64,000 nucleotides of DNA. It comes from Lachnospiraceae bacterium (GTDB lineage Bacteria; Bacillota; Clostridia; Lachnospirales; Lachnospiraceae). A program made the translations under genes and the position numbers. The DNA is taken from contig JAGANL010000047.1 in assembly GCA_017624235.1 (NCBI GenBank), positions 1 through 64,000 of the forward strand. The letters run 5' to 3'. The notes beneath the pieces were generated by a model, which saw nothing but the letters and a program-made list of their open reading frames with translations, searched no databases and was not told the origin of the DNA. Of the stretch, positions 1 through 64,000 are shown one piece after another (position 1 is the first letter of the stretch; the number at the start of each line of letters is the position of its first letter).

Positions 1-702
1 TTGAGATATCTCATTAAAGTAGAAAATGAAATAAAGTCACAAGTCTCCTACTATTTTACAGAGAAGAATGGCGAGAACCAAAAGGAATATCTTGATACTG
101 CAAATTACAATTATGTAGGTAAGAAAAATCAAAGAGATATTGACCGTTTAATAAAAATATTAGAAGGGTATGTTACAAAGCCGACAGATTATCATTACAT
201 AAATCATGCACAGAGAAAATATGGAAATGTTCCGTTATGGGTACTGACAAATGCATTGACATTTGGAAATATCTCAAAAATGTATATGTTGCTTCCGCAA
301 GATATACAGATTAAAGTCAGCAGGAATTATCCATGCATCAATGAAAGTCAAATGATATCTATTTTGGCTGTAATGGTAAAATTCAGAAATGTCTGTGCGC
401 ATGGTGAACGATTATTTACTTATAGAACTACCGACAGTATCCCTGATTTACCGTTACATATGAAATTAAAGATTGCTCAAAAAGGCACACAATATGTGAA
501 CGGAAAAAACGATTTGTTTTCAGTAGTGATTGCTTTAAGATATTTGTTGAGCGATGGCTGGTATAAGGAATTTATAAAGGAACTTAAAACATTGATTGAT
601 AAATACCTTAAGAAACATGATAGTATATCGGAACAGGAATTATATGAGAAAATGGGTTTTCCGGAAAACTGGAGAAAAATAACCAGATACAGAAAACAAT
701 AA
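1..702 (+). CDS. Abi-like (Abi_2/HEPN) protein, 5' end cut by window edge
   Basis: The 233 visible residues resemble the Abi_2 family (AbiD/AbiF-type abortive phage infection proteins of the HEPN superfamily). Residues 129-134 give R-N-V-C-A-H, the R-x4-H arrangement that forms the RNase active site in HEPN proteins, followed by GERLF. The first visible codon is TTG at base 1 with nothing upstream, and family members usually run to about 300 residues, so the N-terminus is probably missing. A strong terminator follows directly. No partner antitoxin is visible downstream. Role as phage defence is inferred from the family; RNase activity is likely but not shown. Confidence 0.7.
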   Translation: MRYLIKVENEIKSQVSYYFTEKNGENQKEYLDTANYNYVGKKNQRDIDRLIKILEGYVTKPTDYHYINHAQRKYGNVPLWVLTNALTFGNISKMYMLLPQDIQIKVSRNYPCINESQMISILAVMVKFRNVCAHGERLFTYRTTDSIPDLPLHMKLKIAQKGTQYVNGKNDLFSVVIALRYLLSDGWYKEFIKELKTLIDKYLKKHDSISEQELYEKMGFPENWRKITRYRKQ

Positions 703-722
703 AGTATAAAATGACCGAAATC

Positions 723-760
723 AAGCCTCCAAGTCCTAAAGGATTTGGGGGCTTTCTTCT
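723..760 (+). terminator. Rho-independent terminator after the Abi-like gene
   Basis: A 14-bp stem with two G-U pairs (723-736 against 741-754) with a TAAA loop is followed by TCTTCT. An outer 10-bp inverted repeat (715-724 CCGAAATCAA with 777-786 TTGATTTCGG) encloses it, so the structure is nested. Confidence 0.75.
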
Positions 761-1023
761 GCCTATTTTGCCCATTTTGATTTCGGAAAATCTATCCGAA
801 AAAGCAAAACTATGGTACAATTGCAAGTAGCGATGAGTGCCATAGCAAAGAGCTGATTTCAAATCAAACTGAAGCCAATGAAGGGTTCGCCTAAGAAATC
901 AATACTAATCTTTTCTGTGGCAGGTGCATCTGGGTGCAGTATGCCGTTTTTACAGGACACGAAAGGGCCCATTGTGTCATTTTTGAATCCAAGGCTTAAC
1001 GGAAAGCCAAGGGTTGTGCTCTT
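755..1023. other. Gene-poor stretch, no supported gene
   Basis: Between the terminator of the Abi-like gene and the next terminator I see no convincing gene. A 72-codon open frame (878-1096) has no clear ribosome binding site, shows no recognisable family and runs through a terminator hairpin and a promoter. The stretch may be the remains of an accessory insertion, but no transposase fragment or terminal repeat is visible. Confidence 0.4.
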
Positions 1024-1070
1024 CGGGCAAAAATTGGGACGAAAATCGACCAGTTTTTGCCCGATTTTTT
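1024..1070 (+). terminator. Rho-independent terminator
   Basis: A 14-bp stem (1024-1037 with 1050-1063, one G-U pair) and a 12-nt loop are followed by ATTTTTT. It sits just upstream of the promoter of the transglutaminase-like gene and insulates that gene from the Abi-like region. Confidence 0.75.
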
Positions 1071-1097
1071 GCTCATTTATCCGAAAGCGTGTATAAT
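1069..1097 (+). promoter_or_regulatory. Sigma-A-type promoter of the transglutaminase-like gene
   Basis: TTGCTC (1069-1074), 17-bp spacer, TATAAT (1092-1097). The -35 box overlaps the T-tail of the preceding terminator. Confidence 0.65.
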
Positions 1098-1169
1098 GCT
1101 AAGAAGAAGCGGTAAAGAAAGAGAAGGATGGAATGGAAAACAATCAAGAGTTTTTGGAGGAGGCATACC

Positions 1170-2633
1170 ATGAAAATGATAAAGAGACTATTATATCTGC
1201 TATTAGGTTTACTTGGCCTATTTGGCAGTCTGGTGTTGGTATGCGCCTTTAGACCAGATATTACAGAGGCCATTGCCGGATTTCTTTACCCTAATCAAAG
1301 CCGGAACATGAGAGCAGAAATAAGTAATACTCCAAAAGATGATGCAGCCTTTGCTATAAGTGAGGATGATCAGGTCACAGATGTACACTACCAGGGAATA
1401 GATGAGGATATAGCATCCGATTATTTACCGCCCGACCAGTCAGAGATTGTGATACCGGAAAATGTATCCGGTAAAAATGGATATCAGCCGATACAGGATG
1501 AGCAGGAGCAGATTGACGAGAAGGCCGCAGAACAGTTACATAGTCAGTTGGATTACGGTTATACGGGTGATGGGCTGGATTTTGATGCAGCTTATTATCC
1601 CTATTATGCCATGCTGGATGAAAAAGGAAAGCATGTTTATCGTCAAATCTATGCGAATGCCAATGAACTATATTCTACATTTGCCCCGGTGGAATCCGTA
1701 TCGGCAGGTGAACTGAAAAATATTTTTTCTGCTGTCGTGAATGATCATCCAGAGCTTTTCTGGCTGGAAACGGCATATGCGGGTAAGTATGTAAGAAGCG
1801 GACAATGCGTGGAGATGGATTTGAAATTCAACCGCACGGCACAGAATTTGGAAAGTGCAAAATCCCATTTTCATGAAAATGCGGATCAGATTCTAGCAGG
1901 AGCGCAGAACCTTTCCACCAATTATGAAAAGGAAAAATTTGTGCATGATGCGCTGATCGATCAGATTTCTTATCATCTGGGAGCTGAAATGAATCAGAGT
2001 GCCTACAGCGCTTTGGTGAATGGACAAACCGTATGCGCCGGATATGCGAGGGCTTTCCAGTATCTTCTTCAGCAGCTTGGGATTCCCTGCTATTACTGCA
2101 CCGGATATGCCGGAGAGAGCCATGCCTGGAATATTGTGGCATTGGATGACGGCTACTACAATGTGGACACTACCTGGGATGACACCGGAAGCGGAACGTA
2201 TGACTATTTCAACAAAACGGATGCTGATTATGCAAAAAATCATATCCGTCAGGAACTGTCTGTATATCTGCCTCCATGCAATGGACAGGCCTATCGGGAT
2301 TTGGAGCAGGCACCAGAGGACCATAGCCTGAGAAGTCTTGAGGATGTGGGAATGACAGAAGAGCAGGTTATTACAGATATACAGAGTTATTATGAGGACT
2401 GCTATAATCGGATGTTACAGAATGGAACTGGAAGGTACACCTTTTATAATGTGATCGAAGGAGAGGAGCTTCTGAAGGAATGGTACCAAGATTACCAAAA
2501 TGAGAATTACAGGCAGGCATATATGGAAAGTGCAGTGACTGCAATCGGAGCATCTTCCTGTGAAATGGCACTCGGAATGGAAGAATTGCAGGGAGGACGG
2601 TATCTGATTACGCATGAGGTATCTGTCTGGTAG
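1170..2633 (+). CDS. Membrane-anchored transglutaminase-like (papain-fold) protein
   Basis: The 487-residue protein starts with a basic cluster and a hydrophobic segment (residues about 5-27), giving a signal anchor and an extracytoplasmic body. A transglutaminase core domain shows a Cys-His-Asp triad at C289 (TVCAGYA), H318 (SHAWN) and D333 (NVDTTWDD). Known relatives are surface peptidases or peptide-crosslinking enzymes; the substrate cannot be read from sequence. The ATG at 1170 is chosen because GGAGGAGG lies at 1156-1163; an in-frame ATG at 1128 lacks such a site and would spoil the signal sequence. It has its own promoter and is probably monocistronic. The residues after about 390 match nothing I recognise. 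Confidence 0.8.
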   Translation: MKMIKRLLYLLLGLLGLFGSLVLVCAFRPDITEAIAGFLYPNQSRNMRAEISNTPKDDAAFAISEDDQVTDVHYQGIDEDIASDYLPPDQSEIVIPENVSGKNGYQPIQDEQEQIDEKAAEQLHSQLDYGYTGDGLDFDAAYYPYYAMLDEKGKHVYRQIYANANELYSTFAPVESVSAGELKNIFSAVVNDHPELFWLETAYAGKYVRSGQCVEMDLKFNRTAQNLESAKSHFHENADQILAGAQNLSTNYEKEKFVHDALIDQISYHLGAEMNQSAYSALVNGQTVCAGYARAFQYLLQQLGIPCYYCTGYAGESHAWNIVALDDGYYNVDTTWDDTGSGTYDYFNKTDADYAKNHIRQELSVYLPPCNGQAYRDLEQAPEDHSLRSLEDVGMTEEQVITDIQSYYEDCYNRMLQNGTGRYTFYNVIEGEELLKEWYQDYQNENYRQAYMESAVTAIGASSCEMALGMEELQGGRYLITHEVSVW

Positions 2634-2678
2634 AGGGTCTATACAGTTTACAATTTACTGTTATTTTTGAATCTGGAA

Positions 2679-2687
2679 TGCTATAAT
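2679..2687 (+). promoter_or_regulatory. Extended -10 promoter upstream of the glycosyltransferase gene
   Basis: TGCTATAAT, an extended -10 element (TG at 2679-2680, TATAAT at 2682-2687), lies 48 bases before the start codon. No good -35 hexamer is visible at 17 bp. Confidence 0.5.
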
Positions 2688-2735
2688 GAAAAACAGAGTA
2701 GTAGCCTGTAAGGAAAGGGAAGAGCATTCAAAGTT

Positions 2736-4058
2736 ATGATACCATTCGTAAGTATTATTGTACCTGTTTATAATGCGGAGAAAACGCTTGTAAGATGCAT
2801 TGAGAGTATTTTGAATCAAACATACAAAGAATTTGAACTGATTCTGGTGGATGATGGAAGTACAGATGCTTCCGGGCAGATTTGTGATGCATATGCCAGT
2901 AAGGATGCAAGGATTCATGTGATACATAAAGAAAATTCAGGGGTTTCCGATACCAGAAATCAGGGTATTGCGGCAGCAAAGGGAGAATATCTGCAGTTTT
3001 TGGACAGTGATGACTGGATCAGTCCGGATGCGACAGGACTCTTTGTACGGACAGCCATGGAGCAGCAGTGTGATATGGTTATTGCGGATTTTTACAGGGT
3101 CAAGGGAGAACGTGTATCCCAAAAGGGTGCCATAGAGGAAGCCGGTCTGATGGACAGAGCCGCATATGCTGCGAATATGATGCAGAAGCCTGCCGATTTT
3201 TATTATGGTGTTTTGTGGAACAAATTATATAAACGATCCATTGTAGAGGAGCATCAGCTGAAAATGGACAGTTCGGTCAGCTGGTGCGAAGATTTTCTGT
3301 TTAATTTGGAGTATATCCGATGTATTCAGGTAATCTATGTTTTGAAGGTGCCTGTGTACTATTATGTGAAAACAAAAGGCTCATTGGTGTCACAGGGCAT
3401 GAGCATGAAAAAGATGATACAGATGAAACGTACTGTATTTACCTATTATAATCATTTTTATAAAGAAGTTTTTGGAGAGGAAGAGTACGAAAGGAAAAGG
3501 ATACAGATCTATCGTTTTCTGTTTGATGCTGCCGGAGATGGGGAGGTGGCACCGGTCATCCTGCCCGGAAGCTACAAGCTTGGGAATGAGCGTACCAGCG
3601 TCAGTGAGGGCGTACAGGAAGGAGAAGGCTTCTTTTTTGACCTTTACAGAGAGCGTATGCTGCAGGAAATGCTATTTGATACTGTCGCACTAAAGAATGA
3701 TCTGGCGGTCAACGATGTTAAGCTGTTGTATTATCTGAGTCAGCACCATGAGAACTGTACGGCAAAAGAAGTAAAAGCTATTTTGAATATTACCAGAGCA
3801 GAACTGACCAGAACGATTCAGCGACTGTCAGCAAAAGAACTGATTGAAATCAAAGTAAAGGCAAAAGATCGGACAAAAGAGGAAAAGCGGCGGGATTATC
3901 TGGTCACTCCGGAGGCAGAAGTCATTCTATCGGATATATTGTTTGTATTAAATGATTTTGAACAGATACAGTACGAAGGCTTTTCCCAGGAAGAGATTGA
4001 ACTATACGAAAAACTGAATGAAAAACGAAACCAGAATATTCGGAAAGCGCTCCGATAA
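2736..4058 (+). CDS. Family 2 glycosyltransferase fused to a C-terminal winged-helix (MarR-like) domain
   Basis: Residues 1 to about 230 are a GT-A type family 2 glycosyltransferase: VSIIVPVYNAE (5-15), VDDGS (38-42) and the metal/nucleotide-sugar site D-S-D-D (90-93). There are no transmembrane helices, so it acts in the cytoplasm or at the inner membrane face. Residues about 320-405 look like a MarR-type winged helix: the segment after TAKEVKAILNITRAELTRTI reads as helix-turn-helix, and a charged wing (KDRTKEEKRRDYLVTPE) follows, as in MarR proteins. The total of 440 residues is longer than a plain GT2 domain. Sugar donor and acceptor are unknown. It stands alone, with its own promoter and with the riboflavin operon downstream. 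Confidence 0.75.
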   Translation: MIPFVSIIVPVYNAEKTLVRCIESILNQTYKEFELILVDDGSTDASGQICDAYASKDARIHVIHKENSGVSDTRNQGIAAAKGEYLQFLDSDDWISPDATGLFVRTAMEQQCDMVIADFYRVKGERVSQKGAIEEAGLMDRAAYAANMMQKPADFYYGVLWNKLYKRSIVEEHQLKMDSSVSWCEDFLFNLEYIRCIQVIYVLKVPVYYYVKTKGSLVSQGMSMKKMIQMKRTVFTYYNHFYKEVFGEEEYERKRIQIYRFLFDAAGDGEVAPVILPGSYKLGNERTSVSEGVQEGEGFFFDLYRERMLQEMLFDTVALKNDLAVNDVKLLYYLSQHHENCTAKEVKAILNITRAELTRTIQRLSAKELIEIKVKAKDRTKEEKRRDYLVTPEAEVILSDILFVLNDFEQIQYEGFSQEEIELYEKLNEKRNQNIRKALR

Positions 4059-4149
4059 AGAGGCAACAGCAGAAGGGCTTTCAGATGTATTGGGTGATAC
4101 CGATCGTGCTTCTTTTGAATACGAGTATCCTGATTTCTCCGAAAAGGAC

Positions 4150-4178
4150 TTTACAAAGAAACAGATCTGAACTATAAT
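4150..4178 (+). promoter_or_regulatory. Sigma-A-type promoter of the riboflavin operon
   Basis: TTTACA (4150-4155), 17-bp spacer, TATAAT (4173-4178). Transcription would start near 4185, about 25 nt before the FMN riboswitch. Confidence 0.7.
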
Positions 4179-4209
4179 AACGACAGCCGTAAAACAAAAA
4201 TAACATAAT

Positions 4210-4351
4210 ATCTTCAGGGCAGGGTGACTTGTGGTTGGACCAATGCAGTCCATACAGTAAGAATTCCCTACCGGCGGTAAAGCCCGCGAGCCGAAAAGGC
4301 ATGATCCGGTGAGATTCCGGGGCCGACAGTATAGTCTGGATGAAAGAAGAT
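4210..4351 (+). promoter_or_regulatory. FMN riboswitch (RFN element)
   Basis: The conserved RFN landmarks occur in order: the P1 5' strand ATCTTC followed by AGGGCAGGGTGA, then CCCTACCGGCGGTAAAGCCC, GCGAGCC, GATCCGGTGAGATTCCGG, GCCGACAG and ATAGTCTGGATGAAAGAAGAT. P1 pairs 4210-4215 with 4346-4351. It lies between a sigma-A promoter and ribD, so FMN binding should turn down the rib genes. A terminator hairpin 40 nt downstream is the natural expression platform. Confidence 0.95.
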
Positions 4352-4391
4352 CAGCAAACAGAGAGCGTTCTGTTTGATATTGGTAAGTGGT

Positions 4392-4424
4392 GTCCTGAAA
4401 TGAGTATTCATTTCAGGACTTTTT
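4392..4424 (+). terminator. Riboswitch expression-platform terminator
   Basis: A perfect 12-bp stem (4392-4403 with 4408-4419), GTAT loop and five T residues follow the FMN aptamer. This is the likely FMN-dependent terminator; an antiterminator would need to capture its 5' strand, which I did not resolve. Confidence 0.8.
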
Positions 4425-4461
4425 GGTATGATGGAGCTTAATCCATTATTTTGTGAAAGGA

Positions 4462-4500
4462 AAACCCTGTGGAAAAATAATGCCGCAGGGTTTTTATTTT
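4462..4500 (+). terminator. Second terminator-like hairpin before ribD
   Basis: An 11-bp stem (4462-4472 with 4483-4493, one G-T pair) is followed by TTATTTT and lies 24 nt before the ribD start. It may be a back-up terminator of the riboswitch. Confidence 0.65.
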
Positions 4501-4523
4501 ACCGGTCTGAAAGGAGACGGAGA

Positions 4524-5621
4524 ATGGATCAGATTTACATGAAGCGCGCCATCGAACTGGCGAGAAAAGGGGAGGGCTGGACGAACCCGAATCCCATGGT
4601 AGGAGCAGTGATTGTGAAGGATGGGCGCATTATCGGAGAAGGATACCATGCCAGATATGGAGAGCTGCATGCCGAGAGAAATGCGGTCGCTTCTCTGAAG
4701 GAGTCAGCAGAGGGAGCCGATTTGTATGTAACGCTGGAGCCGTGCTGTCACTACGGAAAAACACCACCCTGTACGGAGGTGATTTTGGAACAGAAGATTA
4801 GCAGGGTAATCATCGGTTCCAGAGATCCGAATCCCAGGGTGTCGGGCAAGGGAGTAGCGTTTCTTCGTGCAGCAGGCATTACGGTGGTAGAGGATTTCAT
4901 GCGGGAGGAATGTGACCGCTTAAATCCGGTCTTTTTTCACTTTATGGAGACGGGACTGCCCTATGTGGTCATGAAATATGCCATGACAGCGGACGGAAAG
5001 ATCGCCACCGTCAACGGGGAGTCGAAGTGGATTACGGGTGAGCAGGCAAGAGCCTATGTGCAAAAGCTTCGATGCAGGTATATGGGGATCATGGCAGGCA
5101 TTGGAACGGTGCTTGCAGATGATCCCATGCTCAATGTACGGATAGAGGGAGGAAGAAGTCCGGTGCGGATTATCTGCGACAGCCATCTGACGATTCCGTT
5201 GGACAGCCGTATCTGCCAAAGTGCAGGAGAATATGAAACGATCCTGGCCTGTGCGGATGGCAGTGCGGAAAAAGCAGAAAGCCTGCAGGAGCTTGGCATA
5301 CAGGTGGTCAGGGTACCAGATGCAGAGGGACGTGTGGATTTGAAGGCTCTTATGCGGTATCTGGGTGAACACAGAATTGACAGCGTCCTGTTAGAGGGCG
5401 GAGGCAGTATGAATGAAAGTGCGCTGAGGCTGGGCATCGTGCAGGAGGTCAAAGCATTTGTGGCGCCGAAGATGTTTGGCGGCAGTCTGGCGAAGAGTCC
5501 GGTGACAGGAGAGGGGGTAGAGCATCCCTCAGAAGCCTACAGACTATGTCTGCAGCAGATGAGCACAATCGGGGAAGACCTGTTGTTAGAGTACAGGGTC
5601 GGAAGGGAGCAGGAGTCATAA
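4524..5621 (+). CDS. ribD: RibD, bifunctional pyrimidine deaminase/reductase
   Basis: It catalyses two successive steps of riboflavin synthesis, deamination and then NADPH reduction of the pyrimidine intermediate. The N-terminal cytidine-deaminase-like domain shows the zinc ligands H49 (in HAE, with E51 as proton shuttle), C74 and C83 in PCCHYGKTPPC. The C-terminal part (about 147-365) is the RibD_C reductase domain. The 365-residue length is normal. The ATG at 4524 is preceded by AAGGAG (4511-4516); an upstream in-frame ATG at 4428 would translate through a terminator hairpin and is rejected. The stop codon overlaps the ribE start (TAATG), which implies translational coupling. Controlled by the FMN riboswitch upstream. 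Confidence 0.95.
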   Translation: MDQIYMKRAIELARKGEGWTNPNPMVGAVIVKDGRIIGEGYHARYGELHAERNAVASLKESAEGADLYVTLEPCCHYGKTPPCTEVILEQKISRVIIGSRDPNPRVSGKGVAFLRAAGITVVEDFMREECDRLNPVFFHFMETGLPYVVMKYAMTADGKIATVNGESKWITGEQARAYVQKLRCRYMGIMAGIGTVLADDPMLNVRIEGGRSPVRIICDSHLTIPLDSRICQSAGEYETILACADGSAEKAESLQELGIQVVRVPDAEGRVDLKALMRYLGEHRIDSVLLEGGGSMNESALRLGIVQEVKAFVAPKMFGGSLAKSPVTGEGVEHPSEAYRLCLQQMSTIGEDLLLEYRVGREQES

Positions 5622-6286
5622 TGTTTACAGGGATTGTAGAAGAGACGGGGGAAATCCTGAGCTTGTCTTTACAGGGAATTTCAGGAACCATACGTATCAG
5701 GGCAAAGAAGGTATTGGAGGGAACCGGAATCGGTGACAGCATTGCGGTAGATGGCATCTGTCTGACGGTTACTTCATTGGAAAACGGTGGTTTTACGGCA
5801 GATGTCATGGCAGAAACTCTGCGAAGAAGTGGTCTTGGAAAGAAGCGGACGGGAGATCAGGTCAATCTGGAGCGGGCGATGGCTGCGGACGGCCGTTTCG
5901 GCGGGCATATCGTATCGGGACACATAGACGGAACCGGTATTCTGAGCTCCAGAAGAAAGGAAGGGAATGCGGTCTGGCTTACGATTCAGACGACACCCGA
6001 TATTCTGGATCTGATTGTGGAAAAAGGCTCTGTCTGCATCGACGGCATCAGTCTGACGGTGGCGGGGCTTTTCGAAACAGCATTTCAGGTGTCAGTTATT
6101 CCGCATACCGGAGAGGAAACAACATTGTTGTCAAGGAGAATAGGAGATACGGTCAATCTGGAAAATGATATGCTTGGAAAATATGTCAGGAGGCTGCTGA
6201 AAGCCGGAGACGGGAAACGGGAGACGGACGGTACGGACAAGGCTGGAGGGCTGACCATGGAGTTGTTGGCACAGTATGATTTATAA
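5621..6286 (+). CDS. ribE: RibE, riboflavin synthase alpha chain
   Basis: It dismutates two 6,7-dimethyl-8-ribityllumazine molecules to riboflavin. The protein opens with the diagnostic MFTGIVEE and contains two homologous lumazine-binding barrels (about 1-90 and 97-190), each with a GDSIAVDGICLTV-like segment (GSVCIDGISLTV in the second). At 221 residues it is of usual size. The ATG overlaps the ribD stop by one base. The last 25 residues (KRETDGTDKAGG onward) form a short polar tail, common in this family. Confidence 0.94.
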   Translation: MFTGIVEETGEILSLSLQGISGTIRIRAKKVLEGTGIGDSIAVDGICLTVTSLENGGFTADVMAETLRRSGLGKKRTGDQVNLERAMAADGRFGGHIVSGHIDGTGILSSRRKEGNAVWLTIQTTPDILDLIVEKGSVCIDGISLTVAGLFETAFQVSVIPHTGEETTLLSRRIGDTVNLENDMLGKYVRRLLKAGDGKRETDGTDKAGGLTMELLAQYDL

Positions 6287-6373
6287 GGCACAGCAGTCGG
6301 AACACAGCACAGACTGCCGGAGTCTTTTAGAGAGATAGCCAAACGATAGATGGAAAAGGAGTAGAAGCATAAA

Positions 6374-7600
6374 ATGAAGAACAATCAAAAATTAGAATAC
6401 AATACGGTGGAAGAGGCGCTTGCCGAGCTTCGGGCCGGGAAAATCATCCTGGTGACGGATGACCCGGAGCGGGAGAATGAGGGAGATATGATCTGTGCTG
6501 CGGAGTTTGCCACGCAGGAGAACCTGAATTTTATGGCCTGTCATGCAAAAGGTCTGATCTGTACACCCATGAGTGCCGAACTGGCAGGGAGACTCGGACT
6601 TCCGCAGATGGTAGCAGAAAATACGGACAATCACAGCACGGCCTTTACGGTTTCCATCGACCATGTGGATACCAGTACCGGAATCTCTGCCGCAGAGCGG
6701 GCATTGACGATCCGAAAATGTGTGGAGTCTGGAACCGGACCGCAGGATTTCAGAAGGCCGGGGCATGTGTTCCCGCTGGTGGCAAGAAAAGGAGGTGTGC
6801 TGACAAGGGCAGGGCATACGGAGGCTACCGTAGATCTGATGCGCCTCGCAGGACTTTCGGAGTGCGGCATATGCTGTGAGATTATGGAAGAGGATGGTAC
6901 GATGATGCGTACACCTGGTTTGTTCCGGCTGTCAGAGCGATATGACCTGAAATTCATCACGATTAAGGATTTGCAGGACTATTGCCGGATTCATGAGAAG
7001 CATGTGCATCAGGAGGCCTGCGCAGGCATGCCAACAGATTACGGAAAATTTCAGATTTACGGATACGTCAACGATGTGACAGGGGAGCATCATGTGGCAT
7101 TGGTGAAGGGAAAAATCGGAGACGGAGAGCACGTGCTATGCAGGGTACATTCAGAATGTCTGACCGGAGATGCCTTTGGCTCCATGCGCTGTGACTGCGG
7201 AAACCAGCTAAAGACCGCAATGCGTCAGATTGAAGCCGAAGGAAGAGGCATTCTTCTGTATATGCGTCAGGAAGGAAGAGGAATAGGACTCATCAATAAA
7301 TTGAAGGCTTATGAACTGCAGGAGCAGGGCTATGATACGGTGGAAGCGAATATCCGTCTGGGCTTTGCACCGGATTTGAGAGAGTATTGGGCCGGGGCAC
7401 AGATTTTAAAGGACCTGGGAGTGCATTCGCTGCGGCTTCTGACCAATAATCCGGATAAAATATACGGGCTGGAGGGCTTCGGACTGACCATAGAGGAAAG
7501 AGTACCGATTGAAATTGAGCCGCAGGAGTATGACCGTTTTTACATCAGGACCAAACAAAAAAAGATGGGACATATTTTCAAACAGATTCAAGTGGAATAA
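6374..7600 (+). CDS. ribBA: RibBA, DHBP synthase / GTP cyclohydrolase II
   Basis: A fusion supplying both riboflavin precursors. Residues about 1-205 form 3,4-dihydroxy-2-butanone-4-phosphate synthase ([10 protein letters not shown] metal-site motif, and RAGHTEA). Residues about 206-408 form GTP cyclohydrolase II, with the zinc-binding C-x10-C-x-C pattern in [20 protein letters not shown], and RQEGRGIG. The length of 408 is typical. The 87-bp gap after ribE contains only a small hairpin and no promoter, so the gene belongs to the rib operon. Confidence 0.95.
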
Positions 7601-7646
7601 ATCGAATAGGAATAGAGAAAACGTTAGCAGGAAAGGAAAGAAAAGG

Positions 7647-8120
7647 ATGAGAGAGATTCAGATGTTAGAAGGTAAGGTAGTTGCACTGGAGGGAATGAAA
7701 GTGGCCATTGTGGCTTCCAGATTTAATGAGATTATCGTGAACAAGCTGCTGGGCGGAGCGGTAGACGGTCTGGTCAGGCATGGTGTGGAGGAAGCAAATA
7801 TTACGGCAGCCTGGGTGCCGGGCGCCTTTGAGATTCCGCTTGCTGCAGCAAAACTGGCACAGTCGGGTAAATACGATGCGGTCATTTGTGTGGGCGCTGT
7901 CATCCGGGGAGAAACCTCTCACTATGACTACGTGTGCAATGAGGTTTCCAAGGGAGTGGCGCAGGCAGGCTTAAATTCCGGCATTCCGGTGCTTTTTGGT
8001 GTGATTACGACAGAGAACATTGAGCAGGCCATTGCCAGGGCGGGAAGCAAGGCAGGTAATAAGGGCTATGATTGTGCACTGTCTGCTATTGAAATGGTAA
8101 ATCTGATGAAGCAAATTTAA
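7647..8120 (+). CDS. ribH: RibH, 6,7-dimethyl-8-ribityllumazine synthase
   Basis: It condenses the ribBA and ribD products to lumazine; the protein normally assembles as pentamers or a 60-mer capsid. Visible family motifs are [33 protein letters not shown] and [15 protein letters not shown]. The start at 7647 is chosen for AGGAAAGG at 7629-7636; an ATG at 7662 is an alternative giving 152 residues. The 157-residue length is usual. Last gene of the operon; no strong terminator is visible before the next promoter at 8141. Confidence 0.94.
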
Positions 8121-8140
8121 AAGAAAATTGGTAAAATTTG

Positions 8141-8169
8141 TTGAATTATTTGCCCAAACAGGGTATTCT
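8141..8169 (+). promoter_or_regulatory. Promoter of the sensory hydrogenase gene with overlapping inverted repeat
   Basis: TTGAAT (8141-8146), 17-bp spacer, TATTCT (8164-8169). A 7-3-7 inverted repeat ATTCTAT-TGT-ATAGAAT (8165-8181) overlaps the -10 box and the presumed start site, a position suited to a repressor operator. Confidence 0.5.
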
Positions 8170-8224
8170 ATTGTATAGAATTGAATAAGAACTATGCTAT
8201 AAAGCGAAAATGGAGGGTATACGA

Positions 8225-10168
8225 ATGAGCACAGTTTGGGTGGATAGCAGCAAATGCGTGGGATGTAATTCCTGCGTCAGGGTTTGCCCGGTCAGTGATG
8301 CGAACTGCGCCAAAAAGGATGAAAACGGAAATATTATCATTGAGATTGATGAGACGAAGTGTATCAAGTGCGGTGCCTGTATTAAGGCTTGCAGTCATGG
8401 AGCCAGAGGGTTTGAGGATGATACGGAACAGTTTTTGGCAGATTTGAAAAGAGGCGAAAAAATTGCGGTCATAGCAGCTCCGGCCATTAAGATTGCTTTT
8501 GACGGCAACTGGAGGCACGCGCTTCAGTGGCTGCGCAATGAAGGTGTGGATGGAGTTTATGATGTGTCTCTGGGAGCGGATATCTGTACATGGGCGCATC
8601 TGCGTTATCTGGAGAGGCATCCGGATGCCAAAATCCTGAGCCAGCCCTGTGCTGTCATTGTCAATTATATTGTGAAACACAGACAAAAGCTGTTAAAGAA
8701 CCTTTCTCCGGTTCAGAGTCCGATGCTTTGTCTGGCAGTCTATATGCGTAAGTATTTGAATTATAAGGGAAAGATTGCTGCCATTTCACCGTGTATCGGA
8801 AAAAGGGATGAGTTTCGGATGACGGGACTGATTCAGTACAATGTAACGATGGAGCATTTGAAGCAGTATTTTGAGGAGCATCATATTGAACTGCCTAAGG
8901 TTAAGCTGTATTCTGAGTTTGAATTTGATGTGGAACAGGGCATGGAAGGTGCAATCTATCCGAAGCCGGGCGGACTGATGAAGAATCTGCTGTATCATAA
9001 ACCAGATCTGGATATTATGAATCTGGAGGGTACGGAGCATGTTTATAAGGAACTTGTCAAATATATGGATGAGGATGAACGGTATAAACCGCAGGTACTG
9101 GATGTACTGAATTGTGAATTTGGCTGCAACGGTGGGCCGGCTGTCGGTCAGGATTATAATTTTATGCGGATGAATGCCATTATGCACGACGTAGAGACGT
9201 ATGCGCATGAGAAGAGACAGAAGAATACCAAACGCGGAAAGGATCTGCAGTATGACCGGTTCGATAAAGAATTGAGACTGGAGGATTTCTTACGGGAATA
9301 CCAGCCGGAAAATGTAGCTAAAGTGTCCGTCAGCCAGGCTGATTTAGAGCGGGGCTATACGGCACTCGGGAAAAGGACAGAGACGGAGAAGCATTTTGAC
9401 TGTCACGCATGCGGTTTCCGTTCCTGTGCGGATATGGCCAAGGCGATTGTCAGAGGGCTCAATTTGCCCGAGAACTGTCATCAGTATATGATGCAGCAGA
9501 TTCGTGAGGAAAGGGAACGGATTACCGGAGTCAATAGTCAGGTCAGTGAGCTGACGCATAAGCTGCAGGATGTGACGGAAGAAATCAATGCGCGTATGGC
9601 TGAGGTCAGGGAGGCAGCAGCCCATATTGGAGAAATCGGCCGCAGCAACAGCACTGAGATGGGAAATGTCATTACCTATATGGACGGGCTGAAGGAATTG
9701 AACGGTACGATTCTGAACGGAATGCAGGATATCAATGTGAATATTGCAAAGTACCGTGAGATGTCCCAGAGCGTGGAGCGGATTGCCAGAAATATCAATC
9801 TGTTATCCTTAAATGCAAGTATTGAAGCTGCCAGAGCAGGAGAGGCAGGACGTGGTTTTGCCGTGGTAGCAGATAATATCCGGAAGCTTTCGGATGAGTC
9901 CAAGCAGTCAGTAGCCGAAGCGCAGGACAATGATGATAAGATTGCAGGTGTGATTTCCACGGTTAATACGACTGTGGATGGCTTTACAGACAATATTGCA
10001 AAGCTGACGGAGGTCGTGCAGACGGCCATTGAGGGTGTGAACCAAAGTTCCGTACGGAGTGAAAATATACAGGATGTTATGCAGCAGATGAGTGGTATTT
10101 TGGATACGATGACGGACATGGTGGAACAAACAAACAGAATTCTTTTAGCAAACGAGGAGGAAAGATGA
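8225..10168 (+). CDS. Sensory [FeFe]-hydrogenase-like protein fused to a methyl-accepting chemotaxis signalling domain
   Basis: The 647-residue protein has four modules. Residues about 8-62 form a 2[4Fe-4S] ferredoxin domain ([23 protein letters not shown]). Residues about 75-335 form an [FeFe]-hydrogenase large-subunit core whose H-cluster loops are reduced: QPC (C142), SPCIGK (C190) and CEFGCNGG (C297, C301), so all four cluster cysteines are kept but the catalytic TSCCPxW loop is not. Residues about 390-425 form a CHACGFRSC...C iron-sulphur domain. The C-terminus (about 440-647) holds a chemoreceptor hairpin tip ([26 protein letters not shown]). No transmembrane helix exists, so it is a cytoplasmic receptor. 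Known sensory hydrogenases (groups C/D) carry kinase, cyclase or phosphatase outputs; here the output should be CheA/CheW. The ATG at 8225 follows GGAGGG (8212-8217). Its stop overlaps the next start (ATGA). Confidence 0.88.
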
Positions 10169-11787
10169 GAAGAGGACTGAAAAAACTTATGTTAGGCGTT
10201 TCCGCAATGGCGATTGCAGCCTTGCTGGGAATGGGAAATGGACAGGATGTTGTGAAGGCGGCAGGCTATACATCCGTGATTCAGGCATGTGCAATCAACG
10301 GAAACAATGTAGTGGTGACAGCAGCCGTTCCGGCAGGCACACCTACCGATGACAATGTATTGTATTTATTTGAGATGCCGACCTATGCGGCAGGACTGAC
10401 AGGCAGTCCGGTTGCTACAGCACCTTACGGACAGGCAGCAGCATTTACGGTGCCGTTAAATCAGGATCAGGCAAATTCCAGACTGTATTCCAAATTTGCC
10501 GTTGCGGTAAAGAGCGGCGGCGCTTTCGTGCAGATTACGGATACGGCATACATTGGTAATCCGGAAGCGATTGCAAAGCATACGATGGCGTACCCGGAGG
10601 GAGTATCCAAGAAGGGACTTTTAGTATCCCCAACGCAGTATAATACCAATGAAATTGCAGATTTAGGTGTGAAACAGGTAACCTATGATGTACCGATCAA
10701 CCGACTGTTCGGGCCGACAACCAATGGCTCCTATCCGACCATCAATTATAAATACAATGGAAAGAATTATCAGTTTGATGGTTTTATCGTAGCCCAGTAT
10801 GATCATGTATTTAAGAATCTGACACAGAAGGGTGTTGTAGTCACGGCTATCCTGTTAAATGAGTTAGATCCGACCTGCATGCAGACCACGCATCCGCTTG
10901 CCAGAACACAGACAACTTCACCGTACTATATGTTCAATGCAGCAGATGCTTCCGGTGTAGAGCATCTTGCAGCAGCGGCTTCCTTCTTATCCAGCCGTTA
11001 TTCGGACATCGGTGTCGGTCGTGTACATAACTGGATCATCGGCAATGAAATTACAGCCAGAAGCCAGTGGAATTACATTGCACCGATGGATGTGACCACT
11101 TATACAGAGGAATATGCAAAGGCACTTCGTGTCTTCTATACAGCGATTAAGAGCAGCAATGCCAATGCAAGAGTATTTATTTCATTGGATCAGACCTGGA
11201 ATCGTAATCTGACAGACGGAACCGGTTATGACGGACGCGACATCATTGACGCACTGAGTGCAAACTCGATTGCACACGGCAACTTTGATTGGGGCGTAGC
11301 AATTCATCCATACGGTGTACCTCTGACCTGGGCCGCATTCTGGAATATGCCGCCGCAGTATGCTGCTATGAAGCTTGTGACCAACACAGCGGATTCACCG
11401 ATGATTACAGCACAGAATATTAGTGTCTTTACAGATTATATGTGCCAGCCGCAGAATCTGTCCAGAACCGGAGCAGTCAGAAATCTGATGGTAAGCGAGG
11501 TTGGCTTCCCGTCTGCACAGGGTGAGAATGTACAGGCAGCAGCTATTGTTTATGCTTATTATAATGTAGCTTACAACCAGCATATTGATGCCTTCATTCT
11601 GGCAAGAGATATTGATTCTCCGACAGAGGTTGCACAGGGATTGAATATGGGACTCCGCAATGCGGATGGCTCCAACAAGCTGGCTTACAGCGTATATAAG
11701 AGCATGGATACCAATCCGGCAGCAGTGGAAGGTCTGAAGGCAGTCATCGGAATCTCTGAGTGGAGTCAGGTAGTTCAGGCAAGATAA
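10165..11787 (+). CDS. Secreted DUF5722-type glycoside-hydrolase-like protein
   Basis: A signal peptide (basic MRRGLKK, hydrophobic 8-24, cleavage probably near VKA-AG at 32-34) directs export. The 540-residue protein resembles the DUF5722 family, a TIM-barrel group. Two acidic residues fit a clan GH-A retaining layout: E295 in WIIGNE after a beta strand (acid/base position) and E445 in VSEVGFPS (nucleophile position). Substrate unknown; activity inferred. Its start codon overlaps the stop of the hydrogenase-chemoreceptor gene by four bases, so the two are translated together, which is odd for a cytoplasmic sensor and a secreted enzyme. A terminator follows at 11848. Confidence 0.75.
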
Positions 11788-11847
11788 GTGAATAGCGGGA
11801 AATCCTATATAAGGGATGGAAGCAGATACTATAATATCGTAGCAAAT

Positions 11848-11878
11848 GGGCGGAGGACAGAGTCTTCCGTCCGTTTTT
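11848..11878 (+). terminator. Rho-independent terminator after the DUF5722 gene
   Basis: An 11-bp stem (11848-11858 with 11862-11872, two G-T pairs), AGA loop, then GTTTTT. It ends the two-gene hydrogenase-sensor operon. Partial read-through would reach the small gene at 11899. Confidence 0.75.
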
Positions 11879-11898
11879 GCAGAGAGGAGAGAAGAGCT

Positions 11899-12219
11899 AT
11901 GGTGCCGGAACTGGCAAGGCAGGCGGTGATCATCAAAAGCAGATGGAATACCAGTACCATGACCGGAAACTATGAAATGGGATATGCGGTCGGTGTATTG
12001 ACGAAAGTAAGCGGAGTATTGTACCCGGCGGATTTTTCCTCCCCGGCGCAGTTGAAGGAAAAAATGCTGGAACTGCTTGAGAATTATGAACCCGGAAATG
12101 AGCATGAGAGCAATACGATTCAAATGCTGAAGTATTATGAGCCGGATGAAACGATGGATGAGCAGTTTTTTGAAATGATCAATATGGGACTTTCGGAAAA
12201 AACACCGTGGAAACGTTAA
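11899..12219 (+). CDS. Small conserved-looking protein of unknown function
   Basis: A 106-residue soluble protein that I do not recognise. It is acidic, with a central PADFSSPAQLKEKMLELLENYEP segment predicted as helical, and no signal peptide, metal motif or membrane helix. The ATG at 11899 follows a purine-rich AGAGAGGAGAG site (11881-11891); a GTG at 11788 in the same frame would read through the terminator hairpin and is rejected. It sits between the hydrogenase-sensor operon and the HD-GYP response regulator; no clear promoter of its own was found apart from a lone TATAAT at 11830. Confidence 0.6.
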   Translation: MVPELARQAVIIKSRWNTSTMTGNYEMGYAVGVLTKVSGVLYPADFSSPAQLKEKMLELLENYEPGNEHESNTIQMLKYYEPDETMDEQFFEMINMGLSEKTPWKR

Positions 12220-12228
12220 AAACCAGAG

Positions 12229-12257
12229 TTGAAGAAATAGTCCTTTTTTGCTATAAT
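12229..12257 (+). promoter_or_regulatory. Sigma-A-type promoter of the HD-GYP response regulator
   Basis: TTGAAG (12229-12234), 17-bp spacer, TATAAT (12252-12257), 39 bases before the start codon. Confidence 0.7.
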
Positions 12258-12295
12258 GACAAAAAATAAGTCAAAACAGAAGCGGAGAAATGATT

Positions 12296-13369
12296 ATGCG
12301 GATAAAACACATTCTGGCGGTTGATGACAATAGGACAAATTTGAATATCGTAAAGGATGCGTTGAAGGACAAGTATCGTGTGACCTGTGTGCAGAGTGGA
12401 CCGGAGGCGCTTCATTTTCTGGAGCAGAATCGAAAAAAGGTGGATTTGATTCTGCTTGATTTGATTATGCCGCATATGACAGGACTGGACGTGCTTGAAC
12501 AGTTGAAGAAGGATGAAAAGCTGAGAACGGTTCCGGTCGTATTTCTCACATCCAACAGGTCTGTGGAAACAGAGATTACCTGTCTGGAAAATGGTGCAAT
12601 GGATTTCATCGGAAAGCCCTTTGCGCCTAAGACTCTTCGGATGCGTGTAGGGCGGATTCTGGAGCTGGAGGAATATCAGCATAATCTGGAGGAAATGGTA
12701 GAGGAGAAGGCAAGGAAGATTGAGAAGATACAGAGAAATATTGTCGTAAATCTGGCGAATGTCATAGAGAGCAGAGACAATGATTCCGGGCATCATGTCA
12801 AACGTACCGGAGCTTATGTCGAGGTGATTGCCAGAGGGCTGAAAAAGGAAGGAATCTATGCAGATGAGTTGACGGAGGATTACATTGCGAGACTGCGTAA
12901 TGCGTCAGCACTGCATGATATTGGAAAGATTGCAATACCCGATCATATACTTTGTAAACCGGGCAGGCTGACCCAGGAGGAATTTGAGGTGATTCAGACG
13001 CACTGTGAGATGGGCGGTAAGCTGGTGCGGGAATGTCTGACCGGAGTGGATGATAATCACTATATGGATATTGCGGTAGATGTGGCAGTTTATCATCACG
13101 AAAAGTGGGATGGAACCGGTTATCCGGCAAAGCTGAAACGGGATAAGATACCGTTAGCTGCCCGGATCATGGCAATCGCAGATGTTTTTGACGCATTGAT
13201 TTCCAAGCGATGCTATAAGGAGCCGTATTCTGTGGAGGAAGCCTTCCGAATTATTCGGGAATCCAGAGGAACTCATTTTGATCCGATGATTACGGATGTC
13301 TTTCTTTTAAACCGCGAATCCATCATCAATATTATTCAGCATTTTCAGGAAGAGGAAGCAGCAGGATAG
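12296..13369 (+). CDS. Response regulator with HD-GYP phosphodiesterase domain
   Basis: Residues 1 to about 120 are a receiver domain with the acidic pair D10-D11 (VDDN) and phospho-acceptor D55 (LLDLIMP), and K in GKPFAP. A coiled linker (about 122-150) leads to an HD-GYP domain with H207-D208 in LHDIGK and an intact G275-Y276-P277 in WDGTGYPAKL, so it should hydrolyse cyclic di-GMP when phosphorylated. The ATG at 12296 is favoured over 12290 because CGGAG lies 8 nt upstream. No histidine kinase is adjacent. It fits with the diguanylate cyclase at 34.1 kb and the flagellar operon in this window. Confidence 0.9.
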   Translation: MRIKHILAVDDNRTNLNIVKDALKDKYRVTCVQSGPEALHFLEQNRKKVDLILLDLIMPHMTGLDVLEQLKKDEKLRTVPVVFLTSNRSVETEITCLENGAMDFIGKPFAPKTLRMRVGRILELEEYQHNLEEMVEEKARKIEKIQRNIVVNLANVIESRDNDSGHHVKRTGAYVEVIARGLKKEGIYADELTEDYIARLRNASALHDIGKIAIPDHILCKPGRLTQEEFEVIQTHCEMGGKLVRECLTGVDDNHYMDIAVDVAVYHHEKWDGTGYPAKLKRDKIPLAARIMAIADVFDALISKRCYKEPYSVEEAFRIIRESRGTHFDPMITDVFLLNRESIINIIQHFQEEEAAG

Positions 13370-13425
13370 ATTCCTCAGTCGGAAAATCATACGGAAATTC
13401 ATATGGAAATCAAATACTAACAGAT

Positions 13426-13466
13426 AAAAGGTCATGACCAGATAAAAATGGTTCATGACCTTTTTT
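13426..13466. terminator. Bidirectional terminator between convergent genes
   Basis: An A-rich arm (13426-13439) pairs with 13450-13464 over about 14 bp with one bulge; TTTTTT follows on the plus strand and TTTT on the minus strand. It can end both the HD-GYP gene and the convergent 1421-residue gene. Confidence 0.75.
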
Positions 13467-13502
13467 GATGAAAAATCTGTTTTGATAAAAACTGTATTTT
13501 AA

Positions 13503-16500
13503 TCAGGCAGAATGCTCTGAAGCGTCCGTCTGCGTATTCCTGTTCAGGTTTTTCTGTGCGGTAGAGAGCATCAGTTTGATGCGGTTTAACTGGTTTACCT
13601 CACTGGCACCCGGATCGTAGTCGATGGCTACAATATTGGCCTGCGGATACTCCTTGCGGATCGCCTTGATGACACCCTTTCCGACTACGTGATTCGGCAG
13701 GCAGCCAAACGGCTGTGTGCAGACGATATTCGGAGCATCGCTGTGAATCAGTTCAATCATTTCACCGGTTAGGAACCAGCCTTCACCGGTCTGATTACCG
13801 ATAGAAACGATAGGCTCTGCATAATGCACCAGATCCTCAATATGAGCCGGTGGTGTGAAATGCCTGCTTTTGGCAAATTCATCGGCAGCAGCGGAGCGGG
13901 CAAATTCCAATGCCTTGATACCGAGCCTGCAGAGCCTTGCAGCCTTTTTGCTCGTTCCCAGATGTTCTGCTTTGTAAATCTGGTTCTGGAAACAGTAAAG
14001 CATAAAGTCTAACAGATCCGGTACAACGGCTTCTGCACCTTCCGATTCCAGTAATTCTACCAGATAGTTGTTAGCGGCCGGAAGGAATTTTACTAAAATT
14101 TCACCCACGATACCTACGCGTGGCTTTTTCACATCCGTAATGGGGATGGCATCAAAATCCCGGATGATCTGTCGGCACATTTTCCGGAAGGTAAAGAAGT
14201 TCAGATGTCTGCCGGAGACAAAATCCTGACATTTCGATACCCATTGGCGATGCAGGGCATTGACATTGCCTTCTTCCTGTTCATAAGGTCTCATGCGGTA
14301 GGTGCAGCGCATGAAGATATCGCCAAAGATAGCTCCACAGGCAGCACGCAGCAGAAGGTTTGCATCCAGCTTAAATCCGGGATTCGTTTCGATTCCTGCC
14401 ATGTTCAGGGAAATGACCGGAATCTGCGACATGCCGGCCTTTTCCAGTGCACGGCGGATAAAGCCGATGTAATTGGTTGCCCGACAGCCCCCTCCCGTCT
14501 GGGACATAATGATGGCTATGCGATTTAGGTCATATTTCCCGGAAAGCAGCGCTTCCATTATCTGCCCTACGACGAACAGGGAAGGATAGCAGGCATCATT
14601 ATTGACATATTTCAAGCCCACATCCACGGAGTGCTTATTGTCATTGGAAAGTACTTCAAAACGATAACCACAGGCCCGGAAGGCGGGCTCGATAAGCTCA
14701 AAGTGAATTGGTGACATCTGTGGACATAAAATGGTATAGTCCTTGCGCATTTCTTCTGTAAACGGCACCTTGGTAATCGCAGAGGAGTGGATTTCACGCT
14801 GCTGGTGCTTCTGCTCTCTGACACGGATAGCGGATAACAGGGAGCGGATGCGGATACGTGCAGCCCCCAGATTGTTCACCTCGTCTATCTTTAAGCAGGT
14901 ATAAATCTTACCTGAACCGGACAGGATATCATTGACCTGATCGGTCGTGACCGCATCCAGTCCGCAGCCAAAGGAATTCAACTGGATCAGATCCAGATTA
15001 TCCACCGTCTTTACATAGCTTGCGGCAGCGTACAGTCTGGAATGGTACATCCACTGGTCGGATACGATCAGCGGTCTTTCTGGTGCAGTAAGGTGGGAGA
15101 TGGAATCCTCCGTCAGTACGGCAATATCATAGGAGGTGATCAGCTCCGGGATGCCGTGGTTGATTTCCGGATCGATATGGTAGGGGCGTCCGGCCAGTAC
15201 GATACCGCGTTTCCCGGTTTCCTTCAGATAGTCCAATACTTCTTCGCCCTTATGCCTCATATCGGTACGTGCCAGTGCAAGCTCCTGCCATGCTTCTTTG
15301 GCGGCAGCTGCTACCTCGCCCCTGTCCAGTTCCAGAAATTCCTGAGTCAGTGCTTCGGTAACGGTTTCCAGTGAGGTAAAGGACATGAAAGGGTTGCGGA
15401 AGGTGACCTGTCCGCTTGAAATCTCGTCCACATTGTTTTTAATATTTTCCGAGTAAGAGGTAACAATCGGGCAATTGTAATGATTGTTTGCCTCGCTGAA
15501 TTCATTTCGTTCGTAAAATAGAGCCGGATAAAAAATAAAATCCACGTTCTGTTTGATCAGCCAGGAAACATGTCCATGCGCGAGCTTGGCCGGATAGCAT
15601 TCGGACTCGCTCGGAATGGATTCAATGCCAAGCTCGTAAATCTTACGGTTCGACACCGGAGAGAGTATGACACGGTAGCCGAGTCTGGTAAAGAAGGTGA
15701 ACCAGAACGGATAATTCTCATACATGTTCAGAACACGAGGGATTCCGACCGTGCCCCTGGGTGCCGCATCCGCAGGAAGAGGCTCGTAGGAGAAGTAGCG
15801 GTTCAGCTTATATTCAAATAAGTTCGGAACATGATTGGCGTTTTTTTCCTTGCCCAGTCCGCGTTCACAGCGGTTGCCTGAAATATACTGACGTCCGCCG
15901 GAGAATTTATTGATGGTCAGACGGCAGTTGTTGGTACAGCCCTTACATTTTGCCATGGTAGTGGTAAATTCCAGAGCGTTGATCTTATCAATCGATAACA
16001 TGGTGGTCTGGTAATGCTCTGTCTCATGAAAACGTTCCCTTGCAATGAGAGCAGCACCGAAGGCACCCATAATGCCGGCAATATCCGGACGGATTGCCTG
16101 ACAGTTCGCAATTTTTTCAAAGCTGCGCAAAACAGCATCGTTATAGAAGGTTCCACCCTGTACTACAATCTGCTTTCCAAGCTCGGAAGCATCGGATACC
16201 TTGATGACCTTAAACAGGGCATTCTTGATGACCGAATAAGCCAGTCCGGCCGAAATGTCTGCTACAGATGCGCCTTCCTTCTGTGCCTGCTTTACTTTGG
16301 AATTCATAAATACGGTACAGCGGGTTCCAAGATCAATCGGATGCTCGGCAAACAGGGCAGCCTTTGCAAAGTCCTCTACGCTGTAGTTTAAGGATTTGGC
16401 AAAGGTCTCTATAAAGGAGCCGCAGCCGGAAGAACAGGCCTCATTTAACTGGACAGAGTCTACCGTCTGATTTTTGATCTTAATACATTTCATATCCTGA

Positions 16501-17768
16501 CCGCCGATGTCCAGAATGCAATCCACCTGAGGATCAAAGAAGGCGGCGGCATAGTAGTGCGCTACGGTCTCTACCTCTCCGTCATCCAGTAAAAAGGCGG
16601 CCTTCATCAGAGCTTCTCCATAGCCGGTGGAGCAGGAACGGACAATTTTCACATCATCCGGCAACTGCCCGTAGATTTCCTGAATGGAACGGATTGCGGT
16701 CTTTAAGGGGCTGCCGTTGTTGTTGGAGTAAAAGGAATAGAGCAGGGAGCCGTCCTCACCGACCAAAGCGACTTTGGTAGTGGTAGAACCGGCATCGATG
16801 CCCAGATAACAGTTCCCATGATATGTACTTAAATTTCCGGTCACAACATGATGTCTGCTGTGACGGTCTTTAAATTCCTGATAGTCTGCTTCCGAAGCGA
16901 AAAGAGGATCCATACGCTCTACTTCAAAATCCATTTTGATGCCTTGAGAGAGCTTTTCTGCCATTTCCTCGATGGTGACAGAAACCTCCTTTTTAGCATT
17001 TAAAGCAGAACCGATTGCCGCAAAGAGGTGAGAGTTATCCGTATCGATGATATGCTCCTCATCCAGCTTTAAGGTACGAATGAAGGCTGTCTTCAGTTCC
17101 GATAAAAAGTGAAGAGGGCCGCCCAAAAATGCCACATGTCCGCGAATCGGCTTTCCACAGGCAAGTCCGCTGATGGTCTGGTTGACCACTGCCTGAAAAA
17201 TGGAAGCGGAAAGATCCTCCTTGGTAGCTCCTTCGTTAATCAGCGGCTGGATATCCGTTTTGGCAAAAACGCCGCAGCGCGCTGCAATCGTATAAAGAGA
17301 CTGATAGCCTTTGGCATATTCGTTTAAGCCGGAGGCATCAGTCTGTAAAAGGGATGCCATCTGATCGATAAAGGAGCCGGTTCCGCCGGCGCAGATACCG
17401 TTCATACGCTGTTCGACGTTGCCTCCTTCAAAATAGATGATCTTGGCATCCTCACCGCCCAATTCGATAGCTACATCGGTTTTGGGAGCAAGCTCCTGTA
17501 AGGCAGTGGATACGGCGATTACCTCCTGGTTGAAGGGAACGCCCAGGTGATTGGCCAGAGTCAGTCCGCCGGAGCCGGTAATCATCGGATGCAGCGTAAT
17601 GTTGCCAAGGGAGGCCTTTGCTTCGTCTAACAGAGAAGCCAGAGTTCCCTGGATGTTGGCAAAATGCCTTTTGTAATCAGAAAATAATATTTGATGCACA
17701 TCGTTTAAGATGGCTATTTTTACAGTAGTGGAACCGATATCGATTCCGAGAGTATATTCCTTTTGCAT
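13503..17768 (-). CDS. Giant 2-hydroxyacyl-CoA dehydratase activase-related protein (two BadF/BcrA-type ATPase domains)
   Basis: The 1421-residue cytoplasmic protein has two ASKHA ATPase domains in tandem, opening with [13 protein letters not shown] (about 7) and [14 protein letters not shown] (about 325). Each carries a cluster-ligand region, ICAGGTGSF in the first and [10 protein letters not shown] in the second, as in HgdC-type activases. A cysteine motif CKGCTNNC follows near 610, then a DUF2229-like region and a long C-terminal part with further conserved cysteines ([27 protein letters not shown]). Classical activases are about 260 residues and inject electrons into 2-hydroxyacyl-CoA dehydratases; for this long form the substrate is unknown and no dehydratase genes are adjacent. 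It is transcribed alone from a promoter at 17816. Confidence 0.85.
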
Positions 17769-17815
17769 AGATTAGCTTAACCTTTCATTGAGTCCGTCCA
17801 TCGCGACCATTCTAC

Positions 17816-17844
17816 ATTATACGACACACATTTTAAAAGTGCAA
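17816..17844 (-). promoter_or_regulatory. Sigma-A-type promoter of the activase-related gene
   Basis: On the minus strand TTGCAC (17844-17839), 17-bp spacer, TATAAT (17821-17816), about 48 bases before the start codon. Confidence 0.7.
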
Positions 17845-17929
17845 TCAACAAATTGTGTATAATGCCTTTCCAAAATCTAATGTTTTTGTGAACTGTTTCT
17901 AAGGATTTTATGAAGTTTGACAGGCTTTG

Positions 17930-17958
17930 TTTACATTTTTATGGGGGAATGATAAAAT
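17930..17958 (+). promoter_or_regulatory. Sigma-A-type promoter of the rhomboid-like gene
   Basis: TTTACA (17930-17935), 17-bp spacer, TAAAAT (17953-17958). A TTGACA at 17917-17922 has only a poor -10 partner. Confidence 0.6.
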
Positions 17959-18030
17959 GTATACCAGTACCTTGCCTGTGGCAGGAAAAGAGAGGCATTT
18001 TAATAGGAAGTAAAGGAGTCATATATATCT

Positions 18031-18912
18031 ATGAACTGGATGAATAAGCTTGAACGAAAATTTGGAAGATTTGCGATACAGAATGTGTCGCTTTATTTGT
18101 TGATCTGCTATGCCTTTGGATATCTGATTGAGATGGTCAATCCGTCTTTTGTGGATTATCTGACTTTGAATCCTTATCTGATTCTGCATGGTCAGATTTG
18201 GAGACTGATTACCTGGATACTCATTCCGCCGTATTCCTTTGATCTGTTGGTCATTATTACCCTGTTTTTTTATTATTCGATCGGGACGACGTTGGAGAGG
18301 ACCTGGGGAACCTTCCGTTACAATCTGTATTTGTTTTCCGGTATTCTTTTTACCATAGTCGGAAGCTTTGTCGTGATGGGAATCCTGTATGTGCTGGACG
18401 CACAGGCGATTTCTGTGATGGGTGCAAAGATGTATTTTTCTCCGGAGATAGCGGGTGCTGTTTTCAGGCAGTTTAGTACCTATTATATCAATATGTCCAT
18501 TTTCCTTGCTTTTGCAGCAACTTTCCCGGATGCACAGGTGCTTTTGATGTTTGTGATTCCGGTTCGGATGAAATGGATGGGCATTGCCTATGCGGTACTT
18601 CTGGCTTTACAGATGTTTACCGGCAGCTTTGTCACCAGAATCGTGATTGCAGCATCCCTGCTTAATTTTGTTGTCTTTTTCCTATCGACGAGAAACCTGA
18701 TGTATGCCTCTCCGAAGCAGATGAAGAGACAGCATGAGTTCAAACGTGAGGTCAGACAGGCTTCGGGTGTGACCAAGCACAAATGCGCAATCTGTGGCAG
18801 GACAGAGCAGGATGATCCGAATCTGGAATTTCGTTTCTGTTCCAAGTGTGACGGCAATTATGAATACTGTCAGGATCATCTTTTTACCCATGAGCATATC
18901 AAGCGAAGCTGA
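18031..18912 (+). CDS. Rhomboid-fold membrane protein lacking the protease signature, with C-terminal zinc-ribbon-like tail
   Basis: The 293-residue protein has about six transmembrane helices (residues 20-215) with a rhomboid-like layout: HGQIWRLITWIL and the loop GTTLERTWGTFRYNLYLFSG match the GEWWRL and ExxWG regions of rhomboids. The HxxxN of helix 2 and the GxSG serine motif of helix 4 are absent, so it is probably a pseudo-protease. The C-terminal 55 residues are cytosolic and carry CAICG, then CSKCDGNYEYCQDH, a likely zinc ribbon. The next gene starts 43 bp downstream. Function unknown; partner or chaperone for membrane proteins is a guess. Confidence 0.7.
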   Translation: MNWMNKLERKFGRFAIQNVSLYLLICYAFGYLIEMVNPSFVDYLTLNPYLILHGQIWRLITWILIPPYSFDLLVIITLFFYYSIGTTLERTWGTFRYNLYLFSGILFTIVGSFVVMGILYVLDAQAISVMGAKMYFSPEIAGAVFRQFSTYYINMSIFLAFAATFPDAQVLLMFVIPVRMKWMGIAYAVLLALQMFTGSFVTRIVIAASLLNFVVFFLSTRNLMYASPKQMKRQHEFKREVRQASGVTKHKCAICGRTEQDDPNLEFRFCSKCDGNYEYCQDHLFTHEHIKRS

Positions 18913-18955
18913 CAAGAACGGGAACAGACAAAAAGGCAGGATAAAGGAGAAGAGT

Positions 18956-19726
18956 ATGAGTGACACGACAAGAGAACAGGAGCTTTTGTTTGCGAAGACT
19001 CTGGAGGGTGTGATAAAGCGTGCCAGGGCACAGAACCAGGTGGTTTCCGAAGAGCAGGTGCGAAAGGCCTTTGAGACGCTTGAGCTTTCGGAGGAACAGC
19101 TCCAGATGGTATTTGACTATCTGAAAAAGCATAAGATCGGCATTGGTGAGCCGGTGGATCTGGATGAATATCTGACGGAGGACGATCTGGATTATCTGGA
19201 AATGTACCTGCAGGATTTGAGTGGTCTCTCAGAGGTCAGTGAGGGAGAAAAGCAGGCGATTATTCTCTCTGCCATGGCAGGAGACAGGGATGCCAAAAAA
19301 CGGCTGATTGAAATCTTTCTGCCGGAGGTGGTAGAGGTGGCTAAGCTCTATGCCGGACAGGGTGTTTTTATGGAGGATCTGATTGGAGAAGGCAATATGG
19401 CGCTGACGCTGGGAGTAGAGATGCTGGGATGTCTGGAAACGGCCGAGGAGGCTGCCGGAATGCTTGGAAAGATGATGATGGATGCTATGGAAGATTTTAT
19501 CGGAGAGGCCGGAGAAGAGGACGAGGGCGGCAAGGAACTGGCTGAGCGTGCGGAAAAGCTCTACGGGCAGGCGAAAGAGCTTTCGGAGAGCCTTCTTCGC
19601 AAGGTAACAGTGGAAGAGCTTTCCAGGGAAACCGGAGTTACAGAGGATGAGATACTGGATATGCTGCAGGTGATGGGCGGCAGTATGGATTATATAGAGG
19701 GAACAGAGAATGGAAAACAGCAGTAG
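18956..19726 (+). CDS. Degenerate sigma-factor-like protein
   Basis: In this 256-residue acidic protein, residues about 20-62 (VSEEQVRKAFETLELSEEQL) resemble sigma region 1.1. Residues about 100-165 (AGDRDAKKRLIEIFLPEVVE, LIGEGNMALTLGVEML) match the sigma-70 region 2.1-2.2 that binds the RNA polymerase clamp. The promoter-recognising regions 2.3/2.4 are replaced by an acidic stretch (AGEEDEGG), and only a short region-3-like helix-turn-helix (VTVEELSRETGVTEDEILDML) follows; region 4 is missing. It may bind RNA polymerase without recognising promoters. The ATG at 18956 has AAGGAG upstream. It lies in one run with the rhomboid-like gene and overlaps the next gene by 17 bp. Confidence 0.65.
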   Translation: MSDTTREQELLFAKTLEGVIKRARAQNQVVSEEQVRKAFETLELSEEQLQMVFDYLKKHKIGIGEPVDLDEYLTEDDLDYLEMYLQDLSGLSEVSEGEKQAIILSAMAGDRDAKKRLIEIFLPEVVEVAKLYAGQGVFMEDLIGEGNMALTLGVEMLGCLETAEEAAGMLGKMMMDAMEDFIGEAGEEDEGGKELAERAEKLYGQAKELSESLLRKVTVEELSRETGVTEDEILDMLQVMGGSMDYIEGTENGKQQ

Positions 19727-20138
19727 CAGCTATGCGGCATTTGAATATGTCATGCAGGATGTCAGTCATGTTTATATCGGAGCGAAGCTGACCTATGGGG
19801 AATTGATGGAGCGTGATGATGTACCGTTTAAGCTTCGGGCCGTGCTGGCGCACTATATGTTAAAGGAGGTAGCGGCGGAGACGACGATTTCAGATCATCT
19901 GTTTTTTATTCGGAAAAACGATCTGTCCTATCTGGCCTATAAGCAGATGAAAGCACGGTTTAAGCTGAGTGTCTGGTGTGAGCCGGATGGCAAAAAGCGT
20001 AAAACAGCAGGATATGTGAGCAAGCTCTATACGATCGATGAGCTTCTGGCAGATGAAGAGCTGCAGAAGAACAGGGATATTACCGTAGTGGAGGAGCTTT
20101 GCTTCAAAAAGTTTGCTCTGATATCGGTCAGCTTGTAG
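19710..20138 (+). CDS. Unknown protein coupled to the sigma-like gene
   Basis: A 142-residue soluble protein with no domain I recognise. It contains a moderately basic middle (FKLSVWCEPDGKKRKTAGYV) and ends in a hydrophobic LCFKKFALISVSL. Its ATG lies inside the 3' end of the sigma-like gene (17-bp overlap), so translation is probably coupled and the two proteins may act together. Confidence 0.6.
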   Translation: MENSSSSYAAFEYVMQDVSHVYIGAKLTYGELMERDDVPFKLRAVLAHYMLKEVAAETTISDHLFFIRKNDLSYLAYKQMKARFKLSVWCEPDGKKRKTAGYVSKLYTIDELLADEELQKNRDITVVEELCFKKFALISVSL

Positions 20139-20216
20139 GTAAAGAAATTCGGAAAGGGAAGGTAACGGTGCGGGCAGCATTGTGCTTTGGCACAAAAAAG
20201 TTTGGGCGTGAGTGTG

Positions 20217-20244
20217 TAGACATTTTCATCCAGGCTGTTATAAT
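20217..20244 (+). promoter_or_regulatory. Promoter of the aminotransferase operon
   Basis: TAGACA (20217-20222), 16-bp spacer, TATAAT (20239-20244). Transcription would start near 20251, immediately before a long hairpin. Confidence 0.5.
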
Positions 20245-20258
20245 GAATACTATCAAAC

Positions 20259-20306
20259 AAAGCAAAGGTGCGGAGGATGACAGATCTTCTGTGCTTTTGC
20301 TTTTTT
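20259..20306 (+). terminator. Leader hairpin / attenuator-like terminator before the aminotransferase gene
   Basis: A 19-bp stem without bulges (20259-20277 with 20285-20303, six G-U pairs), 7-nt loop, ending in a run of T. It falls between the promoter and the ribosome binding site, so it is either the terminator of the upstream operon or a leader attenuator. Confidence 0.6.
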
Positions 20307-20327
20307 ATATGCAGGAGGAGAATGATT

Positions 20328-21653
20328 ATGACAGGAGCAGAGGTAAAAGCTACATCGAAAAAATATGTGTTACAGTCCTGGAGCAGGCAAAAGGCAACGG
20401 ACCCTATTCCGGTAGAGAAGGCGGAGGGAATTTATTTTTATGATTATGACGGAAACCGTTATACGGACATGTCTTCCCAGCTGGTCAATTCCAATGTCGG
20501 TTTTGGAAATCAGGATATCGTAGAGGCGATCAAAGAACAGGCGGAAAAGTTCTGCTTTGTGGGACCTGCCTATGCGGTAGAGCCAAGAGCCAGGCTGGCG
20601 GAAATGATTATTGATCTGATGCCGGATAATTTCGGAAAGGTCTTCTTTACCAATGCCGGTGCGGATGCTAATGAAAATGCGGTGAAGATTGCTAGGATGT
20701 TTACCGGTAGAAATAAAATCTTCAGCCGTTATAGAAGCTATCACGGCTCATCCTTCGGGGCAGGAAACCTGACCGGAGAGCCGAGAAGATATCCGCTGGA
20801 ACCGGGTATTCCAGGCTTTGTCAAGTTTTTTGATCCGTATCTTTACAGAGAGCCGATTGCCTTTGAAAGTGAAGAAGCAGCGACAAAATATTATCTGACC
20901 AAGCTGAGGGAGCAGATTATCTACGAAGGGCCGGACAGCGTGGCTGCCATCGTGATGGAAACGATTACCGGTTCTAATGGCATTATCATTCCGCCGAAGG
21001 GCTATCTGCCGGGAGTCCGTAAGATTTGTGATGAATTTGGCATTGTGATGATCTGCGATGAGGTCATGGCAGGCTGGGGCAGAACCGGAAAAATGTTTGC
21101 GTTTGAGAATTTTGACGTCAAGCCGGATATTGTGACCTTTGCGAAGGGTGTTACCTGCGGTTATGTGCAGCTTGGCGGTGTAGCCGTAAGCAGTAAGATA
21201 GCGGAGTATTTTGAAGATCATCTGCTTTCCTGCGGTCTGACCTATTCAGGACATCCACTTGCCTGTGCTGCCGGTGTCGCCTGTGTCAGCTATTACAGCA
21301 AGGCTAAGATTCTGGACAATGTCAATCAGGTTGGCAAGGTGTTAGGTGAAAAACTGGAGGCTATGAAGGAGAGTCATCCGTGCGTGGGTGATGTACGGTA
21401 TATCGGTCTGTTTTCGGCAGTAGAACTGGTAAAGGATAAAGCCACGAAGGAGCCGCTTGTTCCATACGGAAAGGATCCGGACGGAACGATGGGCAAGATT
21501 ATCGGAGAACTGAAAAAACGTAAATTCATGACCTATTCTCACGAAAATATGATCTTTATCTGTCCACCGCTCATTATTACAGAAGAACAGCTTACGGAGG
21601 AGCTTGCAAAGCTGGATGAAGTACTGGGTATTGTGGATCGGGAGTATCGGTAG
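20328..21653 (+). CDS. Class III PLP-dependent aminotransferase
   Basis: The 441-residue enzyme shows the omega-transaminase fold. NAGADANENAVKIAR is the phosphate-binding region, ICDEVMAGWGRTGK holds the pyridoxal ring aspartate, and FAKGVTCGYV supplies the Schiff-base lysine. Relatives use taurine, GABA, beta-alanine or diamines as amino donors; the exact donor cannot be decided. The ATG at 20328 is preferred to 20322 because GGAGGAG ends 8 nt before it. The next gene, an iron alcohol dehydrogenase, could reduce the aldehyde it produces, and a PucR regulator follows. Confidence 0.85.
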   Translation: MTGAEVKATSKKYVLQSWSRQKATDPIPVEKAEGIYFYDYDGNRYTDMSSQLVNSNVGFGNQDIVEAIKEQAEKFCFVGPAYAVEPRARLAEMIIDLMPDNFGKVFFTNAGADANENAVKIARMFTGRNKIFSRYRSYHGSSFGAGNLTGEPRRYPLEPGIPGFVKFFDPYLYREPIAFESEEAATKYYLTKLREQIIYEGPDSVAAIVMETITGSNGIIIPPKGYLPGVRKICDEFGIVMICDEVMAGWGRTGKMFAFENFDVKPDIVTFAKGVTCGYVQLGGVAVSSKIAEYFEDHLLSCGLTYSGHPLACAAGVACVSYYSKAKILDNVNQVGKVLGEKLEAMKESHPCVGDVRYIGLFSAVELVKDKATKEPLVPYGKDPDGTMGKIIGELKKRKFMTYSHENMIFICPPLIITEEQLTEELAKLDEVLGIVDREYR

Positions 21654-21698
21654 GAGTTTGAGCAGGATAAGGAACAGGATGGAAGGCAGGAGGAGAAG

Positions 21699-22856
21699 AT
21701 GGCAAGTTGTTTTGTAATGCCTGCAAGGAGCGTTGTGGGCACCGGAGCACTAAAACAGGCAGAAGATTACCTGAAAGAATACGGAAGAAAGGCTCTGATC
21801 GTAACCGGTAAGCATGTGGCAAAGTCTGTTATGATGGAGGAACTAAAGCAGACACTTTCCGAAATCGGAATCGACTTTGTCATATTTGATGGTATCACAG
21901 GAGAACCGACCGATACGATGGTGGAAGAAGGGGTTATGATCTATCAGAAGGAAAACTGTGATTTCTGCATTGGTATCGGAGGAGGAAGTCCTTTGGATTC
22001 CGCCAAAGCCATTGCGGCCATGGTGGTGAATCCCGGAAAAATAGCGGACTACAATGGTAAGGTCATAGGAGGAAAGCTTCCACCGGTCGTGGCCATTCCC
22101 ACGACAGCCGGAACCGGTTCGGAGGCTACGAAATTTACGATTATTACGGATACCAGGCAGAATATCAAGATGCTGTTAAAGGGAGATGTGCTCGTACCTG
22201 CACTGGCCATTGTGGATCCTGAATTTACGGTATCCGGGCCAAAGAGTATCACGGCGGCAACCGGTCTGGATGCCCTGACCCATGCAGTGGAATCCTATAC
22301 CTCGAAAAAGGCTTCTCCCATGACGGATACGCTGGCTCTGTCTGCCGTAAAGCGAATTTTTACCTATCTTCCAGGAGCCTATCGGAATGGGGAGGATAGA
22401 AGGGCCAGAGAGGAGATGTCTCTTGCAGCTTTGGAGGCAGGCGTTTGCATCAATAATGCCTCCGTGACCATTGTGCATGGCATGAGCCGTCCCATCGGCG
22501 CCCTGTTCCATGTTCCTCATGGTCTTTCCAACGCCATGCTGCTAAAGGAATGTCTGGGCTTTGCTCTGGACGGAGCATTGGAACGTTTTGCGGCACTGGG
22601 AAGAGCAGTTGGCGCAGCAGGTGAAACGGACGAGGACAGGAAGGCAGCAGAAAAATTCATGGGTGCTCTGGAAGAGCTTTGTCGTGCCTGTGAGGTGCCG
22701 ACTCTGGAAGAGTATGGAATCAAAAGAGAGGAATTCTTTGCAGTAATCGATAAGATGAGTCAGGATGCCATTGCGTCCGGCAGTCCGGCCAACACCATAA
22801 AAGAAGTAAACGCAGGGGATGTCCGGGCCATTTACAAACGGTTATGGGATGAGTGA
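21699..22856 (+). CDS. Iron-containing (group III) alcohol dehydrogenase
   Basis: The 385-residue NAD(P)-dependent dehydrogenase has the glycine-rich GIGGGSPLDSAKAIA nucleotide motif, PTTAGTGSEAT, and the metal ligands of the family in GLDALTHAVESY (D and H), then HGMSRPIGALFHVPHG (two H). It probably interconverts an alcohol or hydroxyacid with the semialdehyde made by the aminotransferase 45 bp upstream. The stop codon overlaps an alternative GTG start of the PucR gene, indicating one operon. Confidence 0.9.
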   Translation: MASCFVMPARSVVGTGALKQAEDYLKEYGRKALIVTGKHVAKSVMMEELKQTLSEIGIDFVIFDGITGEPTDTMVEEGVMIYQKENCDFCIGIGGGSPLDSAKAIAAMVVNPGKIADYNGKVIGGKLPPVVAIPTTAGTGSEATKFTIITDTRQNIKMLLKGDVLVPALAIVDPEFTVSGPKSITAATGLDALTHAVESYTSKKASPMTDTLALSAVKRIFTYLPGAYRNGEDRRAREEMSLAALEAGVCINNASVTIVHGMSRPIGALFHVPHGLSNAMLLKECLGFALDGALERFAALGRAVGAAGETDEDRKAAEKFMGALEELCRACEVPTLEEYGIKREEFFAVIDKMSQDAIASGSPANTIKEVNAGDVRAIYKRLWDE

Positions 22857-22858
22857 AT

Positions 22859-24016
22859 ATGACAATTACGCTGCAGAAACTATGTGAAAATGCAAAACAG
22901 CTTTACGGAATGCGGAATGTGGCAGGCAGTCAGGGCATGAAAAATATTGTGCAGTGGGTGCATACGCTGGAGGATGAGCGGGTCAGCGCTTTTCTGCATG
23001 GTGGTGAGCTGGTGTTTACAACCGGAATTGGGCAGCAGGGAACCGAATGGCTGGTTTCCTTTGCCAGAAGTCTGAAAGCGAGGGAGGCCAGCGGTCTGGT
23101 CATCAATTTGGGCCCCTATATTGAAAAGCTGCCGGAGGAGTTGTGTGAATACTGCAATGAGGTTGGTTTCCCGCTTTTTATCATACCCTGGGAAACCAGA
23201 CTGGTGGATGTAACAAGAGATTTCTGTAACCGGATCATACAGAATGAGAAGGTGGAAGCAGATGTTGCCTCGACCTTAAAAAATCTTATTTTTTACCCGC
23301 AGGAAGCGGAACGGTATCTTCCGGTATTGGAGCGTCATGATTTTGACCTGAATCAAAATTGCTGTGTGCTCTGTGTGGATATCAGGCCGGAGAAGGAGCT
23401 GGGGGAACAAGACCGGGAGTTTTTGAATCTACAGATAGACCGGATGTTTCAGAGGATGCCGGGAAGCTATGGGAGCTTTGTGACCGAGCAGGTGCGTGTT
23501 TTTGTACTGTTTGGGTATTCTGAGGAACAGAGACGGGAACTGGCCGGACAGTTCAAGGCACTGGCCAGAGGGATGGCAGAGGGCAGCCGTATCTATGTCA
23601 GTGCGGGTACCGGAAAAGAGCGGATTGAACATATTTCCCGTAACTATCAGAAGGCAATGTCCCTTTTGAAAATCTGCGAGCGGAAGGAGAGGGACTATCT
23701 GTCTTATGATGAGCTGGATGTGCAGAGGATTCTGCTCAGTGTGGATGAGGAAAAGCTGCTTTATGAGTATGTGGAGGAAACCCTGGAGAAGCTTCGAAAA
23801 TACGATGCCGAAAATCATACGGAATATCTGCAACTTTTAAAATATTATCTGGAAAATGACGGGAGCATACAGGCTGTAGCGGAGAAGCTGTATGTGCATC
23901 GCAATACCATCAATTACCAGTTAAAACGCATCAAAAAAATATTGGGTATGGAATTCAATACTTTGGCGGAGAGATTCCGTCTGCTGTTTGCCTTTAAAAT
24001 CATGGAGATATTGTAG
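22859..24016 (+). CDS. PucR-type transcriptional regulator
   Basis: The 385-residue protein has the PucR N-terminal domain (VQWVHTLEDERVSAFLHGGELVFTTGIG) used to sense purine-catabolite or amine-type effectors, a middle GGDEF-like/CdaR region, and a C-terminal PucR helix-turn-helix (VAEKLYVHRNTINYQLKRIK). It is translated directly after the dehydrogenase (GTG at 22853 overlaps its stop; ATG at 22859 is taken as start), so it likely controls this aminotransferase-dehydrogenase operon. The inducer is unknown. Confidence 0.87.
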   Translation: MTITLQKLCENAKQLYGMRNVAGSQGMKNIVQWVHTLEDERVSAFLHGGELVFTTGIGQQGTEWLVSFARSLKAREASGLVINLGPYIEKLPEELCEYCNEVGFPLFIIPWETRLVDVTRDFCNRIIQNEKVEADVASTLKNLIFYPQEAERYLPVLERHDFDLNQNCCVLCVDIRPEKELGEQDREFLNLQIDRMFQRMPGSYGSFVTEQVRVFVLFGYSEEQRRELAGQFKALARGMAEGSRIYVSAGTGKERIEHISRNYQKAMSLLKICERKERDYLSYDELDVQRILLSVDEEKLLYEYVEETLEKLRKYDAENHTEYLQLLKYYLENDGSIQAVAEKLYVHRNTINYQLKRIKKILGMEFNTLAERFRLLFAFKIMEIL

Positions 24017-24053
24017 AAGAACCCCTGTATTGCTTTACAGGGGTTCTTTTTTT
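24017..24053 (+). terminator. Terminator of the aminotransferase-dehydrogenase-pucR operon
   Basis: A perfect 13-bp stem (24017-24029 with 24036-24048), 6-nt loop, followed by a T run to 24053. It starts at the base after the PucR stop codon, and the convergent EamA gene ends inside it. Confidence 0.9.
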
Positions 24054-24979
24054 GACTTGGCAAAGGTCAGAATAAAGATGGTAGAAATGACGCAGGCAAA
24101 GCCGGCAATATCGATGGGCTGGAAGGATTCCTTCAGCCATACGGCAGCGATCAGGGCTGCGGATACCGGTTCGATGCAGGCATAGAGGCTGGCTCTGGTC
24201 GGCCCGATCATTTTCACACCCTGCATGTAAAAGGAAAAGGAAACAATCGTTCCTAAGAAAATCACGGCAAACATGGCAGCCAGAGTGGAGGCATGCAGAG
24301 GCTGTCCATAGCTCCAGGGCTGAAAGAGGGCGCAGAGCAGGATGCCTCCGATGAGCATCGCCCAGCCAAGCAGATAGGGAGCGGAAAACTGCTGCATCAG
24401 CCGTCTGGGATAGAGATTGTAAAATACGACCGTGACAGCGGACAGCAGTCCCCAGAACAGGGTCTGTTTGGAGATGACTAAATGCGTCAGATCGCCATGG
24501 GTCGCTAACAGGAAAATGCCCAGTACAGCAAAGAAAGCCGCTACAAGCTCAGCAGGTAAGGGCCTTTTCTTTTCCAACAGACAGACCGTAAGCATGATCA
24601 GGACGGGCGCTATGTATTGAATCATGGTGGCAGTGCCTGCATTGGAATATTCGATACAGGTAAAGTAGGAGAACTGGCAGAGCATCATGCCGCCGATGCC
24701 GTAGAGCGCCACGTCGAGAGCATTTCGCCTGTCGGAAAAGACACGCAGGGCATTTCGCAGGGTATGATGCCTGATCAGATCCCTGGCCAGATAGAAAAGC
24801 ACCATAATCAGTCCGGCAATGAGAAGCCGAAGAGAGACCAGCCATTTGGAGTTGGCACCTTCCCTTGAAAAAAGATATTGTCCGCAGGCACCGGAAAGCC
24901 CCCAGAAGGTGCCGCCGAGTAAGGTCAGGACAGTACCAATGATCTGTGTTCGTTTCGTTGTATTCATGCTTAAAACCAC
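24035..24979 (-). CDS. EamA/DMT-family membrane transporter
   Basis: The 314-residue protein has about ten transmembrane helices in two EamA repeats. GGTFWGLSGACGQYLF opens the first repeat, and FLGTIVSFSFYMQGVKMIGPTRASLYACIEPV marks the end of the second (GPT-A-x7-PV). Such carriers export metabolites or amino acids; the cargo is unknown. The ATG overlaps the stop of the acyltransferase gene by 10 bp with GGAAGGTGG upstream, so the two form an operon. The stop codon lies in the opposing terminator hairpin. Confidence 0.87.
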   Translation of the reverse strand: MVLSMNTTKRTQIIGTVLTLLGGTFWGLSGACGQYLFSREGANSKWLVSLRLLIAGLIMVLFYLARDLIRHHTLRNALRVFSDRRNALDVALYGIGGMMLCQFSYFTCIEYSNAGTATMIQYIAPVLIMLTVCLLEKKRPLPAELVAAFFAVLGIFLLATHGDLTHLVISKQTLFWGLLSAVTVVFYNLYPRRLMQQFSAPYLLGWAMLIGGILLCALFQPWSYGQPLHASTLAAMFAVIFLGTIVSFSFYMQGVKMIGPTRASLYACIEPVSAALIAAVWLKESFQPIDIAGFACVISTIFILTFAKSKKEPL

Positions 24980-26010
24980 CTTCCGAATAGTTTTTTCTCA
25001 ATCGGAATGAGAATATAGTAGCCAAGGAGCATCAGTACAGCACCGTAGAGATAGACGCTGAGCGGATCGTTCAGGGCAAAGGTCAGGCCGCAGATGGAAA
25101 GGAACTCCGGTACCAGTATTTTGAGAATCGTCTCACTGCCGCAGAAATACAGCGTCTTTTGTCCCATGGCCTGCAACAGTGGAAGGTGCTCCAGCGCACG
25201 TGCCAGTATGTAAAGAAATCCAATCAGCACACAGGCAGTAAAGAACGGATAGAGTACCGGAAAGAGCGGTATATTTTTGCAGAGCTGATAGAAGGGCAGC
25301 ATTTTGGCAAAGTAGATCGCCATGGTGACTGCGAGGATAGCAGCTCCCAGCACTGCAAACAGTCCCTTCCGGCGCATGGAAAGTTCTTTCCAGTCAAAGC
25401 ACAGAACCGGATAGAGAAGAGGTCCCATGGCATAGAACGGAAAAAAGTAGAGTGCGCTGTCCAGACTGAAAATCCATTTCGGCTGACCGATTGGGTCGAT
25501 ATAAACAGCCGTCAGGATGAAAAGCACCATAGACAGCAGGAAAATAAGCAGTCTGTTTTGGCGGAGCGCCCGGTAAAGCAGGTCATAGAGTACCTGCATG
25601 ATGAAGAGGGCGGGTAAAAACCAGAGCGCGATGGCAGGAGTCTGGTTCCGCATGCCAAGCAGCGACTGCTTGACTAAGGGCAGTACCTGTTCCAGCCCGT
25701 AGTTGTTCTGGAGGCTGATGATGACCAGTGCCAGTATGGAAAAGCAGACATAGGGAACTAAGAGCGTCCGTATCCGGTGCAGGAGAGTCTCTTTCAGGGA
25801 ACGTTTTTTGCCGGATATGGCAAAAAAGCCGGAGACAAAGAAAAAGACCTGTACGCCGTATGCAAAAATAAAGGCATAGGAAAGTCCCGTCAGGCTCAAA
25901 AAATGTCCTACATAGATGGAAAACATGCCGATACATTTCAGCGTATCCACCCAGCCAATACGATTGGTTGTGCCGATACGATTGGCCGGCTCAATTTTAT
26001 TCATATTCAT
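24970..26010 (-). CDS. Membrane acyltransferase (acyltransferase family 3)
   Basis: The 346-residue multi-pass protein opens with RIGWVDTLKCIGMFSIYVGH, the family-3 acyltransferase signature with the catalytic-type histidine after helix 1, then FFFVSGFFA. About ten membrane helices follow. Relatives O-acetylate cell-surface polysaccharides or peptidoglycan. AAGGAG lies 7 nt before the ATG at 26010, which is preferred to the ATG at 26016 (spacing 1). Its N-terminus holds a short repeat (NRIGTTNRIG). First gene of a two-gene minus-strand operon with the EamA exporter. Confidence 0.82.
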   Translation of the reverse strand: MNMNKIEPANRIGTTNRIGWVDTLKCIGMFSIYVGHFLSLTGLSYAFIFAYGVQVFFFVSGFFAISGKKRSLKETLLHRIRTLLVPYVCFSILALVIISLQNNYGLEQVLPLVKQSLLGMRNQTPAIALWFLPALFIMQVLYDLLYRALRQNRLLIFLLSMVLFILTAVYIDPIGQPKWIFSLDSALYFFPFYAMGPLLYPVLCFDWKELSMRRKGLFAVLGAAILAVTMAIYFAKMLPFYQLCKNIPLFPVLYPFFTACVLIGFLYILARALEHLPLLQAMGQKTLYFCGSETILKILVPEFLSICGLTFALNDPLSVYLYGAVLMLLGYYILIPIEKKLFGRWF

Positions 26011-26079
26011 AAGCATACTCCTTCGTGATATTTTGGAAATTTTGATGCGATTGGCGTCGTAGTACGGCGAACCTTAACA

Positions 26080-26108
26080 AGTATAACATTCTTAAGGGAA
26101 AATGAAAA
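26080..26108 (-). promoter_or_regulatory. Promoter of the acyltransferase-EamA operon
   Basis: On the minus strand TTTTCA (26108-26103), 17-bp spacer, TATACT (26085-26080), with TG one base upstream (extended -10). Confidence 0.5.
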
Positions 26109-26206
26109 TTACAAAATTTAATGTGTAATCCGGGGGATTTGTGGTAGAATGTATAATAAGTATGGAAAAACAGAGATACAAAATTACAGAAAGGTACAGG
26201 TATGGT

Positions 26207-29128
26207 ATGAAAATAGAGGATTTACAGGCATATGAAATTGTGCAGAAAAGGCAGATTGCGGATCTAAAGAGTGAAAGCTGGCTGTTAAAACATAAAAAGA
26301 CAGGTGCGAGAATCGCACTGCTGTCCAATGAGGATGAAAATAAGGTATTTTACATCGGCTTTCGTACGCCGCCTACAGACAGTACCGGAGTAGCGCATAT
26401 TTTAGAGCATTCGGTTCTGTGCGGATCGGAGCATTTCCCGGTCAGGGATCCGTTTATCGAGCTGGCGAAGGGGTCCTTAAATACTTTTTTAAATGCCATG
26501 ACCTACCCGGATAAGACGGTCTATCCGGTGGCAAGCTGCAATGACAAGGATTTTCAGAATCTGGTGCACGTATATCTGGATGCAGTCTTTTATCCGAATA
26601 TATATAAAGAAGAGAAGATTTTTCGTCAGGAGGGCTGGCATTATGAGCTGGAAGATATCGGGGACGAATTGACCGTAAACGGTGTGGTATACAATGAAAT
26701 GAAAGGGGCCTTTTCCTCTCCGGATGATGTTATGGAAAGAGAAATGTTCAATTCCCTGTTCCCGGATACGACCTACGGCTATGAATCGGGCGGAGATCCG
26801 CAGGTCATTCCAACCCTGACCTATGAGGAATTTTTAGATTTTCACAGACGCTATTACCATCCGTCCAACAGCTATATCTATCTGTATGGCAATATGGATA
26901 TGGCAGAAAAACTGGAATTTCTGGACAGGGAATATCTTTCTGCCTTTGATGCGCTTCATATTGATTCTGAGATAGAGACGCAAAAAGCCTTTGAGAAACC
27001 GGTTTATGTCAAAAAGGAATATGCCATTACCGAAAATGAGGAGGAAAAGGATAATACCTATCTTTCTTACAATGTCATAGTGGGAGACAGTCTGGACCCG
27101 GAGCTTTATATTGCCTTTCAGGTGTTGGACTATGTACTCTGTTCGGCGCCCGGTGCACCGTTAAAGCAGGCGCTGATTGATAAAAAAATCGGTAAGGATG
27201 TATACAGTATCTATGACAATGGTGTAAAACAGCCCTATTTCTCCATTGTAGCCAAAAATGCGAACGAAGGGCAGCAGGAGGAGTTTATACGTACCATTGA
27301 AGAGGTCTTAAAGGGTCTGGTGCACAACGGACTGGACCGCAAAGCGCTTAGGGCTGCGCTGAATTATTATGAATTTAAGTACAGAGAGGCTGATTTTGGT
27401 TCTTATCCGAAGGGGCTGATGTATGGACTGCAGATGTTTGACAGCTGGCTGTATGATGAGAATGCACCCTTTTCTCATATTGAAGCAAATGCCACCTTTG
27501 CTTCGCTGAAGGAGAAGGCGACGTCCGGCTATTATGAGGAACTGATTACACGTTATCTTCTGAATAATCCACACAAATCCTATGTGATGCTGGTGCCAAA
27601 GAAGGGGCTTACAACCGAGCGGGAAAATCAGCAGAAGGAGCTGCTTTTGGCTTATCGCAGCAGGCTGACCGAGGAGGAGCTTCAAACGATTGTGGAGGAG
27701 ACAAAGGCCTTAAAGGAATATCAGGAGGCAGAGGATGATCCGGAAACCTTAAAATGTATTCCGCTTCTGACCAGAGAGGATATTCGGAAAACGGCAGAAG
27801 GCTTTATCAATGAGAAGAGACAAAGCGGCAGTACCGATATTTTGTTTCATGATATTTTCACGAATGGAATCGGCTATGTGAAGCTGCTGTTTGATATCAA
27901 AAAGCTGCCGCAGGAGCTTTTACCCTATGCAGCGCTTTTGAAGGCCGTACTTGGCCTGATGGATACGGAGCATTACAGCTATGGAGAGCTGTTCAATGAA
28001 ATCAATGTTTCCACCGGTGGAATCTCCACAGCGGTCAATACTTATACCAATGCAAGAAATCTGAAGGAATACAGGGCCTGCTTTGAAATCCGGGCCAAGG
28101 TACTCTATGAGAATCTGGACAAGGCATTTGAGCTGATGCAGGAGATGCTTACGACCACAAAATACGCAGACGAAAAGAGGCTGTTTGAGCTGATCGAGGA
28201 AACAAAATCCAGAATGCAGGCCGGATTTATTTCCGCAGGACATTCTCTGGCTGCCGTCAGAGCCATGGGATATTTTTCGGAGGTGGCTGCTCTTTCGGGA
28301 CAGATGAGCGGTATTCCGTTCTACCGTCTGTTAGAACGGCTGGAGCAGGATTTTGAGAATGAAAAGGACAGGATTGCAGAAAAGCTGCAGCAGACGGCAG
28401 AGCTGATCTTTACGGCAGAAAATCTGATGGTGGATTATACGGCGGAAGAGGAAGGCTGTGACAGGCTGCCTGAATTGACAGAAAAGCTGAAGGAGAGCCT
28501 GTTTACGGGAAGAACAGAAAAAACAGAGTTTGTGCTTGTGCCGGAGAAGAAAAACGAAGGCTTTCAGGCATCCTCCCAGGTGCAGTTCGTCTGCCGGGCT
28601 GGTAATTTTGTTACCAAGGGGCTGCCCTATACCGGTGCACTCAGGGTATTGCGTGTGATGATGGGCTATGATTACCTTTGGACCAATGTCCGGGTGAAGG
28701 GTGGAGCCTATGGATGTATGTGCAATTTCGGCAAAAACGGAGACAGCTATTTTGTATCCTACCGGGATCCGAATCTGGAAAAGACGATTGAGGTTTATGA
28801 AAAAGCAGCGGACTATATTGCAGCCTATCAGGCAGATGAGCGTACGATCATGCAGTATATCATCGGTGCCATCAGCGAGCTGGATATACCGATGACTCCG
28901 GCTACGAAGGGAGCGCGCTCGCTGGGAGCATGGATGTCCGGGCAGACGGCAGAGGATGTGCAGAAAGAGCGGGACGAGCTGCTTTCGGTGGATGAGGAGA
29001 AAATCCGGGCATTAAGTGCATATGTAAAGGCCTTTTTATCCGATGAGTGTCTCTGTGTGGTCGGAAACGATGAGAAGCTAAACAGCCAGAGCAGCCTGTT
29101 TGAACATATGGAAAATCTGTTTGCATAG
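26207..29128 (+). CDS. M16C-family zinc peptidase (PreP/insulinase type)
   Basis: At 973 residues it has the full length of presequence-protease-like M16C enzymes: four related domains forming a clamshell. The inverted zinc motif H-x-x-E-H is seen at H64-E67-H68 (HILEH), with the distal glutamate expected in the NGVVYNEMKGAFS segment. No signal peptide is present, so it acts in the cytoplasm on peptides. A TATAAT at 26152-26157 would place the transcript start after the ATG at 26162, so the ATG at 26207 is used. A DUF4349 lipoprotein gene follows 26 bp downstream. Confidence 0.9.
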   Translation: MKIEDLQAYEIVQKRQIADLKSESWLLKHKKTGARIALLSNEDENKVFYIGFRTPPTDSTGVAHILEHSVLCGSEHFPVRDPFIELAKGSLNTFLNAMTYPDKTVYPVASCNDKDFQNLVHVYLDAVFYPNIYKEEKIFRQEGWHYELEDIGDELTVNGVVYNEMKGAFSSPDDVMEREMFNSLFPDTTYGYESGGDPQVIPTLTYEEFLDFHRRYYHPSNSYIYLYGNMDMAEKLEFLDREYLSAFDALHIDSEIETQKAFEKPVYVKKEYAITENEEEKDNTYLSYNVIVGDSLDPELYIAFQVLDYVLCSAPGAPLKQALIDKKIGKDVYSIYDNGVKQPYFSIVAKNANEGQQEEFIRTIEEVLKGLVHNGLDRKALRAALNYYEFKYREADFGSYPKGLMYGLQMFDSWLYDENAPFSHIEANATFASLKEKATSGYYEELITRYLLNNPHKSYVMLVPKKGLTTERENQQKELLLAYRSRLTEEELQTIVEETKALKEYQEAEDDPETLKCIPLLTREDIRKTAEGFINEKRQSGSTDILFHDIFTNGIGYVKLLFDIKKLPQELLPYAALLKAVLGLMDTEHYSYGELFNEINVSTGGISTAVNTYTNARNLKEYRACFEIRAKVLYENLDKAFELMQEMLTTTKYADEKRLFELIEETKSRMQAGFISAGHSLAAVRAMGYFSEVAALSGQMSGIPFYRLLERLEQDFENEKDRIAEKLQQTAELIFTAENLMVDYTAEEEGCDRLPELTEKLKESLFTGRTEKTEFVLVPEKKNEGFQASSQVQFVCRAGNFVTKGLPYTGALRVLRVMMGYDYLWTNVRVKGGAYGCMCNFGKNGDSYFVSYRDPNLEKTIEVYEKAADYIAAYQADERTIMQYIIGAISELDIPMTPATKGARSLGAWMSGQTAEDVQKERDELLSVDEEKIRALSAYVKAFLSDECLCVVGNDEKLNSQSSLFEHMENLFA

Positions 29129-29154
29129 GGTGCCAAAGGCAAGGAGGATAAGGA

Positions 29155-30135
29155 ATGAGGAAAGGAAATCAGTTGCTTGGAAGCCTGCTTCTTCTGCTGT
29201 GCTTCTGTACCGGCTGCGGCAGCAGCCGGTCGGATACTGCGATGTCCGTACAGAGTGCGGGAGGAAGCAAGGATGCAGGAATCTATACCAATTCTTATGC
29301 GGTGGAGGAGGCGGCAGCAGCAGAGGTCAGCGATATGGATATGGCGGATGCAGCCGATCAGAATACGATTGCTGAGGAGAGCGCCGTTTCGACAGAGCGG
29401 AAGCTCATAAAAGAGGTGGAGCTATCCGTAGAGACCGAGAATCTGGAAGAGCTTTTAAAAGAGCTGGACGGGCAGATACAACGTATGGGAGGTTACATAG
29501 AAAGCTCGCGTCAGTACAGCCCCGGATGGGATTTGGAGGAATATGGGACAGGAAGCAGGAGCGCGTCTTTGACGGTGCGTATTCCGGCAGAAAAGCTGGA
29601 AGAGTTTTTGGGTAATGTGGCAGAAAAGTCCAATGTGACGTACCGCTCGGAAAATGTACGGGATGTGACGTTACAGTATGTGGATATGGAAAGCCACAAG
29701 AAGGCGCTGCTTACCGAGCAGGAGAGACTGCTGGATCTGATGGAGCAGGCGGAGAATGTGGAGGACATTATTACCATTGAAGGAAGACTCTCCGAGGTGC
29801 GTTATCAGATCGAAAGTATGGAATCCCAGCTTCGCACCATGGATAACCAGGTGAATTACAGTACGGTCTATCTGGATATCAGTGAGGTGGACAGGATGCT
29901 TCGGACTTCGCAGAAGAAAGGGGTCTGGGAGCAGATCAGCACGGGCTTTATCGAAAATATATACCGGGTAGGCGATGGACTTCGGAATTTTGTCATCCGG
30001 TTCATTATTGCACTGCCGATTCTGGCGGTATGGGGCGTGGTCATTGCGGCAATCGTCCTGATCGTCCGGCGGATTTTGAAAAATCGCCGGAAAAAGAAGG
30101 AACTCATAGAGACACAAAAAGGACAGGAAAAATAG
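29155..30135 (+). CDS. DUF4349 lipoprotein
   Basis: A lipoprotein signal peptide ends at C21 (CTGC, with an unusual Cys at -3). The body (about 80-270) matches DUF4349: ETENLEELLKELDGQI, GGYIESS, LTVRIPAEKLEEFL and a long coiled coil (HKKALLTEQERLLDLMEQAE). A C-terminal transmembrane helix (about 286-306) and a basic tail follow. Similar proteins are thought to act at the cell envelope; no activity is known. AAGGAGG precedes the ATG. The stop is immediately followed by the era start, so the two may be cotranscribed. Confidence 0.85.
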   Translation: MRKGNQLLGSLLLLLCFCTGCGSSRSDTAMSVQSAGGSKDAGIYTNSYAVEEAAAAEVSDMDMADAADQNTIAEESAVSTERKLIKEVELSVETENLEELLKELDGQIQRMGGYIESSRQYSPGWDLEEYGTGSRSASLTVRIPAEKLEEFLGNVAEKSNVTYRSENVRDVTLQYVDMESHKKALLTEQERLLDLMEQAENVEDIITIEGRLSEVRYQIESMESQLRTMDNQVNYSTVYLDISEVDRMLRTSQKKGVWEQISTGFIENIYRVGDGLRNFVIRFIIALPILAVWGVVIAAIVLIVRRILKNRRKKKELIETQKGQEK

Positions 30136-31041
30136 ATGGAAAATACACAGTTTAAATCAGGCTTTGCCACACTGATTGGCAGGCCGAATGTCGGAAAATC
30201 GACCTTGATGAATAAGCTGATTGGGCAGAAGATTGCGATTACTTCCAATAAACCTCAGACGACCAGGAATCGGATTCAGACTGTTTATACGTCAAAGGAA
30301 GGTCAGATTGTCTTCCTGGATACGCCGGGTATTCATAAGGCCAAAAACAAGCTGGGCAGCTATATGGTCGGTGCGGCGAAGCAGACCTTAAAAGAGGTGG
30401 ATGTCATTCTTTGGCTTGTAGAGCCGACGACGTTTATCGGAGCGGGTGAGAGGCATATTCTGGAGCAGCTTGAGAAGGTGCATACACCGGTCATTCTGGT
30501 CATCAATAAGACCGATATGGCAAAGCCGGAGGAAATCGCGCAGTGCATTGAAACCTACAGTAAGGAGAGGACGTTTGAGGAAGTCGTGCCGGTCAGTGCC
30601 AGAACCGGAAGAAATACGGAGGTGCTGATCGAATGTATTATGAAGTATCTGCCTTATGGGCCGGCTTTTTATGATGAGGATACGATTACCGATCAGCCGC
30701 AGAGGCAGATTGTGGCTGAGCTGATCCGGGAAAAGGCACTTCGCTGTCTGGATGAGGAGATTCCGCATGGTATCGCGGTTACCATAGAACAGATGAAGTT
30801 CAAAAAAAATATTGTAGACATCGATGCGACAATCATATGCGAGCGGGATTCCCATAAAGGAATCATTATCGGAAAGCAGGGACAGATGTTAAAAAAAATC
30901 GGTTCCCAGGCACGTTATGAAATAGAGCAGATGTTGGAGATGCAGGTAAATCTGCAGCTTTGGGTACGTGTCAAAAAGGATTGGCGGGACAGCGATTTCC
31001 TGTTAAAAAATTTCGGCTACAATCCTAGGGACAACGAATAG
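30136..31041 (+). CDS. era: Era, ribosome-assembly GTPase
   Basis: It binds the 3' end of 16S rRNA during 30S maturation. The GTPase domain shows G1 GRPNVGKS, G3 DTPG, G4 NKTD and the QTTRNR switch; the KH domain in the C-terminal third carries GIIIGKQGQMLKKIG. The 301-residue length is normal. The ATG directly follows the DUF4349 stop. The order era-yqzL-recO-glyS matches Bacillus. Confidence 0.97.
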   Translation: MENTQFKSGFATLIGRPNVGKSTLMNKLIGQKIAITSNKPQTTRNRIQTVYTSKEGQIVFLDTPGIHKAKNKLGSYMVGAAKQTLKEVDVILWLVEPTTFIGAGERHILEQLEKVHTPVILVINKTDMAKPEEIAQCIETYSKERTFEEVVPVSARTGRNTEVLIECIMKYLPYGPAFYDEDTITDQPQRQIVAELIREKALRCLDEEIPHGIAVTIEQMKFKKNIVDIDATIICERDSHKGIIIGKQGQMLKKIGSQARYEIEQMLEMQVNLQLWVRVKKDWRDSDFLLKNFGYNPRDNE

Positions 31042-31093
31042 AAATTTAAAATCCGCAGACCCTAATAGAGATAAAGAACAGGGGGCGCGCAGG

Positions 31094-31270
31094 ATGAAAA
31101 AGATAAGTTACTGGGATCAGTTTATGGTGTCCGGAAGAGTAGAGGACTATCTCAAATTCAAGTCTGCCAAGGAGGAAGCTACGGCAGCGGATGTTAGGGA
31201 AGAAGGAGATCCGAATGCAGGATTTTGTTGTGGTAACGGGGATGGTGCTAAAGGCGACGCCTATCGGTGA
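31094..31270 (+). CDS. yqzL: YqzL-like small protein
   Basis: A 58-codon frame that starts with ATG at 31094 behind AGGGGG (31079-31084). Residues 6-25 (YWDQFMVSGRVEDYLKFKSA) fit the YqzL pattern W-x2-F-x2-[TS]G-x3-YL-x-[YF]K, and YqzL sits between era and recO in Bacillus too. The 3' end overlaps the recO start by 56 bp in another frame, and the tail after residue 30 looks unconserved. Function of the family is unknown. Confidence 0.7.
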   Translation: MKKISYWDQFMVSGRVEDYLKFKSAKEEATAADVREEGDPNAGFCCGNGDGAKGDAYR

Positions 31271-31862
31271 TTATGATAGGCGCGTCTTATTGCTGACCAG
31301 GGAGCGGGGCAAAATTTCTGCCTTTGCGAAAGGGGCCAGGAGGCAGAACAGTCGGTTTATGGCCGCTACCAATCCGTTCTGTTTTGGAGAGTTTAAACTG
31401 TTTGAGGGCAGAAACTCCTATAATATTACCGAAGCGTCAATCAGCAATTATTTTGCAGAGCTGCGGGAGGATTTTGAGGGGGCCTATTATGGAATGTATT
31501 TTCTGGAAATTGCAGATTATTATGCAAGGGAGAACAATGAGGATAAGGTGCTGCTAAAGCTCCTATATCAGTCCCTGCGGGCACTGCTTGCGGTGAGCCT
31601 GCAAAATCGGCTGGTACGGTACATATTTGAACTGAAGGCCATGGCAGTGGAGGGAGAGTTCCCGGGACTTCCGACAGGCGGTCTGTATACGGAGTCCACA
31701 GTCTATGCCGTGGAATATATTCTGGCAAGCAGCATAGAAAAGCTTTATACCTTTACCGTAACAGATCAGGTATTGTCGGAGCTTGGAAAAATTGCAGGGG
31801 AATGCTGTAGAAAAGTATTCGACCGGCCGTTTCACAGTTTGGAAATATTGGAAAGTCTTTAA
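31215..31862 (+). CDS. recO: RecO, recombination mediator (short form without zinc finger)
   Basis: It loads RecA by displacing single-strand binding protein. The N-terminal OB fold (VVVTGMVLKATPIGDYDRRVLLLTRERGK) and following helical domain are clear. At 215 residues it is shorter than the usual about 250, because the CxxCG...CxxC zinc module that normally follows FELKxLxxxG is replaced by LPTGGLYTESTV. AAGGAG lies 8 nt before the ATG at 31215; ATG at 31191 is less suited. A 15-bp direct repeat straddles the stop codon. Confidence 0.87.
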   Translation: MQDFVVVTGMVLKATPIGDYDRRVLLLTRERGKISAFAKGARRQNSRFMAATNPFCFGEFKLFEGRNSYNITEASISNYFAELREDFEGAYYGMYFLEIADYYARENNEDKVLLKLLYQSLRALLAVSLQNRLVRYIFELKAMAVEGEFPGLPTGGLYTESTVYAVEYILASSIEKLYTFTVTDQVLSELGKIAGECCRKVFDRPFHSLEILESL

Positions 31863-31875
31863 ATATTGGAAAGTC
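31843..31875 (+). repeat. 15-bp direct repeat across the recO stop codon
   Basis: AAATATTGGAAAGTC occurs at 31843-31857 and 31861-31875, an 18-bp period. The first copy codes the recO C-terminus (EILES); the TAA stop forms at the junction. Without the second copy the frame would run on to a TAA three codons later. Confidence 0.8.
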
Positions 31876-31887
31876 ACTAAACTGCTG

Positions 31888-31916
31888 TTGAAAAACAGGG
31901 GGAAGTCCGTTATAAT
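31888..31916 (+). promoter_or_regulatory. Sigma-A-type promoter of the lipoprotein-glyS unit
   Basis: TTGAAA (31888-31893), 17-bp spacer, TATAAT (31911-31916), a near-consensus promoter 33 bases before the start codon. Confidence 0.8.
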
Positions 31917-31948
31917 AGTAGGCGGTACTTTTTGAGGAGGATGACTGG

Positions 31949-32536
31949 ATGAAAAAATGGATAGCAGCCCTGCTTATCATGCTGTGTGCATATGTCTTTA
32001 CCGGATGCGGCAGTAAAGCGGAGGAGGACACTACAACGATTGCGGTGGAAAAGGATGGCAGCCTGACCAGTACGATCGTAGAGGCCTTTGACAGAGAATA
32101 TTATGATGCTGAGGATCTGAAGGAATATACGTTAGATGCCGTGGCAGTTTACAACGCGGCAGGCAGTGACAGAGAGATTACGGTATCCAAGGTGGAAGCA
32201 AAGGATGGTACGGTGCGGCTGCAGATGAAGTATGGCAGTGCGGCAGACTATGCAGGCTTTAATGGAAAAGAGATTTTTGCAGGAACCGTGGCTGAAGCGT
32301 ATGAGGAAGGAATGGATCTGGATGTTACGCTCACAGATGTGTCAGAGGAAGGTGTGTCGGTAGGCAAGAGTGAGATCCTTCAGATGGGCGAGAAAAAAAT
32401 CGTCATCCTGGAAGAGGATGTAGCCGTAAAGGTGCCGGGCAAGATTCTGTATGTTTCAGAAGGTACAGAACTTTTGCAGAGTAAGAGCGCCATGGTGCAT
32501 CCTGTAAACGGGAAGGCGTACATTATATATAAGTAG
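31949..32536 (+). CDS. Lipoprotein of unknown function
   Basis: A 195-residue exported protein with a lipobox FTGC (C20). The mature part is acidic, beta-rich and without a domain I recognise; it ends in [18 protein letters not shown] lies before the ATG. It has a strong promoter and sits between recO and glyS, where Bacillus has nothing comparable. Its 3' end carries a TATAAT 5 bp after the stop that may help drive glyS. Confidence 0.7.
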
Positions 32537-32571
32537 AAGAGTATAATTTAAACAAAGGTGGGACTGAAACG

Positions 32572-33960
32572 ATGGAAAAAACAATGGAAAAAATTGTTGC
32601 TTTGGCAAAGGCGAGAGGATTCGTATATCCGGGCTCTGAGATTTATGGCGGATTAGCGAATACATGGGATTACGGAAACCTCGGTGTAGAGCTGAAGAAC
32701 AATGTCAAAAAAGCATGGTGGCAGAAATTCATTATGGAAAATCAGTATAATGTCGGTGTGGACTGTGCTATTCTGATGAATCCGCAGACATGGGTAGCTT
32801 CCGGACATCTGGGCGGCTTTTCGGACCCGTTGATGGACTGCAAGCAGTGTCATGAACGTTTCCGTGCAGATAAGATCATTGAAGACTATGCTGCAGAGAA
32901 GGGAATTGAACTGGACGGTTCTGTAGACGGCTGGGATCAGGAGAAGATGATGCAGTTTATCAAAGAGAATCAGATTCCATGTCCGACCTGTGGCAAGCAT
33001 GACTTTACTGACATCCGTCAGTTCAACCTGATGTTCAAGACCTTCCAGGGGGTTACCGAGGATGCCAAAAATACAGTTTATTTAAGACCGGAGACAGCAC
33101 AGGGTATTTTTGTAAACTTTAAGAATGTACAGAGAACCTCCAGGAAGAAGATTCCGTTCGGCATCGGACAGATTGGAAAATCCTTCCGAAACGAAATTAC
33201 ACCGGGTAACTTTACGTTCCGTACCAGAGAATTTGAACAGATGGAATTAGAGTTCTTCTGTGAACCGGATACGGATTTGGAGTGGTTTGCATATTGGAAG
33301 CAGTTCTGCATCGACTGGCTGAAATCTCTTGGTATGAAGGATGAGGAGATGCGTGTCAGAGACCATGATAAGGAGGAATTGTCCTTCTATTCCAAAGCAA
33401 CTACTGACATTGAATTTTTATTCCCGTTTGGCTGGGGTGAGCTTTGGGGCATCGCAGACCGCACGGATTATGACCTGACACAGCATCAGAATGTATCCGG
33501 TCAGGATTTGACCTATTTTGATGACCAGAAGAACTGGAGATATGTACCATACGTTATTGAACCGTCACTGGGAGCGGATCGTGTGGTTTTGGCTTTCCTG
33601 TGTGCCGCTTATGATGAGGAAGAAATTGCAGAGGGAGATGTGCGTACCGTGCTTCATTTCCATCCGGCTCTGGCACCGGTTAAAATTGGTGTGCTTCCGC
33701 TTTCCAAGAAGCTGAATGAAGGTGCAGAGAAGATTTTTGCAGAGCTTTCTAAAAAGTATAATTGCGAATTTGATGACAGAGGAAATATTGGCAAGAGATA
33801 CAGAAGACAGGATGAAATCGGTACACCCTTCTGTATTACATATGATTTTGAGTCTGAGACAGATGGTTGTGTGACAGTACGTTTCCGCGATACGATGGAA
33901 CAGGAGAGAGTCAGGATTGACGAGTTGGATGCATATTTTGCAGATAAGTTCACTTTTTGA
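32572..33960 (+). CDS. glyS: Glycyl-tRNA synthetase, single-chain dimeric type
   Basis: It charges tRNA-Gly. The 462-residue class II enzyme is of the alpha2 type, not the two-subunit GlyQS type of Bacillus. Motif 2 ([19 protein letters not shown]) and motif 3 ([10 protein letters not shown]) are visible, and a C-terminal anticodon-binding domain starts near [20 protein letters not shown] lies 10 nt before the ATG. I see no T-box leader in the short upstream gap, so control by tRNA is not evident here. Confidence 0.96.
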
Positions 33961-33997
33961 TTCAATGCGATGGATAAAATGTCTGCATGACAAGGAA

Positions 33998-34036
33998 AAC
34001 AACCGGTGGGGACGAGCCTGCCGGTTGTTCTGCTTT
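33998..34036 (+). terminator. Terminator after glyS
   Basis: A 13-bp stem (33998-34010 with 34017-34029, G-T pairs included), 6-nt loop, followed by CTGCTTTT. Confidence 0.7.
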
Positions 34037-34058
34037 TAGACAAAAATAACAGAAAATA

Positions 34059-34087
34059 TTGCCAAAATGTGCGAAAAATTGTATAAT
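34059..34087 (+). promoter_or_regulatory. Sigma-A-type promoter of the diguanylate cyclase gene
   Basis: TTGCCA (34059-34064), 17-bp spacer, TATAAT (34082-34087), 50 bases before the start codon. Confidence 0.75.
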
Positions 34088-34136
34088 ATTAGAAAACAAG
34101 ATGTAGGAATAAAGTACGATATAGACAAGGGGATTC

Positions 34137-35240
34137 ATGATGAAAAAAATGGGAATAGTGCAGGCTGTCAAGAGTTTGCTGTTCCAGGATGTGAAAAGTG
34201 AAAATGAAACCAAGAAGGCGGCAGTAATCCTCCGGTTATTCGCCGTGATTATGTGGGTGTATTATCTGGTTCTGCTGAGTGTTTTTCTGGTACATGGAGA
34301 TGTTCTGATTTTTGAGGCATCGATTCCGTGCGGATTGTTCTATCTGGTAGCCTTTTATGAAACCTATCGGGATAGAACCAAGCTGTCGATCGGACTGGTC
34401 AATGTGGTGACGTTAGCCTGGATACTGGCGATCGTCTTTACGATTGGCTGGGACAGCGGTGTACAGCATTTCCTGTTTGTTTTGATGATGCTGGTTTTTA
34501 TGACTGCTCATGGCAAAATGGAGTGGAAGATATTTTATGCGATATTTCTTTGTGCATTGCGGATTGGCCTGTATCTGTATACGCTGGGACATAAGCCGGA
34601 CTTTGTCATGCATCAGAATATCGCTATTGCCTTTCAGTTTTTAAATACCATTGCCATAAGCGGGATTATTATAGTCAGCCTGTATATTTACAGCAAGGAT
34701 TCCATGGAGATGGAAAACAAACTGATGGTATATAATGATAAGCTCAAGAGGATGGCATCCATTGATCCGCTGACGAGTCTGGGAAACAGAAGGAATATTC
34801 TCGGGTATCTGGAAAAGAAGGCATCGGAGTACACAGATGGAAAAATCAGTAATCTGTCAGTAGCTTTAGGAGATATTGATTTCTTTAAGAAGATTAACGA
34901 TCGTTACGGTCATGAATGTGGCGATATTGTCTTAAAGCAGTTATCGGTGCTGATGCAGAGAAAGTTGGAAGGAAAAGCACAGGTCGGCCGCTGGGGCGGA
35001 GAAGAATTTCTGTTTGTCTTTCCGGAATGCAACGGAGATGAAGCGACAGCCCTGTTAAGTGAACTGCTCAATGATATCCGAAGGATGGAAATCGTGTATG
35101 GTCAGGAAAGAGTAAGCCTGACGATGACGCTGGGCGTGGCAGAATATGATTTCCGTTCAGGAGCAGATGAAACAATCAAGGATGCGGATCATAAATTGTA
35201 TATCGGCAAGGAAAGCGGAAGAAATCGTGTTGTATTTTAA
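34137..35240 (+). CDS. Membrane diguanylate cyclase
   Basis: The 367-residue protein has about five to six transmembrane helices (residues 30-185), a short linker and a GGDEF domain with the active-site loop RWGGEEF and substrate motif DIDFFKKINDRYGHECGD. It should make cyclic di-GMP. The RxxD inhibitory site expected five residues before GGEEF is not present. ATG at 34137 or 34140 may be used; AAGGGG lies just upstream. It is monocistronic, with its own promoter and a terminator. The HD-GYP protein at 12.3 kb is a candidate opposing enzyme. Confidence 0.9.
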   Translation: MMKKMGIVQAVKSLLFQDVKSENETKKAAVILRLFAVIMWVYYLVLLSVFLVHGDVLIFEASIPCGLFYLVAFYETYRDRTKLSIGLVNVVTLAWILAIVFTIGWDSGVQHFLFVLMMLVFMTAHGKMEWKIFYAIFLCALRIGLYLYTLGHKPDFVMHQNIAIAFQFLNTIAISGIIIVSLYIYSKDSMEMENKLMVYNDKLKRMASIDPLTSLGNRRNILGYLEKKASEYTDGKISNLSVALGDIDFFKKINDRYGHECGDIVLKQLSVLMQRKLEGKAQVGRWGGEEFLFVFPECNGDEATALLSELLNDIRRMEIVYGQERVSLTMTLGVAEYDFRSGADETIKDADHKLYIGKESGRNRVVF

Positions 35241-35263
35241 AAAAATATATAAAAATAGAAATA

Positions 35264-35299
35264 AAAAAACAACTCACATGACGGTATGAGTTGTTTTTT
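35264..35299. terminator. Bidirectional terminator between the cyclase gene and rpsT
   Basis: A perfect 13-bp stem (35264-35276 with 35287-35299), 10-nt loop, with A runs on one side and T runs on the other, so it works for both convergent genes. Confidence 0.9.
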
Positions 35300-35329
35300 A
35301 TTTCATTTATTTCCTAAGCAGTACTTAGA

Positions 35330-35593
35330 TTAAGCCATCTGGTTTACGGCTTTGTTCAAGCGGGAAACCTTTCTGGAAGTTGTATTTTTGTGATATACAC
35401 CCTTCGCAGCAGCTTTATCAATAACAGAAGTAGCTTCAGCTAAAGCAGCCTTTGCAGCGTCCTTATCGTTTGCATCGATAGCAGCATATACCTTCTTGAT
35501 TGCTGTTTTTACGCCGGATTTGATTGCTTTGTTTCTGTCAGCCTTTGTTCTGTTTACTAAAATTCTTTTTTTAGCGGATTTGATATTAGCCAA
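35330..35593 (-). CDS. rpsT: Ribosomal protein S20
   Basis: An 87-residue basic, helical protein that binds 16S rRNA in the small subunit. The start MANIKSAKKRILVNRTKADRNKAIKS and the end TSRKVSRLNKAVNQ are standard. GGGAGGTG lies just before the ATG. It is transcribed alone from the promoter at 35687-35715, divergent from gpr, as in Bacillus. Confidence 0.97.
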   Translation of the reverse strand: MANIKSAKKRILVNRTKADRNKAIKSGVKTAIKKVYAAIDANDKDAAKAALAEATSVIDKAAAKGVYHKNTTSRKVSRLNKAVNQMA

Positions 35594-35686
35594 GACCTAC
35601 ACCTCCCATTTCACAAAATCTCATTGTTTGATAAGATGTTTCACATAAACCAGACACGGACGATTCAATCGAAACATACCTGTATT

Positions 35687-35715
35687 ATTGTAGAGGAAGA
35701 GTTTGCTTGTGTCAA
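35687..35715 (-). promoter_or_regulatory. Strong sigma-A-type promoter of rpsT
   Basis: On the minus strand TTGACA (35715-35710), 17-bp spacer, TACAAT (35692-35687), suited to a ribosomal protein gene; the leader is about 85 nt. Confidence 0.8.
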
Positions 35716-35824
35716 TACATAATTTAGTTTTTTTTGTAAAAAATAACCTGTAAAGCGGAAACTGTGCAACGCAGACAGGCGGCACACACATATCATAAAG
35801 AAAGGGTATGAGGAACAGGGGATT

Positions 35825-36745
35825 ATGAGCGGCTATAATGTGAGGACGGATTTGGCGCTGGAGGCCAGAGAGAGTATTGAGGAAGCTGATGGCGAGATAC
35901 GGGGCATTTCAGTGGAGGAGGAATACAGGGAGCACAGCGATGTCAGGATTACCCGGGTTGTGATTGAAACGAAAAATGGAGCAAAAGCCATGCAGAAGCC
36001 GATGGGGACCTATATTACACTGGAGGCTCCCGCGATGCAGGAACCGGATGAGGATTACCATCGGGAAATAGCGGAGGAAATTTCTCATATTCTGCGACAG
36101 TTGATTCCTGACATGGAACGTGAAAAAGCCATTCTGGTGGTAGGACTCGGGAACAGAGAGGTTACGGCAGATGCTCTGGGGCCGGGAGTGGTCGATAATC
36201 TGTTCATTACCAGACATATTGTGCGGGAATACGGAAAGGCGGCCTATAACAGAGAACGGATGAATCTGGTCAGCGGGATTGTGCCGGGAGTCATGGCGCA
36301 AACCGGTATGGAGGCGGCGGAAATTATCAAAGGAGTAGTGGAAGAGACCGGACCGGATGTAGTCATTGTGATTGATGCTCTGGCGGCACGCAGCACGAGA
36401 AGGCTGAACCGGACGGTACAGATTACCAATACGGGTATACAGCCCGGCTCCGGTGTAGGAAATCATCGAAATGCACTGACACGAGAAAGTCTGGGAGTTC
36501 CGGTCATTGCTATCGGAGTTCCGACTGTGGTGGATGCAGCGACCATCGTAAATGATGCTTTTGAGAAGATTCGTAAGGAAAAAGCAGAAAATGGTATGGA
36601 ATCCTTTCCGGATATTTCGTTTGGATCGCTGAATGAGCTGAATAATATGTATGTGACCTGTAAGGATATTGATGAAACGATAAAGCGGTTGAGCTTTATG
36701 CTTTCGGAGGCGCTGAATATGACCTTTGAAATGGAAGAGGCATAG
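35825..36745 (+). CDS. gpr: GPR, spore germination endopeptidase
   Basis: It degrades small acid-soluble spore proteins at germination and is made as a zymogen. The start YNVRTDLALEARE is typical, and the conserved core shows VVGLGNREVTADALGPGVVDNLFITRH, VPGVMAQTGMEAAEII and DALAARS. The length of 306 is usual for clostridia. Genes of this type are read by sigma-G/sigma-F; the upstream CATATCA (35789-35795) is only a weak match to a sigma-G -10 box. spoIIP follows after 46 bp. Confidence 0.95.
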   Translation: MSGYNVRTDLALEARESIEEADGEIRGISVEEEYREHSDVRITRVVIETKNGAKAMQKPMGTYITLEAPAMQEPDEDYHREIAEEISHILRQLIPDMEREKAILVVGLGNREVTADALGPGVVDNLFITRHIVREYGKAAYNRERMNLVSGIVPGVMAQTGMEAAEIIKGVVEETGPDVVIVIDALAARSTRRLNRTVQITNTGIQPGSGVGNHRNALTRESLGVPVIAIGVPTVVDAATIVNDAFEKIRKEKAENGMESFPDISFGSLNELNNMYVTCKDIDETIKRLSFMLSEALNMTFEMEEA

Positions 36746-36791
36746 GGACACATTGGTATAAACAGAGAGCTCGCCTGAATATACTGGAAGT

Positions 36792-38084
36792 ATGTATAAG
36801 CTAAGAGTGAATCTGTTAAAATATCGGGCCAGACATACTCTGCACAGACGTTTGCACGGAAGCAGGATCGTGCCTGCAAGGCTTTGGGGAATGAGTCTGA
36901 TGGCAGTTTTGATACTGTGTTTCCTGAGCGGTGCCGCAGATGTGGAGAGAGAAGAAAAAAATACGCTTTGGCAGACAGAGCTTTGGCAGGCAGGGCAGGA
37001 GAGTACTTTGAATACGCTGCTGCCTTTGTTTGCATTTGTACAGCAGCATGGTGGCCGGGAAGAGGAGGAAAATCTCTGGTATGGGATGCTGAAAAATACG
37101 ATTCCGCTTGCTGCCTATGCGGAAGAAAGCAGCTGCAGGCTGACGGCAGAAAGCCAGAGGGAATATGAGCAGCTGCTCCGTTTGGAGGGGATGGACGAGG
37201 AATACAGCGACAGTATGTTTTATGTGGATGAAGAACAGGAAAGAGCGCTGCGGCTGGAAAATGAGAAAGCTCTGGCAGTACAGGAAAATGTGGATACGCA
37301 GCAGAAACCGCAGAGGCAGATACAATATTCGTTGGAAGAATACCGGGAATATGACAAGCTGGTAAGTGAATTTTATGCGATTGATCCGACCACTATGGCG
37401 GATGAGAGTCTGCTAAATCTGGATGCGCTATGGAACCGGGATATGACGTTGAAGGATAACGGCGACGGGCCGCAGATTTTAATTTATCATACCCATTCCC
37501 AAGAGGGATTCGCAGATTCGATAGCAGGTGATGAGAGAACGACGGTAGTGGGGGTGGGGGATTATCTTCAAAAGCTGTTGGAGGAACGCTATGGACTGCG
37601 GGTGCTCCATCATAAAGGACAGTATGATGTGGAAAAGCGAGACTATGCGTATACGAAGGCTGCCCCTGCACTGGAACAGCTTTTAAAGGATAATCCAAGC
37701 ATTCAGGTGGTGATTGATCTGCACCGTGATGAGGTACGGGAGGACACGAAGCTTGTGACCCTGATTAACGGAAAGCAGACGGCAAGATTCATGTTTTTCA
37801 ACGGTCTTTCCAGAACCAGAAAGACGGGAGAGATTCCTTATCTGAACAATCCATATTTGCAGGACAATCTGGCGTTTGCCTTTCAGATGCAGTTAGCCTG
37901 CAATGAATACTATCCGGGACTGACGAGAAAAATTTATTTAAAGGGCTATCGCTACAATATGCACTATTGTCCAAAAACTCTCTTAGTGGAACTGGGAGCA
38001 CAGACCAATACGGTGGAGGAGGCTTATCATGCCTGTGAGCCGTTAGCGGACGTTCTGGCAAAGGTGCTGCTTGGGGAGCAGTAG
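36792..38084 (+). CDS. spoIIP: SpoIIP, stage II sporulation protein
   Basis: It is the amidase/endopeptidase of the DMP machine, which removes septal peptidoglycan during engulfment. The 430-residue protein has a cytosolic basic N-terminus, one transmembrane helix (about 34-52) and a C-terminal SpoIIP domain with the zinc histidine motif IYHTHSQE, then VIDLHRDE and LVELGAQTN. Downstream of gpr as in Bacillus, so expression in the mother cell and forespore is likely. A large palindrome starts at the base after its stop codon. Confidence 0.93.
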   Translation: MYKLRVNLLKYRARHTLHRRLHGSRIVPARLWGMSLMAVLILCFLSGAADVEREEKNTLWQTELWQAGQESTLNTLLPLFAFVQQHGGREEEENLWYGMLKNTIPLAAYAEESSCRLTAESQREYEQLLRLEGMDEEYSDSMFYVDEEQERALRLENEKALAVQENVDTQQKPQRQIQYSLEEYREYDKLVSEFYAIDPTTMADESLLNLDALWNRDMTLKDNGDGPQILIYHTHSQEGFADSIAGDERTTVVGVGDYLQKLLEERYGLRVLHHKGQYDVEKRDYAYTKAAPALEQLLKDNPSIQVVIDLHRDEVREDTKLVTLINGKQTARFMFFNGLSRTRKTGEIPYLNNPYLQDNLAFAFQMQLACNEYYPGLTRKIYLKGYRYNMHYCPKTLLVELGAQTNTVEEAYHACEPLADVLAKVLLGEQ

Positions 38085-38363
38085 CGGTTCGTCGAGCCCG
38101 TTTTCTGCCTCCTGCCCCGGGTCGCTTAGAACATTGCGGGACATACAGGAGAACTGAGTGTTTTCTTGATGGAGCCTTCAAAACGCAGGGAAAAATCGGC
38201 ACGGATGCCGATTTTAGGTGCCATGTGCACGGATGCACATGGGCACCGGCCCGGTTGGTTGTTCATACTTTCCGGCTCCATTTAGAAAACCCCAGTCCGG
38301 ATGTCGTCCCGCAATGTTCTAAGCGACCCGGGGCAGGAGGCAGAAAACGGGCTCGACGAACCG
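38085..38363. repeat. 279-bp palindromic element with 58-bp perfect inverted repeats and two CGGA-loop hairpins
   Basis: Bases 38085-38142 and 38306-38363 are perfect reverse complements over 58 bp. Beyond that the arms stay related for about 34 more bases, down to TGGAGCC (38170-38176) with GGCTCCA (38274-38280). The centre holds two compact hairpins: 38192-38215 (10-bp stem) and 38217-38247 (13-bp stem with one bulge), both with loop CGGA inside GCACGGATGC. The element begins exactly after the spoIIP stop codon. No target-site duplication or open transposase frame is visible. It could be a miniature transposon relic, a cruciform-forming element, or a structured RNA with GGA loops like those bound by CsrA. 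This fills the spoIIP-lepA gap where Bacillus has yqxA. Confidence 0.85.
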
Positions 38364-38398
38364 AAATTTTCACGAAATATATCCCCCTGAACCGCCTC

Positions 38399-38428
38399 TT
38401 GCGCAGGCTCCTGCCTCTGTGCTATACT
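38399..38428 (+). promoter_or_regulatory. Promoter of lepA-hemW
   Basis: TTGCGC (38399-38404), 18-bp spacer, TATACT (38423-38428). A small GCAGG-CT-CCTGC hairpin lies in the spacer. Confidence 0.5.
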
Positions 38429-38493
38429 TAAAACCAAATGGCGTCCGCACATTGTGGCGTAAATTGGGTTTAGAGGATAGAGAGGAACGGAAC

Positions 38494-40299
38494 ATGGATC
38501 AGAGCAAAATCAGGAATTTCTGTATCGTGGCGCATATCGATCATGGTAAGTCCACACTGGCAGATCGAATCATAGAGAAAACAGGGCTTTTGACGGACAG
38601 AGAGATGCAGGACCAGGTGCTTGACAATATGGAGCTGGAGAGGGAAAGAGGCATTACCATAAAGGCACAGACGGTTCGTGTCATTTATAAGGCAAAGGAC
38701 GGCGAAGAGTATGTTTTCAATCTGATTGATACGCCGGGGCATGTGGATTTTAATTATGAAGTAAGCCGATCCCTGGCGGCTTGTGACGGTGCGATTCTGG
38801 TCGTGGATGCGGCTCAGGGGATTGAGGCACAGACACTGGCCAATGTGTATCTGGCGCTGGATCATGATCTGGATGTCTTTCCGGTCATCAATAAGATTGA
38901 TCTGCCGAGTGCACAGCCTGACTTTGTCAAGAATGAGATTGAGGATGTCATCGGTATTGAAGCACAGGATGCTCCGCTGATTTCTGCAAAAAACGGTATC
39001 GGAATTGAAGAGGTGCTGGAACAGATCGTAGCCAAAATTCCGGCTCCCACGGGAGATCCCGAGGCTCCTTTGCAGGCGCTGATTTTTGACTCGGTCTATG
39101 ACCCGTATAAGGGTGTCATCATTTTTTGCCGTATCAAGGAAGGCAGGGTACGAAAGGGCACCAGGATCCGTATGATGGCAACCGGAGCAGAGGAAGAAGT
39201 AGTGGAAGTAGGATATTTCGGGGCAGGACAGTTTATTCCGTGTGACGAGCTTTCTGCCGGTATGGTAGGCTACATGACAGCTTCTATCAAAAATGTGAAG
39301 GACACGACAGTGGGCGATACAGTGACGGATGCGGACAGGCCGTGTGCTGAGCCTCTTCCGGGCTATAAGAAGGTGCAGTCTATGGTTTACTGCGGACTGT
39401 ATCCCGCAGACGGTGCAAAGTACCCGGATTTAAGGGATGCACTGGAAAAGCTGCAGTTGAATGATGCTTCCCTGAACTATGAGCCCGAGACATCCATTGC
39501 CCTTGGATTTGGCTTCCGATGCGGTTTCTTAGGACTTTTACATCTGGAGATCATTCAGGAAAGGCTGGAGAGAGAATACAATCTGGATCTGGTTACGACC
39601 GCTCCGGGTGTTATCTATAAGGTGCATAAGACAAACGGGGAGGTGATTGAACTGACGAATCCGTCCAATTTGCCGGACCCGTCGGAAATCGACTATATGG
39701 AGGAGCCGGTGGTCAGTGCCGAGATTATGGTGACTACGGAATTTATCGGTTCGATCATGGAACTGTGTCAGGAAAGAAGAGGACGCTATCTGGGCATGGA
39801 TTATATTGAGGGAACCAGAGCCCTTTTGAAATATGAACTACCGCTTAATGAGATCATTTATGACTTTTTTGATGCCTTAAAGTCCCGTTCCAGAGGCTAT
39901 GCTTCCTTTGATTATGATATGAAAGGCTACGAGCGTTCCGAGCTGGTGAAGCTGGATATTCTGATCAATAAGGAAGAGGTGGATGCGCTTTCCTTTATCG
40001 TGCATAAGGACAGCGCCTATGAGCGCGGACGGAAAATGTGTGAAAAATTAAAGGAAGAGATTCCGCGCCATCTGTTTGAAATTCCCATTCAGGCGGCGGT
40101 GGGAGGCAAGGTCATTGCCAGAGAGACGGTCAAGGCCATGCGAAAGGACGTACTGGCAAAATGCTATGGCGGCGATATTACCCGAAAGAAGAAGCTTTTG
40201 GAAAAACAGAAGGAAGGCAAGAAGCGTATGCGCCAGGTCGGCAATGTAGAAATTCCGCAGAAGGCCTTTATGAGCGTTTTAAAGCTGGATGATAAGTAG
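38494..40299 (+). CDS. lepA: LepA, elongation factor 4
   Basis: A ribosome-bound translational GTPase that back-translocates or aids initiation and assembly under stress. G motifs are plain: [28 protein letters not shown] and NKIDLPSA. The LepA C-terminal domain with [15 protein letters not shown] follows. The 601-residue length is normal. The ATG at 38494 follows GAGG in AGAGGAACGG; an upstream in-frame ATG at 38419 lies inside the promoter region. hemW follows after 17 bp. Confidence 0.97.
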
Positions 40300-40316
40300 G
40301 GAGGATGACGGAGCGG

Positions 40317-41429
40317 ATGTTTAGCCTGTATATCCATATACCTTTCTGCGTCAGAAAGTGTCTGTATTGTGATTTCCTGTCCGATGCTTATTCAACGGAA
40401 CTGAGGGCGGCCTACGCAGAGGCTTTGAACGCTGAGATCAAAAGAGAAGCCGGTTTCTACCGAAACCGCAGGGTAGATACCATCTTTTTCGGCGGCGGTA
40501 CACCGACCCTTTTAACGGAAGAGCAGCTGGAAGAGCTGATGGAGACCGTATGGAAAAATTTTGACGTGGCGGAGGATGCCGAAATCTCCATGGAAATGAA
40601 TCCGGGGACGGCAGATTGGAAAAAGCTGGTGCGGATGCGGCAGCTTGGCATCAATCGACTGAGCATCGGTTTACAGGCAGCAGAGGATGAACTCCTTCAA
40701 AAGCTGGGCCGGATCCATACCTGGAAGCAGTTTGAGGAAGCCTATGGCATGGCAAGAGCAGTGGGGTTTCGGAATATCAATGTGGATATTATGTCAGCAC
40801 TGCCGGGACAGAAGCTGGCAGATTATGAGCATACGCTGCAGGCAGTGCTTTCTTTTGAGCCGGAGCATATCAGTGCATACAGTCTGATTCTGGAGGAGGG
40901 CACACCGTTTTATGAACAGCGGGAGAGTCTTGCGCTGCCGGAGGAAGAGGAGGAGCGTCAGATGTATGATCTGACGGAAAAGCTGCTTCGGGCGGAGGGA
41001 TACCATCGTTATGAGATTTCCAACTATGCTAAAGACGGGTATGAATGCCGGCACAATCTGGCCTATTGGAGGAGAACGGATTATGCCGGCTTTGGACTGG
41101 GAGCCTCTTCGTTCATAAGCGGAGTCCGTTTTCAGAATACGCGAAGCATGGAACAATATCTGATGGGAAAGCGCAGTAAGGAGCAGGTGGAACCTTTAAG
41201 CCGGGAAGATGCCATGGAGGAATTTATGTTTCTGGGAATGCGCTGTATGGCAGGAGTTTCCGCAGAGGATTTCAGACAGCAGTTTGGGACAGAAATGGAA
41301 AGCGTATATGGAAAGGTTTTGACAGAATTGGAGAAGCAGGGGCTTACAGCGAGAGAGGGAGACAGATTCTTTCTGACCAAACGGGGAATTGATGTCAGCA
41401 ACTATGTCTTTGCACAGTTTCTGCTCTGA
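40317..41429 (+). CDS. hemW: HemW-like radical SAM protein
   Basis: The 370-residue protein begins FSLYIHIPFC and carries the radical SAM cluster motif C-x3-C-x2-C (CVRKCLYC), then FFGGGTPT and MNPGT. It belongs to the HemN/HemW group; HemW proteins handle heme, while oxygen-independent coproporphyrinogen oxidases have an extra cysteine that is absent here (C-x2-C is followed by DF), so HemW is the better name. ATG at 40317 is chosen because GGGAGG at 40299-40304 directly abuts an ATG at 40305. The lepA-hemW order is that of Bacillus. Confidence 0.9.
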   Translation: MFSLYIHIPFCVRKCLYCDFLSDAYSTELRAAYAEALNAEIKREAGFYRNRRVDTIFFGGGTPTLLTEEQLEELMETVWKNFDVAEDAEISMEMNPGTADWKKLVRMRQLGINRLSIGLQAAEDELLQKLGRIHTWKQFEEAYGMARAVGFRNINVDIMSALPGQKLADYEHTLQAVLSFEPEHISAYSLILEEGTPFYEQRESLALPEEEEERQMYDLTEKLLRAEGYHRYEISNYAKDGYECRHNLAYWRRTDYAGFGLGASSFISGVRFQNTRSMEQYLMGKRSKEQVEPLSREDAMEEFMFLGMRCMAGVSAEDFRQQFGTEMESVYGKVLTELEKQGLTAREGDRFFLTKRGIDVSNYVFAQFLL

Positions 41430-41438
41430 GCAGTTTTT
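41421..41438 (+). terminator. Weak terminator at the end of hemW
   Basis: CTGCT-CTG-AGCAG (5-bp stem) overlaps the hemW stop and is followed by TTTTT. The stem is short, so it may leak. Confidence 0.4.
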
Positions 41439-41459
41439 GTTCTGAGCACTGGAAAAAAC

Positions 41460-41488
41460 TTGCAATGGAAGAGAGAGATTCGTATAAT
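41460..41488 (+). promoter_or_regulatory. Sigma-A-type promoter upstream of sigK
   Basis: TTGCAA (41460-41465), 17-bp spacer, TATAAT (41483-41488). A leader of about 100 nt follows with a hairpin at 41506-41533. Confidence 0.6.
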
Positions 41489-41596
41489 AGTAGAGGAGCA
41501 GACAGATTCCCGTTTCCGGTTCGGAAACGGAATGGAAAGGCACTTTCGTTCCCGAGGTTACATAGAATAATAACAAATTGACTTTGGGGGCTTTTT

Positions 41597-42244
41597 TTGA
41601 AGACCTTTGAAAAACCGCTTACGGCAGAGGAAGAGACCTGCTATATTCAAATGCTGCAGGATCCAGACAGCGGAAGGGCAGAAGAAGCCAGACAGATCCT
41701 GATTGAGCGTAATATGCGTCTGGTAGCGCATATCGCCAGAAAATACCAGAATGCAGATGAGGATATGGAGGATCTGATTTCCATTGGAACGATTGGTCTG
41801 ATTAAGGCTGTCAGCAGCTATGACAGTACGAAGGGAAGCCGGCTGGCAACCTATGCGGCAAGATGCATTGACAATGAGCTGCTCATGCTTTTGAGGAAGA
41901 AGAAAAACACGAGGGAAGTATCGCTCTATGAACCGATAGGGACAGACAAAGAGGGAAATGAAATCAGCCTCCTGGATATCATCGAGCATGAACAGAAGGA
42001 TGTTGTGGAGTCCATTACGCTGGAGCAGAACATCGAGCGGCTGTATGAGCTTTCCGACAGACTTCTTTCCAATCGTGAAAAAGAAATCTTATACTTGCGT
42101 TACGGTATGTGGAACGGTGAGGAAGCGACACAGAGGGAGATTGGTGCCAGATTGGGGATTTCCAGAAGTTACGTTTCCCGTATTGAAAAGAGGGCATTAA
42201 AAAAACTGAGAGACGGTTTTGATAAGAATAATACAATACTTTAG
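41597..42244 (+). CDS. sigK: SigK-type sporulation sigma factor
   Basis: The 215-residue sigma-70 family factor matches mother-cell sigma-K: RNMRLVAHIARKY and DLISIGTIGLIKAVSSYD (region 2.1-2.2), KGSRLATYAARCIDNELLM (2.3-2.4), and the SigK-specific segment IGTDKEGNEISLLDI. A region 4 helix-turn-helix (TQREIGARLGISRSYVSRIEKRALKKL) ends the protein. The gene is intact and is not split by a skin element. No ATG is available upstream of residue 18; TTG at 41597 with GGGGG 6 nt before it is taken as start. A sigma-E or clostridial early role is possible; exact regulon not readable. Confidence 0.88.
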   Translation: MKTFEKPLTAEEETCYIQMLQDPDSGRAEEARQILIERNMRLVAHIARKYQNADEDMEDLISIGTIGLIKAVSSYDSTKGSRLATYAARCIDNELLMLLRKKKNTREVSLYEPIGTDKEGNEISLLDIIEHEQKDVVESITLEQNIERLYELSDRLLSNREKEILYLRYGMWNGEEATQREIGARLGISRSYVSRIEKRALKKLRDGFDKNNTIL

Positions 42245-42263
42245 GAGTAAAAGGGGTGTCACA

Positions 42264-43394
42264 ATGTTATTTGTAAAGAATGATGCGTTGAAGGTCGGTA
42301 TGCGCCTGGCAAGACCGATTTATAACAAGAACGGTGTGCTTTTGTATGAAAGGAATTCCAAGCTGACGCAGCAGGGAATTGACAGTATTAAGAATTTCGG
42401 TCTGATTGGCATATTTATTCTGGAGCCGGCAGAACCGGTGCCGCCTATGACTGCCGATGACATTGAATTTGAACGTTTCCAGACGATGCAGGTCTTTGCC
42501 ATCGAGGAGGAATTGAAGAAAATCGCAGAAAAGAAAAAGATGGCAAAGCTGGAGACGATTGTTGGAAATATTACAAGAAACTATGGACATCTGAGCCGGA
42601 AAATTAATTTTGTACAGGGGCTGAGAAGCAGAGAGGACTATCTGTATAAGCATTCCCTGAATGTGGCAGCCTTATGTGCCATGATGGGACATGTCCTGAA
42701 TATCAGGGGGGAGGAGCAGCACGCGACAGTCACGGCGGCAGTGATCCACGATATCGGACATTTGAAGCTGCCGGAGGAACTGCTTGGAAGAACCGGCCTG
42801 ACACCGGAGGAACAGGCAGTCAAGGACCGGATTCAGATGGAGGGCTTTCAGCTTCTGGATGACGTATTATCTGCCGATATGGGTATCAAAAGAATCTGTA
42901 CGCAGTTCTATCGCTGCCTGAGAGAGTTTGAGGATGGAAAGATGCCGGATATGCGTATCGTACACGGTGCAAAGATTCTTCTGGTGGCGCAGGTATATGA
43001 CCAGATGACTGCCATGCAGTTTGGAAGAGATCCGGCATCCGAGGTGGCGGCAATTCGGCATCTTCTGGATCATCCGGAGCTGTTTGATCCGAAGGTGGTG
43101 CGTGCACTTATTGATTCCATTTATATTCTGGCGCCGGGAACCAGCGTAGAGCTGAATACCGGAGAAAAGGCGCTGGTCATCACATCCAATGAAGAGAATA
43201 TCCTGCAGCCGATTATCCTGTGCTTTAAAGACAACAGTATTATGGATCTGAGCAATCGGGAATATGCTGATGTATCCATCAAGGACATTATGAAGACAAT
43301 GGATAACCGTTATATTATGGATACGGCAGCCTTAAAGAGACAGGGCATTCAGGTCGAAGAACCGGATTATGTAGCCGTACCGGAAGCAGAATAA
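42264..43394 (+). CDS. HD-GYP-related protein with degenerate catalytic half
   Basis: The 376-residue cytoplasmic protein has an HD-type core: H162-D163 in IHDIGHLKLPEELL follows KHSLNVAALCAMMG, as in HD-GYP phosphodiesterases. The HHExxDGxGYP segment is missing; the corresponding region reads QFYRCLREFEDGKMPD. A beta-rich N-terminal region (about 1-60, KVGMRLARPIYNKNGVLLY) is typical of this group. A C-terminal PilZ-free domain (TSVELNTGEKALVITSN) matches the tail of such proteins. Catalysis is doubtful; it may bind cyclic di-GMP. It starts 20 bp after sigK, with AAAGGGGTG upstream, so it is probably cotranscribed. Confidence 0.8.
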   Translation: MLFVKNDALKVGMRLARPIYNKNGVLLYERNSKLTQQGIDSIKNFGLIGIFILEPAEPVPPMTADDIEFERFQTMQVFAIEEELKKIAEKKKMAKLETIVGNITRNYGHLSRKINFVQGLRSREDYLYKHSLNVAALCAMMGHVLNIRGEEQHATVTAAVIHDIGHLKLPEELLGRTGLTPEEQAVKDRIQMEGFQLLDDVLSADMGIKRICTQFYRCLREFEDGKMPDMRIVHGAKILLVAQVYDQMTAMQFGRDPASEVAAIRHLLDHPELFDPKVVRALIDSIYILAPGTSVELNTGEKALVITSNEENILQPIILCFKDNSIMDLSNREYADVSIKDIMKTMDNRYIMDTAALKRQGIQVEEPDYVAVPEAE

Positions 43395-43425
43395 AAGTAC
43401 TGGAAGACGGAATGAGTGGAGTCTG

Positions 43426-43498
43426 TATGACCGGCATTATGCCGGTCATATCCAGCAGGAATCCCAAATCGGGGATTCTGTCGAGGGAAGTTCTTCCC
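43426..43498 (+). promoter_or_regulatory. Cluster of three hairpins upstream of comM
   Basis: An 11-bp perfect stem with TTA loop (43426-43450), a 7-bp stem (43459-43465 with 43472-43478) and a 5-bp stem (43485-43489 with 43494-43498) follow each other. None ends in a T run. They may stabilise the 3' end of the HD gene or structure the comM leader. Confidence 0.5.
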
Positions 43499-43570
43499 AA
43501 AATTTCAAATCTGAGCAAGAAAACGGAAGATAGATAAAAGGGGTATTTTCACAGGGGGAAGGAGTGAAAT

Positions 43571-45127
43571 ATGGTAAGTGTAGTTACTTCCGGAGCGGTT
43601 TGCGGTATCGAGAGCTTTCTCGTGCAGGTTGAGGTGGATGTTTCGGGTGGTCTGCCGGGACTGGAACTGGTGGGATTGTTGAGCAGTGAGGTCAGAGAGG
43701 CCAGAGAGAGAGTGCGCGTGGCGCTAAAAAATGCAGGAGTCTTCCTGCCGCCCATGCGTATCACGGTCAGTCTTTCGCCTGCGGATGTACGAAAGCAGGG
43801 GAGTGCCTTTGATCTGCCGATTGCAGCGGCAATTCTGGTCAATCTGGGCTGTCTGAACAAGGAGGAGGTACAGGATGCCGTCGTGGTAGGAGAACTGAGC
43901 CTGGACGGGAGAGTGAAGCCGGTGAGAGGGATTCTGCCTATCGTTCTGGAGGCCAGGAGACAGGGGAAAACAAAGTGTATTGTTCCGGTCGAAAACGAGC
44001 AGGAGGCCGGGCTGATTGAGGGTATCAGCATTTGTCCTGTGGGGCATCTGAAGGAACTGTTCTGCTGTACGGAAGAAGAGGACGGAATCGGACAGGAGGA
44101 CGTGGTCAGAATCCGTAAAAGGGAGAAATCTGATCTGCCACAGAGCTGCCAAAAGGTGCAGCTGCCGGATTTTGAAGAGCTTGGGGGAAGTGTGAGGGTC
44201 AGAAGGGCAGCGGAAATCGCTGCGGCAGGCTTTCATCATATGCTGATGATTGGGCCGCCGGGCTCGGGCAAAACCATGACTGCAAAATGTATGCCGGGAA
44301 TTCTGCCGCCATTAGATCAGGAGGAGAGTCTGGAGGTATCTGCAGTTTACAGCGTAGCCGGACTATGGCAGGGAAGAAGCGGACTTATGGAATCCAGACC
44401 GTTTGTGAGTCCGCATCATACAATTACGCCGCAGGCACTGACCGGAGGAGGCAGTATACCGAGACCGGGTGCGGTCAGTCTGGCTCACAGAGGCATTCTG
44501 TTTTTGGATGAATTGACAGAATTTAAGCGTTCGACCCTGGATCTGCTCAGGCAGCCGCTTGAGGAAAAGAAAATCTGTATTGCCAGAAGCTATGGAAATT
44601 ATACCTATCCGGCAGAATTTATGCTGGTGGCCGCGGCCAATCCCTGTCCGTGCGGATATTATCCTGATCTGCGCAGGTGCCGCTGCACAGAAAATGAAAT
44701 CAGACGTTATCTGGGACGCATCTCAGGCCCGGTATTGGATCGGATTGATTTGTGTGTAGAGACGAACCGGTTAGAGTTTTCGGAGCTTAAGAGAAAACAG
44801 GGAGGCGGGCAGACACGGGAGAACAGCAGCAGTATCCGCACAAGGGTCATGCTGGCAAGAAGAAGACAGGAGGAGCGCTTTCGTGACAGCGGCATTTTGT
44901 TCAATGCACAGATGGGAATGAAGGAGCTGGAACGCTTCTGTGCTCTGGGAGAGAGCGATCAGCAATTCATGCAGCAGGCATTTGAGCGAATGGCTTTGAG
45001 TGCCAGAGCCTATCACCGCATTTTGAGGGTGTCCAGAACCATAGCGGATTTGGAGGGTGCGGAAAGGATAGAAAGAAGGCATTTGAGTGAAGCTTTGAGC
45101 TTTCGGACAGGGATGAGGGAGAAATAA
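43571..45127 (+). CDS. comM: ComM/YifB-family magnesium-chelatase-like AAA+ ATPase
   Basis: The 518-residue protein has an N-terminal Lon-like ChlI fold (about 1-160, GLPGLELVGLLSSEVREAR), a AAA+ core with Walker A GPPGSGKT and Walker B LFLDELTEF, the internal zinc module NPCPCGYYPDLRRCRC and a C-terminal helical lid. In competent bacteria ComM is a helicase for branch migration of incoming DNA. The neighbouring dprA supports a DNA-uptake/recombination role. The start follows GGGGGAAGGAG. Confidence 0.92.
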   Translation: MVSVVTSGAVCGIESFLVQVEVDVSGGLPGLELVGLLSSEVREARERVRVALKNAGVFLPPMRITVSLSPADVRKQGSAFDLPIAAAILVNLGCLNKEEVQDAVVVGELSLDGRVKPVRGILPIVLEARRQGKTKCIVPVENEQEAGLIEGISICPVGHLKELFCCTEEEDGIGQEDVVRIRKREKSDLPQSCQKVQLPDFEELGGSVRVRRAAEIAAAGFHHMLMIGPPGSGKTMTAKCMPGILPPLDQEESLEVSAVYSVAGLWQGRSGLMESRPFVSPHHTITPQALTGGGSIPRPGAVSLAHRGILFLDELTEFKRSTLDLLRQPLEEKKICIARSYGNYTYPAEFMLVAAANPCPCGYYPDLRRCRCTENEIRRYLGRISGPVLDRIDLCVETNRLEFSELKRKQGGGQTRENSSSIRTRVMLARRRQEERFRDSGILFNAQMGMKELERFCALGESDQQFMQQAFERMALSARAYHRILRVSRTIADLEGAERIERRHLSEALSFRTGMREK

Positions 45128-45130
45128 AGT

Positions 45131-46267
45131 ATGGGGGAGAGAATAGAATACGCATGCTGGCTGCATCATATTCCCGGAATTGGGAATAAAACGATACAAA
45201 AGCTGGTAGAATACGCAGGAGAGGAAAAGGAAGTGTATGAACTGTCTGAAAAGGCTGCAGGACAGCTCCTTACAAAAAGGCAGCTGCAAAGCTTTTTGCT
45301 CTGGCAGCGGACCAGAGAACCGGGGCGGGTTTATGAGCAGATACAAAGAAAACGGATACGGTTTTTACCCTGCTTTTCGGAACAGTATCCTGAGCAGCTA
45401 AGGAACATACCGGACAGACCGTATGGAATCTATCTGGCGGGGAAAGATATTCCGAAACAGACAGGCTTGACAGCATTGATTGGTGCCAGACGTTGTTCGG
45501 CTTATGGGGAAAGGATGGCAGAGAGGATCGGGCGGGAACTGGCAGAGCATGGAATCGGTGTGATCAGCGGCATGGCAAGAGGAGTGGACGGCATCGGACA
45601 GTGGGCGGCAATAGAGGCCGGCGGCTACACGGTGAGCGTGCTCGGCTGCGGCGTGGATGTCTGTTATCCGCCGGAAAACAGAAGGCTGTATGAAAGGTGT
45701 CTGTCGGAAGGGACTTTGCTATCCGAGTATGTGCCGGGCACACAGCCGGAGGCTGGAAATTTCCCACCGAGAAACCGCATCATCAGTGGGCTTTCTGCAA
45801 ATGTGATTGTAGTGGAGGCAAGAGAAAAGAGCGGGACATTTATTACGGTGGATATGGCATTGGAGCAGGGACGGGAGGTTTATGCGGTGCCGGGCAGACT
45901 CACGGATACGCTCAGTGCAGGCTGTATGAGACTGATCAGCCAGGGGGCACAGATATTCTGGTCGGTGGAGGAGATGTCTGAGTGTCCGGGGCAGAAGCTG
46001 AAGTCTGAAGGGACTGCCGGAAAAGAATCATGGGAGGATGCTGAAAAGCGGCTTTTACAGAATGGGCTGGGAGATTCCCTCGAAAGAGAACTGTACGGTC
46101 TCTGTGATTGTTATCCCAGATCCCTCATGGAATTGTATGAAATGCTGAATCAAAAGGAAGGTGGAAGAAAGGTTCCAATGGAACAGGTGGTGCAGGCGAT
46201 TATGAATTTGAACGTGTGTGGAATGCTGACGGAGACGGGAAAAAACTATTATTATAGAAGAGTTTGA
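45131..46267 (+). CDS. dprA: DprA, DNA-processing protein
   Basis: It binds incoming single-stranded DNA and loads RecA in transformation. The Rossmann-like DprA domain (about 110-310) shows GARRCSAYGERMAE, ISGMARGVDGIGQWAA, GCGVDVCYPPENR and PRNRIISGLS. N-terminal helix-hairpin-helix residues (HIPGIGNKTIQKL) and a C-terminal winged-helix (about 315-378) complete the 378-residue form. It starts 3 bp after comM, so the two are translated together. Confidence 0.93.
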   Translation: MGERIEYACWLHHIPGIGNKTIQKLVEYAGEEKEVYELSEKAAGQLLTKRQLQSFLLWQRTREPGRVYEQIQRKRIRFLPCFSEQYPEQLRNIPDRPYGIYLAGKDIPKQTGLTALIGARRCSAYGERMAERIGRELAEHGIGVISGMARGVDGIGQWAAIEAGGYTVSVLGCGVDVCYPPENRRLYERCLSEGTLLSEYVPGTQPEAGNFPPRNRIISGLSANVIVVEAREKSGTFITVDMALEQGREVYAVPGRLTDTLSAGCMRLISQGAQIFWSVEEMSECPGQKLKSEGTAGKESWEDAEKRLLQNGLGDSLERELYGLCDCYPRSLMELYEMLNQKEGGRKVPMEQVVQAIMNLNVCGMLTETGKNYYYRRV

Positions 46268-46302
46268 AACATTTGCTTCATTCTTTTTTCACAAAATTTT
46301 TC

Positions 46303-46331
46303 TTGCAACCGCACGTAATTTAGTGTATAGT
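46303..46331 (+). promoter_or_regulatory. Sigma-A-type promoter of topA
   Basis: TTGCAA (46303-46308), 17-bp spacer, TATAGT (46326-46331), 53 bases before the start codon. Confidence 0.65.
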
Positions 46332-46384
46332 GGTTCACGATTAACGTCGGTGTGGAAATACCAGAAAGAAACAGGGGAAAAGGC

Positions 46385-48451
46385 ATGGCAAAATATTTAG
46401 TGATTGTGGAATCACCCGCGAAAGTCAAGACGATTAAAAAGTTTCTGGGTGCCAATTATGAAGTGATGGCCAGCAATGGACATGTAAGGGATTTGCCCAA
46501 GAGTCAGATGGGTATCGATGTAGAACATGATTATGAGCCAAAGTATATCACGATCAGGGGAAAAGGGGATATACTGGCAAAGCTTAGAAAAGAAGTCAAA
46601 AAGGCGGATAAGATTTATCTTGCAACCGACCCGGACCGTGAGGGAGAGGCCATTTCCTGGCATCTAAGAGAGGCGCTCCGTCTGGAGGGAAAAAAGGTAT
46701 ATCGCATCACCTTTAATGAAATTACAAAAAATGCGGTCAGGGAGTCGTTAAAGCATCCGAGAGAGATCAATATGAGTCTGGTGGATGCACAGCAGGCCAG
46801 AAGGATGTTAGACCGTATGGTGGGGTATCGCATTTCCCCGCTTTTGTGGGCGAAGGTAAAGCGCGGACTGAGTGCCGGACGTGTACAGTCGGTTGCGCTT
46901 CGCATCATTTGTGACCGGGAAGAAGAAATCAACGCGTTCATACCGGAAGAATACTGGAGCCTGGAAACGGTTTTAAAGGTTGCCGGTGAGAAGAAGCCGC
47001 TTGCGGCTCAGTATTATGGTACGGAGGAAGGGAAAAGAACCATTTCCTCCCGGGAGGAGATGGATGCGGTCTTAAAAGAGCTGGAGGGCGCTGAGTATCA
47101 TATTGCGGAAGTAAAAAAGGGAGAGCGTACCAAGAAACCGCCGCTTCCGTTTACGACCTCGACATTGCAGCAGGAGGCCAGCAAGGCATTGAATTTCTCC
47201 ACACAGAAGACGATGCGTCTGGCGCAGCAGCTATATGAGGGAATAGATATCAAGGGAAGCGGAACGGTCGGTATCATTACCTACCTGCGTACCGATTCTA
47301 CCCGTATTTCCGAGGAAGCGGAAAATATGGCGAGGGAATACATCGGAAAAACGTATGGTGAAGAATTTGCTGCCGGAGGCGGAGAACAGAAGAAAAATTC
47401 CCAAAAGATACAGGATGCCCATGAAGCAATCCGGCCGACCGATATTGCAAGAACGCCGATGGAACTGAAGGAATCCCTTTCCAGGGATCAGTTCCGGCTT
47501 TACCAGCTTATTTGGAAGCGTTTTACTGCCAGCCGGATGACGCCGGCAAAATATGAGACAACATCCGTGAAAATCGATGCAGGCAGACACCGCTTTTCCG
47601 TAGCGGCTTCCAGAATGCTGTTCGAGGGCTTTATGAGCGTCTATACGGAAGCGGATGAGGAAAAGGAAAAGAGCAATACGCTGGCCGGAAGCCTGAGCAG
47701 GGAAAGCGTGCTGACGTTGGAAGAGTTTCTGCCGAAACAGCATTTTACCCAGCCGCCGGCTCATTATACGGAGGCTTCGCTGGTGCGTGCACTGGAGGAG
47801 CTTGGAATCGGAAGGCCGAGTACCTATGCGCCTACCATTACAACGATTCTGGCAAGGCGTTATATTGCCAAGGAAAATAAGAATCTTTATGTGACAGAGC
47901 TTGGAGAAGTCGTCAACCATATGATGAGGGAAGCCTTCCCGAGCATTGTAGATGTGAATTTTACGGCAAATCTGGAAGCACTTTTGGATAAGGTAGAGGA
48001 AGGAAGCGTAAACTGGAAGACGGTGGTATCCAATTTCTATCCGGATCTGGACGAAGCGGTGAAGATTGCAGAGAAAGAGCTGGCTGAGGTGGAAATTGCA
48101 GACGAAGTGACCGATGAAATCTGTGAAGTCTGCGGCAGGAACATGGTGATCAAATATGGTCCGCATGGCCGTTTTCTGGCCTGTCCCGGTTTTCCGGAAT
48201 GCCGTAATACCAAGCCTTATTTTGAAAAAATCGGAGTGGCCTGTCCGAAATGCGGAAAGGACATCGTACTCAAGAAGACGAAGAAGGGCAGACGCTACTA
48301 TGGCTGTATCGATAATCCGGAATGTGATTTTATGGTATGGCAGAAGCCGGTAGACAAACGATGTGAAAAATGCGGATCTATACTGGTGGAAAAGGGCAAT
48401 AAGCTGGTCTGCTCCGATGAAAAGTGCGGATATGTTATAAATAAGCCGTAA
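46385..48451 (+). CDS. topA: DNA topoisomerase I
   Basis: The type IA enzyme relaxes negative supercoils. An N-terminal Toprim domain (YLVIVESPAKVKTIKKFLG, ATDPDREGEAISWHL) and the catalytic tyrosine in GIITYLRTDSTRIS are visible. Three C-terminal zinc ribbons follow (CEVCG...C-x4-C, CPKCG...C-x5-C, CEKCG...C-x4-C). The 688 residues match the usual size. The ATG at 46385 follows AGGGG; an ATG at 46352 lacks a site. dprA-topA order is that of Bacillus, but trmFO, xerC and hslUV are missing before codY. Confidence 0.97.
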   Translation: MAKYLVIVESPAKVKTIKKFLGANYEVMASNGHVRDLPKSQMGIDVEHDYEPKYITIRGKGDILAKLRKEVKKADKIYLATDPDREGEAISWHLREALRLEGKKVYRITFNEITKNAVRESLKHPREINMSLVDAQQARRMLDRMVGYRISPLLWAKVKRGLSAGRVQSVALRIICDREEEINAFIPEEYWSLETVLKVAGEKKPLAAQYYGTEEGKRTISSREEMDAVLKELEGAEYHIAEVKKGERTKKPPLPFTTSTLQQEASKALNFSTQKTMRLAQQLYEGIDIKGSGTVGIITYLRTDSTRISEEAENMAREYIGKTYGEEFAAGGGEQKKNSQKIQDAHEAIRPTDIARTPMELKESLSRDQFRLYQLIWKRFTASRMTPAKYETTSVKIDAGRHRFSVAASRMLFEGFMSVYTEADEEKEKSNTLAGSLSRESVLTLEEFLPKQHFTQPPAHYTEASLVRALEELGIGRPSTYAPTITTILARRYIAKENKNLYVTELGEVVNHMMREAFPSIVDVNFTANLEALLDKVEEGSVNWKTVVSNFYPDLDEAVKIAEKELAEVEIADEVTDEICEVCGRNMVIKYGPHGRFLACPGFPECRNTKPYFEKIGVACPKCGKDIVLKKTKKGRRYYGCIDNPECDFMVWQKPVDKRCEKCGSILVEKGNKLVCSDEKCGYVINKP

Positions 48452-48463
48452 AGGGACTGCAAA

Positions 48464-48483
48464 TTTCAGAATATATTCTGAAA
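48464..48483. promoter_or_regulatory. 20-bp perfect palindrome upstream of the codY promoter
   Basis: TTTCAGAATATATTCTGAAA is a perfect dyad. Each half with its flanks resembles a CodY box (AATTTTCWGAAAATT) at 12 of 15 positions by eye. It lies 36 bp before the codY -35 box, so autoregulation is possible. Confidence 0.5.
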
Positions 48484-48518
48484 AATTGAAAAAATATAAT
48501 AAATTGCTTTTATACGCA

Positions 48519-48547
48519 TTGAAGTTTGACGCTATATATGGTAAGAT
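48519..48547 (+). promoter_or_regulatory. Sigma-A-type promoter of codY
   Basis: TTGAAG (48519-48524), 17-bp spacer, TAAGAT (48542-48547), 57 bases before the start codon. Confidence 0.6.
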
Positions 48548-48603
48548 AACAATAATTTTAAAGTTAGCTGGATGTCATAGACATTCTTTTGAAGGAGGTT
48601 CAT

Positions 48604-49389
48604 ATGAGCAGCGTACAATTGTTGGATAAAACCAGAAAAATCGGAAAACTTCTGCATAATAATAATTCCAGTAAGGTAGTCTTCAATGATATCTGCCGTG
48701 TCATGAGGGAAATCCTCAATTCCAATGTGCTTGTCATCAGTAAAAAGGGCAAGGTGCTCGGTGTGGGGATTTCGGACGGAGTAGAGGAAATTCAGGAGCT
48801 GATTAAGGATGAGGTCGGAGGCTTCATTGATAATATGCTCAATGAAAGGCTTTTGGCTGTTCTTTCTACCAAAGAGAATGTCAATCTGGAGACGCTTGGA
48901 TTTGAAAGCGCGGATATCCGAAAGTTCCAGGCCATTATTTCACCGATTGAGATTGCAGGTGAGAGACTGGGTACGTTGTTCATTTACAAATGCAATGAGC
49001 AGTATGACATTGATGACATTATACTGTGCGAATACGGTTCTACGGTGGTGGGACTGGAAATGTTGCGGGCTGTCAATGAAGAAAGTGCGGAAGAAAGCAG
49101 AAAGCTGGCGGTAGTCAAATCAGCAATCAGTACCCTTTCCTTTTCGGAAATGGAGGCTATTACCCACATTTTTGATGAGCTGAATGGAATGGAAGGTATT
49201 CTGGTGGCCAGCAAGATTGCCGACCGCGTGGGAATCACCCGTTCGGTGATTGTGAATGCCCTGCGGAAGTTTGAAAGTGCGGGAGTCATCGAATCCCGTT
49301 CTTCCGGCATGAAGGGCACTTACATTAAGGTGCTTAACGACGTGGTATTTGATGAAATTGAAAAGCTGAAGCTTCAGAATAAGAAATGA
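48604..49389 (+). CDS. codY: CodY, GTP and branched-chain-amino-acid responsive regulator
   Basis: The 261-residue global repressor of nutrient-limitation genes has an N-terminal GAF effector domain (about 1-155) and a C-terminal winged helix with the highly conserved ASKIADRVGITRSVIVNALR and ESRSSGMKGTYIKVLN. AAGGAGG lies 5 nt before the ATG. A terminator separates it from flgB, so the flagellar genes need their own promoter or read-through. In Bacillus codY also precedes flgB and CodY represses motility. Confidence 0.96.
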   Translation: MSSVQLLDKTRKIGKLLHNNNSSKVVFNDICRVMREILNSNVLVISKKGKVLGVGISDGVEEIQELIKDEVGGFIDNMLNERLLAVLSTKENVNLETLGFESADIRKFQAIISPIEIAGERLGTLFIYKCNEQYDIDDIILCEYGSTVVGLEMLRAVNEESAEESRKLAVVKSAISTLSFSEMEAITHIFDELNGMEGILVASKIADRVGITRSVIVNALRKFESAGVIESRSSGMKGTYIKVLNDVVFDEIEKLKLQNKK

Positions 49390-49398
49390 ATATAGGAA

Positions 49399-49432
49399 AA
49401 AAGACCTATTTATGACAAATAGGTCTTTTTTT
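49399..49432 (+). terminator. Terminator between codY and the flagellar operon
   Basis: A perfect 11-bp stem (49401-49411 with 49417-49427), ATGAC loop, followed by a run of T. Confidence 0.9.
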
Positions 49433-49444
49433 ATGAAAAAAAAC

Positions 49445-49472
49445 TTGTCTTTTCTGTCGAATAATCTATAAT
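49445..49472 (+). promoter_or_regulatory. Promoter of the flgB flagellar operon
   Basis: TTGTCT (49445-49450), 16-bp spacer, TATAAT (49467-49472), giving a leader of about 70 nt. No sigma-D (TAAA-N15-GCCGATAA) match is seen here. Confidence 0.6.
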
Positions 49473-49550
49473 AAAATAGAGCGGCTATAGTATACCCTGC
49501 TTTCAAAAACAACAAGATATTGTGATTTAGGGAAAAAAGGAAGGACTTAT

Positions 49551-49940
49551 ATGATAAATTCAAACGTATATGATTATGTGAATGTTCTGGATAAGGCACT
49601 GGATGCAGCGTCCCTCAGAAATCAGGCGCTGGCCAATAATCTTGCGAATGCTACAACACCGGGCTATAAGAGGCAGGATGTGTCTTTTGAGACAGAGCTT
49701 GGAAAGGCTCTCGGACATAATCGGTTCAAAAGTATGGATGAGAAGGTTGGAAATGTGGAGCTTGGCCGTTTGAAGCCACGTACTTATACAGACTATGCAG
49801 GGTATTCCTACCGGGTGGACGGCAACAACGTGGATCCGGATACGGAGGGCGTGGAGCTGGCTGCTAATCAGATCAAATACAATGGTCTTATGGCTGCTGT
49901 CAATCAGGAATTTGCCAATTTGAAGCTGGTTACGAAATAG
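49551..49940 (+). CDS. flgB: FlgB, flagellar basal-body rod protein
   Basis: A proximal rod subunit exported through the flagellar type III system. The 129-residue protein has the flagellar rod signature ALANNLANATTPGYKRQDVSFE near the N-terminus and a C-terminal heptad-rich helix (NGLMAAVNQEFANLKLV). GGAAGGA precedes the ATG. First gene of the operon; flgC follows 24 bp later. Confidence 0.95.
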   Translation: MINSNVYDYVNVLDKALDAASLRNQALANNLANATTPGYKRQDVSFETELGKALGHNRFKSMDEKVGNVELGRLKPRTYTDYAGYSYRVDGNNVDPDTEGVELAANQIKYNGLMAAVNQEFANLKLVTK

Positions 49941-49964
49941 AGTGTGTAATAGGAGGAAGGAAAC

Positions 49965-50408
49965 ATGAGTATTTTTTCGGCATTTGATATCAATGCTTCC
50001 GGTATGACTGCGCAGCGTTATCGGATGGATATTATTTCACAGAATGTGGCGAATGCCAATACGACCCGCACGGCAGACGGTACACCTTATCGCAGAAAGG
50101 TAGTTACTTTTTCGGAAAAGGAATCACAGACTCCGTTTTCAAGGGTTTTGAATGAAGCCAGAGATAATTATTCAGGTAAGGGTGTAAAGGTGAGCGGTGT
50201 CTATGAAGATACGGCTACAGATTTTGTAAAGACCTATGATCCGTCACATCCTGATGCGGACGAGGACGGTTATGTATGGTATCCGAATGTCAATATTATC
50301 ACGGAGATGACCAATATGATTGATGCCTCCAGAGCATACGAGGCCAATGCGACAGCTTTCAATGCCAGCAAGAGTATGGCTTTGAAGGGCCTGGAGATGG
50401 CACAGTAG
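49965..50408 (+). CDS. flgC: FlgC, flagellar basal-body rod protein
   Basis: A second rod subunit of 147 residues. The N-terminal ASGMTAQRYRMDIISQNVANANTTR and the C-terminal NIITEMTNMIDASRAYEANATAFNASKSM are the two coiled-coil-forming signatures of rod and hook proteins. AGGAGG lies before the ATG. Confidence 0.96.
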   Translation: MSIFSAFDINASGMTAQRYRMDIISQNVANANTTRTADGTPYRRKVVTFSEKESQTPFSRVLNEARDNYSGKGVKVSGVYEDTATDFVKTYDPSHPDADEDGYVWYPNVNIITEMTNMIDASRAYEANATAFNASKSMALKGLEMAQ

Positions 50409-50470
50409 GCAGGACATCAGGGAAGATAATTCCGCAGAGATTTGAGTGAAAAAGAAAAGGAAGATTGAAA

Positions 50471-50794
50471 ATGGATATTTCATCATTGTATAATATCAGT
50501 TCGGGAGTCATTCGCGAGGCGGCTGAAAATACAGGAGTTTCGGGAAAGCAGACGGAAACACAGAGTGACATGTTTGCATCCATTCTGAATTCGGCAATTG
50601 ATAATCTGAATGAGACGAATGCCTATATCTCAGATGCCGAGAATGAGAAGATCAAACTGGCGCTTGGACAGACAGATAATACACATGATCTTACCATAGC
50701 GATGCAGAAGGCGTCGGAAGCGATTCAGTATACGGTAGCAGTGAGGGACAAGTTCCTGGAAGCCTATAAAGAAATCATGAACATGCAGATTTAA
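50471..50794 (+). CDS. fliE: FliE, MS-ring/rod junction protein
   Basis: A 107-residue export-dependent adaptor that links the MS ring to the rod. The C-terminal half shows the family motif: DLTIAMQKASEAIQYTVAVRDKFLEAYKEIMNMQI. ATG at 50471 is used, with AAAAGG upstream; a TTG two codons earlier is not needed. Confidence 0.94.
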   Translation: MDISSLYNISSGVIREAAENTGVSGKQTETQSDMFASILNSAIDNLNETNAYISDAENEKIKLALGQTDNTHDLTIAMQKASEAIQYTVAVRDKFLEAYKEIMNMQI

Positions 50795-50830
50795 GGAATG
50801 AGTACATAGAAATGTGAGGATAGAACGGTC

Positions 50831-52435
50831 ATGATGGACAGGATCAAGGCAATTCCTGCGAAAGTACTGGAATGGTGGAACAGATTTACTGCAAAGCAGA
50901 AGACGATTATCGTATGTATAGCGGCAGGCGTGATTCTCGCACTGGCTATTTTAGCGACAGTTCTGACAAGACCGCAGTACGTAGTATTGGCGAATTGCGA
51001 AACAACGAAGGAAGCATCAACGATTGTTGAACTTTTAGAGGGAGAACAGATTACATATGAGACCTCTTCCGACGGCCTGACAATCCGGGTACTGAAGAAG
51101 GATGAGTCAGAAGCCAGCCTGCTGCTGGGTGCAAATGATATTCCCGCAGCTTCCTATGGAATTGAAAATGTAACAAACGGCGGATTCAGTACAACAGAAT
51201 CTGATAAGCAGAAAACCTATAAGCTTTATCTGGAAAAGAAAATGGAAGAGGATTTGATGACGATGTCTTCCATTAAAAAAGCGGATGTACAGTTCTCTAT
51301 TCCGGAAAATGACGGTACGCTGATTGCAAAGTCAGAGGAATCTCATGCAAGTATTATTTTAGAGCTGGATGGAGAGTTTACACAGGAGAATGCTTCTGCA
51401 GTTGCCAGAATCGTGGCCACTGCTCTTGGTAATGAAACGACCAATAATATTGTCATTATTGATACGATGGGAAATCTTCTGTTTTCAGGAGAAGAAAATT
51501 ACTCCATCTCGGGTAATGCCAACAGCCAGCTTGCGGTCAAGCAGCAGGCAGAGAAGATGGTGCAGGAGGCAGTGCGCAAGGTACTGCTTGGGACGAATGA
51601 ATTTACGAATGTGGAGGTATCCAGCAATCTTTCCCTGGATTTTTCCTCCAAGGAGCTGACCTCGCATGACTATACGGCAGCCGATGGACAGGATCAGGGC
51701 TTAAAGAGCCATGAGGATATTTATGAAGCGGAATCTACCGGCGGTACCAGTGGTGTGCCGGGCACGGATTCCAATGGAACGGATAATGATACGACTTACG
51801 TGATGCCGGATTCGGAGATATCTACCTCCTCTACATCCGAGCGTTCTACAGATTATTTGCCGAATGAGAAAATCACGAAGGAAACGGTGCCGCCGGGGGT
51901 AATCCAGTATGCGGAATCATCTTTGTCAGCAGCGGCTATCAATTATAAAGTCATAAACGAAGATGATATTAAGGCTCAGGGACTGTTAGACGGTATCACC
52001 TGGGAGGAATATAAGGCTGCAAACGGCGAGCGGACGAAGCTGGATGTGGATCCGGATTTGGTTACCGTAGTAGCAAGGGCAACGGGAATCCCGGAAGAAA
52101 ATATCATGCTGGTGGCTTATGAAGAGCCGATGTTCATTGACAGCGAGGGCTCATCCTTCAGCACGACGGATATTGTTACGATCATTCTGATTATTGTGAT
52201 TCTGGCGCTGCTTGCTTTTGTGGTATTCAGAAGTATGGCAGGAGAGAAGAAGCAGGAGCAGGAGGAAGAGCTTTCCGTGGAAAGCCTGCTGCAGTCTACA
52301 CCTGAGTCTGATTTGGAAGATATTGAAATGAATGATAAATCAGAGGCACGTAAGCTGATAGAAAAATTTGTGGACGAGAATCCGGAAGCTGTTGCGAATC
52401 TGCTTCGCAACTGGCTGAACGAGGATTGGGGGTAA
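50831..52435 (+). CDS. fliF: FliF, flagellar MS-ring protein
   Basis: The 534-residue protein forms the membrane ring that seeds the basal body. Transmembrane helices lie at about 25-47 and 447-467, enclosing the periplasmic-type ring-building domains (YVVLANCETTKEASTIVELL, then GNLLFSGEENY). The C-terminal cytoplasmic tail (EARKLIEKFVDENPEAVANL) is the FliG-binding segment. A serine/threonine-rich linker with DSEISTSSTSERSTD sits in the middle. fliG begins 4 bp after the stop. Confidence 0.96.
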   Translation: MMDRIKAIPAKVLEWWNRFTAKQKTIIVCIAAGVILALAILATVLTRPQYVVLANCETTKEASTIVELLEGEQITYETSSDGLTIRVLKKDESEASLLLGANDIPAASYGIENVTNGGFSTTESDKQKTYKLYLEKKMEEDLMTMSSIKKADVQFSIPENDGTLIAKSEESHASIILELDGEFTQENASAVARIVATALGNETTNNIVIIDTMGNLLFSGEENYSISGNANSQLAVKQQAEKMVQEAVRKVLLGTNEFTNVEVSSNLSLDFSSKELTSHDYTAADGQDQGLKSHEDIYEAESTGGTSGVPGTDSNGTDNDTTYVMPDSEISTSSTSERSTDYLPNEKITKETVPPGVIQYAESSLSAAAINYKVINEDDIKAQGLLDGITWEEYKAANGERTKLDVDPDLVTVVARATGIPEENIMLVAYEEPMFIDSEGSSFSTTDIVTIILIIVILALLAFVVFRSMAGEKKQEQEEELSVESLLQSTPESDLEDIEMNDKSEARKLIEKFVDENPEAVANLLRNWLNEDWG

Positions 52436-52439
52436 AAAA

Positions 52440-53456
52440 ATGGCAATGTCGTCAGACGCTACAATCGGAGGGCTGCAGAAAGCGGCGATTCTTCTGATTG
52501 TACTGGGACCCGAAAAATCGGCGACCATTTTTAAACATCTGAAGGAAGAAGAAATTGAAGAACTCACATTGGAAATAGCAAATACCAGAAGTATTACGCC
52601 GCAGATCAAGGATCAGGTCATCAATGAATTTTACGAGATCTGTCTGGCGCAGCAGTATATTTCAGAGGGTGGTATCGGATATGCCAAGGAATTGCTGGAA
52701 AAGGCTCTTGGTACGGAGAAGGCAATGGATGTTATCGGCAAGCTGACAGCATCCCTGCAGGTAAAACCGTTTGAATTTATCCGTAAGACGGACGCCTCCC
52801 AGCTGCTTAACTTTATTCAGGATGAGCATCCGCAGACCATTGCACTCATTATGTCCTATCTTCCATCGCATCAGGCATCCATCGTATTATCTGCGCTGCC
52901 GCCGGACAGACAGGCTGATGTGGCAAAGCGTATCGCTATGATGGACAGAACCAGCCCGGAGGTAGTAAAGGAAGTGGAAAAGGTATTGGAATCCAAGCTG
53001 TCTTCTTTGGTAAATCAGGATTACACCGTAATCGGTGGTGTGGATGCCGTCGTCGAGATTTTGAATACGGTAGACCGCGGAACCGAGAAGCACATTATGG
53101 AAACTCTGGAAATCGAGGAACCGGAGCTTGCAGACGAGATCCGCAAGAAGATGTTTGTATTCGAGGATATTTTGCTGCTGGATGACAGGGCAATCCAGAG
53201 AGTTTTGCGTGATGTGGATAATAATGATCTGGCAATCGCGTTAAAGGGTGCCAATGAGCAGGTACAGAATACGATCTTTAATAACCTTTCCAAGCGTCTT
53301 GCAGTAATGATTAAGGAAGATATGGAGTTTATGGGTCCGGTTCGTATGAAGGATGTGGAAGAGGCACAGCAGAAGATTGTAAATATTATCAGAAAACTGG
53401 AAGATTCAGGTGAGATTGTTATCTCCAGAGGCGGAGGTGACGAGATCGTTGTATAG
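52440..53456 (+). CDS. fliG: FliG, flagellar motor switch protein
   Basis: It is the rotor protein that converts stator force to rotation. The 338 residues include the N-terminal FliF-binding domain, the middle armadillo-type EHPQTIALIMSYL, and the C-terminal torque helix with charged residues in DDRAIQRVLRDVDNNDLAIALKG. GGGG precedes the ATG. The 3' end overlaps fliH by 8 bases. Confidence 0.97.
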   Translation: MAMSSDATIGGLQKAAILLIVLGPEKSATIFKHLKEEEIEELTLEIANTRSITPQIKDQVINEFYEICLAQQYISEGGIGYAKELLEKALGTEKAMDVIGKLTASLQVKPFEFIRKTDASQLLNFIQDEHPQTIALIMSYLPSHQASIVLSALPPDRQADVAKRIAMMDRTSPEVVKEVEKVLESKLSSLVNQDYTVIGGVDAVVEILNTVDRGTEKHIMETLEIEEPELADEIRKKMFVFEDILLLDDRAIQRVLRDVDNNDLAIALKGANEQVQNTIFNNLSKRLAVMIKEDMEFMGPVRMKDVEEAQQKIVNIIRKLEDSGEIVISRGGGDEIVV

Positions 53457-54318
53457 TAATCTGCTGAAAGCAGGCTGGGTAGTCTGCAATGAACAGGAGA
53501 AAAAGGTAATTGACAACAACAGTCTGATAGCCAGAAAGCTGGAAGAACTGGGTGGAAGTGTCAGCACTACCACTACCGGCAGACAGACGGGGGAAGAGGA
53601 ACCGTCTTTTGTACAGGAAGAGAGTGGAGCAGACGGATTGGCTGACGCACTCTTTGCAGATCGGGATGAGGGATTTCAAAGCGGCCTGGATGCGCCGACG
53701 GTAGAAATACAGGAGCCGGTTTATGAAGGCCCTTCTCCGGAGGAACTGATCGCGGAGGCAGAAAAGGAAGCAGAGATGATCCGACAGACCGCGCGGGGAG
53801 AGGCAGAACAAATTCGCAGTCTTGCCCGTGAGGAAGGTCAAAATCAGGGCTATCAGGAAGGCTATCAGAGCGGACTTGCCAGGATTCAGGAAATGGAGGC
53901 CGAACTGGTCAAGAAGGAGGAGATGCTGGAAAGGCGGTATCAGGACAAGATGCGGGAATTGGAGCCACAGTTTGTCGATACCTTAAACGGCATTTATGAG
54001 AGAGTCTTTGATGTGAAATTCAGTGAACAGAGAGGACTGGTTCTCCATCTTTTGACCAATGCAATGAGAGGGATTGAGGAGACAAAGGATTTTATTCTGC
54101 ATGTTTCTCCGCAGGACTATCGGGAAGTGAGAGAGGCAAAGGATATCCTGACAAGTGAGTCACTGGTTGGAAGCGCTACGGTAGAAATCATAGAGGATAT
54201 GACACTTGGTAAAAATGAGTGTCTTATAGAGACAGGCGGAGGCATTTTTGACTGCAGTCTGGGGACAGAGCTTTCACAGCTGCAAAAGGAATTAAAGCTT
54301 CTGTCCTATGAAAAATAG
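53449..54318 (+). CDS. fliH: FliH, flagellar export ATPase regulator
   Basis: The 289-residue stator-stalk protein binds FliI and tethers it to the export gate. The central heptad and glutamate/arginine-rich region (EELIAEAEKEAEMIRQTARG) and a C-terminal V-ATPase E-like domain (VLHLLTNAMRGIEETKDF, IEDMTLGKNECLIETGGGIF) are typical. The start is taken as TTG at 53449, with an excellent GGAGGTGA site (53433-53440) 8 nt before it inside fliG; an upstream GTG (53410) lacks such a site. Confidence 0.9.
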   Translation: MYSNLLKAGWVVCNEQEKKVIDNNSLIARKLEELGGSVSTTTTGRQTGEEEPSFVQEESGADGLADALFADRDEGFQSGLDAPTVEIQEPVYEGPSPEELIAEAEKEAEMIRQTARGEAEQIRSLAREEGQNQGYQEGYQSGLARIQEMEAELVKKEEMLERRYQDKMRELEPQFVDTLNGIYERVFDVKFSEQRGLVLHLLTNAMRGIEETKDFILHVSPQDYREVREAKDILTSESLVGSATVEIIEDMTLGKNECLIETGGGIFDCSLGTELSQLQKELKLLSYEK

Positions 54319-54344
54319 AAGAGATAAAAGGTGGGAAAAAGGAC

Positions 54345-55679
54345 TTGGAAGCAGGATATGTGAATTTCGGCAAATACAGGAGACTGTCAGAAAAGGCCTT
54401 TTTTAAGCGTCTGGGAAAGGTTGTCAACGTGGTTGGGCTGACGATTGAATCAGCAGGCCCGGAGGCAAGACTGGGCGATATCTGTTATATCTATCCGAGT
54501 CAGGATTCGGAAGAACGGATTATGGCAGAGGTAGTTGGCTTTAAGGACAGCAAAACACTTCTGATGCCCTATGAGGCAACGGATGGAATTGCGGCCGGGT
54601 GTATGATTGAAAATTCCGGAGAGGCTTTGAAGGTAGAAGCAGGAGATTTCCTGTTGGGAAAGACACTGGACGGTCTGGGAAGGATTGTGGACAGCGAGAC
54701 GATACAGGACAGTATCAGAGCGTATGGAGCCTTCTATCGTGTGGAGGCGGCGCCACCGGATCCCATGAGTCGTAAGATTATTGATCAGGTGCTTCCACTG
54801 GGAGTCAAGGCGGTGGATGGACTGATTACAGTAGGAAAGGGACAGCGTATCGGTATTTTTGCCGGATCCGGTGTCGGTAAATCCACCCTGATGGGAATGT
54901 TTGCCAGAAACACCAGAGCAGATATCAATGTGATAGCGCTGATTGGAGAACGAGGCAGAGAAGTACGTGAATTTATAGAGAGAGATCTGGGTGAAGAAGG
55001 CATGAGACGGTCTGTTGTAGTTGTGGCGACTTCGGACAGACCGGCTTTGGAGAGAAAAAAGGCGGCACAGACAGCAACTGCTCTTGCAGAATATTTTCGG
55101 GATCAGGGAAAGGATGTTTTACTGATGATGGATTCTCTGACCCGTTTTTCCATGGCACAAAGGGAGATTGGTCTGGCCAGCGGGGAGCCTCCTGTAACCA
55201 GAGGATATCCACCGAGCGTTTATTCGGAGATGCCGAAGCTGCTTGAGAGAGCAGGCTGTGCACAATGCGGTTCTATTACGGGTCTGTATACCGTTTTAGT
55301 AGATGGCGATGATTTCAATGAGCCGATTACGGACACGGCGCGAAGCATTCTGGATGGACATATCATGTTAAGCAGAAAGCTGGGGCATAAGAATCATTAT
55401 CCGGCGATTGATGTTTTACAGAGCATTTCCAGATGTATGAGCCAGATTACAGATAAGGAGCACAAGCAGGCTGCCGGAAGGCTGAAAAATGTACTGGCTA
55501 CCTATAATGAGGCTGAGGATCTGATCAATATCGGAGCATATAAAAGCGGCAGTAATCCCAATATCGATTATGCGATTGAAAAAATCGATGCCGTTAATGA
55601 ATTTTTATGTCAGGATGTCGAAGAAAAGGTGGAGTTTGAAGAGTCAGTCAGGAGACTGGAGGCTCTGTTTGAGAAATAG
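54345..55679 (+). CDS. fliI: FliI, flagellum-specific export ATPase
   Basis: The 444-residue F1-beta-like ATPase powers flagellar protein export. Walker A GSGVGKSTLMG, Walker B LLMMDSLTRFSMAQ and GEPPVTRGYPPSVYSEMPKL are visible. The start codon is TTG at 54345, preceded by AAGGTGG with a 10-nt gap; no ATG gives a full-length N-terminus. It lies 26 bp after fliH. Confidence 0.96.
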   Translation: MEAGYVNFGKYRRLSEKAFFKRLGKVVNVVGLTIESAGPEARLGDICYIYPSQDSEERIMAEVVGFKDSKTLLMPYEATDGIAAGCMIENSGEALKVEAGDFLLGKTLDGLGRIVDSETIQDSIRAYGAFYRVEAAPPDPMSRKIIDQVLPLGVKAVDGLITVGKGQRIGIFAGSGVGKSTLMGMFARNTRADINVIALIGERGREVREFIERDLGEEGMRRSVVVVATSDRPALERKKAAQTATALAEYFRDQGKDVLLMMDSLTRFSMAQREIGLASGEPPVTRGYPPSVYSEMPKLLERAGCAQCGSITGLYTVLVDGDDFNEPITDTARSILDGHIMLSRKLGHKNHYPAIDVLQSISRCMSQITDKEHKQAAGRLKNVLATYNEAEDLINIGAYKSGSNPNIDYAIEKIDAVNEFLCQDVEEKVEFEESVRRLEALFEK

Positions 55680-55688
55680 AGGTAGCGT

Positions 55689-56150
55689 ATGGCAAGGTTC
55701 CGATATCGTATGCAGAGCATACTGGATATCAAGTACAAGATGGAAGAACAGGCCAAAATGGACTATGCGACAGCCAGAATGCGGCTGACGGAGGAAGAAG
55801 AAAAAAAGGAGCAGTTAAAGCGGCGGAAGCAAAGCTATGAGGAAGAAAGCCGTGCTGCTTTGAAAGGCAGGCTGAAGGTCAGAAAGATCCAGGAAGCCGG
55901 GGAAGCCATTTTGAGGATGGATGAGTATATTGTGCAACAGGATCAGGAAATCAGGAAAGCGCAGATCAGGCTGGATGCGGAAAGGGAAAAGCTGACGGAG
56001 CTTATGAAGGAAAGAAAAACCCATGAGAAGCTTCGTGAAAAGGCTTTTGAACAGTTCTTAGCGGAGGAAAACGCCAGAGAAAGCAAGGAAATTGATGAAC
56101 TGACCAGTTATACCTATGGACAGAAGCAAAAACAGAACCAGGGCGGGTGA
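55689..56150 (+). CDS. fliJ: FliJ, flagellar export chaperone
   Basis: A 153-residue, highly charged coiled-coil protein (long heptads from RYRMQSILDIKYKMEEQAK to LREKAFEQFLAEENARES) in the standard place after fliI. FliJ activates the FliI ring and recycles chaperones. Sequence identity in this family is low, so the call rests on RFRYRMQSILDIK at the N-terminus, coiled coil and position. Confidence 0.88.
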   Translation: MARFRYRMQSILDIKYKMEEQAKMDYATARMRLTEEEEKKEQLKRRKQSYEEESRAALKGRLKVRKIQEAGEAILRMDEYIVQQDQEIRKAQIRLDAEREKLTELMKERKTHEKLREKAFEQFLAEENARESKEIDELTSYTYGQKQKQNQGG

Positions 56151-56155
56151 AAAGA

Positions 56156-57049
56156 ATGCCGGATTTAAACGAGAATACAGCGGTCACAGATACCGCAGAA
56201 GAGAAAAAAAGAATTAAAGCTGAGAGAAAGCAGCTCAAGGCGGAGCAAAAGCAGCAGAAAAAGGAAGCGAAGCAAAAAGCAAAGGAATTGGCAAAGCAGG
56301 AAGCAGGTATAGAGGATGAAGAGGAAGGCAACGGAGTATCGGTCGTACTGATTACGCTTTTTATTGTATTGATCTGGATTGCAATTTTGTGTGTCCTCAT
56401 TAAGCTTGATGTGGGCGGTTTTGGTTCCGGTGTGCTTAAGCCTGTTTTGAAGGATGTTCCGGTCATCAATAAGATTCTGCCTACGACGGAGATGCCGGTG
56501 CAGAACGGATCTGAGACGGAGACGGAGGATGGATACGGCGGATACGATAACCTGAGGGAAGCTGTTGACCAGATTAAGGTATTGGAGCTGGAATTGGAAA
56601 AGGCGCAGAAGGATAAGCAAAGTGCCGAAGAGGATATGGAAGCCCTGCGGGCAGAGGTAGAACGTCTGCAGTCCTTTGAGGACCAGCAGGTGGAATTTGA
56701 ACGGATTAAGAATGAATTTTACAATGAAGTGATTTATGCAGAAAAGGGACCCGGAGAAGAGGCCTATCAGAAATATTATGAAGCAATCGATCCGGCAGCA
56801 GCGGAAGAGCTTTATAAGCAGGTAGTTCAGCAGGTAGAGGAGAGCGCGGAGGTATCGGACTATGCGAAGGCCTATGCTGCAATGAAGCCGGCTCAGGCAG
56901 CCGGAATCTTTGAGGCGATGACGGACAATCTGGACCTTGCAGCCAAGATACTGAATGCGATGTCGGCAGAGGACCGCGGAAAAATATTAGGTGTGATGGA
57001 TTCGGAAATAGCAGCCCGTCTGACCAAGATTATGGATCCGGAGTACTAG
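56156..57049 (+). CDS. MotE/YlxF-like flagellar operon protein
   Basis: The 297-residue protein has a lysine/glutamate-rich cytosolic start, one transmembrane helix (about 62-84), a coiled coil (about 135-185) and a C-terminal MgtE-N-like helical domain (SDYAKAYAAMKPAQAAGIFEAM, AKILNAMSAEDRGKILGVM). This layout and its position between fliJ and fliK match B. subtilis YlxF and the MotE family, thought to be a chaperone for the motor. The ATG at 56156 is chosen over GTG at 56147, which overlaps the fliJ stop. Confidence 0.8.
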   Translation: MPDLNENTAVTDTAEEKKRIKAERKQLKAEQKQQKKEAKQKAKELAKQEAGIEDEEEGNGVSVVLITLFIVLIWIAILCVLIKLDVGGFGSGVLKPVLKDVPVINKILPTTEMPVQNGSETETEDGYGGYDNLREAVDQIKVLELELEKAQKDKQSAEEDMEALRAEVERLQSFEDQQVEFERIKNEFYNEVIYAEKGPGEEAYQKYYEAIDPAAAEELYKQVVQQVEESAEVSDYAKAYAAMKPAQAAGIFEAMTDNLDLAAKILNAMSAEDRGKILGVMDSEIAARLTKIMDPEY

Positions 57050-57071
57050 GTATATTTCCTGCAAGATGTGG

Positions 57072-57100
57072 TTGGAAGAAACCACAATTTGTAGTATAAT
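57072..57100 (+). promoter_or_regulatory. Internal promoter upstream of fliK with dyad over the -35 box
   Basis: TTGGAA (57072-57077), 17-bp spacer, TATAAT (57095-57100). A 7-bp inverted repeat TGTGGTT / AACCACA (57067-57073 with 57080-57086) spans the -35 box and could be an operator. Confidence 0.55.
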
Positions 57101-57184
57101 AGAATAATAACTCGCACACAAAAAATATGTGCAGAGCTATTATATAAATCAGTACCTTGAAAACTGAAGAAAGGAGGAAAAGGA

Positions 57185-58576
57185 ATGACCAGTACATCAG
57201 TAAAAGGAGTGGAACTGTACACGGCAAATCTGGCCAGAACAGCCGGAAACGGTACGGCGAAAAAGGATGCGTTTACGGATTGCTTTACGGAAGTATGCAG
57301 CCGGAATCAGCAGAATAAACAGCCGTCGGATTTGAATACGGCAGTGAAAAAGGGCTCACAGAGCACACGGACAGAACGTGCAGTACATAATTCACTTCGG
57401 GACAAGGTGTCTTCCGGTACCGAAGAAGTAACCAATGAGGAATTACCGGAAGAAAATTTGGAGGAAGAGGTTCTGAAAGCAGTGGATGAAATCATGGCAG
57501 CCATTGCAGAGCAGCTTGGTCTGACGAAGGAGCAGGTTGCAGATACCATGCAGCAGCTTCAGATGCAGCCGGAACAGCTGCTTACCAGCGAAGGAATCAC
57601 AGATCTGATGATTGCACTTTCAGGCGGAGAGGGTCAGGTGAATTTGCTGACGGATGAAAATCTATATCAGTCGGTGAAGGAGGTGACACAGACTCTGGAG
57701 GATGTGATGTCCGGGCTGGAAACAGAAACAGGCATGGATGCAGAACAGTTAAAGGCGCTCCTTGAGAAAATGACTGAGCAGCAAAAACATCAGGAGGTTC
57801 AGCCGGCAGAGGATGAAATGGTAATGCTGAACGTGGAGAAGCCTGCGGTGGAAACAGATCGCAGCGCATTCATGACAGAATTCACAAGGGAAAAGGAACC
57901 CACCACAATAACAGGAACTGCAGCAGACCAGACACAGCAGCCGGAGCAGGTAACGCAGGTGAATGGAGCAGAGCAGAAGGAAGCATCCGGAAAGGATGCG
58001 GGAAAAGAGCAGACCGCCAATCAGGAGGGAAGCTATTTACAGCAAGTGAACGGACAGACTATGAAAGCAGATGTGGAACAGCTGGTTCAGGAATCTGTAT
58101 GGCAGGATACGGATACAGAGGAAATCATGAAACAGATTGTAGATTACATGAAGGTTCAGGTGAAAGCAGATATGACACAGATGGAAATCCAACTCCATCC
58201 GGCCAGTCTTGGAACTATCAATGTTCACATCGCAGCAAAAGAAGGTATGATTACCGCACAGTTTACCGCACAGAATGAAGCAGTGCGAAATGCACTGGAA
58301 TCCCAGGTTGTTCAGCTGAAGGAAGCCCTGAATGAACAGGGAGTGAAGGTAGAAGCGGTAGAGGTAACGATTGCAAGCCATGAGTTTGAGCGTAATCTGG
58401 AACAGAACCAGTCTGGCAGCGGACATGCGCGGGAAGAAGAAAGAAAGACATCCAAAAGGATAAATCTGAATCTGACGGGCATGGAAGAAGCAGAGCTGGA
58501 GGATATGGGAGAAGCAGAAAAGATTGCGGCGGATATGATGGCAAGAAGTGGCAATACAGTTGATTTCAGCGCATAG
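57185..58576 (+). CDS. fliK: FliK, flagellar hook-length control protein
   Basis: The 463-residue exported ruler protein has a long, low-complexity N-terminal part (Gln/Glu/Thr rich) and a C-terminal FliK-C domain: MEIQLHPASLGTINVHIAAKEG, QFTAQNEAVRNALESQVVQL and LNEQGVKVEAVEVTI. AAAGGAGG precedes the ATG. It switches export from hook to filament substrates. It is preceded by a 135-bp gap with its own promoter, unlike the tight spacing of the earlier genes. Confidence 0.93.
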   Translation: MTSTSVKGVELYTANLARTAGNGTAKKDAFTDCFTEVCSRNQQNKQPSDLNTAVKKGSQSTRTERAVHNSLRDKVSSGTEEVTNEELPEENLEEEVLKAVDEIMAAIAEQLGLTKEQVADTMQQLQMQPEQLLTSEGITDLMIALSGGEGQVNLLTDENLYQSVKEVTQTLEDVMSGLETETGMDAEQLKALLEKMTEQQKHQEVQPAEDEMVMLNVEKPAVETDRSAFMTEFTREKEPTTITGTAADQTQQPEQVTQVNGAEQKEASGKDAGKEQTANQEGSYLQQVNGQTMKADVEQLVQESVWQDTDTEEIMKQIVDYMKVQVKADMTQMEIQLHPASLGTINVHIAAKEGMITAQFTAQNEAVRNALESQVVQLKEALNEQGVKVEAVEVTIASHEFERNLEQNQSGSGHAREEERKTSKRINLNLTGMEEAELEDMGEAEKIAADMMARSGNTVDFSA

Positions 58577-58590
58577 GAAAGGAGAAAAGA

Positions 58591-59565
58591 ATGAGTTTAG
58601 TAGCACCAGTTGTAGATGGAAAAATTCAGGATACCAGTGCATCGTCCAATTCCCTTTCTGCCAGTCAGACAAAGGACAGCAACAGTACGCTGGATAAGGA
58701 TGCGTTCCTGCAGCTTTTGGTGGCGCAGATGAAGTATCAGGATCCGTTGGAGCCTACCTCCAATACGGAATATATTTCACAGTTTGCGACCTTCTCCGAA
58801 TTGGAGCAGATGCAGAATATGAGTGCAACAATGGATCTTCAAAGAGCTTCTTCGTTAGTAGGTGAAAATGTCATTTTGAAGGTAACTGCGAAAAACGGTG
58901 GAGTCAGCTATGTGACCGGCCCCGTGGATTATGTGGAAATGGAGAATAACAAGGCTTATTTATCCGTAAAAGGCAATCTGTATTCCATGGATGATCTGGT
59001 GACTGTAGTGGACAGCGAATATCAGGTAGCCTTTGATAAGGCCAATGATCTGCTGACGGATTTGTATAAGCTTCCGACCTATTCCGCACTTACGATTGAT
59101 GATATGGATGCAGTGCTTGCAATCAAGAAGACCTACAATGCCATGACAGAATATGAGCAGAGCTTCCTGACGGATGATGAAAAGACCGTGCTGACGAAGT
59201 ATTTCGACAAGATGAAGGAGCTGATGCTTGCGGCAGGCATTGAAGAGCCGGAGGAAGAAAAGAAAAAGACCATGGAGCAGATGATGGAAGAGCTTCTTGG
59301 TAAGATTGATGATCTGGTAGACGGAGTGGGAAATATTTCCGTATCAGGCGGCTCGGGTTCGGATACGACGAATCAGGCCACACAGACAGATGATCAGAAG
59401 CAGGATGATACGACGGATGAAACGAATCCGACAGATGAGACTGCATCGACAGATAAGACCACATCGGCGGATCAGCCAGAATCGTCCGAAAACAGTGATC
59501 AGACAGGAGAGTCTGGAAGCAGTAATCAGACAGGTGGGGCGGATGACAGTACAGCAGATACCTGA
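58591..59565 (+). CDS. flgD: FlgD, hook-capping protein, with long acidic tail
   Basis: The N-terminal FlgD domain is clear: DKDAFLQLLVAQMKYQDPLEPTSNTEYISQFATFSELEQMQN. A second conserved block LVGENVILKVTAKNGGVSYVTGPVDYVEMENNKAYLSVKG follows. After about 225 the sequence becomes a Thr/Asp/Gln/Ser-rich tail (to residue 324) not found in typical 140-230 residue FlgD proteins. AAAGGAG lies before the ATG. Confidence 0.9.
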   Translation: MSLVAPVVDGKIQDTSASSNSLSASQTKDSNSTLDKDAFLQLLVAQMKYQDPLEPTSNTEYISQFATFSELEQMQNMSATMDLQRASSLVGENVILKVTAKNGGVSYVTGPVDYVEMENNKAYLSVKGNLYSMDDLVTVVDSEYQVAFDKANDLLTDLYKLPTYSALTIDDMDAVLAIKKTYNAMTEYEQSFLTDDEKTVLTKYFDKMKELMLAAGIEEPEEEKKKTMEQMMEELLGKIDDLVDGVGNISVSGGSGSDTTNQATQTDDQKQDDTTDETNPTDETASTDKTTSADQPESSENSDQTGESGSSNQTGGADDSTADT

Positions 59566-59609
59566 CAGAACATCCAATCGAAACTGTGAATGAGAGAAGG
59601 AGAACGATT

Positions 59610-60005
59610 ATGAAAATTCAGAATAATCCATTCCTTTCTATTGAACAATTACAGGATCAATACCTGAAACAGACAAAACCGGCGGCGAACAGGACAACGA
59701 GTGAAGGTCTTTCATTTCAGGATATTTTAGCTACGAAGGCGGAGGAAAACGAGAAAATCAAATTTTCCAAGCATGCTTCCAACCGACTGAGTGACCGGAA
59801 TATCACATTGACCGATAATCAGCTGGAACGTTTGAGCGAAGGAACGCAGAAAGCCGGAGCGAAAGGAATCAGAGAATCGCTGGTACTCGTAGACTCTTTG
59901 GCATTCATTGTCAACGTACCGAATAAGACGGTAGTGACAGCAATGAATCAGACAGAGGCAGACGAGAATGTATTTACAAACATTGATGGTGCCGTTATTA
60001 TGTAG
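59610..60005 (+). CDS. Flagellar operon protein (TIGR02530 type)
   Basis: A 131-residue protein of the flg_new family that lies between flgD and flgE in many Firmicutes. The core KFSKHASNRLSDRNITLTDNQLERLSEGTQKAGAKG and NVPNKTVVTAM are characteristic. AAGGAG lies 7 nt before the ATG at 59610. Function unknown; export-related regulation is assumed from its position. Confidence 0.88.
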   Translation: MKIQNNPFLSIEQLQDQYLKQTKPAANRTTSEGLSFQDILATKAEENEKIKFSKHASNRLSDRNITLTDNQLERLSEGTQKAGAKGIRESLVLVDSLAFIVNVPNKTVVTAMNQTEADENVFTNIDGAVIM

Positions 60006-60085
60006 CCGGACCTTACAGGAGGCGAAGCATCCCCGACCGACAGAAGGGATGGACGGACCGCATATATGAAGGAGGTCATTCAATT

Positions 60086-61480
60086 ATGATGAGATCACTT
60101 TTTGCTGGTGTGGCAGGACTCAAAACACATCAGACAAAAATGGACGTTATCGGTAACAATATCGCAAACGTCAACACAGTAGCATATAAATCGCAGTCTG
60201 CTACCTTCAGTGATTTGATGTATCAGACAACACAGAGAGCATCCGGTCCGAATGCAGAGACCGGAACCGCAGGTACGAATGCCAAGCAGATTGGTCTTGG
60301 TGTAAAGATGGGAGCTATCAAAACCGCTATTACGACAGAGGGTGCAGCTCAGACGACAGGTGATCCTTTTGATGTCAAGATTACAGGAGAGTCCTTCTTT
60401 ATTGTAAACGGAGGAGGACAGAACGTCTTTACAAGAGATGGTTCCTTCTATGTGGATGCAGCAGGCAATCTGGCTATGGCAAGCAACGGATACAATGTCA
60501 TGGGATGGCTGCCGGATACCCAGAATCCGACGACCATTAAGAAGGATACCGTACAGGCGCTGCGTGTCATGAGCCCGGAAGCGATGCAGTATGATCCGAA
60601 GGCTACGGAGGCGGGAACGCTGTCCGGTATTCTGGATAGGAACGATCCGAATGTGGCTACAACAGACGGAAGGGTATTGAGTCTTCAGTTTTATGATAAT
60701 AAGGGTTATTCTTATACCATGAAATTTGCTATGAAGGAAATCATAGATGCGAATACAGGAGCCGTAGATCCGGGAAAATACACATTGGATTTGACACAGG
60801 TGCTCGATTCAGAAGGAAATGCGGTGGCAGACAATGCAGGGTTTGAGTTAAATCAGACAACTATTACTTTTGATTTGGACTCTGGTAAGGTAACAGATGT
60901 TAAAAATGCTGATACAGATACCTTTGAAAGCGATAAAACTACGGGTGTTTTTAATTTTACAGTAACAAATAAAACGGCAACAGCAGATGGAGGTACAGAA
61001 GGCTTCCGTAATATCAAAATAGATGTCGGCAGTGTCCTCTGGTGGGACAACGGCGGCACCTCTACCATTGGTATGGAAAAGGGCGATCCGGACGGACTCA
61101 ATGCAGGACGTAAGGTCGGCAACCTGTCCGGTATTTCCATCCAGGATGATGGTATGATTTATGCTTCTTATGACAATGGACAGAGAAGACTGCTCGGACA
61201 GATTGCCGTTGCTAAATTTGCCAATGCTTCCGGTCTGGAAAAAGCAGGAGATAATCTGTACAAGCAGACCCTGAACTCCGGTGAATTTGATGGCATCGGT
61301 GTGACGGTTGATTCGGACGGTGAGGGATATTTCTCTACCGGCGTACTGGAGATGAGTAATGTGGACTTATCCTCCGAGTTTACAGAAATGATTACGACCC
61401 AGAGAGGTTTTCAGGCAAACAGCCGTATCATTACGGTTTCGGATACGCTGCTGGAGGAGCTGACCAACTTAAAACGATAA
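60086..61480 (+). CDS. flgE: FlgE, flagellar hook protein
   Basis: The 464-residue hook subunit has the N-terminal rod/hook signature MMRSLFAGVAGLKTHQTKMDVIGNNIANVNTVAYKSQS and the C-terminal EFTEMITTQRGFQANSRIITVSDTLLEEL. The variable surface domain (residues about 170-330) is rich in aspartate and threonine. AAGGAGG precedes the ATG. Confidence 0.96.
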   Translation: MMRSLFAGVAGLKTHQTKMDVIGNNIANVNTVAYKSQSATFSDLMYQTTQRASGPNAETGTAGTNAKQIGLGVKMGAIKTAITTEGAAQTTGDPFDVKITGESFFIVNGGGQNVFTRDGSFYVDAAGNLAMASNGYNVMGWLPDTQNPTTIKKDTVQALRVMSPEAMQYDPKATEAGTLSGILDRNDPNVATTDGRVLSLQFYDNKGYSYTMKFAMKEIIDANTGAVDPGKYTLDLTQVLDSEGNAVADNAGFELNQTTITFDLDSGKVTDVKNADTDTFESDKTTGVFNFTVTNKTATADGGTEGFRNIKIDVGSVLWWDNGGTSTIGMEKGDPDGLNAGRKVGNLSGISIQDDGMIYASYDNGQRRLLGQIAVAKFANASGLEKAGDNLYKQTLNSGEFDGIGVTVDSDGEGYFSTGVLEMSNVDLSSEFTEMITTQRGFQANSRIITVSDTLLEELTNLKR

Positions 61481-61627
61481 GTAATTAGGTACATGGGCAG
61501 GGGGACTGACACAGGTCCCCTTGGTCATTATGGTGTGCTGTAGCGCACAGACTTTACAGCTGAATAGGAAAACAATGGTGCTGTCAGAAGACACACCATG
61601 GAAATAAATGGTTGTGAGGTAAGCAAA

Positions 61628-61810
61628 ATGATTGATCTTACAAGGATGAATGGCAGTGTGTTAACGATTAACGCCGAACTGATTGAATCAGTAGAGGAGA
61701 CGCCGGATACGGTCATTACGCTGACAACTGGACGGAAAATAATTGTAAAAGAAAGTAGACAAGCAGTGAAAAATTTAGTAAAATCTTATAGAAAGGACAT
61801 TTTTGCGTAA
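61628..61810 (+). CDS. flbD: FlbD, small flagellar protein
   Basis: A 60-residue protein with the family form MIDLTRMNGSVLTINAELIESVEETPDTVITLTTG and KIIVKES. The ATG at 61628 has GAGGTAA upstream; an earlier ATG at 61598 is not favoured. The 147-bp gap before it contains a G/C hairpin (61502-61519) and no promoter hexamers. FlbD function in Firmicutes is not established. Confidence 0.9.
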   Translation: MIDLTRMNGSVLTINAELIESVEETPDTVITLTTGRKIIVKESRQAVKNLVKSYRKDIFA

Positions 61811-61861
61811 AAAATCCTCGAAAAGGAGAGGTTTCTTTCGCAAAAAGGGAGGTTGGAACTA

Positions 61862-62659
61862 GTGGATTTAGCGTCGATTATTGGATTGGTAGTATGTTTG
61901 GTACTGGTTATTTTCGGTATTGTCAGTGGTGACCAGGGCTTTGCGGCATTAGGCAACTTTCTGGATTCTGCTTCTGCACTGATTACCTTTGGTGGAGCCT
62001 TCTGTTGTGTTATGGCATCTTATACGATGCCATCCTTTGTCAATGGATTAAAGAGCTTCACTCTGATTTTTAAGAGCCCGTCTTTGAATACTCCCCAGAT
62101 TATTGCAAAGATCATAGAGTTATCCAATGTGGCAAGAAAAGAAGGTCTGCTGTCTTTGGAAGAGGCGGCAGGAGACCTCGATGATGTATTCCTGAAAAAA
62201 GGAATCCTTTTGATTGTCGATGGTACGGATCCTGAGCTGGTGAGGGCTATCATGGAGACGGAATTGACCAGCGTGGATGACAGACATCGTAAGAATATCG
62301 GCTTTTGGCAGGATGTTGCAGCGATGGGGCCTGCCTGGGGTATGATTGGTACCTTGATCGGATTGATCAATATGTTAAAGATGCTGGATGACCCATCCGC
62401 AATCGGACCGAATATGGCCGTTGCATTGATTACGACCTTATATGGTTCTATTTTGGCAAACTGGATAGCTACGCCGACAGCGAACAAGCTGAAGGCATTC
62501 AATAATGAAGAGATGTTAGTGAAGGAGATTATGATTGAAGGTCTTCTGTCTATTCAGGCAGGAGAGAATCCTCGTGTCATTGAAGAAAAGCTGAAATCCT
62601 TCCTGGCACCGAAGGACAGACAGAACCCTCAGGAAGAGGGCGATGGGGGTGAAGAGTAA
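61862..62659 (+). CDS. motA: MotA, flagellar stator subunit
   Basis: Proton- (or sodium-) driven stator membrane protein of 265 residues with four transmembrane helices and the large cytoplasmic loop (SSP..., RKEGLLSLEEAAGDLDD). The conserved prolines and GMIGTLIGLINMLKML lie in helix 3-4. GTG at 61862 is taken as start because GGGAGG ends 9 nt before it; the TTG at 61853 is too close. The stop is adjacent to the motB start. Confidence 0.94.
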   Translation: MDLASIIGLVVCLVLVIFGIVSGDQGFAALGNFLDSASALITFGGAFCCVMASYTMPSFVNGLKSFTLIFKSPSLNTPQIIAKIIELSNVARKEGLLSLEEAAGDLDDVFLKKGILLIVDGTDPELVRAIMETELTSVDDRHRKNIGFWQDVAAMGPAWGMIGTLIGLINMLKMLDDPSAIGPNMAVALITTLYGSILANWIATPTANKLKAFNNEEMLVKEIMIEGLLSIQAGENPRVIEEKLKSFLAPKDRQNPQEEGDGGEE

Positions 62660-63451
62660 ATGGCCAAGAGAAAGCCGGAAGAGTCACCGCCCGCAGCCGC
62701 GTGGATGGCGACCTTTAGTGACTTGATGAACCTGCTTCTCTGCTTCTTTGTATTGCTCTTTTCCATGTCTACCGTGGATGCAGAGAAATTTGAAGCAATG
62801 GCAGAATCCTTTTCTCAGACCTTCAGTATTTTTTCAGGAGGCGCGAGTGCAATTGGAGACGGTCTCTTAATCAGTAACGGAGTCAGTCAGTTAAATGAGC
62901 TCGATCAATACATAAACAGCACAGGCAAAGCCGAGGATGTGGAAGCCGAGGATCCTGAAGCAATTGATAAAGCGGAAATGGAAAAGCTTGCCAAATCTGA
63001 GGAACTGGCAGAGAAAATCTCTGAGGCATTGGAGGAAAATAATCTGGAGGAAGTGGTAGATGTCACTTTCAATTCCCAATATGTGCAGCTTACTCTAAAG
63101 GGTGCTTTGCTCTTTGATTCGGGCAGCGACGAGCTGCGGGAGGAATCTATGCCTGTCGTATCCAAGGTGGCAGTGATTCTGGAGCGATATGCGGAAAGCA
63201 CGATAGAAATTGAAGGGCATACAGACAATGTGCCGATCCATAATGCAAGATTTGCCAATAATGATGAACTGAGCAGTTTCCGGGCGCTTGCCGTATTCCG
63301 TTATCTGGTTGAAAATACGGATCTGCAGCCTGCTATGATTAAGCATTCTGGCAGAGGTGAGTATGTTCCGGTAGCAGATAATGCAACACCGGAAGGTAGA
63401 GCGAAGAACAGACGTGTAGAGATTAAGATTTATCATACATTGAGTTCATAA
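62660..63451 (+). CDS. motB: MotB, flagellar stator subunit with OmpA domain
   Basis: Residues about 14-36 form the single transmembrane helix with the ion-binding aspartate D21 (TFSDLMNLLLCFFVLLFSMS). The C-terminal OmpA peptidoglycan-binding domain shows LLFDSGSDELREES, IEGHTDNVPI and NRRVEIKI. The 263 residues are normal. The ATG directly follows the motA stop. Confidence 0.95.
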   Translation: MAKRKPEESPPAAAWMATFSDLMNLLLCFFVLLFSMSTVDAEKFEAMAESFSQTFSIFSGGASAIGDGLLISNGVSQLNELDQYINSTGKAEDVEAEDPEAIDKAEMEKLAKSEELAEKISEALEENNLEEVVDVTFNSQYVQLTLKGALLFDSGSDELREESMPVVSKVAVILERYAESTIEIEGHTDNVPIHNARFANNDELSSFRALAVFRYLVENTDLQPAMIKHSGRGEYVPVADNATPEGRAKNRRVEIKIYHTLSS

Positions 63452-63472
63452 GGAATGTGAGAGGAAAGGGAA

Positions 63473-63988
63473 ATGAAAAAAAATATTTTATCAATCGTGA
63501 TTCTGGCATTGCTGATCGTAAATATTGCATTGACTGCGATTATGATGTTCAGTGTTACCGGCATGACGAAGAAAACAAGTGCGTTGGTGGATGATATTGC
63601 TTCCATCATCAAGCTGGATATGGCAAACGGTCTGGAGGAAGAACCGGCGGCAAGCATACCGATGAGTGATGTGGCAGTACATGAACTGCCGGAATCCATG
63701 ACAATTCCTCTGAAGATTGGAGAGGATGGAGAACAGCATTATGTAGTGGTAGCTGTTTCCTTATCTATGAATACCAAGGATAAAGATTATGAGACCTATA
63801 ATGCCAGCCTGCAGGAAAAACAGAGCCTGATTCAGAACCAGATCATTGACGTGTTTGGTTCTCATACCATAGAAGAGGCGCAGGGAAATCAGGATGCGCT
63901 GAAACGGGAGATTGTACAGAAGATTCAGGAAATGTATGATTCCAAGTTTATTTTTAATGTGAATTTCAGTGATATCAAATTCCAGTAA
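63473..63988 (+). CDS. fliL: FliL, flagellar basal-body associated protein
   Basis: The 171-residue membrane protein has a transmembrane helix near the N-terminus (KNILSIVILALLIVNIALTAIMM) and a FliL domain ending VQKIQEMYDSKFIFNVNFSDIKFQ. FliL stabilises stator recruitment. GAGAGGAAAGGG precedes the ATG. Twelve bases remain after the stop; fliM would be expected next. Confidence 0.93.
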   Translation: MKKNILSIVILALLIVNIALTAIMMFSVTGMTKKTSALVDDIASIIKLDMANGLEEEPAASIPMSDVAVHELPESMTIPLKIGEDGEQHYVVVAVSLSMNTKDKDYETYNASLQEKQSLIQNQIIDVFGSHTIEEAQGNQDALKREIVQKIQEMYDSKFIFNVNFSDIKFQ

Positions 63989-64000
63989 GCCTTTGGCTTG

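Follow-up and report, generated by a model that had tools for sequence, protein, structure and literature searches.

A soluble [FeFe]-hydrogenase-type chemoreceptor of the putative HydDB C2 kind in a Lachnospiraceae bacterium

The stretch of DNA analysed here (the window) covers 64,000 nt of one contig from a Lachnospiraceae bacterium whose genome assembly amounts to 2.33 Mb in 51 contigs and is 80% complete. On the forward strand, positions 8225..10168 (stop codon included) hold a gene for a 647-aa hydrogenase-type chemoreceptor, as defined by its open reading frame and Pfam matches. The sequence GGAGGG at 8212..8217 (+), 7 nt upstream of the ATG at 8225, probably serves as its ribosome-binding site; a longer alternative frame from the ATG at 8210 would overlap this site. 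Upstream of the receptor gene lie ribD, ribE, ribBA, and ribH, and downstream is a gene for a DUF5722 protein whose start overlaps the receptor stop codon. Further along, positions 13503-17768 (-) encode a 1421-aa protein with matches to acyl-CoA dehydratase activases.

From its N terminus, the receptor carries a 2[4Fe-4S] ferredoxin domain (aa 4-60, 8234..8404, +; cysteines C11, C14, C17, C21 and C46, C49, C52, C56; Pfam Fer4 types), an [FeFe]-hydrogenase H-domain (aa 79-305, 8459..9139, +; Fe_hyd_lg_C, PF02906, E 4.7e-25, with solved hydrogenases also matched), a C-terminal Fe-S domain of the form Cx2Cx4Cx16C (C393, C396, C401, C418; 9395..9478, +; FeS, PF04060, E 5.5e-6, aa 391-418), and a chemoreceptor coiled-coil hairpin (aa 424-640, 9494..10144, +; MCPsignal, PF00015, E 5.1e-21, aa 496-638). 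PF02906, PF04060, and PF00015 each score over their curated cut-offs in this protein, the last at 75.7 bits vs. a cut-off of 34.6. This domain order bears out the original prediction, made from the sequence alone, that ferredoxin, H-domain, Fe-S domain, and methyl-accepting chemotaxis protein (MCP) hairpin are joined in a single protein. No PAS domain was matched in the 647 residues by Pfam up to E 0.01, and a simple scan saw no transmembrane-like stretch along them; the product is a soluble protein.

Within the H-domain, the H-cluster cysteines C142, C190, C297, and C301 were found exactly where they had been predicted, and the alteration of the catalytic loops proved real. In alignments, loop L1 (aa 139-143, 8639..8653, +) reads S-Q-P-C142-A, with P141 at the position of CpI C299. 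Loop L2 (aa 188-196, 8786..8812, +) contains S-P-C-I-G-K, where S188 stands at CpI M353 and is followed by C190, K193, which we take to correspond to CpI K358, and E196. Loop L3 (aa 293-305, 9101..9139, +) is also changed and holds L295 at CpI M497 together with C297 and C301. Alignment columns also mark the motif GADICTWAH (aa 117-125, 8573..8599, +); H125 and Y128 occupy the sites of glutamates in 17 aligned group A proteins. Judged by sequence, the proline in place of the proton-relay cysteine suggests that the protein acts as a slow sensor and not as an enzyme. The protein falls outside group A, with SQPCA in place of the TSCCP loop and its relay cysteine and a TIGR02512 (group A) score of 87.6 bits vs. 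a cut-off of 405.95. Serine replaces the C300 ligand in 11 of the 17 aligned group A proteins. Loci L125-L129, L132, L135, L136, L138, L140, and L141 encode group A-type proteins with the loop TSCSPGW, in which serine stands at the cubane ligand site C300.

The conservation of these residues was followed in three alignments. For clade A, to which the window protein belongs, the best 80 of 580 loci found were fetched; 76 of them and the window protein were aligned (n=77), four having been excluded because a stop interrupts the region that matched. Some of these contigs are shared with the family-genome set, so the sets overlap. All 16 cluster cysteines, together with C121 and C169, are invariant in the 77 proteins; this invariance, and the recurrence of the architecture in relatives, indicate that the domain arrangement is more than a chance fusion. 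P86 is serine in one of the 77, and the CpI M353 site is serine in 76 and threonine in one. A second set, also of 77 proteins, combined 13 from clade A, 48 from clade B (47 genomes), and 16 from elsewhere. Here the four H-cluster cysteines, A85, P86, K193, and E196 are kept in each row with a letter at the site (73-77 of 77), and C121 is threonine in most proteins beyond clade A. Finally, in an alignment of 115 proteins, all 76 sensor proteins keep the same four cysteines, A85, P86, K193, and E196, and 75 have proline at the C299 site. A domain scan assigned these 76 sensors 58 MCP, 11 kinase, five PAS-sigma-54 activator, and one GGDEF output, with no output found for one. A85 and K193 have been lost from four GGDEF-EAL-linked relatives, which shows that their retention elsewhere is not automatic.

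MCP-fused members were present in 57 of 299 sampled genomes of the family (13 with clade A, 47 with clade B, three with both); these counts leave out G029, which has a kinase output, and G285, which is cut by a contig end. In the members from G122, G200, and G101 an in-frame stop interrupts the H-domain; the stops were left in place, and only the sequence 3' of each was used. For L242, translation began at the first ATG, which leaves out the N-terminal part. The best 80 of the 580 clade A loci come mostly from metagenome-assembled genomes of Lachnospiraceae type, with a few isolates, and several are titled as samples from deer or rabbit gut. A sample of 299 genomes across the phylum supplied 12 carriers of an MCP-fused protein outside the family for follow-up; G327, whose protein (L257) has a GGDEF output, was not counted among them. 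In the tree, which omits fragments and repeats (L034, L036, the second L024 frame, the short L084 frame, L258, L260, L270, L271, and L273), the MCP-, kinase-, sigma-54-, and GGDEF-EAL-linked proteins form one clade of 81 tips (FastTree support 1.00) that stands apart from the HydS-type, group B, and group A proteins. MCP, histidine kinase, GGDEF or GGDEF-EAL, and PAS-sigma-54 activator domains all occur as outputs of the sensor module, which in being coupled to such varied partners behaves as a signal input would. Loci L266, L267, L268, L274, and L275 combine the sensor with PAS, sigma-54 activator, and Fis-type DNA-binding domains, which amounts to a direct transcription-factor output. A homologue with 36% identity and the same domains is encoded on a replicon of Acetoanaerobium noterae. 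Mobile origin was considered and rejected: a search of plasmid proteins gave four records, one of them at 97% query cover, from the 2.6 Mb A. noterae replicon labelled as a plasmid.

Genomic context gave no further guide to function. Neither the rib genes nor the DUF5722 gene recurs beside relatives at the 80 clade A loci, and no neighbour is conserved among these loci, many of which are cut by contig ends, except a second sensor gene at about four; no other gene cluster occurs at more than 10 of the 80. A neighbour gene that would name the function was accordingly rejected as a source of evidence. The lack of a conserved neighbour also means that no operon links the receptor to hydrogenase or che genes, which counts against the interpretation we favour below.

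The protein can be placed among described systems. The 2016 HydDB paper (PMC5037454) lists an [FeFe] group C2, 'Chemotactic (putative)', in which a hydrogenase catalytic domain is tied to methyl-accepting chemotaxis proteins, and proposes H2 sensing. The window protein has the H-domain with its four cysteines and the MCP tie, and we assigned it on the strength of that description, from which it shows no difference. The wording of the description allows fused or neighbouring MCPs; here the MCP is fused. By its sequence features it is therefore a further member of a known, putative kind. No experiment on the C2 kind was found in the literature searched, the group C and D papers treat sensing as putative, and PMC9431212 discarded C2 candidates in Clostridium acetogens, using an H-domain motif as its [FeFe] check. 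The original prediction of a direct chemoreceptor output thus stands as far as the sensor-MCP fusion in a genome with flagellar and che genes is concerned, but not in its novelty, since HydDB has listed C2 since 2016 and relatives are frequent. The domain order, for which a family-database search had been proposed, likewise is not new, as MCP-fused relatives are frequent in the family and present elsewhere in the phylum.

Two putative sensory hydrogenases offer closer comparison. According to PMC8163306, the group D protein TamHydS (M2e) interconverts protons and H2 slowly; it shares with the window protein the Cx2Cx4Cx16C domain, serine at M353, leucine at M497, and the lack of both C299 and a PAS domain. 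Group D is marked by serine or threonine at M353, which agrees with S188 here. TamHydS has alanine at C299 and, in its proposed proton path, glutamate at 289, where the window protein has Pro141 and Asp293, and it has no output domain, unlike the window protein with its MCP hairpin. Asp293 stands two residues before L295, as TamHydS E289 stands before L291. The group C protein TmHydS (M2f) has in common with the window protein two N-terminal clusters, an H-domain, and a C-terminal Fe-S domain; group C HydS proteins, however, have glycine at M353 and a PAS domain according to the literature, in contrast to S188 and the absent PAS match here. Eight HydS-type proteins (seven from family genomes and one from R. 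albus) form a separate clade with glycine at M353 and, unlike TmHydS, cysteine at C299.

The hairpin aligns without gaps (profile positions 429-634) with the solved chemoreceptor hairpin of Thermotoga maritima, 2ch7; it is in the input domain that the window protein differs from such solved chemoreceptors. Its tip was located by alignment at aa 524-549 (9794..9871, +), and the tip residues N530, E534, and R537 are kept in 77 of 77 clade A proteins. By analogy with E. coli Tsr, we take these residues to contact CheA and CheW; loss of such contacts would have broken the predicted link from sensor to motor, and the residues are retained. PF00015 was matched in 75 of 77 proteins of the second set, the exceptions being L257 (GGDEF) and L276 (none found). 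The arm following the tip glutamate is 107 aa long in the window protein, 99-107 aa in clade A, and 89-98 aa in clade B where the tip pattern matched; that of L045 (83 aa) ends at a contig edge and lies outside the clade B range. Among the other MCP loci of the same genome, 14 of 18 with a readable tip have arms of 126-284 aa, possible extra C-terminal domains counted, which places the window protein in a shorter length class than the genome's other measured MCPs. Two variants were seen among relatives: L229 (G135:C16) is a 791-aa hydrogenase-type chemoreceptor to which a response-regulator receiver domain is added at the C terminus, and L052 (G108:C4) has clade A and clade B receptor genes side by side, possibly a mixed pair.

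The genome has the machinery that such a receptor would address. The predicted flagellar genes are present, with FliF inside the window and FliM, FlhB, FlhA, FlhF, and a FliA/WhiG-type sigma factor behind it, and a check for che genes found CheA, CheW, CheB, CheR, and CheC on the same contig (C4). CheB, CheA, CheW, and CheC lie at 75-79 kb, behind FliM, FlhB, FlhA, and FlhF and before the sigma factor. A second set (CheR, CheB, a receiver protein, CheA, and CheW) lies at 97.5-102.6 kb among response-regulator and large proteins. Across the family, CheA occurs in 56 of 57 carriers vs. 98 of 242 other genomes (p 1.1e-17), the sole carrier without it being G174 (76% complete), and in all 12 MCP-fused carriers outside the family. 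Any chemoreceptor would show such an association, which makes it uninformative on the ligand.

The explanation we favour, at slightly better than an even chance, is that this is a soluble receptor of the HydDB C2 kind that takes H2, or an H2-linked redox state, as its signal and acts via CheA on the flagella. H2 is the likeliest signal, and its main rival is Fe-S redox: the H-domain cysteines may hold only a [4Fe-4S] cluster, so that a chain of four [4Fe-4S] clusters would report ferredoxin redox or oxidants to CheA, a reading we consider possible but clearly less probable. Nar1/IOP1, a hydrogenase-like protein without a diiron site, is a precedent for it. HydE, HydG, and HydF adjoin one another on C40 of the receptor's own genome, each over its cut-off, but the presence of HydG does not predict carriage within the family (27 of 57 carriers vs. 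105 of 242 other genomes, p 0.66), a point that, like the aspartate at the TamHydS E289 site, weighs against the H2 reading. HydG over cut-off is absent from 30 of 57 carriers, and HydG and HydF are both absent from 25; a tblastn re-check in 25 chosen genomes confirmed the absence of HydG, returning only matches of 25-31% identity, in six of them. A group A protein (own E cut) is also absent in 14 of the 57. Yet family genomes that encode a group A protein lack HydG at a similar rate (96 of 193 by our own E cut; 191 genomes exceed the profile cut-off for group A), and these include G157, G022, and G135, whose loops are canonical. The gap therefore seems to belong to the genomes rather than to the receptor. 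Outside the family, 10 of the 12 MCP-fused carriers have HydG (G407 and G318 do not), as do, over cut-off, 44 of 53 selected genomes that contain a sensor-type match (12 MCP-fused, one GGDEF, and 40 typed by frame length only). The notion that missing HydG proves a receptor without an H-cluster was rejected on these grounds, although the group A proteins make a mixed control, given the serine at the C300 ligand in 11 of the 17 aligned. K193 and A85-P86, sites that presumably face the diiron part as in CpI, are kept in MCP- and kinase-linked members and lost in the four GGDEF-EAL-linked ones. Against an H-cluster, pocket residues are unchanged in members from genomes without HydG. We favour an H-cluster given the retention of these diiron-side residues and their loss in the GGDEF-EAL branch, the genome's own HydE, HydF, and HydG, the presence of HydG in most outside carriers, and the TamHydS precedent.

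A different output is also conceivable, in which the receptor feeds the second CheR-CheB-CheA-CheW set rather than the flagellar motor; we regard this as improbable. The existence of that set is in its favour, as is the excess of genomes with at least two CheA matches among CheA-bearing carriers (26 of 56 vs. 12 of 98 others, p 4.4e-6; seven of 13 for clade A), and the arm, shorter than in the genome's other MCPs, could segregate arrays. However, the two-CheA excess may simply reflect a larger stock of receptors and che genes in general, 30 of the 56 carriers have a single CheA match, and nothing links the receptor gene to the second set.

The hydrogenase and maturase surveys yielded further observations. 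The receptor's genome encodes two other hydrogenases, on C2 and C25; the former (L137, G000:C2) is a 696-aa group A type protein with small-subunit, rubrerythrin, and rubredoxin-like domains, and the latter is a 504-aa frame with the L1 sequence TSCCPSW. G157, G022, and G135 (99-100% complete) have a canonical group A hydrogenase and no HydE, HydF, or HydG over cut-off; in G157 and G022 HydG was also not found by tblastn. G191 and G232 (single-contig, 99-100% complete), G025, G071, and G134 have HydE and HydF over cut-off and no HydG, and the group A hydrogenases of G191 and G232 show canonical TSCCP, MPC, and MAC loops. By our own cut, HydF occurs without HydG in 32 of 299 family genomes; the HydF set is 161 genomes at E below 1e-60 and 160 over the profile cut-off. 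PMC9431212 discusses hydG genes that were missed in some acetogens of the genus Clostridium and refers to in vitro activation of about 1% when HydE and HydF were the only maturases.

For the favoured H2-sensing receptor, we infer a cluster content, a signal, a sign of response, and a conformational route as follows. Electrons and H2 would meet at the H-domain without a fast proton relay, giving slow turnover. The state of the H-cluster or of its linked [4Fe-4S] clusters would then change the conformation of the Cx2Cx4Cx16C domain, which runs straight into the MCP hairpin, and the hairpin tip, held with CheW, would set CheA kinase activity and thus flagellar switching. In a cell bearing HydE, HydG, and HydF, the primary signal would most likely be intracellular H2 or an H2-linked redox state, and the response may steer the cell toward or away from fermentation zones. 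It is a more doubtful proposition that the widespread Lachnospiraceae-type receptors steer swimming even where HydE, HydF, and HydG are missing, either as redox-taxis with an empty diiron pocket or with a diiron site made by an unknown route.

Since 2016 C2 has existed as a label in a database, and no test of it was found in the literature searched. In the family described here, a single soluble protein provides the link between a hydrogenase-type site and CheA. Several sequenced relatives of these bacteria come from animal guts, where H2 is a main currency. Whether such bacteria swim by H2 can thereby be tested directly, as can the diiron question in those carriers that lack maturase genes.
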